From assembly GCA_945868575.1 (NCBI GenBank), contig CAMBMH010000014.1, positions 1 to 43,393 of the forward strand: 43,393 nucleotides of DNA, in the 5' to 3' direction. Positions 1 to 43,393 of the stretch are shown here, piece by piece (within the stretch, counting starts at the first letter, position 1; every line of letters starts with the position of its first letter). Made by a program: the position numbers and the translations under genes. The notes beneath the pieces were generated by a model. The model saw only the letters and a list, made by a program, of their open reading frames with translations. It was not told where the DNA came from and ran no database searches. This DNA is from Singulisphaera sp. GP187. Its GTDB lineage: Bacteria; Planctomycetota; Planctomycetia; Gemmatales; Gemmataceae.

Positions 1-1
1 C

Positions 2-130
2 ATTGAAAAACTCGAACCACGACAAGCCTACCTCACCCACATCAGCCACGAACTCGATCACGACAAGATCAACGATTCGCTGCCGGGAAATGTCCGCCTG
101 GCTTACGATGGGCTGAGTTTTGCGTTCTAG
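2..130 (+). CDS. MBL-fold metallohydrolase, C-terminal end (partial)
   Basis: The reading frame is open from the first base and stops at TAG 128-130, giving the last 42 residues of a protein. The residues AYLTHISHELDHD, followed by LPGNVRLAYDGL, match the C-terminal pattern of PhnP-like metallo-beta-lactamase-fold hydrolases, where the late HISHELDH segment supplies a metal-binding histidine and the chain ends soon after a 'YDGL' strand. Most of the gene, including the HxHxDH motif, lies outside the window, so the substrate cannot be judged. The next gene begins 10 bases after the stop, suggesting one transcript. Confidence 0.72.
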   Translation: MEKLEPRQAYLTHISHELDHDKINDSLPGNVRLAYDGLSFAF

Positions 131-140
131 GGAGCACCCC

Positions 141-1646
141 ATGTCCCCAAACGAAACCAATACTGATTTCCCAATTCCGACAGGGTTCCCTGAGGAGCTT
201 TTCGGAAGACTTTCCCGCCACGGGCAAACCCACCTGCTTCTGGATTGGGACAAGCTTGACAGCACCACCCGCGAAAATCTCTTAAAGCAGATTGATCTTG
301 TTGATTTTGAGCTGATTGATTCACTTTGGAAATCGAGGACCAAAACTGCCGCGGGAACCTCCAACTCCCTTGAGGCTCCGCAATTTTTCGACCCCTACCT
401 GGATGCCTCCGAAGCCCGGTCTTGTGCCGAAACGGGAAGCCAAGCGCTTTCCCAAGGCAAAGTCACTTGTGTGCTGGTCGCGGGCGGCCAGGGAACCCGG
501 CTTGGGGCAACCGTTCCCAAGGGGTGCCTTTCGGTCGGACCCATTTCGGGGAAATCCCTTTTCCAGTACCACAGTGAACGGGTTTGCGCCCTTTCCCGAA
601 GGTATGGGGTTGCTATTCCCCTCCTTGTGATGACCAGCCCGGCGACCCACAAGGCCACCCTCGCTTTCTTCAACGAAAACAACGGCTTTGGTCTTGGCCC
701 GGACCAGCTACACTTTTTCCAACAGGGAACCATGCCCGCTGTGGATCTGGAAACAGGCCGGTTGCTTCTTGAGGCACCGGGGCGCCTTTTTGCCTCGCCT
801 GATGGACATGGGGGGTGTCTTGCCGCCCTGGCCGGTCTGGGGTGGCTTGACTGGATGGCCAAAAAAGGCATTGAACAGATCTTTTATTTCCAGGTCGACA
901 ACCCCCTGGTCCGTATCGCCGATCCCATCTTTTTGGGTCATCACTTGCGTCACAATGCCGATGTCTCATCCCGCTTTGTGGAAAAAACCATCGCATCGGA
1001 AAAGGTTGGCGTTTTCGCACAGACGCCGGGCAACCATCACGGGAATGCCCCACGCTGCGCACTGGTGGAATATTCCGACCTGACCCCAGAACAGACAGAG
1101 GCCAAAGCCGAAGACGGCGGATTGTTGTTTCGCTGTGGCAGCCCGGCCATCCACCTCTTTTCGAGGAAATTCCTGGAAGAGGTCGCCCCTGGCCATGCCC
1201 GGCTCCCGTTTCATCTGGCCAGGAAGAAGGTCCCGTTTGTAAACGAAAAAGGCGCGCCTGTCCTCCCAAAGACAGAAAACGCTCTCAAGTTTGAAAAATT
1301 TGTCTTTGATGCACTGCCCCTGGCGACCAGGTGGACCCTTGTCCGGTCGCTTCGTGAAGAGGAATTTGCACCCCTCAAAAACGCCATGGGGCCCGACTCC
1401 CCTGAAACCGTTCGGGCGGGGCTCTTTGCCCGCAATCGGGCCTGGTTGGCCTCCGCGTTTCCCGCCCATGATTGCGCCGGGGACGCCCTTCACAGGGAAA
1501 AACTTGCCCAACTCGATGTGGAAATTTCGCCTCTGTTGGCAACCGATCCCGAGGATTTGAGGTCACAAATCGGAAGCAACACCCTGGAAGGCGTTTTGGC
1601 ACGGGCCCAAAAGGGGTCGTTGCATCTCCAGGCAACTTCGGAATAG
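141..1646 (+). CDS. UDPGP-family nucleotidyltransferase (UTP--sugar-1-phosphate uridylyltransferase)
   Basis: This 501-residue protein belongs to the UDPGP family, whose members couple UTP to glucose-1-P or N-acetylglucosamine-1-P to make UDP-sugars in the cytoplasm. The nucleotide-binding loop AGGQGTRLG is at residues 114-122, followed by PKGC, the usual L-x2-GGxGTRLG-x4-PK signature. A later FYFQVDNPLV corresponds to the sugar/metal-binding strand, and VEYSDL is also typical. The length suits the UAP1-like branch. I chose ATG 141, preceded by AGGGAGC at 129-135, over an in-frame TTG at 120 that would overlap the upstream gene. A GDP-mannose enzyme follows, so the pair looks like a nucleotide-sugar supply module. 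Glucose versus GlcNAc specificity cannot be settled by reading. Confidence 0.88.
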   Translation: MSPNETNTDFPIPTGFPEELFGRLSRHGQTHLLLDWDKLDSTTRENLLKQIDLVDFELIDSLWKSRTKTAAGTSNSLEAPQFFDPYLDASEARSCAETGSQALSQGKVTCVLVAGGQGTRLGATVPKGCLSVGPISGKSLFQYHSERVCALSRRYGVAIPLLVMTSPATHKATLAFFNENNGFGLGPDQLHFFQQGTMPAVDLETGRLLLEAPGRLFASPDGHGGCLAALAGLGWLDWMAKKGIEQIFYFQVDNPLVRIADPIFLGHHLRHNADVSSRFVEKTIASEKVGVFAQTPGNHHGNAPRCALVEYSDLTPEQTEAKAEDGGLLFRCGSPAIHLFSRKFLEEVAPGHARLPFHLARKKVPFVNEKGAPVLPKTENALKFEKFVFDALPLATRWTLVRSLREEEFAPLKNAMGPDSPETVRAGLFARNRAWLASAFPAHDCAGDALHREKLAQLDVEISPLLATDPEDLRSQIGSNTLEGVLARAQKGSLHLQATSE

Positions 1647-1715
1647 GATGGCCAAAAACAGTATTTGGGATGAAGACTCAGGGATGAATGGTTCTTTCAA
1701 GGAGGTTAGATTTCG

Positions 1716-2795
1716 ATGATTCATGCTATGATCATGGCGGGTGGTGGTGGAACCAGGTTTTGGCCTCGCAGTCGCAAGGCCCTTCCCAAGCAGTTTTTAA
1801 GCGTCACCAATGGCGCCACACTGCTCCAGGCCGCGCACGAACGCCTCGAGGGATTGGCCGGGACGGGCAATGTCTGGATCATCACGGGCGATGCCTATCG
1901 CCAATCCACCCTCGAACAACTCCCGGGATCCACCCTTGATCGCATTGTGGGCGAACCGGTGGGGCGGGATACTGCCCCTTGCGTGGCTCTTGGCGCGGCT
2001 CTGATCGCCGAAGTCGATCCCGAAGGCGTTATGGTTGTCACTCCCGCCGACCATGTTATCGAACCTGTTCGCGAATTTGTCCGGGCCGTTCGCGCTGCGG
2101 CGCAATTGGCGACCGATCACAAGGACGCCGTGGTTACCTTTGGCATCCGTCCCACCTACCCTTCCACAGGCTATGGGTATATCCAAAGGGGTAAACCCAC
2201 AGAAGGTCCCCTTGGAGTCAAGGCCTTCGAGGTCGGAGGTTTTCGCGAGAAACCAGCCCCCGATGTCGCCGAAAGGTTCTTCAACTCGGGCGAATATTAC
2301 TGGAATTCGGGTATCTTCGTTTGGCGCGCCGCCACCATCCTCAATGCCCTCAAGGCAAATAAACCTGGAATTTATGAGGGGGTCACCAAAATCGCCAAGG
2401 CATGGAATACTCCGGATCGCCAAAAGGTGCTGGAGGAAATTTTCCCCACCCTGGAAAAAATCTCCATCGACTACGCTGTGCTCGAAAAGCATCCCCAGGT
2501 TCTCGTGGTCGAAGCCCCGTTCGCCTGGGACGATGTCGGAAGTTGGCTCGCCCTGGAAAGGCTCAATCCCCAGGATCCTCACGGCAACACCGTATTGGGC
2601 AACCACTCGGGAATTGAAACCACCAACTGCGTCATCGTGGGCGAAAAGGACCGACTCATCACTACGATTGGCGTATCAGATCTCCTTATTATCCAAGATC
2701 GCGACGCCACGCTGATCGCCCATCGAAAAGACGAGGGAACCGTCAAACAGATGGTGGATCTCCTTAAGGCGCAAGGCAAAGAGGCTTACCTTTGA
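1716..2795 (+). CDS. manC: Mannose-1-phosphate guanylyltransferase
   Basis: This 359-residue enzyme converts mannose-1-phosphate and GTP to GDP-mannose, the donor for mannosylated or fucosylated surface glycans. The N-terminus carries AGGGGTRFWP at residues 8-17 and then LPKQFL, the pyrophosphorylase signature with its catalytic lysine. Further diagnostic stretches are PADHVI, GYGYI, FREKP, YYWNSGIFVW, ISIDYAVLEK and WDDVGSW. The C-terminal phosphomannose isomerase domain of bifunctional ManC/AlgA is absent, so this is the short monofunctional form common in planctomycetes. A strong ribosome site (AGGAGG at 1700-1705) precedes ATG 1716. The downstream ruvX gene overlaps its stop codon. Confidence 0.95.
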   Translation: MIHAMIMAGGGGTRFWPRSRKALPKQFLSVTNGATLLQAAHERLEGLAGTGNVWIITGDAYRQSTLEQLPGSTLDRIVGEPVGRDTAPCVALGAALIAEVDPEGVMVVTPADHVIEPVREFVRAVRAAAQLATDHKDAVVTFGIRPTYPSTGYGYIQRGKPTEGPLGVKAFEVGGFREKPAPDVAERFFNSGEYYWNSGIFVWRAATILNALKANKPGIYEGVTKIAKAWNTPDRQKVLEEIFPTLEKISIDYAVLEKHPQVLVVEAPFAWDDVGSWLALERLNPQDPHGNTVLGNHSGIETTNCVIVGEKDRLITTIGVSDLLIIQDRDATLIAHRKDEGTVKQMVDLLKAQGKEAYL

Positions 2796-3274
2796 GTTCT
2801 CCCGGCACGCCGCCCGCTCCTTCCGCTCCTTTTCCACAAAAGGGGCGGATTCTCGCTCTCGATCCGGGAACCGTGCGCATCGGCGCGGCGGTTTGCGATG
2901 AAGACCGGAAAATCGCTTCGCCCCTGGAAGTATGGACCCGCAAAGGGAATGACTCGGACAAGCGCTGGATTCAGCGGCTTGTCCGCGAGGAAGGGATTTC
3001 CGCCCTGATCGTTGGTCTTCCCATCCGCTCACAAGGCGAAGAAGGGGAATCGGCCCATCGCGCGCGTGGCTTCGCTCAGTGGGCGCACAAGGCAACAGGT
3101 CTACCCTACCATATGGTCGATGAATCGTTCACCACCCGTTTTGCGGAAACGGCTCTTTGGGAGATGGACCTTTCCCATCAAAACCGCCGGGCCAGACGCG
3201 ACGCCATCGCTGCGCAAATGCTGCTTCAGGGCTTCCTCGAAGCTGGATGCCCACTTACTGCTCCGGGCCAGTAA
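2792..3274 (+). CDS. ruvX: Putative pre-16S rRNA nuclease / Holliday junction resolvase RuvX (YqgF)
   Basis: This 160-residue protein has the RNase H-like YqgF fold. Visible motifs are LALDPGTVRIG with the first acidic ligand D24, LIVGLP in the middle, DESFTT, and RRDAIAAQMLLQ near the end with the last catalytic aspartate. Family members are annotated as resolvases and are known to process the 5' end of 16S rRNA. The start is a TTG at 2792 that shares four bases (TTGA) with the manC stop, so translation is probably coupled. The first ~17 residues are Pro/Ser rich and poorly conserved. A later start is possible, but no other start codon lies before the catalytic strand. Confidence 0.92.
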   Translation: MSSPGTPPAPSAPFPQKGRILALDPGTVRIGAAVCDEDRKIASPLEVWTRKGNDSDKRWIQRLVREEGISALIVGLPIRSQGEEGESAHRARGFAQWAHKATGLPYHMVDESFTTRFAETALWEMDLSHQNRRARRDAIAAQMLLQGFLEAGCPLTAPGQ

Positions 3275-3320
3275 AATTTGTTCCTATCAGAATTCTATTC
3301 TTTTGATGTTTTTAATATGC

Positions 3321-3365
3321 AATAAAAATACTGTGGCCGGGGTTTCCTTGGAAACACCCGGCCAC
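3321..3365 (-). terminator. Rho-independent terminator of the BON-like gene
   Basis: A GC-rich inverted repeat at 3333-3365 (GTGGCCGGG-GTTTCC against GGAAACACCCGGCCAC, one bulge) is followed on the minus strand by AGTATTTTTATT. It lies 25 bases beyond the stop of the minus-strand gene. The plus-strand side has no T-run, so it serves the minus-strand transcript. Confidence 0.8.
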
Positions 3366-3390
3366 GGCAGCGAGGAAGGACTCTTCCAAT

Positions 3391-5154
3391 TCAGGAACTG
3401 CCCACCATTTCAGGTACGGGCAAAGTGATTTTTATCCTCTCACGCAACCGTTCCACATCGACTTTAACCGACGAGTGTCCAAAAGACGAAAGTGCAAGCA
3501 CACGGCGAAGTACTTCGGCTTCGGCACGATGGTCGCGCACCCTGATCCTGATCAGGGATATTCCATTTTCGGTGGTTCCCGACACATTTATGGCATAGGA
3601 TCCGCATGCTTTCCTGGCCAAATCCACAAGCGCGGAAACCGGAAGCGAAGGACTTACAGGAGGCTCAATCTCAATGGTCCCGGTGCTTCCAGCGGAGGCG
3701 GGGATCACTGTGGGTTCGGCTCCTGTTGCCGGAATTGTTGCCTTTGCGGGAACAGTTGCCACCGTTCGCGGTTTGGGAGCCATTTCCGGTTTGGAACCGG
3801 ATGCCAAGGGGCTCGGTTCGGTTCGTCCCTGGGCGACCACGCTTGTGGTCTCAGGACGAGGGTATGCCGCAACCCGGCTTCTTTCCGTGGCACCCGAATT
3901 TGCCAACTCGGCGGAAGAACGCTTTTGAACTTCGGCTTTGGGAATAATGCGAACCGAACCGGATAGCTGGAATGGTTTTCCCTGATAGGTACGCTCAATA
4001 CTGCCCAAAGGGATTTCTTCCTGGCATTTTTCAGGATTAGCGCCTTCAACGATCTCCTTTACCGGGCGCATTACGCGTCCCGATTGGGAGATCGCGACCG
4101 GGGACATTCTTTCCGTGACCGGGTGCATCCTCGTTGGGGGATTCAACGGAGTGTTGTTGATCGGTCTGGAAATTCGCGTCGCCGAAGGAGGAGCGACCTC
4201 GATCACTTGGGTTTCCCCAACATCGCCAGCATTTGGACGGGCCGGGGCGACTAATGGAACGATTTTGGCGGAAGATTCCATAGGCGAAGCGGGCGTTGCC
4301 GCTGGCGGTTCAATGGCTTTGACCGGAACAAAAACCGGGCGATCACGAAAAGCGGGATTTTCTTCCTGGAGCACCAGGACCGGGCCCATCGTTTTTTCCT
4401 GGATGCGACCGGGAAGGGAAAGATTTCCATCACTTGTGATGATGGTAACCATTTCACCATCCTGCATCATGGGGCCAACCTCACAACGGTTATCCACCGC
4501 CATGCAACCCGTTAGCCGCCTGAGACTTCTGCTTACAGAGACCTTGTCCTCATAGGAAAGGACTCTTCCGCTAACCTTGATAACACCGTCAGGATAGACT
4601 TCGTCAATGCGCAGGTCCTGGCTGAATTCGATCAATTTGTCGGCGAGGTGGCGTTCTGCTTTGGCCTGCAATTCCTGGGTGGCAACCGACGCCCGGCGGG
4701 AGGAAGGACCAACTAAAACAAGGAGTTTGTCCTTGATTGGGGTTTCCGCAAACTTTGCAGCCAGGTCGAGCGCCCGCTGCCTGTGCTGGTTTGAGGAAAC
4801 TACGCCGCGCAATTCGACTACAAACTTTTCATCTTTGCCAACGGCCTTGATACTGGGAGGCTGTGCGAAAAGGAGCGGATCCGCCAACCAGGCTAGCTCA
4901 ACCCGCAAGGCGTCAAGATGGGCGCGGGCCTCGCGCCTTGCTTTTTCGTGCTTTTGCGATTGATTTTGAAGATATTCTTTTTCGTGCGGGGACAGATCCG
5001 TTGAGCGCTCAGGATATAGTTGAACGCGACGGGCGGGTCGAGGCGCGCCTGTGTCTTCCTGGGCGTGGAGAGTGTTGTCCGAAACCAGTAAGAGTCCAAG
5101 GGGGAGTCCCGAAAGGACAATTGCACCAAGCGTTGCGTTTTTGGGTGCGCCCAT
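3391..5154 (-). CDS. Exported protein with BON-like modules, function unknown
   Basis: From ATG 5154 the protein has 587 residues. It starts with a signal peptide (MGAPK, then a hydrophobic stretch ending ...LHAQ), so it is exported. A charged helical region follows, then a mixed alpha/beta segment (RIDEVYPDGVIKVSGRVLSYEDK...) that resembles BON or secretin-like modules. A Pro/Ala/Ser/Thr-rich linker of over 200 residues leads to a C-terminal module (ALVDLARKACG...ERIKITLPVPE) with the same alpha-beta look. This is judged by eye, not by profile. An in-frame TTG at 5232 would extend the protein, but ATG 5154 directly precedes the signal peptide and has AGG upstream. It is followed by a good terminator and appears monocistronic. 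Confidence 0.7.
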   Translation of the reverse strand: MGAPKNATLGAIVLSGLPLGLLLVSDNTLHAQEDTGAPRPARRVQLYPERSTDLSPHEKEYLQNQSQKHEKARREARAHLDALRVELAWLADPLLFAQPPSIKAVGKDEKFVVELRGVVSSNQHRQRALDLAAKFAETPIKDKLLVLVGPSSRRASVATQELQAKAERHLADKLIEFSQDLRIDEVYPDGVIKVSGRVLSYEDKVSVSRSLRRLTGCMAVDNRCEVGPMMQDGEMVTIITSDGNLSLPGRIQEKTMGPVLVLQEENPAFRDRPVFVPVKAIEPPAATPASPMESSAKIVPLVAPARPNAGDVGETQVIEVAPPSATRISRPINNTPLNPPTRMHPVTERMSPVAISQSGRVMRPVKEIVEGANPEKCQEEIPLGSIERTYQGKPFQLSGSVRIIPKAEVQKRSSAELANSGATERSRVAAYPRPETTSVVAQGRTEPSPLASGSKPEMAPKPRTVATVPAKATIPATGAEPTVIPASAGSTGTIEIEPPVSPSLPVSALVDLARKACGSYAINVSGTTENGISLIRIRVRDHRAEAEVLRRVLALSSFGHSSVKVDVERLRERIKITLPVPEMVGSS

Positions 5155-5575
5155 GGTAGACCTATTTGAAATTTTGTTATGCGGCAATGGATCAGGTTTG
5201 TTCCTGGTACCCGGGATGACGAACTCTTCCAATATTTATGGAGAATTGAGATCCGGTAGTCCCGAAAGGCGACAGATTATCCGGCCAGACATCTTGATCC
5301 GCCCGGTTTGCACCTGGAAAGCCAAAAGTAAATCACCCCGCCCAAAAGTCTTTTTTGGCGATTGCCACTAGTCGGTGGAACCATTGGCAAAAGCAAAGTC
5401 GAGGTCGAAGGATTTACCATCATCTATCAAGCAAGCATCATTGTTGCCCTTGCCTTGGCACTAAAAGGTCGGAATTGGATCCCGCATCAATCAGTAACCC
5501 GGCAAGACTCGCGTCCAATGACAGGAAGCGAGGGGTCGGACGGGTGTCCGACCCGGTAAAGACCATCCAGAAGGA
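5155..5575. other. Intergenic region with one perfect hairpin
   Basis: This 421-base gap separates two minus-strand genes. It holds the upstream region of the BON-like gene and a perfect inverted repeat at 5533-5554 (GGGTCGGAC, loop GGGT, GTCCGACCC) located 22 bases beyond the stop of the lipoprotein gene. No T-run follows on either strand, so it is a possible 3' stabiliser rather than a classical terminator. I see no convincing short gene here. Confidence 0.5.
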
Positions 5576-6157
5576 TTACTGGTTGGGAATCGTGTTTGGT
5601 GTCAGGTCACGAGTGACCGACCTTTGGGTCTCCGGATCTTCTCCCACATACATGTGGAGGTGATCCTTGTCGATGTAGACAACCTGGATCCGGGGATTCT
5701 TCACCTTCATAGGGAAGGGGTAACCCGACTCGATGATCTCGTTGTAATACACCGTGCACTTCCAGTGGCAGTGGTGAAGCTGCGCAGGCCCGATAAGGGG
5801 GAAGAAGCGTGGGGGATCGATCTTGTCAACGAGACGCTCGGTGACGATTTGAACATCGTCACGGAACTCTTCATAAAAGAAAGGCACACCACGGGTGATC
5901 CGGGGAAGCGCGCGAAGCACCTGGGCTTCGTCTGGCGGATCCTCACAGGTCGGAGGCGCAAATCCTTGCCGAATCGGCGGAAGGATCGGCGTCTTGTGAT
6001 CACTCGTTTTGGTGAACTTTTCTTCCATCCGTTCGGTGACCCATGGCTGATTGGTCAAAACCGGCAAGAATGCCAGCGACCATGGGAAGCACCCCGTAAG
6101 GCCAAAAGGCGCAAGACTCATAAGAGTCCATACTGCCAAAGACCGCGCTCGTTTCAT
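5576..6157 (-). CDS. Lipoprotein with HHCHWKC motif, function unknown
   Basis: ATG 6157 with GGGAGA eight bases upstream gives a 193-residue protein. The N-terminus (MKRARS..., hydrophobic core, FGLTGC) is a lipoprotein signal peptide with lipobox L-T-G-C, so the mature protein should be lipid-anchored. The body contains PPIRQGFAPPTCEDPPDE, a phrase RALPRITRGVPFFYEEFRDDV, and a compact HHCHWKCTVYYNEII, followed by a beta-rich end (IQVVYIDKDHLHMYVG). The clustered His/Cys could bind a metal or form a disulfide; I do not recognise the family and infer no activity. The frame stays open further upstream, but the lipobox and ribosome site fix the start. Confidence 0.78.
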   Translation of the reverse strand: MKRARSLAVWTLMSLAPFGLTGCFPWSLAFLPVLTNQPWVTERMEEKFTKTSDHKTPILPPIRQGFAPPTCEDPPDEAQVLRALPRITRGVPFFYEEFRDDVQIVTERLVDKIDPPRFFPLIGPAQLHHCHWKCTVYYNEIIESGYPFPMKVKNPRIQVVYIDKDHLHMYVGEDPETQRSVTRDLTPNTIPNQ

Positions 6158-6504
6158 TTTGGTCTCCCTTCCTCGCTTGCCACGCCGACTTCGAACGCGT
6201 GAGAACCCCAAACCCTCCATGGGTTGGGCAGTCGGAATGGCCCTTCTACGGGATTCATCGGCGATCCGGTGGTAACGACTTGAGGGACAATGCCGGTTAT
6301 CGGGAAAAAAGTGGCAGGATTTGGGAAGAAAAATGAGCTCGCAGGGCCACAAACCCATGCTGTTTTGCCTAGAATATGCATTTTGACAATTTTATTTTGC
6401 ATTAAAATTAGGAAAATTTATTATTTAAATATTGAATGATATCAAGCTTTTGACCTCATGCCAATTTCCAACAAAAACGGTTTTTCCAGGCAGAATGGAG
6501 GATC
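6158..6504. other. Upstream region of the lipoprotein gene, AT-rich
   Basis: This stretch lies between the lipoprotein start and the terminator of the DUF1559 operon. Positions 6370-6440 are markedly AT-rich compared with the surroundings and probably hold the lipoprotein promoter, but no pair of -35/-10 boxes with proper spacing stands out. No gene is seen. Confidence 0.4.
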
Positions 6505-6544
6505 AAATAAAAAAGGGGAGTTGGACAACAAAGTCCGACTCCCC
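6505..6544 (-). terminator. Rho-independent terminator of the DUF1559 / small lipoprotein operon
   Basis: An inverted repeat of 12 bases per arm with one G-T pair (GGGGAGTTGGAC at 6515-6526, loop AACAAA, GTCCGACTCCCC at 6533-6544) is followed on the minus strand by TTTTTTATTT. It sits 24 bases beyond the small lipoprotein stop codon, closing the two-gene unit. Confidence 0.9.
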
Positions 6545-6568
6545 AAAAGTTCCCTACCCAAATGCAGC

Positions 6569-6733
6569 TTACTTCTCAGACATTGCGGGGCTGTTGGACT
6601 TTTTGCCACCTGCACCCATAGGGGCAGGAGGAAGTTGCTTGTTGAGGTCTTTTACAGGTGTCGACTTGGTGTCGCCACCACAGCCAACCGCACAAAGAAG
6701 AGCAAAAGCCGCAAATCGTTTTATCGAAATCAC
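6569..6733 (-). CDS. Small lipoprotein (54 residues) downstream of DUF1559 gene
   Basis: A GTG start at 6733 preceded by AGGAGG seven bases upstream opens a 54-codon frame ending TAA at 6569. The product begins MISIKRFAAFALLCAVGC, a short lipoprotein signal with lipobox A-V-G-C (C18). The mature part is about 36 residues, rich in Pro, Gly, Lys and Ser, ending NSPAMSEK. It starts 41 bases after the DUF1559 stop and is followed by a strong terminator, so the two genes form one operon. Tiny lipoproteins after DUF1559 genes are a familiar arrangement in planctomycetes. The ribosome site, lipobox and terminator together make this a real gene despite its size. Confidence 0.82.
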   Translation of the reverse strand: MISIKRFAAFALLCAVGCGGDTKSTPVKDLNKQLPPAPMGAGGKKSNSPAMSEK

Positions 6734-6774
6734 TCCATCACCTCCTTTTGAAAAAAAATGTAATCCGATCGTGC

Positions 6775-7818
6775 TTAGTTACCCAATTGACCAGAGGGAT
6801 AAACATCGCCATCCATCATCCCGGACATTGCTTGAAAAACAAACCAGTCGCTTCCAGCCGTTGTGGGGTTACGAACGCCTGAAGCGCCTTGACGAAGGGG
6901 ACGGATTGACCCGTCTCCGAAGGCAAAGTTGACGATCCCAGTATGTCGACTGGAGAAGTAGTTCCAGCCACCGTTGTTGGCCCCTGCGCCACCACCCGGA
7001 GCCATTCCGAATTTGGTTCCCAAAGAACCCGCGCCAATCCAAACTGGAAGGAAATCGCGCTGAGCGCCTTGCGCAGCGGATCCACCCAAAAGCTCACCCA
7101 AAGCAAGCGTATTGGATGATCCATCAGTGATTGTGGAGGTTTTGTTCTTGGAACGGTTGGTGTAGATACCGACATATTTTTGCAGGCTTACACCAGGACC
7201 ATCCGATGGAGAAGCGGTGTGGACATTGTTGCCCAAGGCACCTGCAACACCAACATAGCTGGTTTTGCCAAGGTCGAGGTCCGGACGCGCACCGAAATAA
7301 CCAATGGTGCAAGCATTGGTTCCGGGGGCCATTGGATCAGGCATAAAGCCGAATCCGGGGCCATTTACAGTTTGGCTTGCCTGGCGAACTTCGTCGCTGG
7401 GGCAGAGGAGCTTGTTGATCTTGGTGTAAGCCAAAGACCAGTCGGGATTTACAGTCCACCAACCTGCACCCTTTTGATCAACGCTCTTGGAAATGGTGAA
7501 TTGCTTGTAGAGATTTTCTTCTTCAAGGTAGGGAAGAAGGAAGTGAATCAATCCAAAGTGCTGCGCATCGAAAAAGCCCGTCGATCCAACCGCGCTGGAT
7601 GCGCCAAGTTGACCGGGAGGGAGAACACTATTGCTGCTCTCATAATTATGAGTAGCCAAAGCCAGTTGCTTAAGATTGTTGGTGCATTGCATCTTGTTGG
7701 CCGCTTCGCGGACCTTTTGGACGGCAGGCAGCAACAAACCGATCAATACAGCAATAATTGCAATTACGACCAAAAGCTCGATCAGGGTAAAACCGGATCG
7801 TTTACGACCGAAGGACAT
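6775..7818 (-). CDS. DUF1559 (pseudopilin-like) exported protein
   Basis: This 347-residue protein has the type IV prepilin-like N-terminus SGFTLIELLVVIAIIAVL (residues 8-25), with G/F cleavage and methylation site and a glutamate five residues after cleavage. Then come the family signature LLPAVQKVREAA and CTNNLKQLALA. The C-terminus carries the H-x9-DGS motif (HTGIVNFAFGDGS). Planctomycetes encode many such proteins; they are thought to be processed by prepilin peptidase and displayed on the envelope, but their function is unknown. ATG 7818 has GGAGG nine bases upstream. A short palindrome (CCCATATGGG, 7836-7845) lies in the leader. The small lipoprotein gene follows in the same transcript. 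Confidence 0.95.
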   Translation of the reverse strand: MSFGRKRSGFTLIELLVVIAIIAVLIGLLLPAVQKVREAANKMQCTNNLKQLALATHNYESSNSVLPPGQLGASSAVGSTGFFDAQHFGLIHFLLPYLEEENLYKQFTISKSVDQKGAGWWTVNPDWSLAYTKINKLLCPSDEVRQASQTVNGPGFGFMPDPMAPGTNACTIGYFGARPDLDLGKTSYVGVAGALGNNVHTASPSDGPGVSLQKYVGIYTNRSKNKTSTITDGSSNTLALGELLGGSAAQGAQRDFLPVWIGAGSLGTKFGMAPGGGAGANNGGWNYFSSRHTGIVNFAFGDGSIRPLRQGASGVRNPTTAGSDWFVFQAMSGMMDGDVYPSGQLGN

Positions 7819-8409
7819 AATAAAACCTCCAAGACCCCATATGGGTGGGGAAAATATGAAAACATTCTGAGAGGATCAAAGGATTTTTAACCTAAACCAA
7901 CGCTAATGTGAAGCCCATGTGTGGAATTTGTGAAAAATATTTTAATTTTTATTTGGGCTGGGCAATCTGGTGGGTTGGGAATGGACAAAGGGAGCGTGGT
8001 CGGCCAAGGTAAGAAAACATGGCTTTTCCAAGGATTTTGAACCGTTGAAAACCGTTTTCCAATCCAAAAGACCACTGTTTTTTCTCTTCATATAGTTCGC
8101 CGAAGTGCTTCAAGCCTATTCAAACCAATCCCCAGCTGTCATTGTTGCCCCATCTCACTTGCACTTTTTCACCCGTCTGCAACCGGGAGGCAAGCCCCTT
8201 TTTTCTCAAAAAACCTTCCCAAACCCTACAAACAGAACTTTTTTTCCCCTCTTTTTGAACCTATTTTTTGTTGAAATCCAATCTGGACTAAAAAACTCGT
8301 TTCTGATTTGAAATAATTTCTCAGATAGCCGAGGGCGCCAAGGGCGTGCCATTGCTGCCGCCTTATATGCATTTTTCCCGCAACTTGGCCCTCGGGATGG
8401 AGCTCAAAA
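7819..8409. other. Divergent intergenic region, 591 bases
   Basis: The region separates the minus-strand DUF1559 gene from the plus-strand Lys-rich protein gene, so both promoters should be here. It contains several A/T tracts, such as around 7920-7955 and 8190-8320. Short open frames occur, but none has both a ribosome site and protein-like composition. No RNA gene was recognised. Confidence 0.4.
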
Positions 8410-8772
8410 ATGAATATCTATCGTATTTCCGCTTTAGCCGTAATGGTCGCTTCCGTTGGCTTGGGCGCAATCCTCGCCCAGGACACCGGCAAAGCCAAAG
8501 GTCGCCTTCCCGCCAACTACGGGAAAATCGGCCTCACCGATGAGCAAAAGCAAAGCATCTACGACATTATGGCCAAGTACAAAAAAGAAAGCGATGACCT
8601 CGACAAGAAAGTCAAGGACCTCAATACCAAGCGCAAAGGCGAAATTGATATGGTCCTGAATGAAGACCAAAAGAAAGCACTCAAAAAGCTGACCGAATCC
8701 AACAAGAAATCCGAAGAACCCAAAAAGTCTGACGAAGCCCCCAAGAAGAAGGATAACTCCAAGAAGAACTAA
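8410..8772 (+). CDS. Small exported Lys-rich helical protein (Spy/LTXXQ-like appearance)
   Basis: This 120-residue protein starts at ATG 8410 after GGAG. A signal peptide (residues 1-24, ending GAILAQ) precedes a charged helical body. The body has LTDEQKQSIYDIMAKY, then a Lys/Asp-rich helix, then MVLNEDQKKALKKL. The two 'L(T/N)xxQ(K)' turns separated by a long helix recall Spy/CpxP-type periplasmic proteins, but the match is by eye and weak. The last 28 residues are almost only K, E, S, P, D and N. It is followed by a terminator, so it appears monocistronic. The function is unknown; a periplasmic chaperone-like or polyanion-binding role is speculation. Confidence 0.8.
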   Translation: MNIYRISALAVMVASVGLGAILAQDTGKAKGRLPANYGKIGLTDEQKQSIYDIMAKYKKESDDLDKKVKDLNTKRKGEIDMVLNEDQKKALKKLTESNKKSEEPKKSDEAPKKKDNSKKN

Positions 8773-8797
8773 CTTCAGAAAGTTTGATTCAATCACC

Positions 8798-8825
8798 CCG
8801 GGCCCCTTTTGGGTCCGGTTTTTTT
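8798..8825 (+). terminator. Rho-independent terminator after the Lys-rich protein gene
   Basis: CCGGGCCC (8798-8805), loop CTTTT, and GGGTCCGG (8811-8818) form an 8-pair stem with one G-T pair, followed directly by TTTTTTT. It lies 25 bases after the stop codon. Confidence 0.88.
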
Positions 8826-8905
8826 ATGCCCAAATTTTTCCTACATCTTTAATCTTTTGGGCTCTGGTCTGCGTAAATTGAATTAGCCACCGGGGAGGGA
8901 CTGTT

Positions 8906-10663
8906 ATGCTGGGCTCGATTCTGCTTCTTTTTGGGGCGGTTTTTCCACAGGACCAAGACAATGCGGAACCACTGGAGCGCGGGGCAATCCATGAAGCGTA
9001 TGCCCAGCCCGTTTTGAGCCAACCTTCTCCCGGCCCCATCCTTGATAAAAAGCCGCCCGACCCCCTAAGGGAGATACCTCCCGACGAAAAACCCGAAGGG
9101 GAAAATGTTCGTTGGATTGGTGGCTATTGGAGGATGGACGAAGAACGGGACGACTTTGTCTGGGTTAGCGGCTTCTGGAGGCAAATGCCACCCGGCATGG
9201 ATTGGATTCCCGGTGAATTCAAAAATGTAAAGGCTGGTTGGCGCTGGTACCCCGGATACTGGAGGGAAACCAAGGTCCAGGACGAGGAGCCCGTTGAGGA
9301 GGCTCCACCCGCGATTCCCGAATTCGCGCCGTCCATACCCGCACCCCAGCCCAACATGATCTGGTCCCAAGGGTATTGGATGTGGCGAGGCGGAGGCTAT
9401 GCCTGGAGGCCTGGCTTCTGGATGGCTCACCGGCCCGGTTGGGTCTGGTATCCGTCACGCTGGATCTTCACACCTCGCGGTTTTATGCTGGTTCCCGGAT
9501 ATTGGGACTATGCATTGGAATATCGCGGATTCCTTTTCAGCTCGATGTACTACCCCCGTCCACTCCTTCTTCGGCCGGGATTTGTTCATCGCCCTCTCTG
9601 GTCGATTCGATGCAATGACCTCCCCGGCAACCTGTTTGTTCGCACCGGGTACGGAAACTATTTTTATGGGGACTATTTCCGCCCCGGTTTCGCCAACCAG
9701 GGATTTCAGTTTTGGGTCTCGACAGGTCGCCATTACGCCCCGGACCCGATCTTTGCCTACTACCGAATCGAACGACAGGACCCATGGGTAAGATCCGTCA
9801 GACAATATGGGCGTGACCGCTTCGATGGCCGCCCAGCCCCTCTCCCAACCTTTGTTGTTGTGGCTCCCCCGGCACGGGGCCCAGCCCGACCTGGTCCAGG
9901 TCAAGTTAATGGACCCGTGATCGTTAACAATAATAATACTGTTGTGATCAACAACACAAATAAACTGGTTACCAAGCTTCCGGAAAAACCACCAAGCCTT
10001 GTTAGTACCCACAAACCGCCTCCACGGCCGGAAAATTTCAAACCGGAAAAGCCCAAACCAGGCCTTCCCGCTAACGGAAAGGATTTGCCCAGAAACCCTG
10101 ATGGGAAAGAAAGGCCTTTGCCTGGCAGGCCTAATGGCAAGGACAAGCCATTGTCAGGTAAGCCGGATGGCAAGGATAAACCCAATCTCAATCCCAACAT
10201 GGAGAAGCCCGCCGTTTCCCCCAAACCGACAGGGCCAAAGCCTTCGGGAATGACCGATCCCAATACTCCGGTTTCTCCGAGACCAAAACCATCAGGACCT
10301 GCCGAAACGAGGCCCGGTACACCGAAAACCACGGATAAGCCTGCGGCAAAGCCCAACCCGCCAGCCACCAAGCCAATGCCTCCCGAGGAGACCAGGCCCG
10401 CCAAACCCAATAATCCCCCATCAACGAAACCACCCGCCGCAACCGAGAAGCCTGCGGCAAAGCCCAACCCGCCAGCCACCAAGCCAATCGAGAAACCGCC
10501 ACCAACTCCGGCAGCCACCGCATCGGGTGGCCCCTCCTCCACCGCTCGGGCAAACAATCCAGCCCCCCAACCCCCTTCAACCAGGCCGCCTTCCACGGAC
10601 CGAAACCGTGGCAATTCCTCCGAATCGAAAAAAACCGAGAACAAAAAGTCGCGCGATGGTTGA
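8906..10663 (+). CDS. Exported WXXGXW-repeat protein with long proline-rich tail
   Basis: ATG 8906 has GGAGGG seven bases upstream. The 585-residue product starts with a short signal peptide. Residues ~65-260 contain repeated aromatic motifs of the type W-x2-G-[YF]-W: WIGGYW, WVSGFW, WYPGYW, WSQGYW, WRPGFW, then WYPSRW and LVPGYW. This is the WXXGXW (PF12779-like) repeat of exported beta-rich proteins. A Tyr/Phe-rich segment follows, then a tail of ~230 residues dominated by Pro, Lys, Asn and Thr, with KD.P/NGK repeats and two identical 41-base repeats. The tail could span the cell envelope or contact acidic surface polymers. Its stop overlaps the start of nnrE, which is not an obvious functional partner. 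Confidence 0.85.
   Translation: MLGSILLLFGAVFPQDQDNAEPLERGAIHEAYAQPVLSQPSPGPILDKKPPDPLREIPPDEKPEGENVRWIGGYWRMDEERDDFVWVSGFWRQMPPGMDWIPGEFKNVKAGWRWYPGYWRETKVQDEEPVEEAPPAIPEFAPSIPAPQPNMIWSQGYWMWRGGGYAWRPGFWMAHRPGWVWYPSRWIFTPRGFMLVPGYWDYALEYRGFLFSSMYYPRPLLLRPGFVHRPLWSIRCNDLPGNLFVRTGYGNYFYGDYFRPGFANQGFQFWVSTGRHYAPDPIFAYYRIERQDPWVRSVRQYGRDRFDGRPAPLPTFVVVAPPARGPARPGPGQVNGPVIVNNNNTVVINNTNKLVTKLPEKPPSLVSTHKPPPRPENFKPEKPKPGLPANGKDLPRNPDGKERPLPGRPNGKDKPLSGKPDGKDKPNLNPNMEKPAVSPKPTGPKPSGMTDPNTPVSPRPKPSGPAETRPGTPKTTDKPAAKPNPPATKPMPPEETRPAKPNNPPSTKPPAATEKPAAKPNPPATKPIEKPPPTPAATASGGPSSTARANNPAPQPPSTRPPSTDRNRGNSSESKKTENKKSRDG
10337..10377 (+). repeat. 41-bp direct repeat, copy 1 (inside the proline-rich tail)
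   Basis: This copy is identical to positions 10448-10488 and is in the same reading frame, encoding KPAAKPNPPATKP. Perfect DNA identity, not only protein identity, suggests recent unequal duplication in the tail. Confidence 0.9.
10448..10488 (+). repeat. 41-bp direct repeat, copy 2
   Basis: This is the second identical copy, starting 111 bases (37 codons) after the start of copy 1, so the duplication preserves the frame. The segment between the copies is also Pro/Lys rich. Confidence 0.9.
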
Positions 10664-11354
10664 ACCAGAAACCCACCCTGCTCGGACCCTGGACCGCGAT
10701 CAAGTTCGTTCCGTTGATGGATGGGCAACCAATATTCTGGGAATTCAAGGCATTATCCTGATGGAAAATGCCGGACGCGGAGTGGCGGAAATCCTTTTTG
10801 CACTAGAAAAGTCTACTCCCTCGAAGCCCGTGTTGATCCTTTGTGGTCCGGGCAACAACGGGGGAGATGGTTTTGTGATCACCCGTCATCTCTCCGGTAA
10901 AGGTTGGCCCGTCAGGGTTTTCCTTGCCTGCGATGCAAGCGGATACAAAGGCGATGCCCGATTTCATTTGGACATCCTGGAAAAATGTCAAATTGAGATC
11001 GGCAATGAATCCATAATGGATTTGTCAGGGATGATTTCGGAATGCTCCTGGATTGTGGACGCGCTATTTGGCACCGGCCTTACCCGTCCCCTTGCCGGAA
11101 ATTTCGCTGATCTGGTAAACACCATCAACCAATCCGGGAAACAAGTGCTTGCAGTGGATCTTCCCAGTGGACTGGATGGCGACACGGGCCTACCGCTAGG
11201 GCCAACCGTCAGGGCAACACACACCGTAGCCATGGTAGCCCGCCGACCAGGTTTCGATCTTCCCGAATCGGCCACTTATACCGGTATCGTCCATGTGGCG
11301 GGGATCGGCCTACCCTCGTGGTATTGGGGACATCATGGTCCAACGCTTTTATAA
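10656..11354 (+). CDS. nnrE: NAD(P)H-hydrate epimerase
   Basis: This 232-residue YjeF N-terminal domain protein interconverts R and S forms of hydrated NAD(P)H so that the damaged cofactor can be repaired. Signature parts are present: MENAGRG, LCGPGNNGGDGFV (nucleotide loop), DALFGTGLTRP and AVDLPSGLDGDTG, the last with metal- and substrate-binding aspartates. The C-terminal ADP-dependent dehydratase (NnrD) domain is absent and must be elsewhere. I chose ATG 10656, which overlaps the upstream stop by 8 bases. A longer in-frame form would run far into the upstream gene and is unlikely. Translational coupling to the WXXGXW gene is likely. Confidence 0.92.
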   Translation: MVEPETHPARTLDRDQVRSVDGWATNILGIQGIILMENAGRGVAEILFALEKSTPSKPVLILCGPGNNGGDGFVITRHLSGKGWPVRVFLACDASGYKGDARFHLDILEKCQIEIGNESIMDLSGMISECSWIVDALFGTGLTRPLAGNFADLVNTINQSGKQVLAVDLPSGLDGDTGLPLGPTVRATHTVAMVARRPGFDLPESATYTGIVHVAGIGLPSWYWGHHGPTLL

Positions 11355-11506
11355 ACGGTTAAGTATGGCCGCAAAATTGTCAAACCAAGCCGAATCGCCC
11401 TAGTTCGTCAGACAAATCCTCCAATTCTTCCCCTCGCAAAATCCTCCCAAACCGGGAGAATAGTCGAAGGTTTAGCTTTTCCCTATTCCATCACAAGGAG
11501 ATTGCC

Positions 11507-12052
11507 TTGATCCGTTCTGTTCGCTTTAGCCGCAGCCTCGCGGTTCTTACTCTGGTTTGCCTTGGTGGCATTGCGATTTGCGATGAAATCCCAGCCCTTG
11601 GATCGAAAGCACCAGAGATTGAACTGGTCGCAATTTCCAATGGTGGCAAAAAAGACACTGTTCGCATTAGCGATTACAAAGACAAGAAGAATGTAGTTCT
11701 CGCTTTTTACCCAAAAGCCATGACCAAAGGCTGTACGATCGAATGCAACGCCCTGAGCAAAGTGAACGAAAAGTTCGCCAAGCTGGACACGGTTGTTTTT
11801 GGTATCAGCACCGACGATGAAACTTCCCAGGACAAATTCATCGCCAAGGAAAGTCTCCAAATTCCGCTTTTGGCAGACCCGGACAAAAAAATCACGACCA
11901 AACTGGGCGCCCTAAGCCCACGCGGATTTGCCAATCGTTACACCTATGTCATCGACAAAAAAGGGAATATCGCCAAGGTCTACACCAAAGTGGCTCCCGC
12001 GACCCACGCCGAGGAAGTCCTCACCTACATCGAAAAAGAATTGTCGAAGTAA
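11507..12052 (+). CDS. Exported thioredoxin-fold peroxiredoxin (BCP/PrxQ-like)
   Basis: This 181-residue protein starts with TTG 11507, six bases after AAGGAG, and has a signal peptide to about residue 25, so it should act outside the cytoplasm. The AhpC/TSA domain shows LGSKAPEIEL, the BCP-like FYPKAMTKGCTIEC, and VFGISTDDETSQDKF. C76 fits the peroxidatic cysteine. A second cysteine, C80, is four residues later; in typical BCP/PrxQ proteins the resolving cysteine is five residues later. The enzyme would reduce peroxides or organic hydroperoxides, with an extracytoplasmic thiol donor. It is followed by a terminator and appears monocistronic. Confidence 0.9.
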   Translation: MIRSVRFSRSLAVLTLVCLGGIAICDEIPALGSKAPEIELVAISNGGKKDTVRISDYKDKKNVVLAFYPKAMTKGCTIECNALSKVNEKFAKLDTVVFGISTDDETSQDKFIAKESLQIPLLADPDKKITTKLGALSPRGFANRYTYVIDKKGNIAKVYTKVAPATHAEEVLTYIEKELSK

Positions 12053-12077
12053 TATCCACTTCAACGGCCCAGACAAC

Positions 12078-12119
12078 AACTGCCCGGGGGAACAGTTTCC
12101 CGGGCAGTTTCATTTTTAT
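12078..12119 (+). terminator. Rho-independent terminator after the peroxiredoxin gene
   Basis: AACTGCCCGGG (12078-12088) pairs perfectly with CCCGGGCAGTT (12099-12109) around a 10-base loop and is followed by TTCATTTTTA. It lies 25 bases after the stop. Confidence 0.9.
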
Positions 12120-12209
12120 AGATTCCTATGTTGCTACATTTATTTTAATAAAAAAAAACCGCCAATATTCACCAACCGACATCCCGTTTAACTTTGCGGG
12201 TTCGCGCTG

Positions 12210-12995
12210 TTACTTTGAGGGTTCTTCCTGGGTCGGCACCCAACTCATCCGGAAACGCTTGAGGCTGCCGGTTTTCGCTTTTTCACCACTTTTTTGTTCC
12301 CAGCTCGCGAGAATTTCCGGAGATTTGGCATCCAGTCGAACCGGACCACCACGGGCGACGGGGCCCATCCTGGAGGGATCCAGGACGATGCGAAAAGTCT
12401 CCCTTATGGGTTTGTTGGCTGGGCTGTCCTTCCCTTGCGCTGCTCCAAGGGCGATGGTCCAAACCTCTTCGTTTTCACCCGATTTTTGGCGAATCCAAAC
12501 CAGCTTGGAATCGCCCCTGTCCTTGGCACCCTCTTTTGAACCCTCTTTGGAGTTCACTCCGTCTCCACCTACAGATTGTGCCTTGATCGCCTCGTGCGGA
12601 AATCGAATGGTCTGAATGGGCTGGTCAACCCGCTCGATCTCCAAAACGATTTCCCCTTTGGCAGCCATTACCTTCCAGGAAAGGTTGTCAGGGCCAAGAA
12701 GAACCCAAGGGTCCTCATTTACCGGAATGGGACTTACCGCAGAGGGAATGATCCGCTCTTTGCCACGCCCGGGTCCCAGCCCCTGTCTTATCTGGAAATA
12801 CATCCATCCCGCAAAAAACCCGGTAATCATCAGTCCCATGGCAATGATTAAGAATGTGATTGTTTCCCCCTCGGGGCGACGGACTCCGGCATAGGCCCCC
12901 GGGCGGGAATGGTCGGGTGGAGAGGCTTCGTTTGGCAGGCTCATTAGGGTTGGGTCCCGGTCCGGAAATTGGGTTGAAAAGTCTGTCGGAAGCAT
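12210..12995 (-). CDS. Single-pass membrane protein, function unknown
   Basis: From ATG 12995 the product has 261 residues. A Pro-rich cytoplasmic N-terminus leads to one membrane segment at about residues 46-66 (ITFLIIAMGLMITGFFAGW). The ~190-residue remainder begins with RQGLGPGRGKERI and has WVLLGPDNLSWKV followed by beta-like strands. A Gly/Lys/Ser-rich patch (GDGVNSKEGSKEGAKD) interrupts it. I recognise no family. Another ATG at 12944 (MSLPNEA) is possible; neither start has a clear ribosome site. The gene diverges from the OPT transporter, and their upstream regions overlap within about 110-165 bases. Confidence 0.62.
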   Translation of the reverse strand: MLPTDFSTQFPDRDPTLMSLPNEASPPDHSRPGAYAGVRRPEGETITFLIIAMGLMITGFFAGWMYFQIRQGLGPGRGKERIIPSAVSPIPVNEDPWVLLGPDNLSWKVMAAKGEIVLEIERVDQPIQTIRFPHEAIKAQSVGGDGVNSKEGSKEGAKDRGDSKLVWIRQKSGENEEVWTIALGAAQGKDSPANKPIRETFRIVLDPSRMGPVARGGPVRLDAKSPEILASWEQKSGEKAKTGSLKRFRMSWVPTQEEPSK

Positions 12996-13108
12996 ACGCT
13001 TCGCCAAGTCCGCCCAAATCCCCAGAAATTCATAGATTCTTTGTAATCAGTTTAGGGGGATTGGTGCCCATTGGGCATTTGTGGAAACATTTAACGGAGC
13101 TGCCAACG

Positions 13109-15772
13109 ATGTCCGCCGATGCAGGATCGAACCGGGCCAAGTTCACGCCCTTTGTACCCGCAACCGAACAGCCTGCGGAATTTACCGCCCGGGCGCTGAT
13201 TTTGGGGACGGTGCTCGGCCTGATATTTGCCGCCTCTTCGCTTTACCTTGTGCTCAAAGTCGGGATGACCGTTTCGGCATCGATTCCTGTGGCTGTATTG
13301 GCCATCACCCTCTTCCGGGTTGCTTCCCGTTTTATTGGCGGCCCCGCCACCATCCTTGAAAACAACATCGTTCAAACCGCAGGATCCGCAGGCGAATCGA
13401 TCGCCTTTGGCGTTGGTGTCACCATGCCGGCGCTGCTCCTTCTGGGTTTCCAGATGGATATCGCCCGGGTGATGACCGTATCGCTTTTGGGTGGCCTTTT
13501 GGGAATTCTGGCGATGATTCCCCTCAGGCGCGCCTTCATCGTGCGCATGCACGGCACCCCCGGCCAACCTGGAACCCTCCTTTATCCCGAGGGAACCGCC
13601 TGCGCCCAGGTGCTGATCTCGGGCGAAAAGGGTGGCGCGACCGGCTTCACCGTGTTTATGGGCTTTGGTATCGCTTTGATTCACAAATTCGTTACCGAAG
13701 GATTTCTTCTCTTGATGGGGACCTTCAAACTCCCCCTCTCCTTCATCAACCGTGCGGCGGTTTTCTCCTCGGATATGGCGAGTGAACTTTTGGGGGTCGG
13801 CTACATCATTGGCCTTCGCACCAGTGCCATCATGATGGCGGGTGCGCTTCTCGGCTATTTGGTCATCATTCCCCTTATTGCTTTCGCGGGTGATGCAGGC
13901 GGCGCCATCGTCGCGCCTGGTCGCAAACCGATCCGGGATATGTCCATTACTGAACTGCGCAACAACTACCTCCTTTACATCGGCGCGGGTTGCGTGGCCA
14001 CGGCGGGGATCATCAGCATGATCCGAACCCTCCCCATCATCATCCGTTCCCTGGGTGGCGGTCTTCGCCGCAGAAAAGGCCAGGACGAAGGCGAAAGCTC
14101 GAATCCCGACCGGACAGAAAATGACCTCCCCATGGGGGCGGTTTTTGGTGGGGCGATTGTCTTGTTGGGTCTGCTGACCCTCTTCCTTGCGGGAGAGGTT
14201 GGCTGGACCAGCGCTATTGCGGGTGGCGCCATGGTGATTGTGTTCGGGTTCCTCTTTGTGACGGTTTCCAGTCGCCTGACAGGCGAAATCGGCAGTTCCA
14301 GCAACCCGATCTCGGGCATGACCGTCGCGACCCTGATGATCACTTGCCTCATCTTCCTTGGATTGGGCATGACCTCATCCAAAGAACGGGTTCTGGCGCT
14401 TTCGATCGCCGCGGTCGTCTGCGTCGCCGCAAGCAACGGCGGCACGACGGCCCAATCGCTCAAAACCGGGTTTCTTCTGGGCGGCACCCCACGAGCCATG
14501 CAATATGCCATTTTGATCGGGGCCCTGATCTCCGGCCTGGTTATTGGCGGAACCCTGCTTCAGTTCAACAACGCAGGAACGGTCTATTCGGGGCTGAAAG
14601 AAAATGTGCCTGAGCTGACCCTGACCCAACAAGAAATGGATCTGCTTGTCGACAAGGAAAACTATCAGGGGAAGGAATACCGGATTTTTGACACCCGCAA
14701 TGATCTCTTGACCGGGGACAAAATCGAACCTGCCCGCAAGACCCAGTTGGAGGCGATCGCGAAGGACAAGCCGGGCGCCTATCTCGTCGATCTGGAAACC
14801 CGCAAGGTTTCATTCCTCAAGGACCCTGGAATCATGGGGCAACTGGAGGTGCGCGATGATGGAAGCCGGGTCAACAGGGAGTTCGCCGCGCCCAAAACCC
14901 AGGTCATGGGAATCATCATCAATGGTGTGTTGAAGCGGGACCTCAACTGGAGCATGGTGGCGATGGGCGCGATCATCGCTTTGGTGCTCGATATGTGCGG
15001 GGTTTCGGCTTTGGCTTTTGCGGTGGGGCTTTATGTGCCAATCGCCGTTTCCGCGCCGATCTTTTTGGGTGGGCTGGTTCGCGCTGGAGTGGACAGCGTC
15101 ATGACCCGTCGCGCCCGTGGCCTTTTGGCAAACGCCCAAACGGAAGAAGAAAAGGCCGCCGCCGAACTCGAAATCCTCAAACAAACCGAAACCAGCCCCG
15201 GCGTGCTTTTGGCCTCGGGCTATATCGCCGGTGGCTCGATTGCCGGAGTTGTGCTTGCCTTCTTTGCGTTCAGCGACACCCTGCCCAAAGACCTGGCCCA
15301 ATGGCAATACCCCACCTGGACCGCCCCCCATCAGGGAACCCTGGCGGAGTTGGCTGAAATTGCAGCCAAGGAACGCCTTGGCCCAAATGCCAAACCGGAG
15401 GCGCTGAAAGCCGAGGTCGAGGAAATCATTGGTCTCAACGAGGAGGAAGGTATTCCGGCCCGTCTTGTTCCCGTTCCTGCAGGCACCAAAATCTTTGATC
15501 TGGCGGGCAAAGAGAATGAGGTCAAGGGCGCGACCACGCTGGGTCAACTGGCCCGGACCCTGGCGGGGCGCGAATATTTGGCGGGTAGCCTTCTCAAGGT
15601 GAACGCCGATAAGGGGATCAAGCTGGTTCCCGTATCGAGCATCCCCGCAGGCACCACCCTGCTCCTTCCGCAAGCCTCCTGGCCCGCCTTGGTGGCATTT
15701 GGTGGTTTGGCGCTGCTTCTGGGACTTGTGGGGTTGGGATTACTGATCCCGGCACCCAAGGAAGCCGCATAA
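13109..15772 (+). CDS. OPT family oligopeptide/metal-chelate transporter
   Basis: This 887-residue protein belongs to the OPT superfamily of proton-coupled peptide or metal-chelate importers. ATG 13109 has GGAG ten bases upstream; earlier in-frame codons belong to the divergent gene's upstream region. Many hydrophobic segments are visible, starting with ARALILGTVLGLIFAASSLYLVLKVGMTVSASIP, the OPT opening. Other typical phrases are ENNIVQTAGSAGESIAFGVG, PEGTACAQVL and NPISGMTVATLMI. Two soluble insertions are notable: ~100 residues after YSGLKENVPELTL, and ~130 residues (about 730-855) just before the last membrane helix, rich in Glu/Ala/Lys. Part of the second loop's DNA recurs at 16848-16906. 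Substrate is unknown. Confidence 0.9.
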   Translation: MSADAGSNRAKFTPFVPATEQPAEFTARALILGTVLGLIFAASSLYLVLKVGMTVSASIPVAVLAITLFRVASRFIGGPATILENNIVQTAGSAGESIAFGVGVTMPALLLLGFQMDIARVMTVSLLGGLLGILAMIPLRRAFIVRMHGTPGQPGTLLYPEGTACAQVLISGEKGGATGFTVFMGFGIALIHKFVTEGFLLLMGTFKLPLSFINRAAVFSSDMASELLGVGYIIGLRTSAIMMAGALLGYLVIIPLIAFAGDAGGAIVAPGRKPIRDMSITELRNNYLLYIGAGCVATAGIISMIRTLPIIIRSLGGGLRRRKGQDEGESSNPDRTENDLPMGAVFGGAIVLLGLLTLFLAGEVGWTSAIAGGAMVIVFGFLFVTVSSRLTGEIGSSSNPISGMTVATLMITCLIFLGLGMTSSKERVLALSIAAVVCVAASNGGTTAQSLKTGFLLGGTPRAMQYAILIGALISGLVIGGTLLQFNNAGTVYSGLKENVPELTLTQQEMDLLVDKENYQGKEYRIFDTRNDLLTGDKIEPARKTQLEAIAKDKPGAYLVDLETRKVSFLKDPGIMGQLEVRDDGSRVNREFAAPKTQVMGIIINGVLKRDLNWSMVAMGAIIALVLDMCGVSALAFAVGLYVPIAVSAPIFLGGLVRAGVDSVMTRRARGLLANAQTEEEKAAAELEILKQTETSPGVLLASGYIAGGSIAGVVLAFFAFSDTLPKDLAQWQYPTWTAPHQGTLAELAEIAAKERLGPNAKPEALKAEVEEIIGLNEEEGIPARLVPVPAGTKIFDLAGKENEVKGATTLGQLARTLAGREYLAGSLLKVNADKGIKLVPVSSIPAGTTLLLPQASWPALVAFGGLALLLGLVGLGLLIPAPKEAA

Positions 15773-15826
15773 TCGCTTGTCCCCCCCCGGAACGCTAAAA
15801 TTACGGGTAAATTGGCCTTCCTTTAC

Positions 15827-15860
15827 GGGCATCCCCCTTCGTTTTTGAGGGGAAATGCCC
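15827..15860 (+). terminator. Hairpin after the OPT gene, possible terminator
   Basis: GGGCATCCCC and AGGGG-AA-ATGCCC form an interrupted stem around a T-rich loop, 54 bases after the OPT stop. No good T-run follows, so it may be a weak or Rho-assisted terminator. Confidence 0.4.
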
Positions 15861-16015
15861 ATTATGACTTGCCATCAAAAAAAAATATAAATCAGATCCC
15901 TGATTCTCTTTCGTGTTTTTCGCGTGTTTGGGGGGCTAATAGATTTAGGATATTTTTTTGGGTCTTCCGGAAATTTAGTGGCTGAAACTACAGGAACCGG
16001 TCCGGAGGAATTCTC

Positions 16016-16050
16016 TTGATCTCGTTGCGCAACACGCTACACTTATACAC
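16016..16050 (+). promoter_or_regulatory. Candidate higBA promoter/operator, leaderless start
   Basis: TTGATC (16016-16021) and TACACT (16038-16043), 16 bases apart, resemble -35 and -10 boxes, each 4 of 6 to consensus. Transcription would then begin at or next to the higB ATG at 16051, which has no ribosome site, fitting a leaderless mRNA. A perfect palindrome GTTGCGCAAC (16024-16033) lies in the spacer, where a HigA dimer could repress. This is inference from sequence alone. Confidence 0.35.
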
Positions 16051-16329
16051 ATGATCAAGTCTTTTAGGCTCAAGGGGCTGGAGGATTTTTTTTACTCCGG
16101 GTCGACCCGAGGCATCCAAAGGAGCCATGCCAGGAAGTTGCGAATGCAACTTGCGGCACTGGATACAGCTGTGTCCATTGAGGATCTGAACATCCCTGGC
16201 TATCGCCTTCATCCTTTGAAGGGAACCAGAAAGGGAACCTGGTCTATTACTGTCAACGGAAACTGGCGAGTTACATTCGAGTTCACGAATGGAAGCGCAT
16301 TCATCGTTAATTATGAGGACTACCACTAA
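16051..16329 (+). CDS. higB: HigB-type toxin (RelE/ParE superfamily)
   Basis: The 92-residue protein matches the HigB family from its first residues: IKSFRLKGLEDFF, then GIQRSHARKLRMQLAALDTA, LNIPGYRLHPLKG, and a C-terminal WSITVNGNWRVTFEF strand pair. Family members are ribosome-dependent mRNA interferases that arrest translation. The toxin gene comes first and the antitoxin second, the order typical of higBA. The length is normal and no residue appears missing, so the toxin is probably active. The stop overlaps the antitoxin start by one base (TAATG), giving coupled translation. The pair sits next to a decayed gene fragment, which hints at acquisition or rearrangement. Confidence 0.93.
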   Translation: MIKSFRLKGLEDFFYSGSTRGIQRSHARKLRMQLAALDTAVSIEDLNIPGYRLHPLKGTRKGTWSITVNGNWRVTFEFTNGSAFIVNYEDYH

Positions 16330-16622
16330 TGGCCATGCACAATCCCCCCCACCCCGGTGAGTTCATCCGCGAAACCTACATGGAACCATTCGGGGTCAGT
16401 TGCCGGTCGGTTGCGGAACACCTTGCTGTTTCGCCATCCACCCTTAACCGAATCCTGAAAAAGCAGAGCGGAGTGAGTCCCGAAATGGCCCTACGACTAT
16501 CCAGAAGCCTTGGACGATCCCCGGAGAGCTGGCTTGCCATGCAAGGTGCCTATGACCTTTGGTTAGCCGGGAAAACCGCCAAATTATCCGGAGTCCAGCG
16601 ACTCAACCTTGAGGCCCCTTAG
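16329..16622 (+). CDS. higA: HigA-type antitoxin (XRE-family HTH)
   Basis: This 97-residue helix-turn-helix protein begins MAMHNPPHPGEFIRE, the HigA signature, followed by VAEHLAVSPSTLNRILKKQSGVSPEMALRLS (XRE HTH) and SPESWLAMQGAYDLWLA. HigA binds and neutralises HigB and usually represses the operon. GAGG 11 bases before ATG 16329 is a modest ribosome site; a second ATG two codons later is equally possible. The protein is complete and slightly short after the HTH (ends RLNLEAP). Confidence 0.93.
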   Translation: MAMHNPPHPGEFIRETYMEPFGVSCRSVAEHLAVSPSTLNRILKKQSGVSPEMALRLSRSLGRSPESWLAMQGAYDLWLAGKTAKLSGVQRLNLEAP

Positions 16623-16847
16623 CCCCGAATGCCGCATAGCCGCGAGGTCCTTCAGGCTCGTTGGATTGGAAGGCCGAAAAAGAAGGTTGCCGATCGATTC
16701 AGCTCCTCCGGAAGTGGGTCAGGAAAAACCGATCCCGAAAAGGCATCACTCCACCGTGACGCTTTTGGCCAGATTTCGGGGATTGTGTCCCCCTCGGTAA
16801 CAATGGCGATCACCGGACCTCAATCAGGGAACACTTGCCGAGTCGGG
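16623..16847. other. Non-coding stretch between higA and the OPT fragment
   Basis: No supported gene is seen. Open frames here lack ribosome sites and family features. From about 16800 the sequence shows scattered similarity to the DNA upstream of the duplicated OPT segment (CAATGGC, a CCGGACC/CTGGACC stretch, ATCAGGGAAC), so the duplication probably began near 16800 and has decayed. Confidence 0.45.
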
Positions 16848-16906
16848 TGAAATTGCAGCCAAGGAACGCCTTGGCCCCAATGCCAAACCGGAGGCCCTGA
16901 AAGCCG
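16848..16906 (+). pseudogene. Duplicated fragment of the OPT transporter gene
   Basis: These 59 bases match OPT positions 15355-15413 with only two mismatches and no gap (30 identical bases, one mismatch, 17 identical, one mismatch, 10 identical). Weaker similarity continues on both sides, roughly 16800-16920. The fragment encodes part of the last soluble loop of the transporter (EIAAKERLGPNAKPEALKA) but has no start, no membrane segments and no partner sequence, so it is a scar and not a gene. It may remain from a lost OPT paralog or from a local copy event. Confidence 0.85.
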
Positions 16907-17020
16907 GGAGCAAGGAAATCATAAATGCTTTTCCAACAAAAAAAGTAGCTCATCCCAATCAAGGGACAAGCCACTTCGGTTTTGATACAGGACCGGGTTT
17001 GGCAAAAAACCATCAACGAC

Positions 17021-18478
17021 TTACTTGGGCAGATGGGGTTTTTCGTGGGGAAGCCCGCCATCCATGCTGTAGCCGGGATCAAGCACGGTTTCTCCCTGGA
17101 ATCCCAAATAATCGACTTGGGATTTGATCCATTCGCTCATTTTTTGCTGTTTCGAATAATTCAGCAAACGATTTTCCATTTCCTTGACCACATCCGGAAA
17201 TTGGTGTGCCACATTGGTGGTTTCTCCAGGGTCTTTGGAAAGGTCAAACAACTCGGTATTGCCAGGTAGCAAGGCAATTTTGATGAACTTCCATTTGCCC
17301 AGGCGAATCGCGCCACGAAATGCCTCGACATTGATCAAAATATCCTCGTGAGGGGAGGGTTTTCCCTGGGTGATGGTTTCGGTGATATTTTTTCCATCGA
17401 AAGGATGATCGGATTTTCCTTTGCCGCCCACGGTCGCAAGCAGGGTTGGCATCAGATCGACATGGTGCAAAGGCTCATGAACCACACAGGGCCCGATTTT
17501 TCCAGGCCAATTGACAAACGCCGGGACCCGCACCCCGCCTTCCTTCAAGCCACCTTTTCCACCGCTAAATGGCGCGTTGGAGCAGGGTGGCTTTGTTGTG
17601 ACTTTTTCGGGATCGTTTGGGTTCCTGGCTCCCGAAGCAAACATCGAACTGTTAGGCCCACCGTTATCCGAAGTGAAGAAAATCAGGGTATTTTCCCGCA
17701 TCCCTTTCTTTTCCAAGGCGGAAACAATTCTCCCGACCTGAGTATCCAAACCGGTTACCATGGCGGCATAGGTTCTGTGCGTATGATCGGGAAAAATGTC
17801 GTTGTACGCTTCGATTTCGTTTTTGGGTGCCTGGTAAGGGGCATGGGCCGAGAGCGAAGCGAAGTACAAAAACATGGGCTTGGCGGTATCGTGCTTTTCA
17901 ATGAGGCTGACAGCCTCATTGCCTATTTGGTGGGTAAAATACCCATCTTCTTTTAAAAAGGTCCCATTCCTCTGCCAATCGATGATGCCGCCTCGCTCCT
18001 TGGTGAAGTAGTCGACTTCACCGACAAGGTTGCCATAAAAATGATCAAATCCCCTGTTTTGCGGCCAATATTTCCTGTCGGCGTGGCCAAGATGCCATTT
18101 CCCGACAATCGCCGTCTGATAACCAACCTCTTTCAGGGCCTGGGGCAGGGTCTTTTCCTCCACAGGCAGTCCATATTTGTGACTTGGAAAAATCACGAGG
18201 GTTTGAAGCCCTTGCCTCATCGGATAGCGACCCGTCATCAGAGCAGCCCGGGCAGGCGAGCAAACCGGCAGGCCATAGTAAGACTCCAGTCGCGCCCCTC
18301 CCCTGGCGAGGGCGTCCAAATGGGGCGTTTTGATTTTACTACCGCGATAACCAAGGTCCGCGTTGCCAAGATCATCCGCGAGAATGACAACAATGTTGGG
18401 TTTTTCCGCGGCCATCAAGCCACATTGGAAAAAACCAATCAAAACTATGGAAAAATTTTTGATCAATCTGGAGATCAT
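17021..18478 (-). CDS. Exported sulfatase (arylsulfatase family, formylglycine type)
   Basis: This 485-residue enzyme starts with a signal peptide (residues 1-24) and then PNIVVILADDLG, the metal-binding DD of type I sulfatases (D35, D36). The maturation motif C-S-P-A-R at 73-77, followed by AALMTGRYP, has the cysteine converted to formylglycine. GKWHLGH and FFTSDNGGPN are further active-site segments. It should hydrolyse sulfate esters, probably of algal or extracellular polysaccharides, in the periplasm or outside. The substrate cannot be told. ATG 18478 has a weak AAAGG upstream. Its neighbours do not form a clear polysaccharide-utilisation operon. Confidence 0.94.
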   Translation of the reverse strand: MISRLIKNFSIVLIGFFQCGLMAAEKPNIVVILADDLGNADLGYRGSKIKTPHLDALARGGARLESYYGLPVCSPARAALMTGRYPMRQGLQTLVIFPSHKYGLPVEEKTLPQALKEVGYQTAIVGKWHLGHADRKYWPQNRGFDHFYGNLVGEVDYFTKERGGIIDWQRNGTFLKEDGYFTHQIGNEAVSLIEKHDTAKPMFLYFASLSAHAPYQAPKNEIEAYNDIFPDHTHRTYAAMVTGLDTQVGRIVSALEKKGMRENTLIFFTSDNGGPNSSMFASGARNPNDPEKVTTKPPCSNAPFSGGKGGLKEGGVRVPAFVNWPGKIGPCVVHEPLHHVDLMPTLLATVGGKGKSDHPFDGKNITETITQGKPSPHEDILINVEAFRGAIRLGKWKFIKIALLPGNTELFDLSKDPGETTNVAHQFPDVVKEMENRLLNYSKQQKMSEWIKSQVDYLGFQGETVLDPGYSMDGGLPHEKPHLPK

Positions 18479-18948
18479 TACAAATTACCTTTACGAAAAT
18501 TCGTCCTTGTGGGCTTCCTTTAAGGTTATCCTCAAAAAGCCTCTGGCCAATCCATAACACCCAAAATTGATCCGATCATTCGATTTCGGATCCTGCCGGG
18601 GTGACCGTTGGGGTTGGTTCCAATGTCGATGCACCAATCACAAATGGCCATTAACCGCCGTTTCAGGAAGCTAATGTTTTTGGCCAAATCTATGCTATCA
18701 TGAAAAATAATAAAAAATCAATAAATTTCCAAATATATCTTGTACCGACTAATGCAATCGTCATTTCCCAATATTTTAAAAAATTTACACAGCTTACAAA
18801 AAATGGGTCGACTGGAAAGGCATCTTTCCCACGGCAGAAACAACTTCCCTTCCAGAACCCCAGTTGTTCCCAATCCTTGGCGCCGAATAAACTGTAACTG
18901 GCTATTTTGGAGCTTGGTTGGGTTTCAGCTCTCCGGGGAATCGCTTCC
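18479..18948. other. Divergent intergenic region, AT-rich centre
   Basis: This 470-base gap lies between the divergent sulfatase and HEAT-repeat genes. It contains an inverted repeat at 18569-18592 (GATCCGA ... TCGGATC) and a distinct AT-rich block at 18700-18790, which probably holds the promoter of the HEAT-repeat gene. No RNA gene or short protein was supported. Confidence 0.4.
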
Positions 18949-20283
18949 ATGATTACACTTTCGCGATGGGTTCTTTGTCTGGCGCTGGGAGCGGGAACCT
19001 GGGCTTTGGCACAGGATCCAGGCAAACCCGAGGACCCTCCAAAAAACTCCAAAAGTGATACTCCCCCCAACAATCCCAAAGGGGACAGCAAAACCGAACC
19101 AGCCGCCCCGGCTGATGGTAAAGGCGAAACCATGCCGGACGGCAAAGGCCCCGGCCCCGAAGGCAAAACCGTTGGTCCCGGCCGTGGAATCAAACCCGCG
19201 ATTCAGCTTCCAGGACCAGATGGGAAGGTCACGCCTCCAAGCGTTGGATTACCCAGCACCGTAGGTTATCAGCCCCCTCCCGAGGTGGGCGGCAAGCTGC
19301 TGCGCGACTGGATCAATGAACTCAAAAGCGCCGATCCCAGCCTTCGCGAACAGGCAATCCGTGCCATCGCAAGCTACGGCGCCGCAGCCCGGGAATCGAT
19401 TCCGCAAATTGTCGAAAGGATGAACGACCGCGACTCCAGCCCACGCATGCGAGCGGTCCTCGCCATCAAATATCTCGATTATTACGATAAGGACATCCCC
19501 AAAGTCGTTGATGGCCTGGCTAAACGGATCTCCGAAGATCCCCAAGCGTCCATTCGCTATGAAGCCCTGTTGGCGATGGGTCGTTTCGGCTTCCGTGAAG
19601 CCGGACGAAATGGACTCCCCGCTGTCCTTAAAGCCGCGGATGACCAAAGCAACTGGGAAATCCGTCGCGCTTCGTTTTCCATCCTCCCCCGATTGGGTTC
19701 GGATGAAACAGGCGTTGATTCGCGTGTCTACAAGGCGCTGATCCACGGGACCAAGGACACCGCGGCGCTCGCCCGGCACGAGGCGCTGATTGGACTGGCC
19801 CTTCTGGGAAAACCAAACGATGCCACCCTGGCCACACAAATGGAAAAAGCTCTCGTCTCGGTTCTCAATATGCGTGATATCCCTTCGGAAATCTACGCCC
19901 GGGTCGCTCTCATCGGTTACAACCCGGTCAACGACAAGATCCAGATTCCGCTCATCATAAAGCACGTCAAGGATGCGACCTTCAGCAACCGGATGGTGGC
20001 GATCCGGGCAGTCAGCATGCTTGGGCCCCCCGCCCATGAAGCGGTGCCTGATCTCGTTGGCTACCTCAACGACCGCAATCCGGAATTGGTCATGAGCGTG
20101 TTTATGGCATTTACCTCCATGGGACCGGATGCGTTTCGGGCGGCTGATGCAATCAAGGCTTTCCTTTCCAAAAAGGAAATCCCCGATGACCTCCGCCAGG
20201 CTGGCACCTTTGCTCTTGATGCGGTAAACCGCAGGCGACCCGGCAGCGGTAGCGGCGTCAGTGGACCGGCAATACCACGGTAA
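18949..20283 (+). CDS. Exported HEAT-repeat protein
   Basis: From ATG 18949 (GGGGA upstream) the product has 444 residues. A signal peptide ends near WALAQDPG, followed by ~90 residues of Pro/Gly/Lys/Asp-rich linker (PDGKGPGPEGK). The rest is a helical solenoid: units such as SLREQAIRAIASYGAAA, SSPRMRAVLAIKYL, ASIRYEALLAMGRFG, NWEIRRASFSILPRLG, ALARHEALIGLALLG and NRMVAIRAVSMLGPPA, at ~38-40 residue spacing. HEAT solenoids bind other proteins; here it would work outside the cytoplasm. Similar exported HEAT proteins are common in planctomycetes near PSCyt-type genes, but the partner is unknown. Two in-frame codons upstream (from 18907) were rejected because the signal peptide starts at 18949. 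Confidence 0.85.
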   Translation: MITLSRWVLCLALGAGTWALAQDPGKPEDPPKNSKSDTPPNNPKGDSKTEPAAPADGKGETMPDGKGPGPEGKTVGPGRGIKPAIQLPGPDGKVTPPSVGLPSTVGYQPPPEVGGKLLRDWINELKSADPSLREQAIRAIASYGAAARESIPQIVERMNDRDSSPRMRAVLAIKYLDYYDKDIPKVVDGLAKRISEDPQASIRYEALLAMGRFGFREAGRNGLPAVLKAADDQSNWEIRRASFSILPRLGSDETGVDSRVYKALIHGTKDTAALARHEALIGLALLGKPNDATLATQMEKALVSVLNMRDIPSEIYARVALIGYNPVNDKIQIPLIIKHVKDATFSNRMVAIRAVSMLGPPAHEAVPDLVGYLNDRNPELVMSVFMAFTSMGPDAFRAADAIKAFLSKKEIPDDLRQAGTFALDAVNRRRPGSGSGVSGPAIPR

Positions 20284-20350
20284 TCGACCGCTTATTGAAC
20301 TTTTACTACATCAAATTGGTAACAACCTTACTCAAAAAAATGGTCGGTGA

Positions 20351-21826
20351 CTAGGCAAACAGGGCCCGGACAGGCTCACCCTCGTTGAGGGTCGGGCGCT
20401 CCGGGCGGCCGCCATGGTTGTACACCAGCTTCATATTATCGAGTCCAAGGCTATAAAGGATCGTGGCGTGCAGGTCATGGACATGAACCTTGTCACGGAT
20501 CGCGTATAGTCCCAATTCGTCCGTCTCGCCATGGACCATGCCGCCTTTGATACCGCCCCCCGCCATGAACATCGAGAAGCCGTTGGGATTATGGTCGCGC
20601 CCGTCCCCTTTTTCGCTCATCGGGGTCCGGCCAAACTCGCCTCCCCAGACCACAAGTGTCTCATCAAGCATCCCACGCGCCTTCAGATCCTTGAGAAGCG
20701 CCGCGACCGGACGATCCATAGCCCGGCAAAGCTCGGTGTGGTTCTTTTCGATACCCGAGTGGGCATCCCAGCGACTACCCGGGCCATGATAAAGCTGGAC
20801 GAAGCGGACACCCCGCTCGACCAGTCGCCGTCCTAAAAGACAGAGTCTACCAAACGACTCCGTCTCGGGTCGATCGGTCCCATAAAGCTCGTGGGTGGCG
20901 CGGGTTTCCCGGGAAAGATCGACCGCATCCGGCGCGCCCGCCTGCATGCGAAACGCTAATTCATAACCCCGGATTCGGGCATCAAGTTCGGTATTGCTAG
21001 GATATTGCCGACCAATTTCCGTATTGAGCGATCCCAAAAGATTGAGTTTGGACCGTTCGCGGGCAGCAGTCACACCATCGGGGCGAAAAAGGTTCTGGAT
21101 AGGTTCGCGGCCACTTTCCAGCCGGGTACCCTGATGGACCGCCGACATGAATCCCGCGGACCAGTTGCGGGGGCCGTTGACCACAGGCCCTTTCCCGTCT
21201 TGTAACACGACAAAAGCAGGCAGATCATCCGCCTCGCTTCCAAGCCCATAGCTGACCCAGCTCCCAAGGGATGGCCTGCCCCCAACTATGGACCCGGTAT
21301 TCATCTGGCACACGCCGGAGCTGTGGTTGATGCCCTCGCCTTTGCACGACCGGATAACGGCGATATCATCGGCGCAGGTTGCAATATTGGGTATCCAATC
21401 AGACATCCAGAGGCCGGATTTTCCGTGACGGGCCCATTTGCGCTTTTCCCCCAAAAGGGGAGAATTCCCTTCGCCCATGGGAGAGATCGGTCGGACAAAA
21501 CTTTCAGGCATTTTCTGACCGGAAAGCTTGTTCAAAAGGGGCTTGGGATCAAGGAGGTCCAGGTGGCTGGGTCCACCCTCCATAAACAGGAAAATCACGC
21601 TCTTGGCGCGACCCACGGATTGCCCAGGGCGGGTTTTTCCCGGTCCGGTTTCCCCGGTAACGCCCACCGGGGACGGAGTGGCCGCGCCCAAACTTTTTGA
21701 TTTCGATTGTTCCAAAGCCCAAATGGGCAATAATCCAAACCCTAGACCTGCCCGGGCAAGCCAGGATCTGCGCGTGAGGCCTGTTTGCTTTCGGATCGAA
21801 CCGAATGAGGGGTTCTCAGGGGACAT
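20351..21826 (-). CDS. DUF1501 protein (Tat-exported, sulfatase/phosphatase-like fold)
   Basis: From ATG 21826 the protein has 491 residues. A twin-arginine signal (LTRRSWLARAGLGFGL) is near the N-terminus. DUF1501 features follow: FLFMEGGPSHLDLLDPKP, then SPLLG, SCKGEGINHSSG, GPGSRWDAHS, WGGEFGRTP, DHNPNGFSMFMAGGGIKGG and DLHATILYSLG, a layout related to alkaline phosphatase-like enzymes. Activity is unproven. These genes almost always sit beside a PSCyt1/DUF1549/DUF1553 gene, as here, and the pair is thought to work together outside the cell. The start overlaps the upstream stop by 11 bases. Another ATG at 21856 has GGGGA nine bases upstream, so the true start is uncertain. Confidence 0.9.
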   Translation of the reverse strand: MSPENPSFGSIRKQTGLTRRSWLARAGLGFGLLPIWALEQSKSKSLGAATPSPVGVTGETGPGKTRPGQSVGRAKSVIFLFMEGGPSHLDLLDPKPLLNKLSGQKMPESFVRPISPMGEGNSPLLGEKRKWARHGKSGLWMSDWIPNIATCADDIAVIRSCKGEGINHSSGVCQMNTGSIVGGRPSLGSWVSYGLGSEADDLPAFVVLQDGKGPVVNGPRNWSAGFMSAVHQGTRLESGREPIQNLFRPDGVTAARERSKLNLLGSLNTEIGRQYPSNTELDARIRGYELAFRMQAGAPDAVDLSRETRATHELYGTDRPETESFGRLCLLGRRLVERGVRFVQLYHGPGSRWDAHSGIEKNHTELCRAMDRPVAALLKDLKARGMLDETLVVWGGEFGRTPMSEKGDGRDHNPNGFSMFMAGGGIKGGMVHGETDELGLYAIRDKVHVHDLHATILYSLGLDNMKLVYNHGGRPERPTLNEGEPVRALFA

Positions 21827-24800
21827 GGAAAAATCCAATTGCGTTGAAAAGAACATGACAGAGATCCCCTAAAGCGACAACCTGCGGGGAAAGGGAGCGT
21901 TTCATGCCCGTGGCTGTGGTCAGGTCGTGATGCTTTCCGGAAATGTCCTTGAGAGTTCCCGTTTGGGTTTCAAAAGTCCAACGGGCGAGGTCGTTTGCCG
22001 GGTTTAATGGTTCGGTGGCGACTCCAACCCCACCTTTTTCCGGCGCAAGGAATCCATTGCTGATACGGACATCATCAATGATTCCATCGAAGGGATTGGC
22101 GATTCCATCGCCTGGCATCGCCCGGCTTCCCAACCTCAACGGCAAATCAGAAGTCAAGCCACCCTTTGCTTCATGGGGAATGGTCGCAATTTGGGCCGCT
22201 TCATCCGGATTGGAAAGATCCCGGAGGAAAAAACGAACTTCACCCTTTTTTGATCCGTTTGGATTTCTGTTGGAAACGATCAGTTGATAGGAACGGTTGA
22301 GTTCAACCCGCTGATCCGAAAAGATCGCCGTTTCCGTCACAGGTTTTCCCGGTTCGCCTGTCCATAGTTGCATAACCAGCGTCTGGGGCTTTCGCTGTGA
22401 GCCTTTGCCTGTGATTCCAAGGGACCAGCCCGCTTTGTCTTTGGATCCATCATACCGGGAAACAAGCGTCCTCACCTGGCCCGTATCGGCAATGGACCGG
22501 ACCAGAAAAAACGCCTCGATGGTAAAAGGATCCGAGCCCAGTTCCTTGCCCCATTGGGATTGGAGCATCGGGCCTGGAGGATTCATGGTGAATTGGATTG
22601 CCTGTCCCTCGTGATTTGGGAGTCTTTCCTGGGGAAGTCGAGAGGCATCGGGGGCACTGGGTTCGCTGGCAAGAGATTCCTGCCGCGAAAAAAATTCAAG
22701 CATTTGATCCTGTTCCGCGGGAGTGGGGTCGCGCCCCTGGGTCAGTTTGAAAGCAAGACCCACTCGCCCTGTGGAGTCCTCGGGAATTTCCCGGAGAAGC
22801 CGCTTGGCAAATGCCTGGGATCGGTCAAGAAGCTGGGAGTTGTTCCAAAGGAAAAGCGATTGGACAGCGGTGGTTGTCTGGTCGCGCGAGGCGGTGCCAT
22901 TGATGAATTGGGGAAGATCAAAGACATCAAAGAGCGGGTTGCGTGAATTCCGTAGAACTTTCAGGTGGATCGATCGAAAAGGCTCATTGCCATTGGCGCC
23001 GGGTCCTCCCGCCCGGGGCTTCAATTCTCCCGAGGTAAGCAGCATCGAATCGCGGATTTCCTCGGCGCTAAGGCGGCGCGGGCGGAACCGGGTAAGCAGG
23101 TTATTTTCAGGATCGATACGGACAATCTCCGCCGAGGCAGGCTCGGAAGACTGATGGTAAAACTCCGAACGAACAATGAGCTTATGAAGTTCACGAAGGT
23201 TCCAACCCGATTGCACGAATCGTATCGTCAACCAATCGAGCAGTTCCGGGTGGGTAGGCGCTCCGCCCAAGCGTCCTGTGTCTGAAGGTTGGGGAGCAAG
23301 CCCCTTGCCCGTGTGCCATGCCCAAATCCGATTGACAAAAACCCGCGCGGTAAGCGGATTTTGGGGACTAACCAAATATTGCGCCAAAGCCGAACGGCGA
23401 CCTGTGGAATCACCTTTGGGATGGATCTGCGCATCCGATTTGTCCAAAAGGGTAACAAAACCTGGAGGTATATCAGCGCTTTTCTTTTTGGGATTGGGAG
23501 TAAAAGCGGGAACCGTTCCTGTTTCAATGATCGAATGCGCCACGGGTAATGGAGGGGGCTTGAGGGGATCCAATTTTGCCAATTCACGCCGAAGAGCGAG
23601 CATTTCCTCCTTGGCTTGTCCCTTCAGTTTTCCGTCCAGATTGATCAGGTCATAATCAACCTGCCTCCAGGCAAGTTCCACAAGCTGCGTTTCGAGGGGG
23701 GGTCGGACCGATGGCTTCTTGGTGAACATCTCCTGAATATCAGGAGGAAACCGCCCTACTGCTTCCCGGGTGATCGAATCACGCAAAGGTTGTTCCAGTT
23801 TTGCGATTTTTTCGCGGATTTCACGGGTCTTTTCTTCCCAGTTTTTGAGTTTTTGGGCATGCGCTTGGCGGGTGGATGCATCGGCGATCACTTTTTCTTC
23901 GCGGGGAAGAATATTGGAAAAAAAAGCGCGCAGGCGAAAGTAGTCCTCATGGAGGATCGGGTCGTATTTGTGGTCGTGACATTTGGCGCACTGAAAGCCC
24001 AAACCAAAAAAGGCATCGCCTACGGTGTCTGTTATATCCCCCAGGATAATATCCCATTGCCCCCGGACATCACGGTTGTTGTATTCGTAAATTCCATGGC
24101 GCAAAAACCCCACGGCGACATGCGATCGTGCATCTTCAGGCCATAACTCATCACCGGCGATCTGTTCCATCAGAAACCGGTCGATCGGACGATTTTTCTG
24201 AAACGAATCGATCACATAATCGCGGTATCGCCAGGCATGGGGTCTCTCGTGATCGATGCGATAGCCATCGGAATCGGCATATCGTACAAGATCGAGCCAT
24301 TTTCGAGCCCAAGCCTCGGCATGAGAACGGGACGAGAGAAGTCTATCCACCATTGCATCGATTGCCCGATCAGAGGGATCGGCGATAAACGCATCAATTT
24401 CCGCAGGGGTTGGGGGCTGACCGGTAAGGTTCAAGTGAATGCGCCGGACAAGTTCGGCGGGTTTGGCGCGAGGAGCAGGCCTTGCGGCGTTAACCTCGAT
24501 TTTGGCCAGAAGGAAAGAATCGATTTCGGTCTTGGCCCATGTGGAGTTTTTCAGGGTTTTGGGAGGCTCAAAGGTTTTGGGGGCCACAAAAGTCCACCAG
24601 TTTTTTTCCTCCGGGCGGATACCACCTGGCTTGCGCAAAACAAGCATGGAATCCAAACCTCCGTTAGAGGTTTTTTCACCCATGGGATTCTGGTCGGGAG
24701 TCATTCCGGTTTCGGGCCAGAAAGCCCCTTTACGGATCCATAGCTCCACATCATGGATCTCTCCCGGAGATAGGGGCCTGTCCGGGGGCATCGATTTGAG

Positions 24801-25064
24801 GTCACCCTTGCCATCGGCTTTGAGCATCTTCACCAGGAGGCTATTTTCCGGGTGGCCCGATTCGATTGCCGGGCCCTTTTCGCCCCCAGCAAGAAGCGCT
24901 TTGGCGGAATCCAGGCGCAAGCCTCCGCGCTGGCGTGCCTCGCCGTGGCATCTTTGGCACTTTTCGATCAAAAGTGGGCGAATCCTGCTTTCAAAATGAC
25001 GCACCGGCTCTTCGCCAGGTTGAGGTGCGCCGAACAACATCAAAACCGCTATTAGATGGCACAT
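21816..25064 (-). CDS. PSCyt1-DUF1549-DUF1553 protein with LamG-like insert
   Basis: From ATG 25064 the protein has 1082 residues with a short signal peptide. A planctomycete cytochrome c domain has the heme site C36-x2-C39-H40 (CQRCHG) and a later SMPPDRPLSPGE. DUF1549 follows (WARKWLDLVRYADSDGYR, CAKCHDHKYDP), then DUF1553 (NPLTARVFVNRIW, FRPRRLSAEEIRDSML, NGTASRDQTTT). A jelly-roll segment of about 200 residues (FTIEAFFLVRS ... FDGIIDDVRIS) with LamG-like features sits before the final ALGDLCHVLFNAIGFFHVP, the normal end of DUF1553. It is co-transcribed with the DUF1501 gene. An electron-transfer role in polymer degradation is inferred. An earlier GTG at 25106 is possible. Confidence 0.92.
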   Translation of the reverse strand: MCHLIAVLMLFGAPQPGEEPVRHFESRIRPLLIEKCQRCHGEARQRGGLRLDSAKALLAGGEKGPAIESGHPENSLLVKMLKADGKGDLKSMPPDRPLSPGEIHDVELWIRKGAFWPETGMTPDQNPMGEKTSNGGLDSMLVLRKPGGIRPEEKNWWTFVAPKTFEPPKTLKNSTWAKTEIDSFLLAKIEVNAARPAPRAKPAELVRRIHLNLTGQPPTPAEIDAFIADPSDRAIDAMVDRLLSSRSHAEAWARKWLDLVRYADSDGYRIDHERPHAWRYRDYVIDSFQKNRPIDRFLMEQIAGDELWPEDARSHVAVGFLRHGIYEYNNRDVRGQWDIILGDITDTVGDAFFGLGFQCAKCHDHKYDPILHEDYFRLRAFFSNILPREEKVIADASTRQAHAQKLKNWEEKTREIREKIAKLEQPLRDSITREAVGRFPPDIQEMFTKKPSVRPPLETQLVELAWRQVDYDLINLDGKLKGQAKEEMLALRRELAKLDPLKPPPLPVAHSIIETGTVPAFTPNPKKKSADIPPGFVTLLDKSDAQIHPKGDSTGRRSALAQYLVSPQNPLTARVFVNRIWAWHTGKGLAPQPSDTGRLGGAPTHPELLDWLTIRFVQSGWNLRELHKLIVRSEFYHQSSEPASAEIVRIDPENNLLTRFRPRRLSAEEIRDSMLLTSGELKPRAGGPGANGNEPFRSIHLKVLRNSRNPLFDVFDLPQFINGTASRDQTTTAVQSLFLWNNSQLLDRSQAFAKRLLREIPEDSTGRVGLAFKLTQGRDPTPAEQDQMLEFFSRQESLASEPSAPDASRLPQERLPNHEGQAIQFTMNPPGPMLQSQWGKELGSDPFTIEAFFLVRSIADTGQVRTLVSRYDGSKDKAGWSLGITGKGSQRKPQTLVMQLWTGEPGKPVTETAIFSDQRVELNRSYQLIVSNRNPNGSKKGEVRFFLRDLSNPDEAAQIATIPHEAKGGLTSDLPLRLGSRAMPGDGIANPFDGIIDDVRISNGFLAPEKGGVGVATEPLNPANDLARWTFETQTGTLKDISGKHHDLTTATGMKRSLSPQVVALGDLCHVLFNAIGFFHVP

Positions 25065-25286
25065 TTCAAGTGAGGATCCCGGGGACTGGATCGGCAGACG
25101 CAACACAGGCTATTTGAGGCAATCTTAGCTCGCGAATGATTTTGGGAAAAGGAATTCCCGGAAGAACCCCTGGTTTTTTCATCGGAGATAAATCCTATTC
25201 GATTCACTGGATAAATCGATTTCGTTTTCTTAGAAATAGGTTTGTTCTCCCCATTTTTTGCTATCGTCCCTTCAGGAGGGGTTGTT

Positions 25287-26285
25287 GTGCGCTCTCGTCG
25301 CCAGGGTTTTACTTTGATCGAGTTATTGGTGGTCATTGCCATCATCGCGGTTTTGATCGGGCTTTTGTTACCAGCTGTGCAAAAAGTCCGTGAGGCTGCC
25401 AACCGGATGAGTTGCTCCAATAACCTGAAGCAACTTGGCCTTGCCGCCCAAAACTATTTGGGAACTATGGGTAATCTGCCCGCCGGGTGGCAACTTCCCA
25501 TCCCCGGACCAACTACCGGAAATGTCTGGTCGAATCCCACCTATTGTGCGTCCCAGGTCAAAATGGACGCGCCCTATCCCGGCCAGGCACGTTTTACCAA
25601 CATGCTGGTGGAACTGATGCCCTATATCGAACAGGACAACCTGGTAAAACAGTGGAATTTTCAAAATTTCACTGCCAACCTTGGCCCTACAGGATCAATC
25701 GCATCGCAAGTGGTTAAGCCTTTTCTTTGCCCAACGAGTCCTCTCGCAGGTCAACCACAGGCAACCGTTTCGGGCAATGTATACGGGCTTAACAGCTATG
25801 CGGGAATTGCCGGAATCCATTCTTTCCGTGCTTACAACGGTAGCGCCCAACAGATCTCCAATGATGGGGTGTTTTATATAAACAGCCGAATCCGGATCGC
25901 AGATATCATCGACGGGACAAGCAACACTTTCATTTTTGGCGAACGCTTCCACCTGGACAGCGAATTCGACCGGATGTACACAAACTACCCTATCAAGGGC
26001 TGGAGTGGCTGGGCCTGGGTCGACCAACCTAACTCGATTGGCGACTATCTCGTAGGCGCCTCGCAGCCTATCAACTGGAAGGTTCCTGCAACCGCGACCG
26101 GAGCCAACAGCTCATCAAACACCTGGGTACAACAGCGCCTTTCCACCATGGGTTCAGGCCATACCGGGGGCGCCAATGTCGGACTTGCCGATGGGTCTGT
26201 TCGATATGTTCGTGATAGCATGGACCTAGCAGCCCTTAGGGCTTTGGTCACCCGGGCTGGTGGCGAAGTTGTCACACCCGACTAA
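25287..26285 (+). CDS. DUF1559 (pseudopilin-like) exported protein
   Basis: GTG 25287, seven bases after AGGAGG, is the best start; the frame extends upstream to 25242 but without a better ribosome site. The 332-residue product begins VRSRRQGFTLIELL, a short basic prepilin leader with the G/F cleavage site, followed by LLPAVQKVREAANRMSCSNNLKQLGLA. The body has WVDQPNSIGDYL and the C-terminal H-x9-DG motif (HTGGANVGLADGS). It is similar in plan to the first DUF1559 protein here but has no small lipoprotein gene behind it; a terminator follows within 40 bases. Confidence 0.94.
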   Translation: MRSRRQGFTLIELLVVIAIIAVLIGLLLPAVQKVREAANRMSCSNNLKQLGLAAQNYLGTMGNLPAGWQLPIPGPTTGNVWSNPTYCASQVKMDAPYPGQARFTNMLVELMPYIEQDNLVKQWNFQNFTANLGPTGSIASQVVKPFLCPTSPLAGQPQATVSGNVYGLNSYAGIAGIHSFRAYNGSAQQISNDGVFYINSRIRIADIIDGTSNTFIFGERFHLDSEFDRMYTNYPIKGWSGWAWVDQPNSIGDYLVGASQPINWKVPATATGANSSSNTWVQQRLSTMGSGHTGGANVGLADGSVRYVRDSMDLAALRALVTRAGGEVVTPD

Positions 26286-26319
26286 AGATTGATACGGCAC
26301 CCTTTAAACATCGACACCA

Positions 26320-26350
26320 GGGGAAAAGCCTTTTGCTTTTCCCCTTTTTT
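26320..26350 (+). terminator. Rho-independent terminator of the second DUF1559 gene
   Basis: GGGGAAAAGC (26320-26329), loop CTTTT, GCTTTTCCCC (26335-26344), then TTTTTT. The stem is perfect with 10 pairs. The minus strand has no T-run on its side, so it serves only the plus-strand gene. Confidence 0.93.
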
Positions 26351-26362
26351 CATTCCCATTCC

Positions 26363-29300
26363 CTAAGCCTTCACAAGTTCCTTTTCGTCTTCATCCTCGG
26401 GTTTGCGCTTTCCATCAAACCAGGGATAAATCGCGGGCAAAACCACAAGAGTCAAAAGCGTCGATGTGATCAGGCCTCCAATGACGACCGTTGCCAATGG
26501 TTTTTGAACTTCGGCACCCGTGCCATGGGAAAACGCCATCGGGATAAATCCGAGGGTTGCCACCATGGCGGTCATAAGAACGGGCCTTAGCCTGATCAAT
26601 GCCCCTTCATAAGCTGCCTTCCATGGGTCCATTCCCTCCTTGCGGAGGCTTACGATATAGCTGACGAGAACCACACCGTTAAGCACGGCCACCCCGAAGA
26701 GGGCAATGAAACCGACGCCTGCGGAAATCGAAAAAGGAAGCCCACGCAGCCATAGGGCCACAATTCCACCCGTGGCGGCCAAGGGCACATTGAGGAAAAT
26801 CAGCAGGGCCAATTTCGCCGTGTCAAATACCAGATAAAGGAGCGCCACTATCATCAAAAGAGCCAATGGCACGGCAATCATCAGTCGGCCGGTGGCTTCC
26901 TGAAGGTTTTTAAACTGGCCACCCCAGGTCATCGAGTAACCCGGTGGCAATTTTACCTTTTGGTCGACTGCACGCTGTGCATCGGCGACAAAACCAGCAA
27001 GGTCCCTGTCCCTTACATTGCATTGGATGATTGTGCGTCGACGAATCGCCTCGCGGCTGATCTGGGCGGGACCATCCTCCAGCTTGATCTCGGTCAATTC
27101 TTCCAGGGGGATTTGGCGCCCTTTGGGATCGGAAATTTTGATACGCCTAATCTTGTCCAGTTCGTTTCGCCATTTGGGGCCGATGCGCACCTGGATCGGA
27201 ATGCGTCTTTGTCCCTCAAAAACCTGGCCTACATCCTGGCCACCAACCGCTCCCACCGCGTCCAGGACTTCTTTGGCGTTGATCCCAAATCTTGCGACCT
27301 TGGCGCGATCCACAATAATCCGCAAATAGGGCAGTCCGCCCGTTTGTTCGGCCTGGACATCGGCGGCGCCCGGAACGGTGCTCAATACTCGCACGACCTC
27401 TTCCGCCTTTTCCCGAAGGATGTCAAGGTCGTCACCATAAAGGCTAATTCCCACATTGGCACGAACGCCAGCAACAAGCTCCGCGACGCGAAGTTCGATC
27501 GGTTGGGAAAAGCTGTAAATGTTTCCCGGGACCTCTTCCTCAAGGACCTTTTCCATTTCCCTTACCAGATCCGCCTTCGACGAATGTTTCCAGGTGGAAG
27601 GATCGTGCAAGGTGATCATCACATCGGTCAGGTTGATGGTCATCGGGTCGTTGGCGATTTCCGGTCGACCACTTTTGCAAATAACCGATTTGACCTCGGG
27701 AAAGCGCATGAGCACCTTCTCCATTTTGGTCGTCATTTCGACGGTGGTTTCAAGCGACACGCTGGGGAGGCGCGTCGCCTGTATGGCAATGGATCCCTCA
27801 TCGAGTGTCGGGATAAATTCCGCGCCAAGACCCATGGCCAAAAGGACGCTTGCGGAAAACGCGAGGACTGTGCCCGTGAAAATCGGGAGGGGGTGTTTTA
27901 CCACCCAACCAAGAAGGGGCTGATAGATCCATTTTGCCCAACGGACAAGAAAAGGCTCGGATTCACTCACCGTTCTAAGATAAATAGAGGCCAAAACAGG
28001 CATAAGTAGAAGCGCAAGGAAAAGGGATGTGATCAGGGCCAGGATGACGGTTAGCGCCATCGGCTTGAACATCTTCCCTTCGAGCCCCCGCAGGGTGAGG
28101 ATTGGCAAATAGACCAAAAGGATAATTCCCACACCGAAAATCACCGGCCTTGCGACCTCGGTACACGCTTCACGAACCACAGACACCGGAGCGACATCCT
28201 TTTTGTGATGGTGGCGATATTCCGCCACCCGGCGAACGACATTCTCGATGAGAACAACCGAACCATCCACAATCAGGCCAAAGTCTATGGCTCCAAGGCT
28301 CATCAGGTTGCCCGAAATGTTGGCCTGAACCATTCCGACAAAAGCACCCAGCATGGAAAGTGGAACCGCCAAAGCAACAATCACCCCCGCGCGAAAACTA
28401 CCCAGCATGATCAAAAGGACGATGACTACAAGCACACCACCCTCAATCAGATTGTTGGTCAGCGTGTGGATGGTTTTCTTGACCAGGTCGGTCCGGTCAT
28501 AAAAAGTATCAATCATGATCCCGGGTGGCAGGGTCTTTTCAATTTGAAGGACTTTCTCTTTCACCCGCTCAACGACAACCCGTGAATTCTCCCCAGCCTG
28601 AAGCATCACCACGCCAACAACACCCTCGCCTTTTCCATCGCGGGTCGCCGCTCCCTGGCGAATAATCGGGGCGAAATTGATATCAGCAACCTGCTCCAGA
28701 AATACGGGCGTTCCGTCGCCACGGGTTTCCAGAACGATCTTTTTGATATCGTCTATTTTCTGGATCAGTCCCTCACCCCGGACGATTCGCTGTTCCTGGC
28801 TATGAAGAATGAGATATCCGCCACCTGCATTGGCGTTGTTTTCCTTGAGGGCGGTGAGTACCTGGTGGATGGAGATCTTTTTGTCGAGCATCCGGTCCGG
28901 ATCGATCTGGATTTCATAGGCTCTAAGGTCGCCTCCCGTGGTGTTGACCTCAATGACACCCGGAACCGATCGCAGTGCAAACGCGATGTTCCAGTCAAGC
29001 TCCTCGCGCAACTCCATCAGAGTGTGCCTGAATCCGGGTTTTGATTTAACCTCGAACTGGTAAATTTCTCCCAGGCCCGTGGCGATCGGCCCCATGCGGG
29101 GGGATGGGATTTCCGGGGGGATCTTTTCCCGGGCGTCCAACAGACGCTCGGCGATCATCTGGCGGGCCCAAAAGATATCCGTCCCTTCTTCAAAAACAAC
29201 AGTGACCACGGAAAGCCCGAACTGGCTTACCGAGCGAATTTCTTCGACTTTGGGGATCCCGGAAAGGGATGTCTCGACCGGAAAGGTAATGAATTGTTCT

Positions 29301-29482
29301 GTTTCCTCCGCGGCCAAAGCTGGCGCGGTGGTCATGATCTGGACCTGGACATTGGTCACATCCGGCACCGCATCCACCGGAAGACGGAGCATGGCCGTGA
29401 TACCAAAAGCAGTGAGCAAAAAAAGGAGCATGACCACTATGAAGCGGTTGTCCAGTGCCCAATTGATTACCCTAGCGCCCAT
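26363..29482 (-). CDS. czcA: Heavy-metal RND efflux pump inner-membrane subunit (CzcA family)
   Basis: This 1039-residue HME-RND transporter pumps metal ions from periplasm or cytoplasm to the outside using the proton gradient. It begins MGARVINWALDNRF, has the usual IPPEIPSPRMGPIATGLGEI, GGNxR-like loops and twelve hydrophobic segments. In TM4, DFGLIVDGSVVLIEN supplies D400, D406 and E413. This DF...DG...EN pattern is the Co/Zn/Cd (CzcA) type and not the Cu/Ag (CusA) type. The length is normal. ATG 29482 lies 31 bases after the adaptor stop, and both genes share a promoter region with a divergent outer-membrane factor. Confidence 0.95.
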   Translation of the reverse strand: MGARVINWALDNRFIVVMLLFLLTAFGITAMLRLPVDAVPDVTNVQVQIMTTAPALAAEETEQFITFPVETSLSGIPKVEEIRSVSQFGLSVVTVVFEEGTDIFWARQMIAERLLDAREKIPPEIPSPRMGPIATGLGEIYQFEVKSKPGFRHTLMELREELDWNIAFALRSVPGVIEVNTTGGDLRAYEIQIDPDRMLDKKISIHQVLTALKENNANAGGGYLILHSQEQRIVRGEGLIQKIDDIKKIVLETRGDGTPVFLEQVADINFAPIIRQGAATRDGKGEGVVGVVMLQAGENSRVVVERVKEKVLQIEKTLPPGIMIDTFYDRTDLVKKTIHTLTNNLIEGGVLVVIVLLIMLGSFRAGVIVALAVPLSMLGAFVGMVQANISGNLMSLGAIDFGLIVDGSVVLIENVVRRVAEYRHHHKKDVAPVSVVREACTEVARPVIFGVGIILLVYLPILTLRGLEGKMFKPMALTVILALITSLFLALLLMPVLASIYLRTVSESEPFLVRWAKWIYQPLLGWVVKHPLPIFTGTVLAFSASVLLAMGLGAEFIPTLDEGSIAIQATRLPSVSLETTVEMTTKMEKVLMRFPEVKSVICKSGRPEIANDPMTINLTDVMITLHDPSTWKHSSKADLVREMEKVLEEEVPGNIYSFSQPIELRVAELVAGVRANVGISLYGDDLDILREKAEEVVRVLSTVPGAADVQAEQTGGLPYLRIIVDRAKVARFGINAKEVLDAVGAVGGQDVGQVFEGQRRIPIQVRIGPKWRNELDKIRRIKISDPKGRQIPLEELTEIKLEDGPAQISREAIRRRTIIQCNVRDRDLAGFVADAQRAVDQKVKLPPGYSMTWGGQFKNLQEATGRLMIAVPLALLMIVALLYLVFDTAKLALLIFLNVPLAATGGIVALWLRGLPFSISAGVGFIALFGVAVLNGVVLVSYIVSLRKEGMDPWKAAYEGALIRLRPVLMTAMVATLGFIPMAFSHGTGAEVQKPLATVVIGGLITSTLLTLVVLPAIYPWFDGKRKPEDEDEKELVKA

Positions 29483-29513
29483 TCCCCGGGTCCCCTTCCC
29501 TTTTCCGGTCTGA

Positions 29514-31034
29514 CTATTCCCCCGCCATCAGGTCTTTCATCAGCTCCGATTTCAGAATGAAACCGCCGCGAACGGCAATTTTCATGCCCGGGGACAAACC
29601 CGATTCCACGACCTGCTCCCCCTCGGATTCGGCTCCCAATTGAACATCCATCCTTCGAAATTTGTCTTCGCCGTCGAGAACAAAAACAAATGCCTGGCGC
29701 CCCTCACGCTGGATCGACTCCAGCGGAACACTAATCGAAACCGGACCGGACTGAACAAGTTCCACATCCACAAAGGAGCCAGATTTGTAATCCCCTGCAG
29801 AGTTGGAAACCAGCGCCCGCATTGAAACCGTCCGGGTGGTGGCATCAACCTCTCCGCTCACCGAGAAAACTTCCGCATCGGAAATGGCCATACCGGCCGA
29901 AGAACGAAACCGGAGTTTCTTGCCCGTGATTCCACGGACCAAAGGAAGGTCGTTTTCGTAGATATCCGCGGTCATCCAGAGTCTGGAATAATCGGAAATC
30001 TGAAACATTTGCACCAACGGCCCGATTCGCTCCGCAATCACGGCATGTTGCTCGGTGATTGTTCCCGAAAAAGGCGCCCGGACCGGATAAAGCGAAACGG
30101 CCGCGCCCTCCGCGATCGGATCCATCGCATCCACCTCGGCTGTGGTGTAGCCATACATCAGGAGTTGGGCCCGCGCGAGCGATTGGGCAGTCTGGGCTTC
30201 ACGCAGTTTTTGCTCCAGCGAGCGGACCTGGATCTGCCCCTGGAATTTTGTCTCTTCACAAAGGGCCCGATAAACCGCTTCCGCCGTATCATTGTCGGAC
30301 CGGCTTTTGATAATCGCCGCCTCGGAAATGGTGCCTCGGGATTGCAGGTCAATATCGTATTGGGCCTTGGCCTGAAACTTGCGGGCGTAAGCGGACATCA
30401 GTTGTGAGCGCAATTCGCCAATGGAACGGTCGCGAAACCTTTCCTCGATCTGGTTGATGCCCACACCCGAAAGCATCGCCTCGACCATCGCAAGGGCATT
30501 CGCGGTGCTTTGCACCGTGCGATCATATTGTGCTTTGGCAAAATCCAGCGCCAGCCGCACCTTGACCAGTTCGAGCTTCGCCTGGCCCACTTCACGACAA
30601 TCGAGTACCGCAAGGACCTCCCCGGCTTTGACCGATTGGCCAAGTCTTACTCGGACTTCGCGCACAATTCCGTCAACAACCGGCGACATATGGGCAATCC
30701 GGGTTTCATCCGGTCCCAATCGTCCAGTCCGCCATACTTTTTTCACAAATGGTTTTTGGCTGAGAGTGCCGATCTCGATGCCACTTGCCTCCCAGCGTTC
30801 CTTCGGGAAAGTTACCAAACCCGCCGGAGGCGCTTCCTCTTTTTTTGCTTCCTCCGAGGGTTTTTGGGGCGCCATCGGTCCAAAAAGGAAAAGCCAAACC
30901 AATCCTCCAAGGGCGCCAACACCCACAAGGAGCCAAAGGACAATTCCCAAAACAGTTGTTGGCTTTTCAGTGGTTGTTGATGTGACCATGGCCTTTAGGT
31001 CCGCTGGCTGTTGGGGAAAATCATCTACTATCAT
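29514..31034 (-). CDS. czcB: RND efflux periplasmic adaptor subunit (HlyD/CzcB family)
   Basis: This 506-residue membrane-fusion protein links CzcA to the outer-membrane channel. One membrane segment (VLGIVLWLLVGVGALGGLVWLFLFG) near residues 28-52 anchors it. The barrel-sandwich hybrid shows PVVDGIVREVRVRLGQSVKAGEVLAVLDC and SLYPVRAPFSGTITEQHAV. A long helical hairpin lies between them, and a beta-barrel and membrane-proximal domain follow. ATG 31034 is preceded by GAGG (GTGAGGTAGG-ATG). An internal ATG at 30989 is the alternative. It is the first gene of the minus-strand czcBA unit. Confidence 0.93.
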   Translation of the reverse strand: MIVDDFPQQPADLKAMVTSTTTEKPTTVLGIVLWLLVGVGALGGLVWLFLFGPMAPQKPSEEAKKEEAPPAGLVTFPKERWEASGIEIGTLSQKPFVKKVWRTGRLGPDETRIAHMSPVVDGIVREVRVRLGQSVKAGEVLAVLDCREVGQAKLELVKVRLALDFAKAQYDRTVQSTANALAMVEAMLSGVGINQIEERFRDRSIGELRSQLMSAYARKFQAKAQYDIDLQSRGTISEAAIIKSRSDNDTAEAVYRALCEETKFQGQIQVRSLEQKLREAQTAQSLARAQLLMYGYTTAEVDAMDPIAEGAAVSLYPVRAPFSGTITEQHAVIAERIGPLVQMFQISDYSRLWMTADIYENDLPLVRGITGKKLRFRSSAGMAISDAEVFSVSGEVDATTRTVSMRALVSNSAGDYKSGSFVDVELVQSGPVSISVPLESIQREGRQAFVFVLDGEDKFRRMDVQLGAESEGEQVVESGLSPGMKIAVRGGFILKSELMKDLMAGE

Positions 31035-31164
31035 CCTACCTCACCAGGGAACCCTGAAGAGATGAGAAGGTCAAGTAAACTGGTCAAGATTCTGAATATC
31101 GGGTTTTCCCCGGCAACGAATGGTGAAAGGTTAGGTGACGATTTTGCCGATTACACTATTTGTA

Positions 31165-31181
31165 GGAGCTGCGATCGCTCC
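31165..31181. promoter_or_regulatory. Inverted repeat in the czcBA/czcC divergent promoter region
   Basis: GGAGC-tgcgatc-GCTCC, with an inner palindrome GCGATCGC, lies about 45 bases before the czcC start inside the 192-base divergent gap. A second short repeat (CAGGG-AA-CCCTG) is at 31050-31061. Either could be a metal-sensor operator; no regulator gene is present in the window. Confidence 0.25.
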
Positions 31182-31226
31182 CCGGACCCTGTTTTGGACC
31201 GATTTTACAAGCATTGGGGACTTTAA

Positions 31227-32870
31227 ATGATCCGGGTTACGCGTTTCCGGATTGCCATTTCCCACCTCAATGTCGGATATGTGTTTGCCGCGGCAGGAGC
31301 GGGATTGGTAAGTCTGACCGGTTGTGCGGGGACTCCAAAAGCTCGCGAATACCCTTCCATGTCGGCCAAAACCCAGCGCCCCTTGCAGCCTGTCTCCAAA
31401 GCCAATGTTGCCTCCGATCGGGAGGTGATCGACGCTCTTGCAAGCCGGAATCTCCAATCCCTTCCCAAAGTTTCCGAAACCGAAATGGGTTCGGAGGGAA
31501 CGGGTTCCCGGAACGGTTTCATCCAGCAGGCCAGTTATAACGAATCCCAGGGGGAAAGCACCCTTCCCAAACCCAACCAGATCGTCGACCCGGGTAAACC
31601 AAACGATAGCGCTGGGGCTAATGGAACGGGCCATTTACGCGCCGCCGGGGAAAAGCTCTCCTTTGATGAGGTGATCAACGCCGTTTTGATCAGCGATCCC
31701 CGACTTATGGCCGGATTCCAGGCGGTAAACCAATCCACCGCCGATGCCCTAACCGCATCACTTGTTCCCAACCCGACCATCCTGGCCGATGTGTTGATGC
31801 TGCCACTTGCAAGACCATTTAGTCCCGATCGTACGGGTGGTCCGCCGCAGCAGGATGTGATGGTGTCTTATCCGATCGATTGGTTTGTTTTCGGCAAACG
31901 GGCCGCGCAAATGGCCTCCGCCACCGAACAGGTCAAAGTCACGGAGGCGGAATTCGCCAACCTGGTGCGCATCCGCGTGACCGAAGGGGCTGTTGCCTAT
32001 TACGATGTGCTAGAGGCAAAAGCACTCCTGGAACTAGCCAAACAAAACCTTGAAGTTCTCACCAAAGCCGAAAATGTGCTAATCAAGGCGGTCAATGCAG
32101 GTGGCCGACCCAAAGTCGAACTCAACCGGGTGCGTCTGGACATCCTCCAGAATCGCCAAACCCTGCGGGATGCGGAGACGATCCTCGTTTCCGCCAAAGC
32201 AAGACTGCGGGCGCTTATCGGGCGTTCCGACCGTGACCCGGATTTTGATATCAAGGGAACCATCGACGAGACCCTATCGGCGCTGACTCCCCCTCCAACC
32301 GAGGCGTTTAACCTCGCTGTGGACAATCGGCCCGATGTCCAGGCAATGCGTGGCAAAATGCTTCAAACCGAGGCAAATGTCATCGTCGAAGACCGGAAAA
32401 AATATCCTGAACTGATACCGATGTTGGGCTGGACACGCCAATATCAGGTCGCGGCAATGGGCCAACCCGACGCCGGGTCATGGAACGCGTCTTTAACAAC
32501 TAACCTTCCTCTTTTTAATCGCAATCAAGGCAACCGCGCCAAGGCATCGTCCCTGGCGGTGCAAGCCAAGATCGATTACGAAGCGACACTTGTCGCGTTG
32601 AGGGCGGAAATCGAAACCGCCGCCCAGGAGCTGAAAGCGGCCCGTAACAACGCCGAAGCCGCGGCCGAAGACCAGCTCAAATTGGCCAACGAGGTCCTTC
32701 AAAGCATCACGGCAGCATACGAAACAGGCGGGCGCCCGCTTGTGGATATGCTGGATGCCCAGCGCAATTTCCGCGAGACCAATCGAAGTTATATCTCCAC
32801 ACGCGCCGCATATTGGCGATCGGTTTATCGTTATTATTCAGCCATCGGCAAACAGATTCAGCAGGTTTAA
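31227..32870 (+). CDS. czcC: TolC-family outer-membrane efflux lipoprotein (CzcC-like)
   Basis: This 547-residue protein has a lipoprotein signal with L-T-G-C (C33), placing it in the outer membrane. After an extended linker (~150 residues) it has the two long coiled-coil halves of outer-membrane efflux proteins. Typical stretches are SFDEVINAVLISDP, LVPNPTILADVLMLPLARPF, YPIDWFVFGKRAAQMASA, LFNRNQGNRAKAS and YETGGRPLVDMLDAQRNFRE. It would complete the tripartite pump with CzcB and CzcA, though transcribed in the opposite direction. ATG 31227 has GGGGA six bases upstream. The stop is only 4 bases from the convergent DUF3109 stop. Confidence 0.92.
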   Translation: MIRVTRFRIAISHLNVGYVFAAAGAGLVSLTGCAGTPKAREYPSMSAKTQRPLQPVSKANVASDREVIDALASRNLQSLPKVSETEMGSEGTGSRNGFIQQASYNESQGESTLPKPNQIVDPGKPNDSAGANGTGHLRAAGEKLSFDEVINAVLISDPRLMAGFQAVNQSTADALTASLVPNPTILADVLMLPLARPFSPDRTGGPPQQDVMVSYPIDWFVFGKRAAQMASATEQVKVTEAEFANLVRIRVTEGAVAYYDVLEAKALLELAKQNLEVLTKAENVLIKAVNAGGRPKVELNRVRLDILQNRQTLRDAETILVSAKARLRALIGRSDRDPDFDIKGTIDETLSALTPPPTEAFNLAVDNRPDVQAMRGKMLQTEANVIVEDRKKYPELIPMLGWTRQYQVAAMGQPDAGSWNASLTTNLPLFNRNQGNRAKASSLAVQAKIDYEATLVALRAEIETAAQELKAARNNAEAAAEDQLKLANEVLQSITAAYETGGRPLVDMLDAQRNFRETNRSYISTRAAYWRSVYRYYSAIGKQIQQV

Positions 32871-32874
32871 GCTT

Positions 32875-33423
32875 TTAACGCTCGCCGTTGTCGCAACGAG
32901 CCGCCAGATCCAACTCATAAGCAAGACCTTCTCGAGCCGGGGGAGTTTTGGGTTTGGGGGTCAGGCAAAACAGGTCCCACTGTTCATTGCCAAAACCCGC
33001 CTGCCTTACATACCACCCATCCCCATGGCGCTCCACCGGAAAGAGGGCGCAAAGGACGGGCTTGTATTTAAGCGTGTCCCCTTCCGCCGCACCAAGGTTG
33101 TGGAGGACACAACCCTTGTTGAAAAACACACACCAGTTATCCACAACCCGAATGCTTCGACCTCCGGACTTTTTCCGATTCGAAAGAAAGCCAACTTTCT
33201 CGACAAGCTTTTTTGCATTCGGCCGCATCATGGGCAGTGCTTTTTTGATGATTTTTTCGATCGGGCCCGCTGTTTCCGGTCCAATGGGGGGTCGGCTGTT
33301 TTTGCAACAAAGTCCTTCGCACCCCCGGCCATAAGTACACTCGAACCGGGCCTCCTCCAGGTTGATCACATTCAGGGGAACTGATCCGGGAGGAAGGGTC
33401 TTTTTCGTTTTTGCCTTGCTCAT
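32875..33423 (-). CDS. DUF3109 / YkgJ-like cysteine-cluster protein
   Basis: From ATG 33423 the protein has 182 residues. The cysteine pattern FECTYGRGCEGLCCKN (C29, C35, C39, C40) with later WCVFFNKGCVLH, PVLCALFP, LFCLTP and ARCDN is that of DUF3109, related to YkgJ-type zinc- or iron-binding domains. It probably binds a metal or Fe-S centre; no activity is established. The frame continues up to a TTG at 33507, but that would translate through the fusA terminator, and the family starts close to VINLEEARFEC. AGGA lies ten bases before ATG 33423. It follows fusA, separated by a terminator, and converges with czcC. Confidence 0.85.
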   Translation of the reverse strand: MSKAKTKKTLPPGSVPLNVINLEEARFECTYGRGCEGLCCKNSRPPIGPETAGPIEKIIKKALPMMRPNAKKLVEKVGFLSNRKKSGGRSIRVVDNWCVFFNKGCVLHNLGAAEGDTLKYKPVLCALFPVERHGDGWYVRQAGFGNEQWDLFCLTPKPKTPPAREGLAYELDLAARCDNGER

Positions 33424-33455
33424 GGTTGGTAATTCCTGATTTGAATTCGTCCGGG

Positions 33456-33495
33456 AAAAAAAATGGGCGGAACGCACCATAACGCGCCCCGCCCA
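33456..33495 (-). terminator. Rho-independent terminator of fusA
   Basis: TGGGCGG (33464-33470) pairs with CCGCCCA (33489-33495), with further pairing GCGC/GCGT inside, and is followed on the minus strand by eight T. It is 50 bases after the fusA stop and only 32 bases before the DUF3109 start. Confidence 0.85.
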
Positions 33496-33544
33496 AAGAT
33501 TTTTCAATCACCCAAGATTCATCCTGATTCCAAAAGGATCCGGA

Positions 33545-35659
33545 TTACCTGTCCTTTTTGGGGATGTGGGCAAGTTCTTCCTTCACTTCGGCGTAGTGGC
33601 TGAATTCCATGGTGAACGATGCCGTCCCCTGGGTCGAGCCGCGAAGGTCGGTCGTGTAGCCGAAGAGTTCGGCGAGGGGGATTTGGGCGGTGATGTTCAC
33701 GCGACCCAGATTAGTGGCCGATTCCATGATCACACCACGACGACGGCTGATATCGCCGGTGATGAAGCCCATGAACTTGTCGGGACCAACCACACCAACC
33801 TTCATGATCGGCTCAAGAAGCACGATACCCGCGGTCACCTGGGCATCACGGAAGTTTTCCCAGCCAGCCAATTGGAAGGCGTCCTGCGAGGAGTCGACAT
33901 CGTGCGTCTTGCCGTCAATAAGGCAAGCTTCGATGTCAACGCAGGGGAACCCATACTTCGCGCCTTTGACTGCGGCGCGACGGATACCATCTTCGGTTGG
34001 CTTGATGTATTCCTTGGGAACCGATCCGCCGAAAATTCGATCGTGGAAGTAGATGTTGTTGATATCGGGCTTTTCGCCTTCTTCTTCCATCTTCTTGTGC
34101 CAAGACTCGATGGCTTCGGGGTTCAGGCGCTTGTATTCCACGACGACCACGGCAAACTTACCGCGACCACCCGACTGCTTGACATACTTCGTTTCCTGGG
34201 TGATGTCCTTGGCAATCGTCTGGCGATAAGCAACCATCGGACGACCGGTGGTGACCTTCACGCCAGGGAAGCGTTGAAGCTTGTCAACGGAAACTTCGAG
34301 GTGAAGCTCACCCATACCCGAAATGATCAATTCGTTGGTTTCGGGATCGGTGTGGGCCTTCAGCGTCGGGTCGTCGCGCACCAAGCGACCAAGGGCGTCA
34401 GCCAGCTTGGTTTCGTCGGTGCTCTTGTCCGGAATCAGCGAACAACTGATGACGGGCTTGGGGAAGTTGATCGATTCGAGCGAGACGGGCTTGTTCTCGT
34501 CGCAAAGGGTGTTGCCTGTGTAGGTCTGCTTGAGGCCGATGATGGCCATGATCATACCAGGACCGGCAACTTCAAGCTCTTCACGCTTGTTACCCATCAT
34601 GCGGTAGATACGGCCAATACGCTCGGAGCGGCCATTCGCGGTGTTGGTGACGGTATCGCCGGGACGAAGTTCGCCGGAGTAGATACGGACATAAACCAGG
34701 TCGCCCGCGGTTGCGTCGGCAACGGTCTTGAACGCCAGACCAGAGAAGGGGTCCTTGGGATCGGGACGACGGATTTCCTTGACCTTGGATTTCGGAACGA
34801 TTCCATCCACAGGAGGACGGTCGGTCGGCGAAGGGAGGAAATCGCAAACGGCGTCAAGCAGGTGCTGAACCCCGTGGAAAGTCTTCGAGGAACCGCAAAG
34901 GATAGGGGTAAAGATCGTTTCGAGCGTACCCTTGCGGATCGCTTTGCGAAGAAGCTCTTCGGAAACTTCCTTGCCTTCAAGGAGAAGTTCGGCCACTTCG
35001 TCTGAGGCCATGGAAGCCTGGTCGAGAAGCAGACCACGGTACTCTTCCGCCTGCGCCTTGTGGCTATCAGGAATTTCGACATAGGAGAAGTCGATGTTCT
35101 TCTTGTCGTTAGGATTGCGCTGAATGAACTTCATGCGAATGAGGTCGATAACGCCGGCGAAATCGGTGTATGCGCCCACGGGAATCGTGAGGATACAGGG
35201 TTTCGCGCGAAGCTTTTCCACCATCTGCTCAACACATGCGAAGAAGTCTGCACCAGTACGGTCCATCTTGTTCACATAAGCGAGACGAGGGACTTTGTAC
35301 TTGTTGGCCTGAAACCAAACGGTTTCGGATTGAACTTCCACGCCACCCACGGCGCAGAAAACACCAACCGCGCCGTCGAGAACGCGCAGCGACCGTTCTA
35401 CTTCGGCGGTAAAGTCCACGTGCCCGGGGGTGTCGATGATGTTGATCATCTTGTCGCCCCAGTCGATCGAGACCGCAGCGGAGTTGATGGTGATACCCTT
35501 TTGACGCTCAAGGGGGTCGAAGTCGGTGGTGGTGTCACCACTATCAACATCACCCACCTTGTGCTTGGTACCCGAGAAATACAGGATGCGCTCGGTGGTG
35601 GTGGTTTTGCCGGCGTCGACATGGGCGATAATCCCAATGTTGCGCACTTTGTCGAGCAT
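33545..35659 (-). CDS. fusA: Elongation factor G
   Basis: From ATG 35659 the product has 704 residues, the normal length. It moves tRNA and mRNA through the ribosome with GTP. Motifs are AHVDAGKTTTTE (G1), GITI (G2), IDTPGHVDF (G3) and NKMD (G4), and a C-terminal ERFG-like domain with KVGVVGPDKFMGFITGDISRRRG. The segment before G2 (GDTTTDFDPLERQKG) differs from the usual 'DWMEQEQERG' of EF-G, which suggests an EF-G variant typical of planctomycetes. No rpsL, rpsG or tuf is next to it, so it lies outside the str operon. The frame continues upstream to 35749 but family alignment and ATG favour this start, although no clear ribosome site precedes it. Confidence 0.95.
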   Translation of the reverse strand: MLDKVRNIGIIAHVDAGKTTTTERILYFSGTKHKVGDVDSGDTTTDFDPLERQKGITINSAAVSIDWGDKMINIIDTPGHVDFTAEVERSLRVLDGAVGVFCAVGGVEVQSETVWFQANKYKVPRLAYVNKMDRTGADFFACVEQMVEKLRAKPCILTIPVGAYTDFAGVIDLIRMKFIQRNPNDKKNIDFSYVEIPDSHKAQAEEYRGLLLDQASMASDEVAELLLEGKEVSEELLRKAIRKGTLETIFTPILCGSSKTFHGVQHLLDAVCDFLPSPTDRPPVDGIVPKSKVKEIRRPDPKDPFSGLAFKTVADATAGDLVYVRIYSGELRPGDTVTNTANGRSERIGRIYRMMGNKREELEVAGPGMIMAIIGLKQTYTGNTLCDENKPVSLESINFPKPVISCSLIPDKSTDETKLADALGRLVRDDPTLKAHTDPETNELIISGMGELHLEVSVDKLQRFPGVKVTTGRPMVAYRQTIAKDITQETKYVKQSGGRGKFAVVVVEYKRLNPEAIESWHKKMEEEGEKPDINNIYFHDRIFGGSVPKEYIKPTEDGIRRAAVKGAKYGFPCVDIEACLIDGKTHDVDSSQDAFQLAGWENFRDAQVTAGIVLLEPIMKVGVVGPDKFMGFITGDISRRRGVIMESATNLGRVNITAQIPLAELFGYTTDLRGSTQGTASFTMEFSHYAEVKEELAHIPKKDR

Positions 35660-35926
35660 GTGTCGTGGGCCGGGGCAGGTAGGCTCCCGGCACTCCTCCG
35701 TTATGGGACACCCCCGAAACCACATCCGCTGCGGCGCTGGGAAGTCCATGCAATAAAGCGAAAAAACAATCCAACCAGACCCTGTTTGGACAGGGTCGTT
35801 ATGGAAAGCTTGAAACGGTGATTATGACAGATGGACGGGGGATTTTCGAGAGGAAAAGGTTGAAACGCGGTGAAGATTCTGGGTAGGGTAAAAAAATAAA
35901 TCCACCAAACTGCCCAAAGAGCCCAG

Positions 35927-37225
35927 CTACCCGTTGGCGCTCCACCAAATTCCCCCCGCCACAACAAGTATTCCCAACAACACAACTCCCCCAATCACAA
36001 GGATCCTGGTCGCAGAGCTAAAGGGTGGCGCTTTCCGCTTTTTCGACTTCGATTTGATGATCGTGCCATTCACCGCACCCTGCCCCTCGCGGTCCGCCCC
36101 GGATTCCCGCGTCGCCCGGATCCAGGTGAGGGCAATATCGCGAAATTCTGGAAGATCCCTCAGGGCCTGAAAAGGCCCCTCCTTGGTCCGGGATGCCCGG
36201 ATTTTCCGGTCGGAAATATTGGCTGCATCCCCAAGAAGACCCTCCTTGATGGAGCGCCTGACAGCGCCCAGCGTCCCCATTACGGAATGGACCTCCTCTT
36301 TTTCATCTTTCCAGGAAAGATACCAGGTTTCCTTCTCTCCTACGGGGGCGGGTTGCAGCTGGGATTTGCGAGTACTCCGTCCCGTCAGATCCTCAATGAA
36401 CTCGCGGCAACCTTTTGGACGAAGCATCGGGTCCGCGCTCATCGATCGCCGAATCGCCCACTCCACCCTTTCGCTGGCAAGCGGATTGAGCTCACGCACC
36501 GGAGCGAACTCGTTGTGGATCTTTCGCATCCAGGCATCAAGAGGGTTGGCAACCTTGAAAGGCGTCACCTTGGTAAGCATTGCGTAAAGGGTTGCGCCCA
36601 AACTGTAGATATCACATTTGATCGTGGCATTTTTGGCGTTTTTAAACTGTTCCGGAGCCATGAAGTGGGGGGTTCCCAATCCTCGTCCGGTGCGGGTCAA
36701 ATCGAGATCCGCAGCCTGCTCCTTGACCAGACCAAGATCCGTCAATTTGGCGATGCACTCCCCGGTTTTTTTGTCCTTGGCAATGAGAATATTGTCCGGT
36801 TTCACATCTCGGTGAATCAGGTTGTGACGATGTGCCCGGTGCAAACCCTGGGCCACCTGCGCAATAAGGCGAATCGCCTCGGTCTCGTTGAGGGGCCCCT
36901 CGCGTTCAATCATGCTCGATAGTGGCTCGCCATCGACATATTCCATGACAAGATAAGGCGAACCATCCCATTCGCCATAATCCAGAGCACGAACCACATT
37001 GGGGTGATCGATGGTGGAGGCGGCGCGAAATTCCTGCTCGAATCGCTTATGCATCACCGGATTGTCGGTAAGGTCGTTGAACATTAATTTGATGGCAACA
37101 ATTTCGCCATTTTTGTCATTGCGGGCTTTGACCACCGTGCCCATTCCGCCGTCTGCAATCTTCCCAAGGATGGCATAATGCCCAAGCCTGTCGGGGAGTG
37201 CAAAAAAGGCGCGATTAACAGCCAT
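35927..37225 (-). CDS. Membrane-anchored Hanks-type Ser/Thr protein kinase
   Basis: This 432-residue kinase has a P-loop GKIADGGMGTVVKA (21-34), catalytic lysine K46, HRDVKPDN at 138-145, and APE at 190-192. The metal-binding DFG is DLG (163-165), a tolerated change. Residues ~300-365 form a small domain (WYLSWKDEKEEVHSV ... IKEGLLG ... KEGPFQALRDLPEF) resembling GYF-like modules. A basic stretch and one membrane helix (406-427) end the protein, so the kinase domain faces the cytoplasm and only a few residues are outside. There is no extracellular sensor domain. Targets are unknown; EF-G downstream and the MCE operon upstream are merely neighbours. Confidence 0.93.
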   Translation of the reverse strand: MAVNRAFFALPDRLGHYAILGKIADGGMGTVVKARNDKNGEIVAIKLMFNDLTDNPVMHKRFEQEFRAASTIDHPNVVRALDYGEWDGSPYLVMEYVDGEPLSSMIEREGPLNETEAIRLIAQVAQGLHRAHRHNLIHRDVKPDNILIAKDKKTGECIAKLTDLGLVKEQAADLDLTRTGRGLGTPHFMAPEQFKNAKNATIKCDIYSLGATLYAMLTKVTPFKVANPLDAWMRKIHNEFAPVRELNPLASERVEWAIRRSMSADPMLRPKGCREFIEDLTGRSTRKSQLQPAPVGEKETWYLSWKDEKEEVHSVMGTLGAVRRSIKEGLLGDAANISDRKIRASRTKEGPFQALRDLPEFRDIALTWIRATRESGADREGQGAVNGTIIKSKSKKRKAPPFSSATRILVIGGVVLLGILVVAGGIWWSANG

Positions 37226-37519
37226 GGACCCATCCGAAAGATATGCTCAGGTCTTCCCAAACGATTTTACATCCCCTCACCCTGCCGGGAAATGGGCAAT
37301 CAACGGGAACCCACTTTGACCGGGAAATTTTCGAGCGATCGATGCCGCTAAACCATCATTTACAAATCCAGGTGCCTGGATAACTCCCCAATAAGTTTCA
37401 GACCAGTCACTAATCCTATCCCATTACAAAAACCACAACCACCAGAACCAGATTTCAGGAACTACTTGCAAAAGTAGGCCCTGAAATCATCTGGGCCAAA
37501 TGGGCAATACCGGGATTGT
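37226..37519. other. Intergenic region with a large 3' hairpin
   Basis: This 294-base gap lies between the MCE gene stop and the kinase start. It contains a hairpin at 37452-37487: ATTTCAGG, 2x2 internal loop, CTACTT, loop GCAA, AAGTAG, CCTGAAAT. It lies 33 bases beyond the MCE gene stop. No T-run follows on the minus strand. A second repeat (GGCCC ... GGGCC) partly overlaps it. It may be an mRNA 3' end structure. Confidence 0.55.
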
Positions 37520-39199
37520 TTACCTTTGAGGGGGAACACGAAGCCCATTGGCGCTTGGAGGGTTATCCTTGATACCGCTACCAGGCCGAACGACCCCACC
37601 CAAACCAAGCGCCTCGGGGTGGCGGGCCAATTTGTCCATGAAGACCTCGGCGTTGTTCATTATGCGGGCGATTGTCGGAATCTGTTGAACTACGCCAACG
37701 AGGATCTGGTCGATTCGATAGTAAACCGTCGGATCATTAAGAAATTTTTTGAGGGCGCCTTCCCCTTCGGTAAGTCCCTTGAAAAGACCCTTGACCTCGG
37801 AAATAAAATCGTTGATGTTCACCACCGCTTCGTCCACATCCCGCAGGATCATACCAACACGGGCCCCGGATGCTCCGACCGGCGTTCCGCCGGGAGTTGT
37901 GGGACCGGGTGTGGCTGCACCGGTTGAAGCACGGGGACTGGGGAAGGTTGTTGCCGGAGTATTGGCCTGGTTTTGCGAAGTGGTGATCGCGGGCACACCT
38001 CCCCCGGACGCGCTTCCAAACCCTGTGGGTCTGGTGTTGGAAGCAATCACACCTGGCATGTAGCTACCCGGAGTGGTTCCACCCGGATAATTGGGAAGCG
38101 CGCCAAGAGGCCTTGGAGCTGATGCCCTTGCACCCCCCCGAGCCTTGGCCGGATCGGCCGTCTCGTCCAGTTGGCGGGTGAATTGCACAAACCATTTGAC
38201 AACTTCCTGGACTTCTTGCGAAACATCCAAAAGGTTTTGGGCCATACCGTCAAAGCGATCGCTTGCTTTTTTGCTGTTTTTAAGGATCGCCGCTATCTGC
38301 TTTTGGTTGTCATCGTTTAGGACATTGCCGATGCGGTTGATGGTTTCGCTGGTATTGTCAATGGTTTTGCTCAATTTATCCGAGTTTTGTTGAACAAATC
38401 GGTCAAGGCGCTCTGCGGTGCCACCAATCTGTCTGGCCGCCGCGCTGATGTCGCCTCCGATTTTGTCGATATCCTTGAATGTCGCTGTCGCCGCTTTCGC
38501 GGTTTCCCGAATATCGGCAACGCCCTTTTCAAAGCTTGCCTGCAACTTGGGCAAGGCTTCATTGGCCTGCTTGCCAAATTTTTCATACTCCTTGAATGTT
38601 GCCAACGCCCCATCCTTTAACTCCGGGACCGCAGCACGCACATCTTTGGCCAGGTCCCTTACCTCCTTCAGCGACTCAGTCAAAAGCGGCGACAACTTTT
38701 CAAGTTTTTGCAAAGATTTGCGCATCTCGTCAAGGGCTTCCTGTGTGGAGGGAACCACTGCGGAGGCACCCTGCAACAGCGAGTTCACCGTCGCGGCCCG
38801 GCGCCCTTCCACGACGGACCCAATCTCCAGAATATCCCGCTCCTTGATATCCGAATCGGGGGTCAGATCAATCGTCGCGTCATTGGCCAAAAGCCCGGTG
38901 GAAAGGGTGGGAACCTCGTGCCTGCGAAGCTTGAATGGATTGATCAGCGAGAACCGTACAAGGACCGCTCCGGTTTCCTCCTCGAGTTCAAGACCGGTGA
39001 CTTGCCCCACCCTTACGCCCGAACGGCGCACAGGAGTTCCGTTCGAAACTCCCGGGGCGTCATTGAATTTGGCGTAATAGTTATCCCCTTTTTCCCAAAT
39101 ATGGGGCATGGTCCCAAAGAGAATGATCATGAAGGCCATCAAAACAGCCCCACCCATCACTACCAGGCCCAATTGCAAACGCATTGTATTTATGCTCAT
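37520..39199 (-). CDS. mlaD: MCE/MlaD-family lipid-transport protein with long coiled coil
   Basis: This 559-residue protein has one N-terminal membrane helix (LQLGLVVMGGAVLMAFMIILFG) and an MCE domain (YYAKFNDAPGVSNGTPVRRSGVRVGQV) up to about residue 115. A heptad-like helical region of ~200 residues follows, then a Gly/Pro/Thr/Ala-rich linker and a helical C-terminal end (VGMILRDVDEAVVNINDF ... LARHPEALGLGG). MCE proteins form hexameric rings that carry phospholipids across the periplasm. It is far longer than E. coli MlaD (~180 residues), closer to tube- or needle-forming MCE proteins. ATG 39199 is 2 bases after the ATPase stop, so it is translated from the same mRNA. Confidence 0.92.
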   Translation of the reverse strand: MSINTMRLQLGLVVMGGAVLMAFMIILFGTMPHIWEKGDNYYAKFNDAPGVSNGTPVRRSGVRVGQVTGLELEEETGAVLVRFSLINPFKLRRHEVPTLSTGLLANDATIDLTPDSDIKERDILEIGSVVEGRRAATVNSLLQGASAVVPSTQEALDEMRKSLQKLEKLSPLLTESLKEVRDLAKDVRAAVPELKDGALATFKEYEKFGKQANEALPKLQASFEKGVADIRETAKAATATFKDIDKIGGDISAAARQIGGTAERLDRFVQQNSDKLSKTIDNTSETINRIGNVLNDDNQKQIAAILKNSKKASDRFDGMAQNLLDVSQEVQEVVKWFVQFTRQLDETADPAKARGGARASAPRPLGALPNYPGGTTPGSYMPGVIASNTRPTGFGSASGGGVPAITTSQNQANTPATTFPSPRASTGAATPGPTTPGGTPVGASGARVGMILRDVDEAVVNINDFISEVKGLFKGLTEGEGALKKFLNDPTVYYRIDQILVGVVQQIPTIARIMNNAEVFMDKLARHPEALGLGGVVRPGSGIKDNPPSANGLRVPPQR

Positions 39200-39201
39200 G
39201 T

Positions 39202-41160
39202 CTACGACTCCCCAGGCGTGGCAGGCGGCGGAATATCATTGTCGGAGGATCCACTTTCGGAAGCCCCATCCCCTAGGGGTGGTTCTTCGGCCGATTGCAG
39301 ATCGGATTCGGCGTAAGGCTCGAAAGGGTCAATCGGTTCCGATTGGGGAAGTGGTTCTTCAAGCACCATGGAATCGGTCAAAGGTTCCAGTGAAATGGAG
39401 GGAGGGTCGCCAAAATCCTCTCCTTCCTCTTCGCCCGGTTCATTCAGGTCGATTTCCCCATCCTCGGCAAACTCTTCATCTTCGTCTTCAAAGTCTTCCC
39501 CGGTTTCCGCCTCTTCCCCGGTTGTTGGCACTTCCTCATTTGCTGATTCTTCAAGGGTTTCTTCCCGCGCTTCCAATTGAGCTTCCGCGGGTTCATGGTG
39601 CGAACCCGTCTCCTGATCCAAAGGTTCATCCACGCGAAAGATATTATCTTCAAATGAACTACGCAAGTAGACAAAAGGGGAATCCACTTCCTCATCAGGT
39701 TCGGGAATTGGTTCCGGGGGCGGTGCAGGAAGCGCTTTCAGGAAATCTTCTCCCATTTCCCATGCGTATGCAATTGCCGGAGGCACAAGAAGCATCAAGG
39801 ATTTACCTGGCGGTTGCTCCATCCCTTCGGGTGTCACATCCAGGGTCTTCGCCTCCACATCAATTTCAGACGGGACTCTGGGCGCCGGAACCAAAACAGT
39901 TTCGGGTTCCTTTTTGAGAAACTCCTCACCCAATTCCCATTGAAATTGTCGAGGTTTGGCCGCGAGCATCACCAGGGTTCGTCCGGGGATTTGGCGCATC
40001 GCCAAAGGCGCAACATCGACGCAACTCGACTGGATTTCACGATCTGAAAGGATTCTTGGTTCAGGCGGTGGCGGCGGCTCGGGCTTGAGAAATTCTTCTC
40101 CTTGTTCCCAGGGAAGGCGTCGGGCCCGCGAAGCCAGTGTCACCGCCATTCGACCTGGAATGGATCGGATCGCATCCGGAGCAACTGCAAAAGTGGCTGC
40201 CTCTACATCGATTTGGGCGGGAACCAATGGCACTGCCGTGGGGAAACCTTGGGAGTTTGCGGCATCAACCACCGGGGCAATTCTTGGTGGATCGATCCAG
40301 CGAAGTGTCGAATCGGTATCAGGGGAAAACGCGCTTTCTCCCTTGCCTTGCGCATCTCCCTGGATGAAGCGCTGCACGCGGGGATCGGGATGCGCCATGA
40401 ATTCATCTACGGTCCCATCAAAAAGGATCTGGGAGTCCCTTGAATCCAGATTCGCCAGGGCGCTTAGCATGATTACCCGATCGGCAACTTTTCGCACCGT
40501 TCGCATTTCATGCGTAACGAGGATCGCTGTTATCCCCAAATCACTGCGGACCTTGAGGATCAGGTCGTTGATCATGTCTGTCATGATCGGGTCAAGGCCG
40601 GTCGTCGGCTCATCGAACAGCATGAACTCGGGATTGAGGGCCAGCGCCCTTGCCAACCCTACGCGCTTTCTCATCCCGCCTGATAGTTCCGCGGGAAATT
40701 TATCCGCGACACCCGGGGAAAGGCCCACATCGGAGAGCATCTTGCCAATGATCGGGAGAATATCCTTCTCGGGAAGGATCCCCTGGGCGCGCAGACCAAA
40801 AGCAATGTTGTCAGCAACCGACATCGAGTCAAAAAGCGCCGCCGCCTGAAACAGGAATCCGAAGTGACGCCTGAGAAAAGACTGCTCGCGGCTGTCCATC
40901 GCTGCGATGGATTTGCCCCGAAATACGACCTGTCCCTGCGTCGGAGCCAAAAGGCCAATAAGCAATTTCAGAAGTGTGGTTTTTCCACAACCCGATTCTC
41001 CCACAATCGCCACGGTTTCACGGCGTTTGAGCGTAAGATTGATCCCCCTAAGGATCTGTTGATCTCCCAACTTTAGGCCGACACCTTCAAAACGAACATC
41101 CTCAGACGGTTGGGAGGATGATCCGATGAGGGATATCAGGGGTGGAAAAAGGGTTGTCAT
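39202..41160 (-). CDS. mlaF: MlaF-like ABC ATPase with unusual triple-repeat and acidic extension
   Basis: From ATG 41160 the protein has 652 residues. Residues 20-270 are a complete MlaF-type ATPase: Walker A GESGCGKTT (54-62), signature LSGGMRKRVGLARA (159-172), Walker B MLFDEPTTGLDP (180-191), and switch histidine in VTHEM. It energises lipid transport by the MlaE permease. Residues 271-652 are extra. Three related segments lie at ~316-359, 375-418 and 432-476, each with a PGR/PGK-x-[LM] core and W-E-x-G-E-[ED]-F-L-K at the end. Pro-rich linkers join them, and a Glu/Asp-rich tail (~480-650) follows. I know no such extension in MlaF. A hairpin covers the position of its ribosome site. Confidence 0.93.
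   Translation of the reverse strand: MTTLFPPLISLIGSSSQPSEDVRFEGVGLKLGDQQILRGINLTLKRRETVAIVGESGCGKTTLLKLLIGLLAPTQGQVVFRGKSIAAMDSREQSFLRRHFGFLFQAAALFDSMSVADNIAFGLRAQGILPEKDILPIIGKMLSDVGLSPGVADKFPAELSGGMRKRVGLARALALNPEFMLFDEPTTGLDPIMTDMINDLILKVRSDLGITAILVTHEMRTVRKVADRVIMLSALANLDSRDSQILFDGTVDEFMAHPDPRVQRFIQGDAQGKGESAFSPDTDSTLRWIDPPRIAPVVDAANSQGFPTAVPLVPAQIDVEAATFAVAPDAIRSIPGRMAVTLASRARRLPWEQGEEFLKPEPPPPPEPRILSDREIQSSCVDVAPLAMRQIPGRTLVMLAAKPRQFQWELGEEFLKKEPETVLVPAPRVPSEIDVEAKTLDVTPEGMEQPPGKSLMLLVPPAIAYAWEMGEDFLKALPAPPPEPIPEPDEEVDSPFVYLRSSFEDNIFRVDEPLDQETGSHHEPAEAQLEAREETLEESANEEVPTTGEEAETGEDFEDEDEEFAEDGEIDLNEPGEEEGEDFGDPPSISLEPLTDSMVLEEPLPQSEPIDPFEPYAESDLQSAEEPPLGDGASESGSSDNDIPPPATPGES
39733..40215 (-). 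repeat. Three-copy protein repeat in the MlaF extension
   Basis: The DNA encodes three similar segments of about 44-45 residues, starting 57-59 residues apart. Shared positions are a V-x-P around residue 10-14, I/Q-P-G-[RK] near 20, a hydrophobic strand [LM][AVM][VML]xL, and W-E-x-G-E-[ED]-F-L-K at the end. Copies 1 and 3 share the opening IDVEA. Linkers between copies are Pro-rich. Confidence 0.85.
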
Positions 41161-41168
41161 GGTTTGGT

Positions 41169-41184
41169 GCCCGGTTAACCGGGC
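41169..41184. promoter_or_regulatory. Perfect 16-bp palindrome at the mlaE-mlaF junction
   Basis: GCCCGGTTAACCGGGC is a perfect palindrome; as RNA it gives a six-pair GC stem with TTAA loop. It contains the mlaE stop codon (TAA) and ends 8 bases before the mlaF ATG, covering the region where a ribosome site should be. Ribosomes ending mlaE would open it, which suggests translational coupling. Confidence 0.55.
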
Positions 41185-42020
41185 CAGATGACTCCGTGAA
41201 GGCGGTTGGCAAAAAACGAAAGGAAAAAGTCGAGCACCAGGATGGCGATAAAGGAGAGAACGAAGGAGACCGTCGATGCGGCGCCAACTCCCGTAGCGCC
41301 CTTGCCCGCATGGAAACCCTGATGACACGCAATGAGGGCGATGCTGCCTCCAAACACCATCGGCTTGACCAATCCGACCCCAAGGTCCCAAAAGTGGATA
41401 TGGTTTTTGGAATTTTCCCAGTAGTGATGGGGTTCAATTCCATAAAGCTGGGTTGTGACCAGCGCACCACCCATGATCCCCATGAAATTCGCCAGAGTGG
41501 TTAGGACCGGGATCATGAAAAGACAGGCAAGGAATCTGGGAACCGCGAGGTATTTGATGGGTGAAGCCCCAAGACAAATCAGGGCTTCGAGCTGCTCGGA
41601 AATTTTCATGGTGGCAAGCTCCGCCGCCATGGCGCCCCCCACACGACCTGCAAGCATCGAAGCGGCGAGCACCGGTCCGAGTTCGACAATCACAGACTTG
41701 TTGACCATCATTCCGAGGCTTGTGGCCATACCCAGGCGCGCAAATTCGGCATAAGCCTGGACCGCAAGGACCATTCCGATGAACAGTCCGGTAAGAGCCA
41801 CCACCGGCAAGCTTCGAACGCCCACTTCATAGAAGATGGGCACCATCGAACCCCGCATGGGGCGGCTGAAACATTGGCCAAAAACCTGGAAACAAAAAAG
41901 TGCGAAATCGCCTATCTGTTCGATAAAACCGACGGGAGGCTGGGCACCTAACCCCTGGGCGGGAGGCTGGTTTTTGGTGTCCGTGGCGGGACGAATCGAA
42001 GCGGTCGCCTCACTTGACAT
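41175..42020 (-). CDS. mlaE: MlaE-family ABC transporter permease
   Basis: This 281-residue permease has five or six hydrophobic segments and the family signature ELGPVLAASMLAGRVGGAMAAELATMKISEQLEAL, including the EQ coupling element that contacts the ATPase. Other parts are VVALTGLFIGMVLAVQAYAEF and a C-terminal FVLSFIAILVLDFFLSFF. It forms the inner-membrane channel of the lipid transporter. ATG 42020 has GGGAGG 11 bases upstream; an in-frame TTG at 42026 is five bases from the same site and may be the real start. It is the first gene of the operon. Confidence 0.95.
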   Translation of the reverse strand: MSSEATASIRPATDTKNQPPAQGLGAQPPVGFIEQIGDFALFCFQVFGQCFSRPMRGSMVPIFYEVGVRSLPVVALTGLFIGMVLAVQAYAEFARLGMATSLGMMVNKSVIVELGPVLAASMLAGRVGGAMAAELATMKISEQLEALICLGASPIKYLAVPRFLACLFMIPVLTTLANFMGIMGGALVTTQLYGIEPHHYWENSKNHIHFWDLGVGLVKPMVFGGSIALIACHQGFHAGKGATGVGAASTVSFVLSFIAILVLDFFLSFFANRLHGVIWPG

Positions 42021-42748
42021 GGCCAATTCGGCCTCCCAAGCTTCCTTGCAAACCTTTCCGGCCCAAGCGTGGAAAGGGTGGGATGGTTCGCCTCCTGGCG
42101 GGCAGATCCCACTTTCGCATCGACCAAAGGAAGGGACGGGGTGGAAGAAAGATCAACCCGGCACCCCGGCCAAGGGGTTAAGGACTACAGGCTGTACCGG
42201 TTTTGAGGGAAAATCAGATTGAGGCTTCGCAAAGGGCCCCACCTTGCGACAAGGCAAACCTCCCCGAAACGGTCCAACTGTCAATTTGGGAAGACTGCCG
42301 GGATTTTACCGAACTTTCAGCCCAAAAGCGTCAACCGGAATGCTTTTTCGTTCCAAATACCAAAGTGTCCGGGATGGTCGGTTTTTTTGGCTTTTCAATT
42401 CTCCTGATTTTCCAAGGTATGAATCCAATACCCGGCCTACTTCAGGCACATGTGTTTTGCGATATTTTTTAAACGCGCAAGAAAATGAAAATTTACTACC
42501 GTCGATCCCTAAACCAAAGCCTACCAACCAAACCAAAATCCCAAAAAATTTTCCAAATCATTTTCCGGCGCAATTCCACCCTTCAAGCTCCTTAGTAATA
42601 AGCCATTTCCGCTTATTTTCTACCCTCAACATACTCGATGGATTTTGAGGTTTTTTCCTAATCTACCGTGGCTTAAGATGGACGAAGAAACTTCCGACCC
42701 ATAGGCTCTCTCACAACATCTCTCCATGTCTTTCATCTCGGAGCCCCC
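42021..42748. other. Divergent intergenic region, 728 bases
   Basis: This gap holds the promoters of the mla-like operon (minus) and the large extracellular protein (plus). Short open frames on both strands lack ribosome sites and protein-like composition. A weak plus-strand terminator-like structure is at 42624-42656 (CCTCAA, 15-base loop, TTGAGG, TTTTTT), which could end an unseen short transcript. No tRNA or known RNA was recognised. Confidence 0.4.
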
Positions 42749-43393
42749 ATGTCCTCCCGAGTTATTTTCTTCGTTCGTTGGTTTCGCAAGTTTTTTCGCC
42801 CTGTTTCCCAGATTTTCAAGTCTTCTCCGCTTGCCCTGGAATCTTTGGAAACACGGCTTGTTCCTGATGGCCAGGGGTTCTCGCAACTTCTGCCCCAATG
42901 GAGCGGGAATAACTGGCTCAATCCCCCGGCCTCCGTCGCGCCTCTTGCCTCCAACACCGTTCTTGTTTCCCTTGTGGCACCCTCGCCTCCTTCCTCCGGA
43001 CCGGGTTCCGTTCCTTCCTCCTTTTCCAATTTCAACTATCCGACTACTCTTCAATCCGCCACAGTAACCCCCACTCTGACCACATCTATCCTCTCCGGCA
43101 TTTACCAGCGTCACTACACGCTCAACGCCCAAACCCCCGCCACTTCTTCCACACCTTCAGGGCAGGTTTTCCTGGATGTGCAAATGGTATCCGCAGTCCA
43201 ATTCGGCGTCACTTCCGTCACCGAATCCGGAACCCTGACGGTTTCCCAAACCGTCCTGCAAAACGGAACCCTGATCAGCCAAATCGTGGCTTCCGTGATT
43301 CCGTTTTCCCAAACCGAACCCACGCGACCGTCAATCAAAAGCCTCGAAAAAATGCCCCTGGGAATCAAACACTCCCTCCAAGCGGCCACCCTG
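42749..43393 (+). CDS. Large extracellular protein, N-terminal part (runs off the window)
   Basis: An open frame from ATG 42749 continues without stop to the end of the window (215 codons). The N-terminus is basic and aromatic (VIFFVRWFRKFFRP), followed by LALESLETRLVP. The LE-x-LE-x-R-x-x-P element after a basic region is the recognised N-terminal mark of very large planctomycete extracellular proteins. The rest so far is rich in Ser, Thr, Pro, Val and Gln with alternating beta-like strands (VFLDVQMVSAVQFGVTSVTESGTLTV). No ribosome site is obvious, and the first ~20 codons could have an alternative start. Function and length cannot be known from this piece. Confidence 0.8.
   Translation, partial: MSSRVIFFVRWFRKFFRPVSQIFKSSPLALESLETRLVPDGQGFSQLLPQWSGNNWLNPPASVAPLASNTVLVSLVAPSPPSSGPGSVPSSFSNFNYPTTLQSATVTPTLTTSILSGIYQRHYTLNAQTPATSSTPSGQVFLDVQMVSAVQFGVTSVTESGTLTVSQTVLQNGTLISQIVASVIPFSQTEPTRPSIKSLEKMPLGIKHSLQAATL

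Follow-up and report, generated by a model that had tools for sequence, protein, structure and literature searches.

Why does the ATPase of an otherwise ordinary MlaEFD transporter continue for hundreds of residues past the end of its core, and what might the three related units within that addition do? We address this question for a window of 43,393 nt from Singulisphaera sp. GP187 (the whole stretch of DNA that was analysed), in which mlaF lies between mlaE and mlaD, all three genes nearly touching on the minus strand and mlaD starting 2 nt past the mlaF stop:

37520..39199, minus strand: mlaD, MCE-domain protein, 559 aa (Pfam MlaD, 8.6e-12)
39202..41160, minus strand: mlaF, MlaF-type ABC ATPase, 652 aa with its C-terminal extension (ORF, Pfam/NCBIfam, start backed by congener alignment)
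40357..41160, minus strand: ABC ATPase core of MlaF, residues 1-268 (Pfam, motifs, AF2)
41175..42026, minus strand: mlaE, MlaE permease, 283 aa as listed from TTG (Pfam MlaE, 4.5e-72)

The mlaF reading frame runs uninterrupted from the ATG at 41160 to the stop at 39202-39204, and a congener protein likewise opens at the matching ATG (M-x-T-L-x-P-P-L); a longer alternative ORF, with a TTG start at 41391, overlaps mlaE. Everything expected of an MCE-transporter ATPase was found in the core, namely a Pfam ABC_tran domain (residues 37-187, 1.2e-33), Walker A (GESGCGKT, 54-61), the signature (LSGGM, 159-163, with the methionine noted for Mla/TGD-type ATPases; PMC7367683) and Walker B (LFDEP, 181-185), and its neighbours are, by Pfam, an MlaE permease and an MlaD MCE protein. 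The top NCBIfam model for the protein is MlaF (NF008809) at 182.4 bits, under the curated cut-off of 441 bits, which makes this an MlaF-type ATPase that lies outside that equivalog. The core ends at D-P-R-V-Q-R-F-I-Q-G near residue 268 and the MlaF-like match reaches ~273, in agreement with an earlier note on this DNA that had placed the end of the ATPase domain by ~270; 382 residues then remain. The locus is a standard mlaE-mlaF-mlaD transporter whose ATPase has gained a genus-specific C-terminal extension. Elsewhere in the window, MlaD carries a ~90-residue Gly/Pro/Ser/Thr-rich stretch ahead of its C-terminal part (37520-39199, minus strand), with a comparable stretch in the congeners, and on the plus strand 42749-43393 holds the start of a possible secreted protein, its N-terminus containing LESLETRLVP, that runs off the window end.

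The 382 residues divide as follows:

39205..40350, minus strand: C-terminal extension, residues 271-652 (genus-restricted, no family match, low AF2 pLDDT)
40288..40305, minus strand: LRWIDP element, residues 286-291 (LRWIVP in a congener; alignment)
40084..40218, minus strand: repeat unit R1, residues 315-359, ending WEQGEEFLK (repeat alignment)
39913..40044, minus strand: repeat unit R2, residues 373-416, ending WELGEEFLK (repeat alignment)
39736..39870, minus strand: repeat unit R3, residues 431-475, ending WEMGEDFLK (repeat alignment)
39361..39630, minus strand: acidic region, residues 511-600, net charge -36, largely specific to this species (composition, alignment)
39352..39375, minus strand: DSMVLEEP peptide, residues 596-603, identical in all three species (alignment)

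We confirmed that the extension with three related units is real. The units share the broad outline V-x-V-[A/T]-P ... P-G ... W-E-x-G-E-[E/D]-F-L-K and align gap-free inside except for one residue at the R2 start; the end motifs read, on the minus strand, WEQGEEFL at 40110-40087, WELGEEFL at 39939-39916 and WEMGEDFL at 39762-39739. The three segments of ~45 residues described in the earlier note are borne out by pairwise Smith-Waterman scores of 109, 94 and 97, where 2000 shuffles per pair reached 49 at most; R1 compared with the remaining extension also scores 109, and 1000 local shuffles of it reached no more than 44. The linkers that join the units are indeed rich in proline, at 7 of 13 and 4 of 14 residues. 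At the DNA level the repeats are 52-55% identical, and residues that are the same are encoded by different codons at 12 of 21, 11 of 19 and 10 of 16 sites, as raw counts. With over half of the identical residues on different codons, the duplication looks old and the motif looks to have been kept. The strongly acidic tail, also pointed out in the earlier note, holds as a description of residues 511-600, but that tract falls mostly in an alignment gap against the two congeners, so it cannot be counted among the conserved elements of the extension.

If the extension were an assembly artefact or chimera, it should be missing from close relatives. We reject this explanation, as the extension is present in two separately recorded congener MAGs: a complete MlaF of 576 residues with a 306-residue extension in G069, and in G070 a 247-residue MlaF piece cut by the contig end, with its core outside the contig. 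Both congeners carry two units each, the second (unit B) a degenerate copy. A scan of 84,980 species genomes (GTDB r220 contigs), seeded on two peptides and perhaps not including the window's own genome, returned matches to the extension in these two congeners only (Gemmataceae MAG isolate Baikal-deep-G173 and Planctomycetia MAG F1-80-MAGs058). A comparable tail was absent from all 97 other Gemmatales and planctomycete MlaF loci compared, so that the same repeats, sought in other planctomycete MlaF proteins as the earlier note had proposed, turned up in the two congeners and at none of the loci beyond the genus. The stretch past the D-loop measures 460 and 384 residues in this genus, against 75-118 residues in 67 of 68 other family and order loci (L008-L035, L068-L107); the exception, G033, has 153 residues with an end unlike the others. 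At 29 further planctomycete loci the stretch is at most 158 residues long and holds none of the repeats. Profile searches with the units gave convincing E-values at one locus per genome in the genus and, across 392 genomes of the phylum, weak matches alone (best E 0.002 per genome). No repeats, the bare motif included, were found elsewhere in this genome, and at the DNA level the bare motif had one match in G070 (C26). From these sequence comparisons, the extension is confined to this genus.

Two further observations belong to this comparison. Here an OPT-family transporter lies at 12860-15772 (plus strand), whereas in both congeners an apparent OPT transporter gene is found near mlaEFD, which points to a probable rearrangement of gene order inside the genus. 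A planctomycete MlaF in another genome (L138, G102:C55, around 4804-5538) has a different, four-cysteine C-terminal addition (CANPGC...CC) that looks like a small zinc-ribbon-type end.

A tail of this kind could be a weakly constrained spacer, a disordered addition of little functional weight, lengthened by duplication along the stem of the genus. Consistent with such a spacer, G000 and G069 share 33% identity in the extension as opposed to 77% in the core, and the length, charge and unit number of the extension are all variable. However, conservation within it is uneven: in the comparison of G069 with G070, identity is 74% for unit A, 40% for unit B and 80% for the DSMVLEEP stretch, with 25-26% for two linkers, and the shared part of the extension has a dN/dS of about 0.43 (0.37/0.86). 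Low overall identity together with high identity of short pieces indicates an extension that changes fast as a whole while a few short pieces are held. Furthermore, the tail is retained in all three species though other genera stop after the core, and we regard the spacer as quite unlikely.

What, then, are the conserved pieces? The units gave no significant match in Pfam, NCBIfam, PHROGs or PDB sequences, nor did the whole 382-residue extension in Pfam, NCBIfam or PHROGs. A known domain for the repeats is rejected on these searches, and the description of them as repeats of an unknown kind holds.

Their position in a locus with no adjoining MlaB had raised the possibility that the repeats functionally replace this STAS protein, sitting at its site on MlaF in a stabilising or regulatory role. 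E. coli MlaF association is described as requiring MlaB (PMC7367683), and no STAS gene was seen beside mlaEFD in the window, nor does the operon include the STAS-domain MlaB gene of an MlaFEDB system. The statement that no MlaB is encoded here fits the window, although the genome does have STAS_2 genes on other contigs (C100, C12, C64). Among the family STAS_2 matches listed, read by eye against the mlaF loci, none lies near mlaF, and these relatives also have short tails; because they do without both a nearby STAS gene and the extension, a missing MlaB does not explain the extension. In a published survey, moreover, MlaB is sparsely distributed and MlaEFD is the ancestral core (PMC10665443), and the units resemble neither STAS nor any other domain. 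Replacement of MlaB is accordingly disfavoured, and we consider it very improbable.

The structure prediction suggested in the earlier note, run here on the single chain with 46 sequences, gave high pLDDT for the core (84-98 by blocks, from about residue 21) and low pLDDT for the extension (28-53 by blocks, with three sequences in its alignment). A single unit, modelled with seven copies as alignment, reached a mean pLDDT of 65 with a short, low-confidence helix at the W-E-x-G end. The AF2 models give no backing for a stable independent fold, and the extension alignment is too thin to exclude one. TOP-IDP composition (0.10-0.16 for the units, order-like; 0.40-0.62 for the linkers, disorder-like) suggests order-prone units within disorder-prone linkers.

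Extensions in this place are known from two studied ATPases, both of which contact the neighbouring protomer as described (PMC7367683, PMC9882608). The main rival to our preferred reading is an enlarged C-terminal 'handshake' of the MlaF/MceG type, in which the units would wrap around the partner MlaF within one dimer, docking there and stabilising the ATPase dimer on MlaE. The E. coli MlaF extension in MlaFEDB belongs to the same ATPase family, sits in the same place right after the ABC core and is non-globular; it is described as ~25 residues of extended coil and a short helix with three hydrophobic docking residues, which assembly requires and for which GCN4 dimerisation can partly substitute (PMC7367683). 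Mycobacterial MceG of Mce1, another MCE-transporter ATPase, has a long C-terminal extension built from ordered pieces and flexible linkers; its function requires this extension, which touches the other protomer (PMC9882608). The extension studied here likewise starts exactly where MlaF cores end, past D-P-R-V-x-x-F-x-x-G, and W-E-x-G-E-E-F-L is akin in kind to the short acidic-hydrophobic ends of some other planctomycete MlaF tails (EFYADLLNL).

The differences are considerable, however. The E. coli extension has one docking helix and acts with MlaB (PMC7367683), whereas this genus has 306-382 residues, two or three units, no adjoining MlaB gene and a conserved DSMVLEEP; MceG is set apart by its published description, which gives ~120 helical residues and, as far as it goes, mentions no repeats (PMC9882608). 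Other Gemmatales and Planctomycetota MlaF proteins (L009, L016, L025, L123-L125) are MCE-transporter ATPases as well, with core identity of about 50-58%, but end shortly past the core, and family relatives manage without this extension or a canonical-looking one. Since one docking helix per protomer is enough in E. coli, three copies need another reason. Genus-specific core substitutions are also no denser in the helical subdomain (6 of 70 positions) than overall (22 of 253), and we reject them as a docking footprint; a small group of them falls at residues 203-214. Overall, we hold the enlarged handshake to be somewhat unlikely, though less so than the spacer.

We tentatively prefer to see the extension as a flexible, mostly disordered, multivalent docking arm, attached at the cytoplasmic face to an MlaEFD transporter that is ordinary in other respects. 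Repeated units, a copy number that varies between two and three among species (as in multivalent tails), disordered linkers and a conserved end peptide fit such an arm better than a single handshake. Each unit would be a small binding module, ordered at least partly on contact, with its W-E-x-G-E-E-F-L end forming a short amphipathic helix. The ATPase being dimeric, each transporter would expose four to six units to the cytoplasm. Avidity would hold a partner, probably another transporter nearby or a protein of the cytoplasm, and ATP-driven transport would proceed by the usual MlaEFD chemistry. Partner, binding and helix formation alike are inferred here. Against the docking arm stand the low confidence of the AF2 models, whose extension part is built on three sequences, the degeneration of unit B in the congeners, and the occurrence of the repeats at one locus per genome, which provides no link from the repeats to another protein.

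Downstream of mlaD, a Ser/Thr kinase gene (35927-37225, minus strand) encodes a C-terminal hydrophobic segment. As a candidate partner this kinase was rejected, being next to mla in neither congener.

In E. coli and mycobacteria, assembly or function is known to depend on the C-terminal extensions of MCE-transporter ATPases, and the units described here constitute an uncatalogued sequence family. It is possible, if rather speculative, that in one planctomycete genus a new short repeat module lets an MCE lipid transporter serve as a multivalent scaffold that would recruit a partner from the cytoplasm, such as a lipid-metabolism enzyme or a cytoskeletal or regulatory protein. A long, repeat-built extension in a lineage with no adjacent MlaB gene would offer a natural experiment on how ATPase and permease are held together, or on which partners such ATPases recruit.
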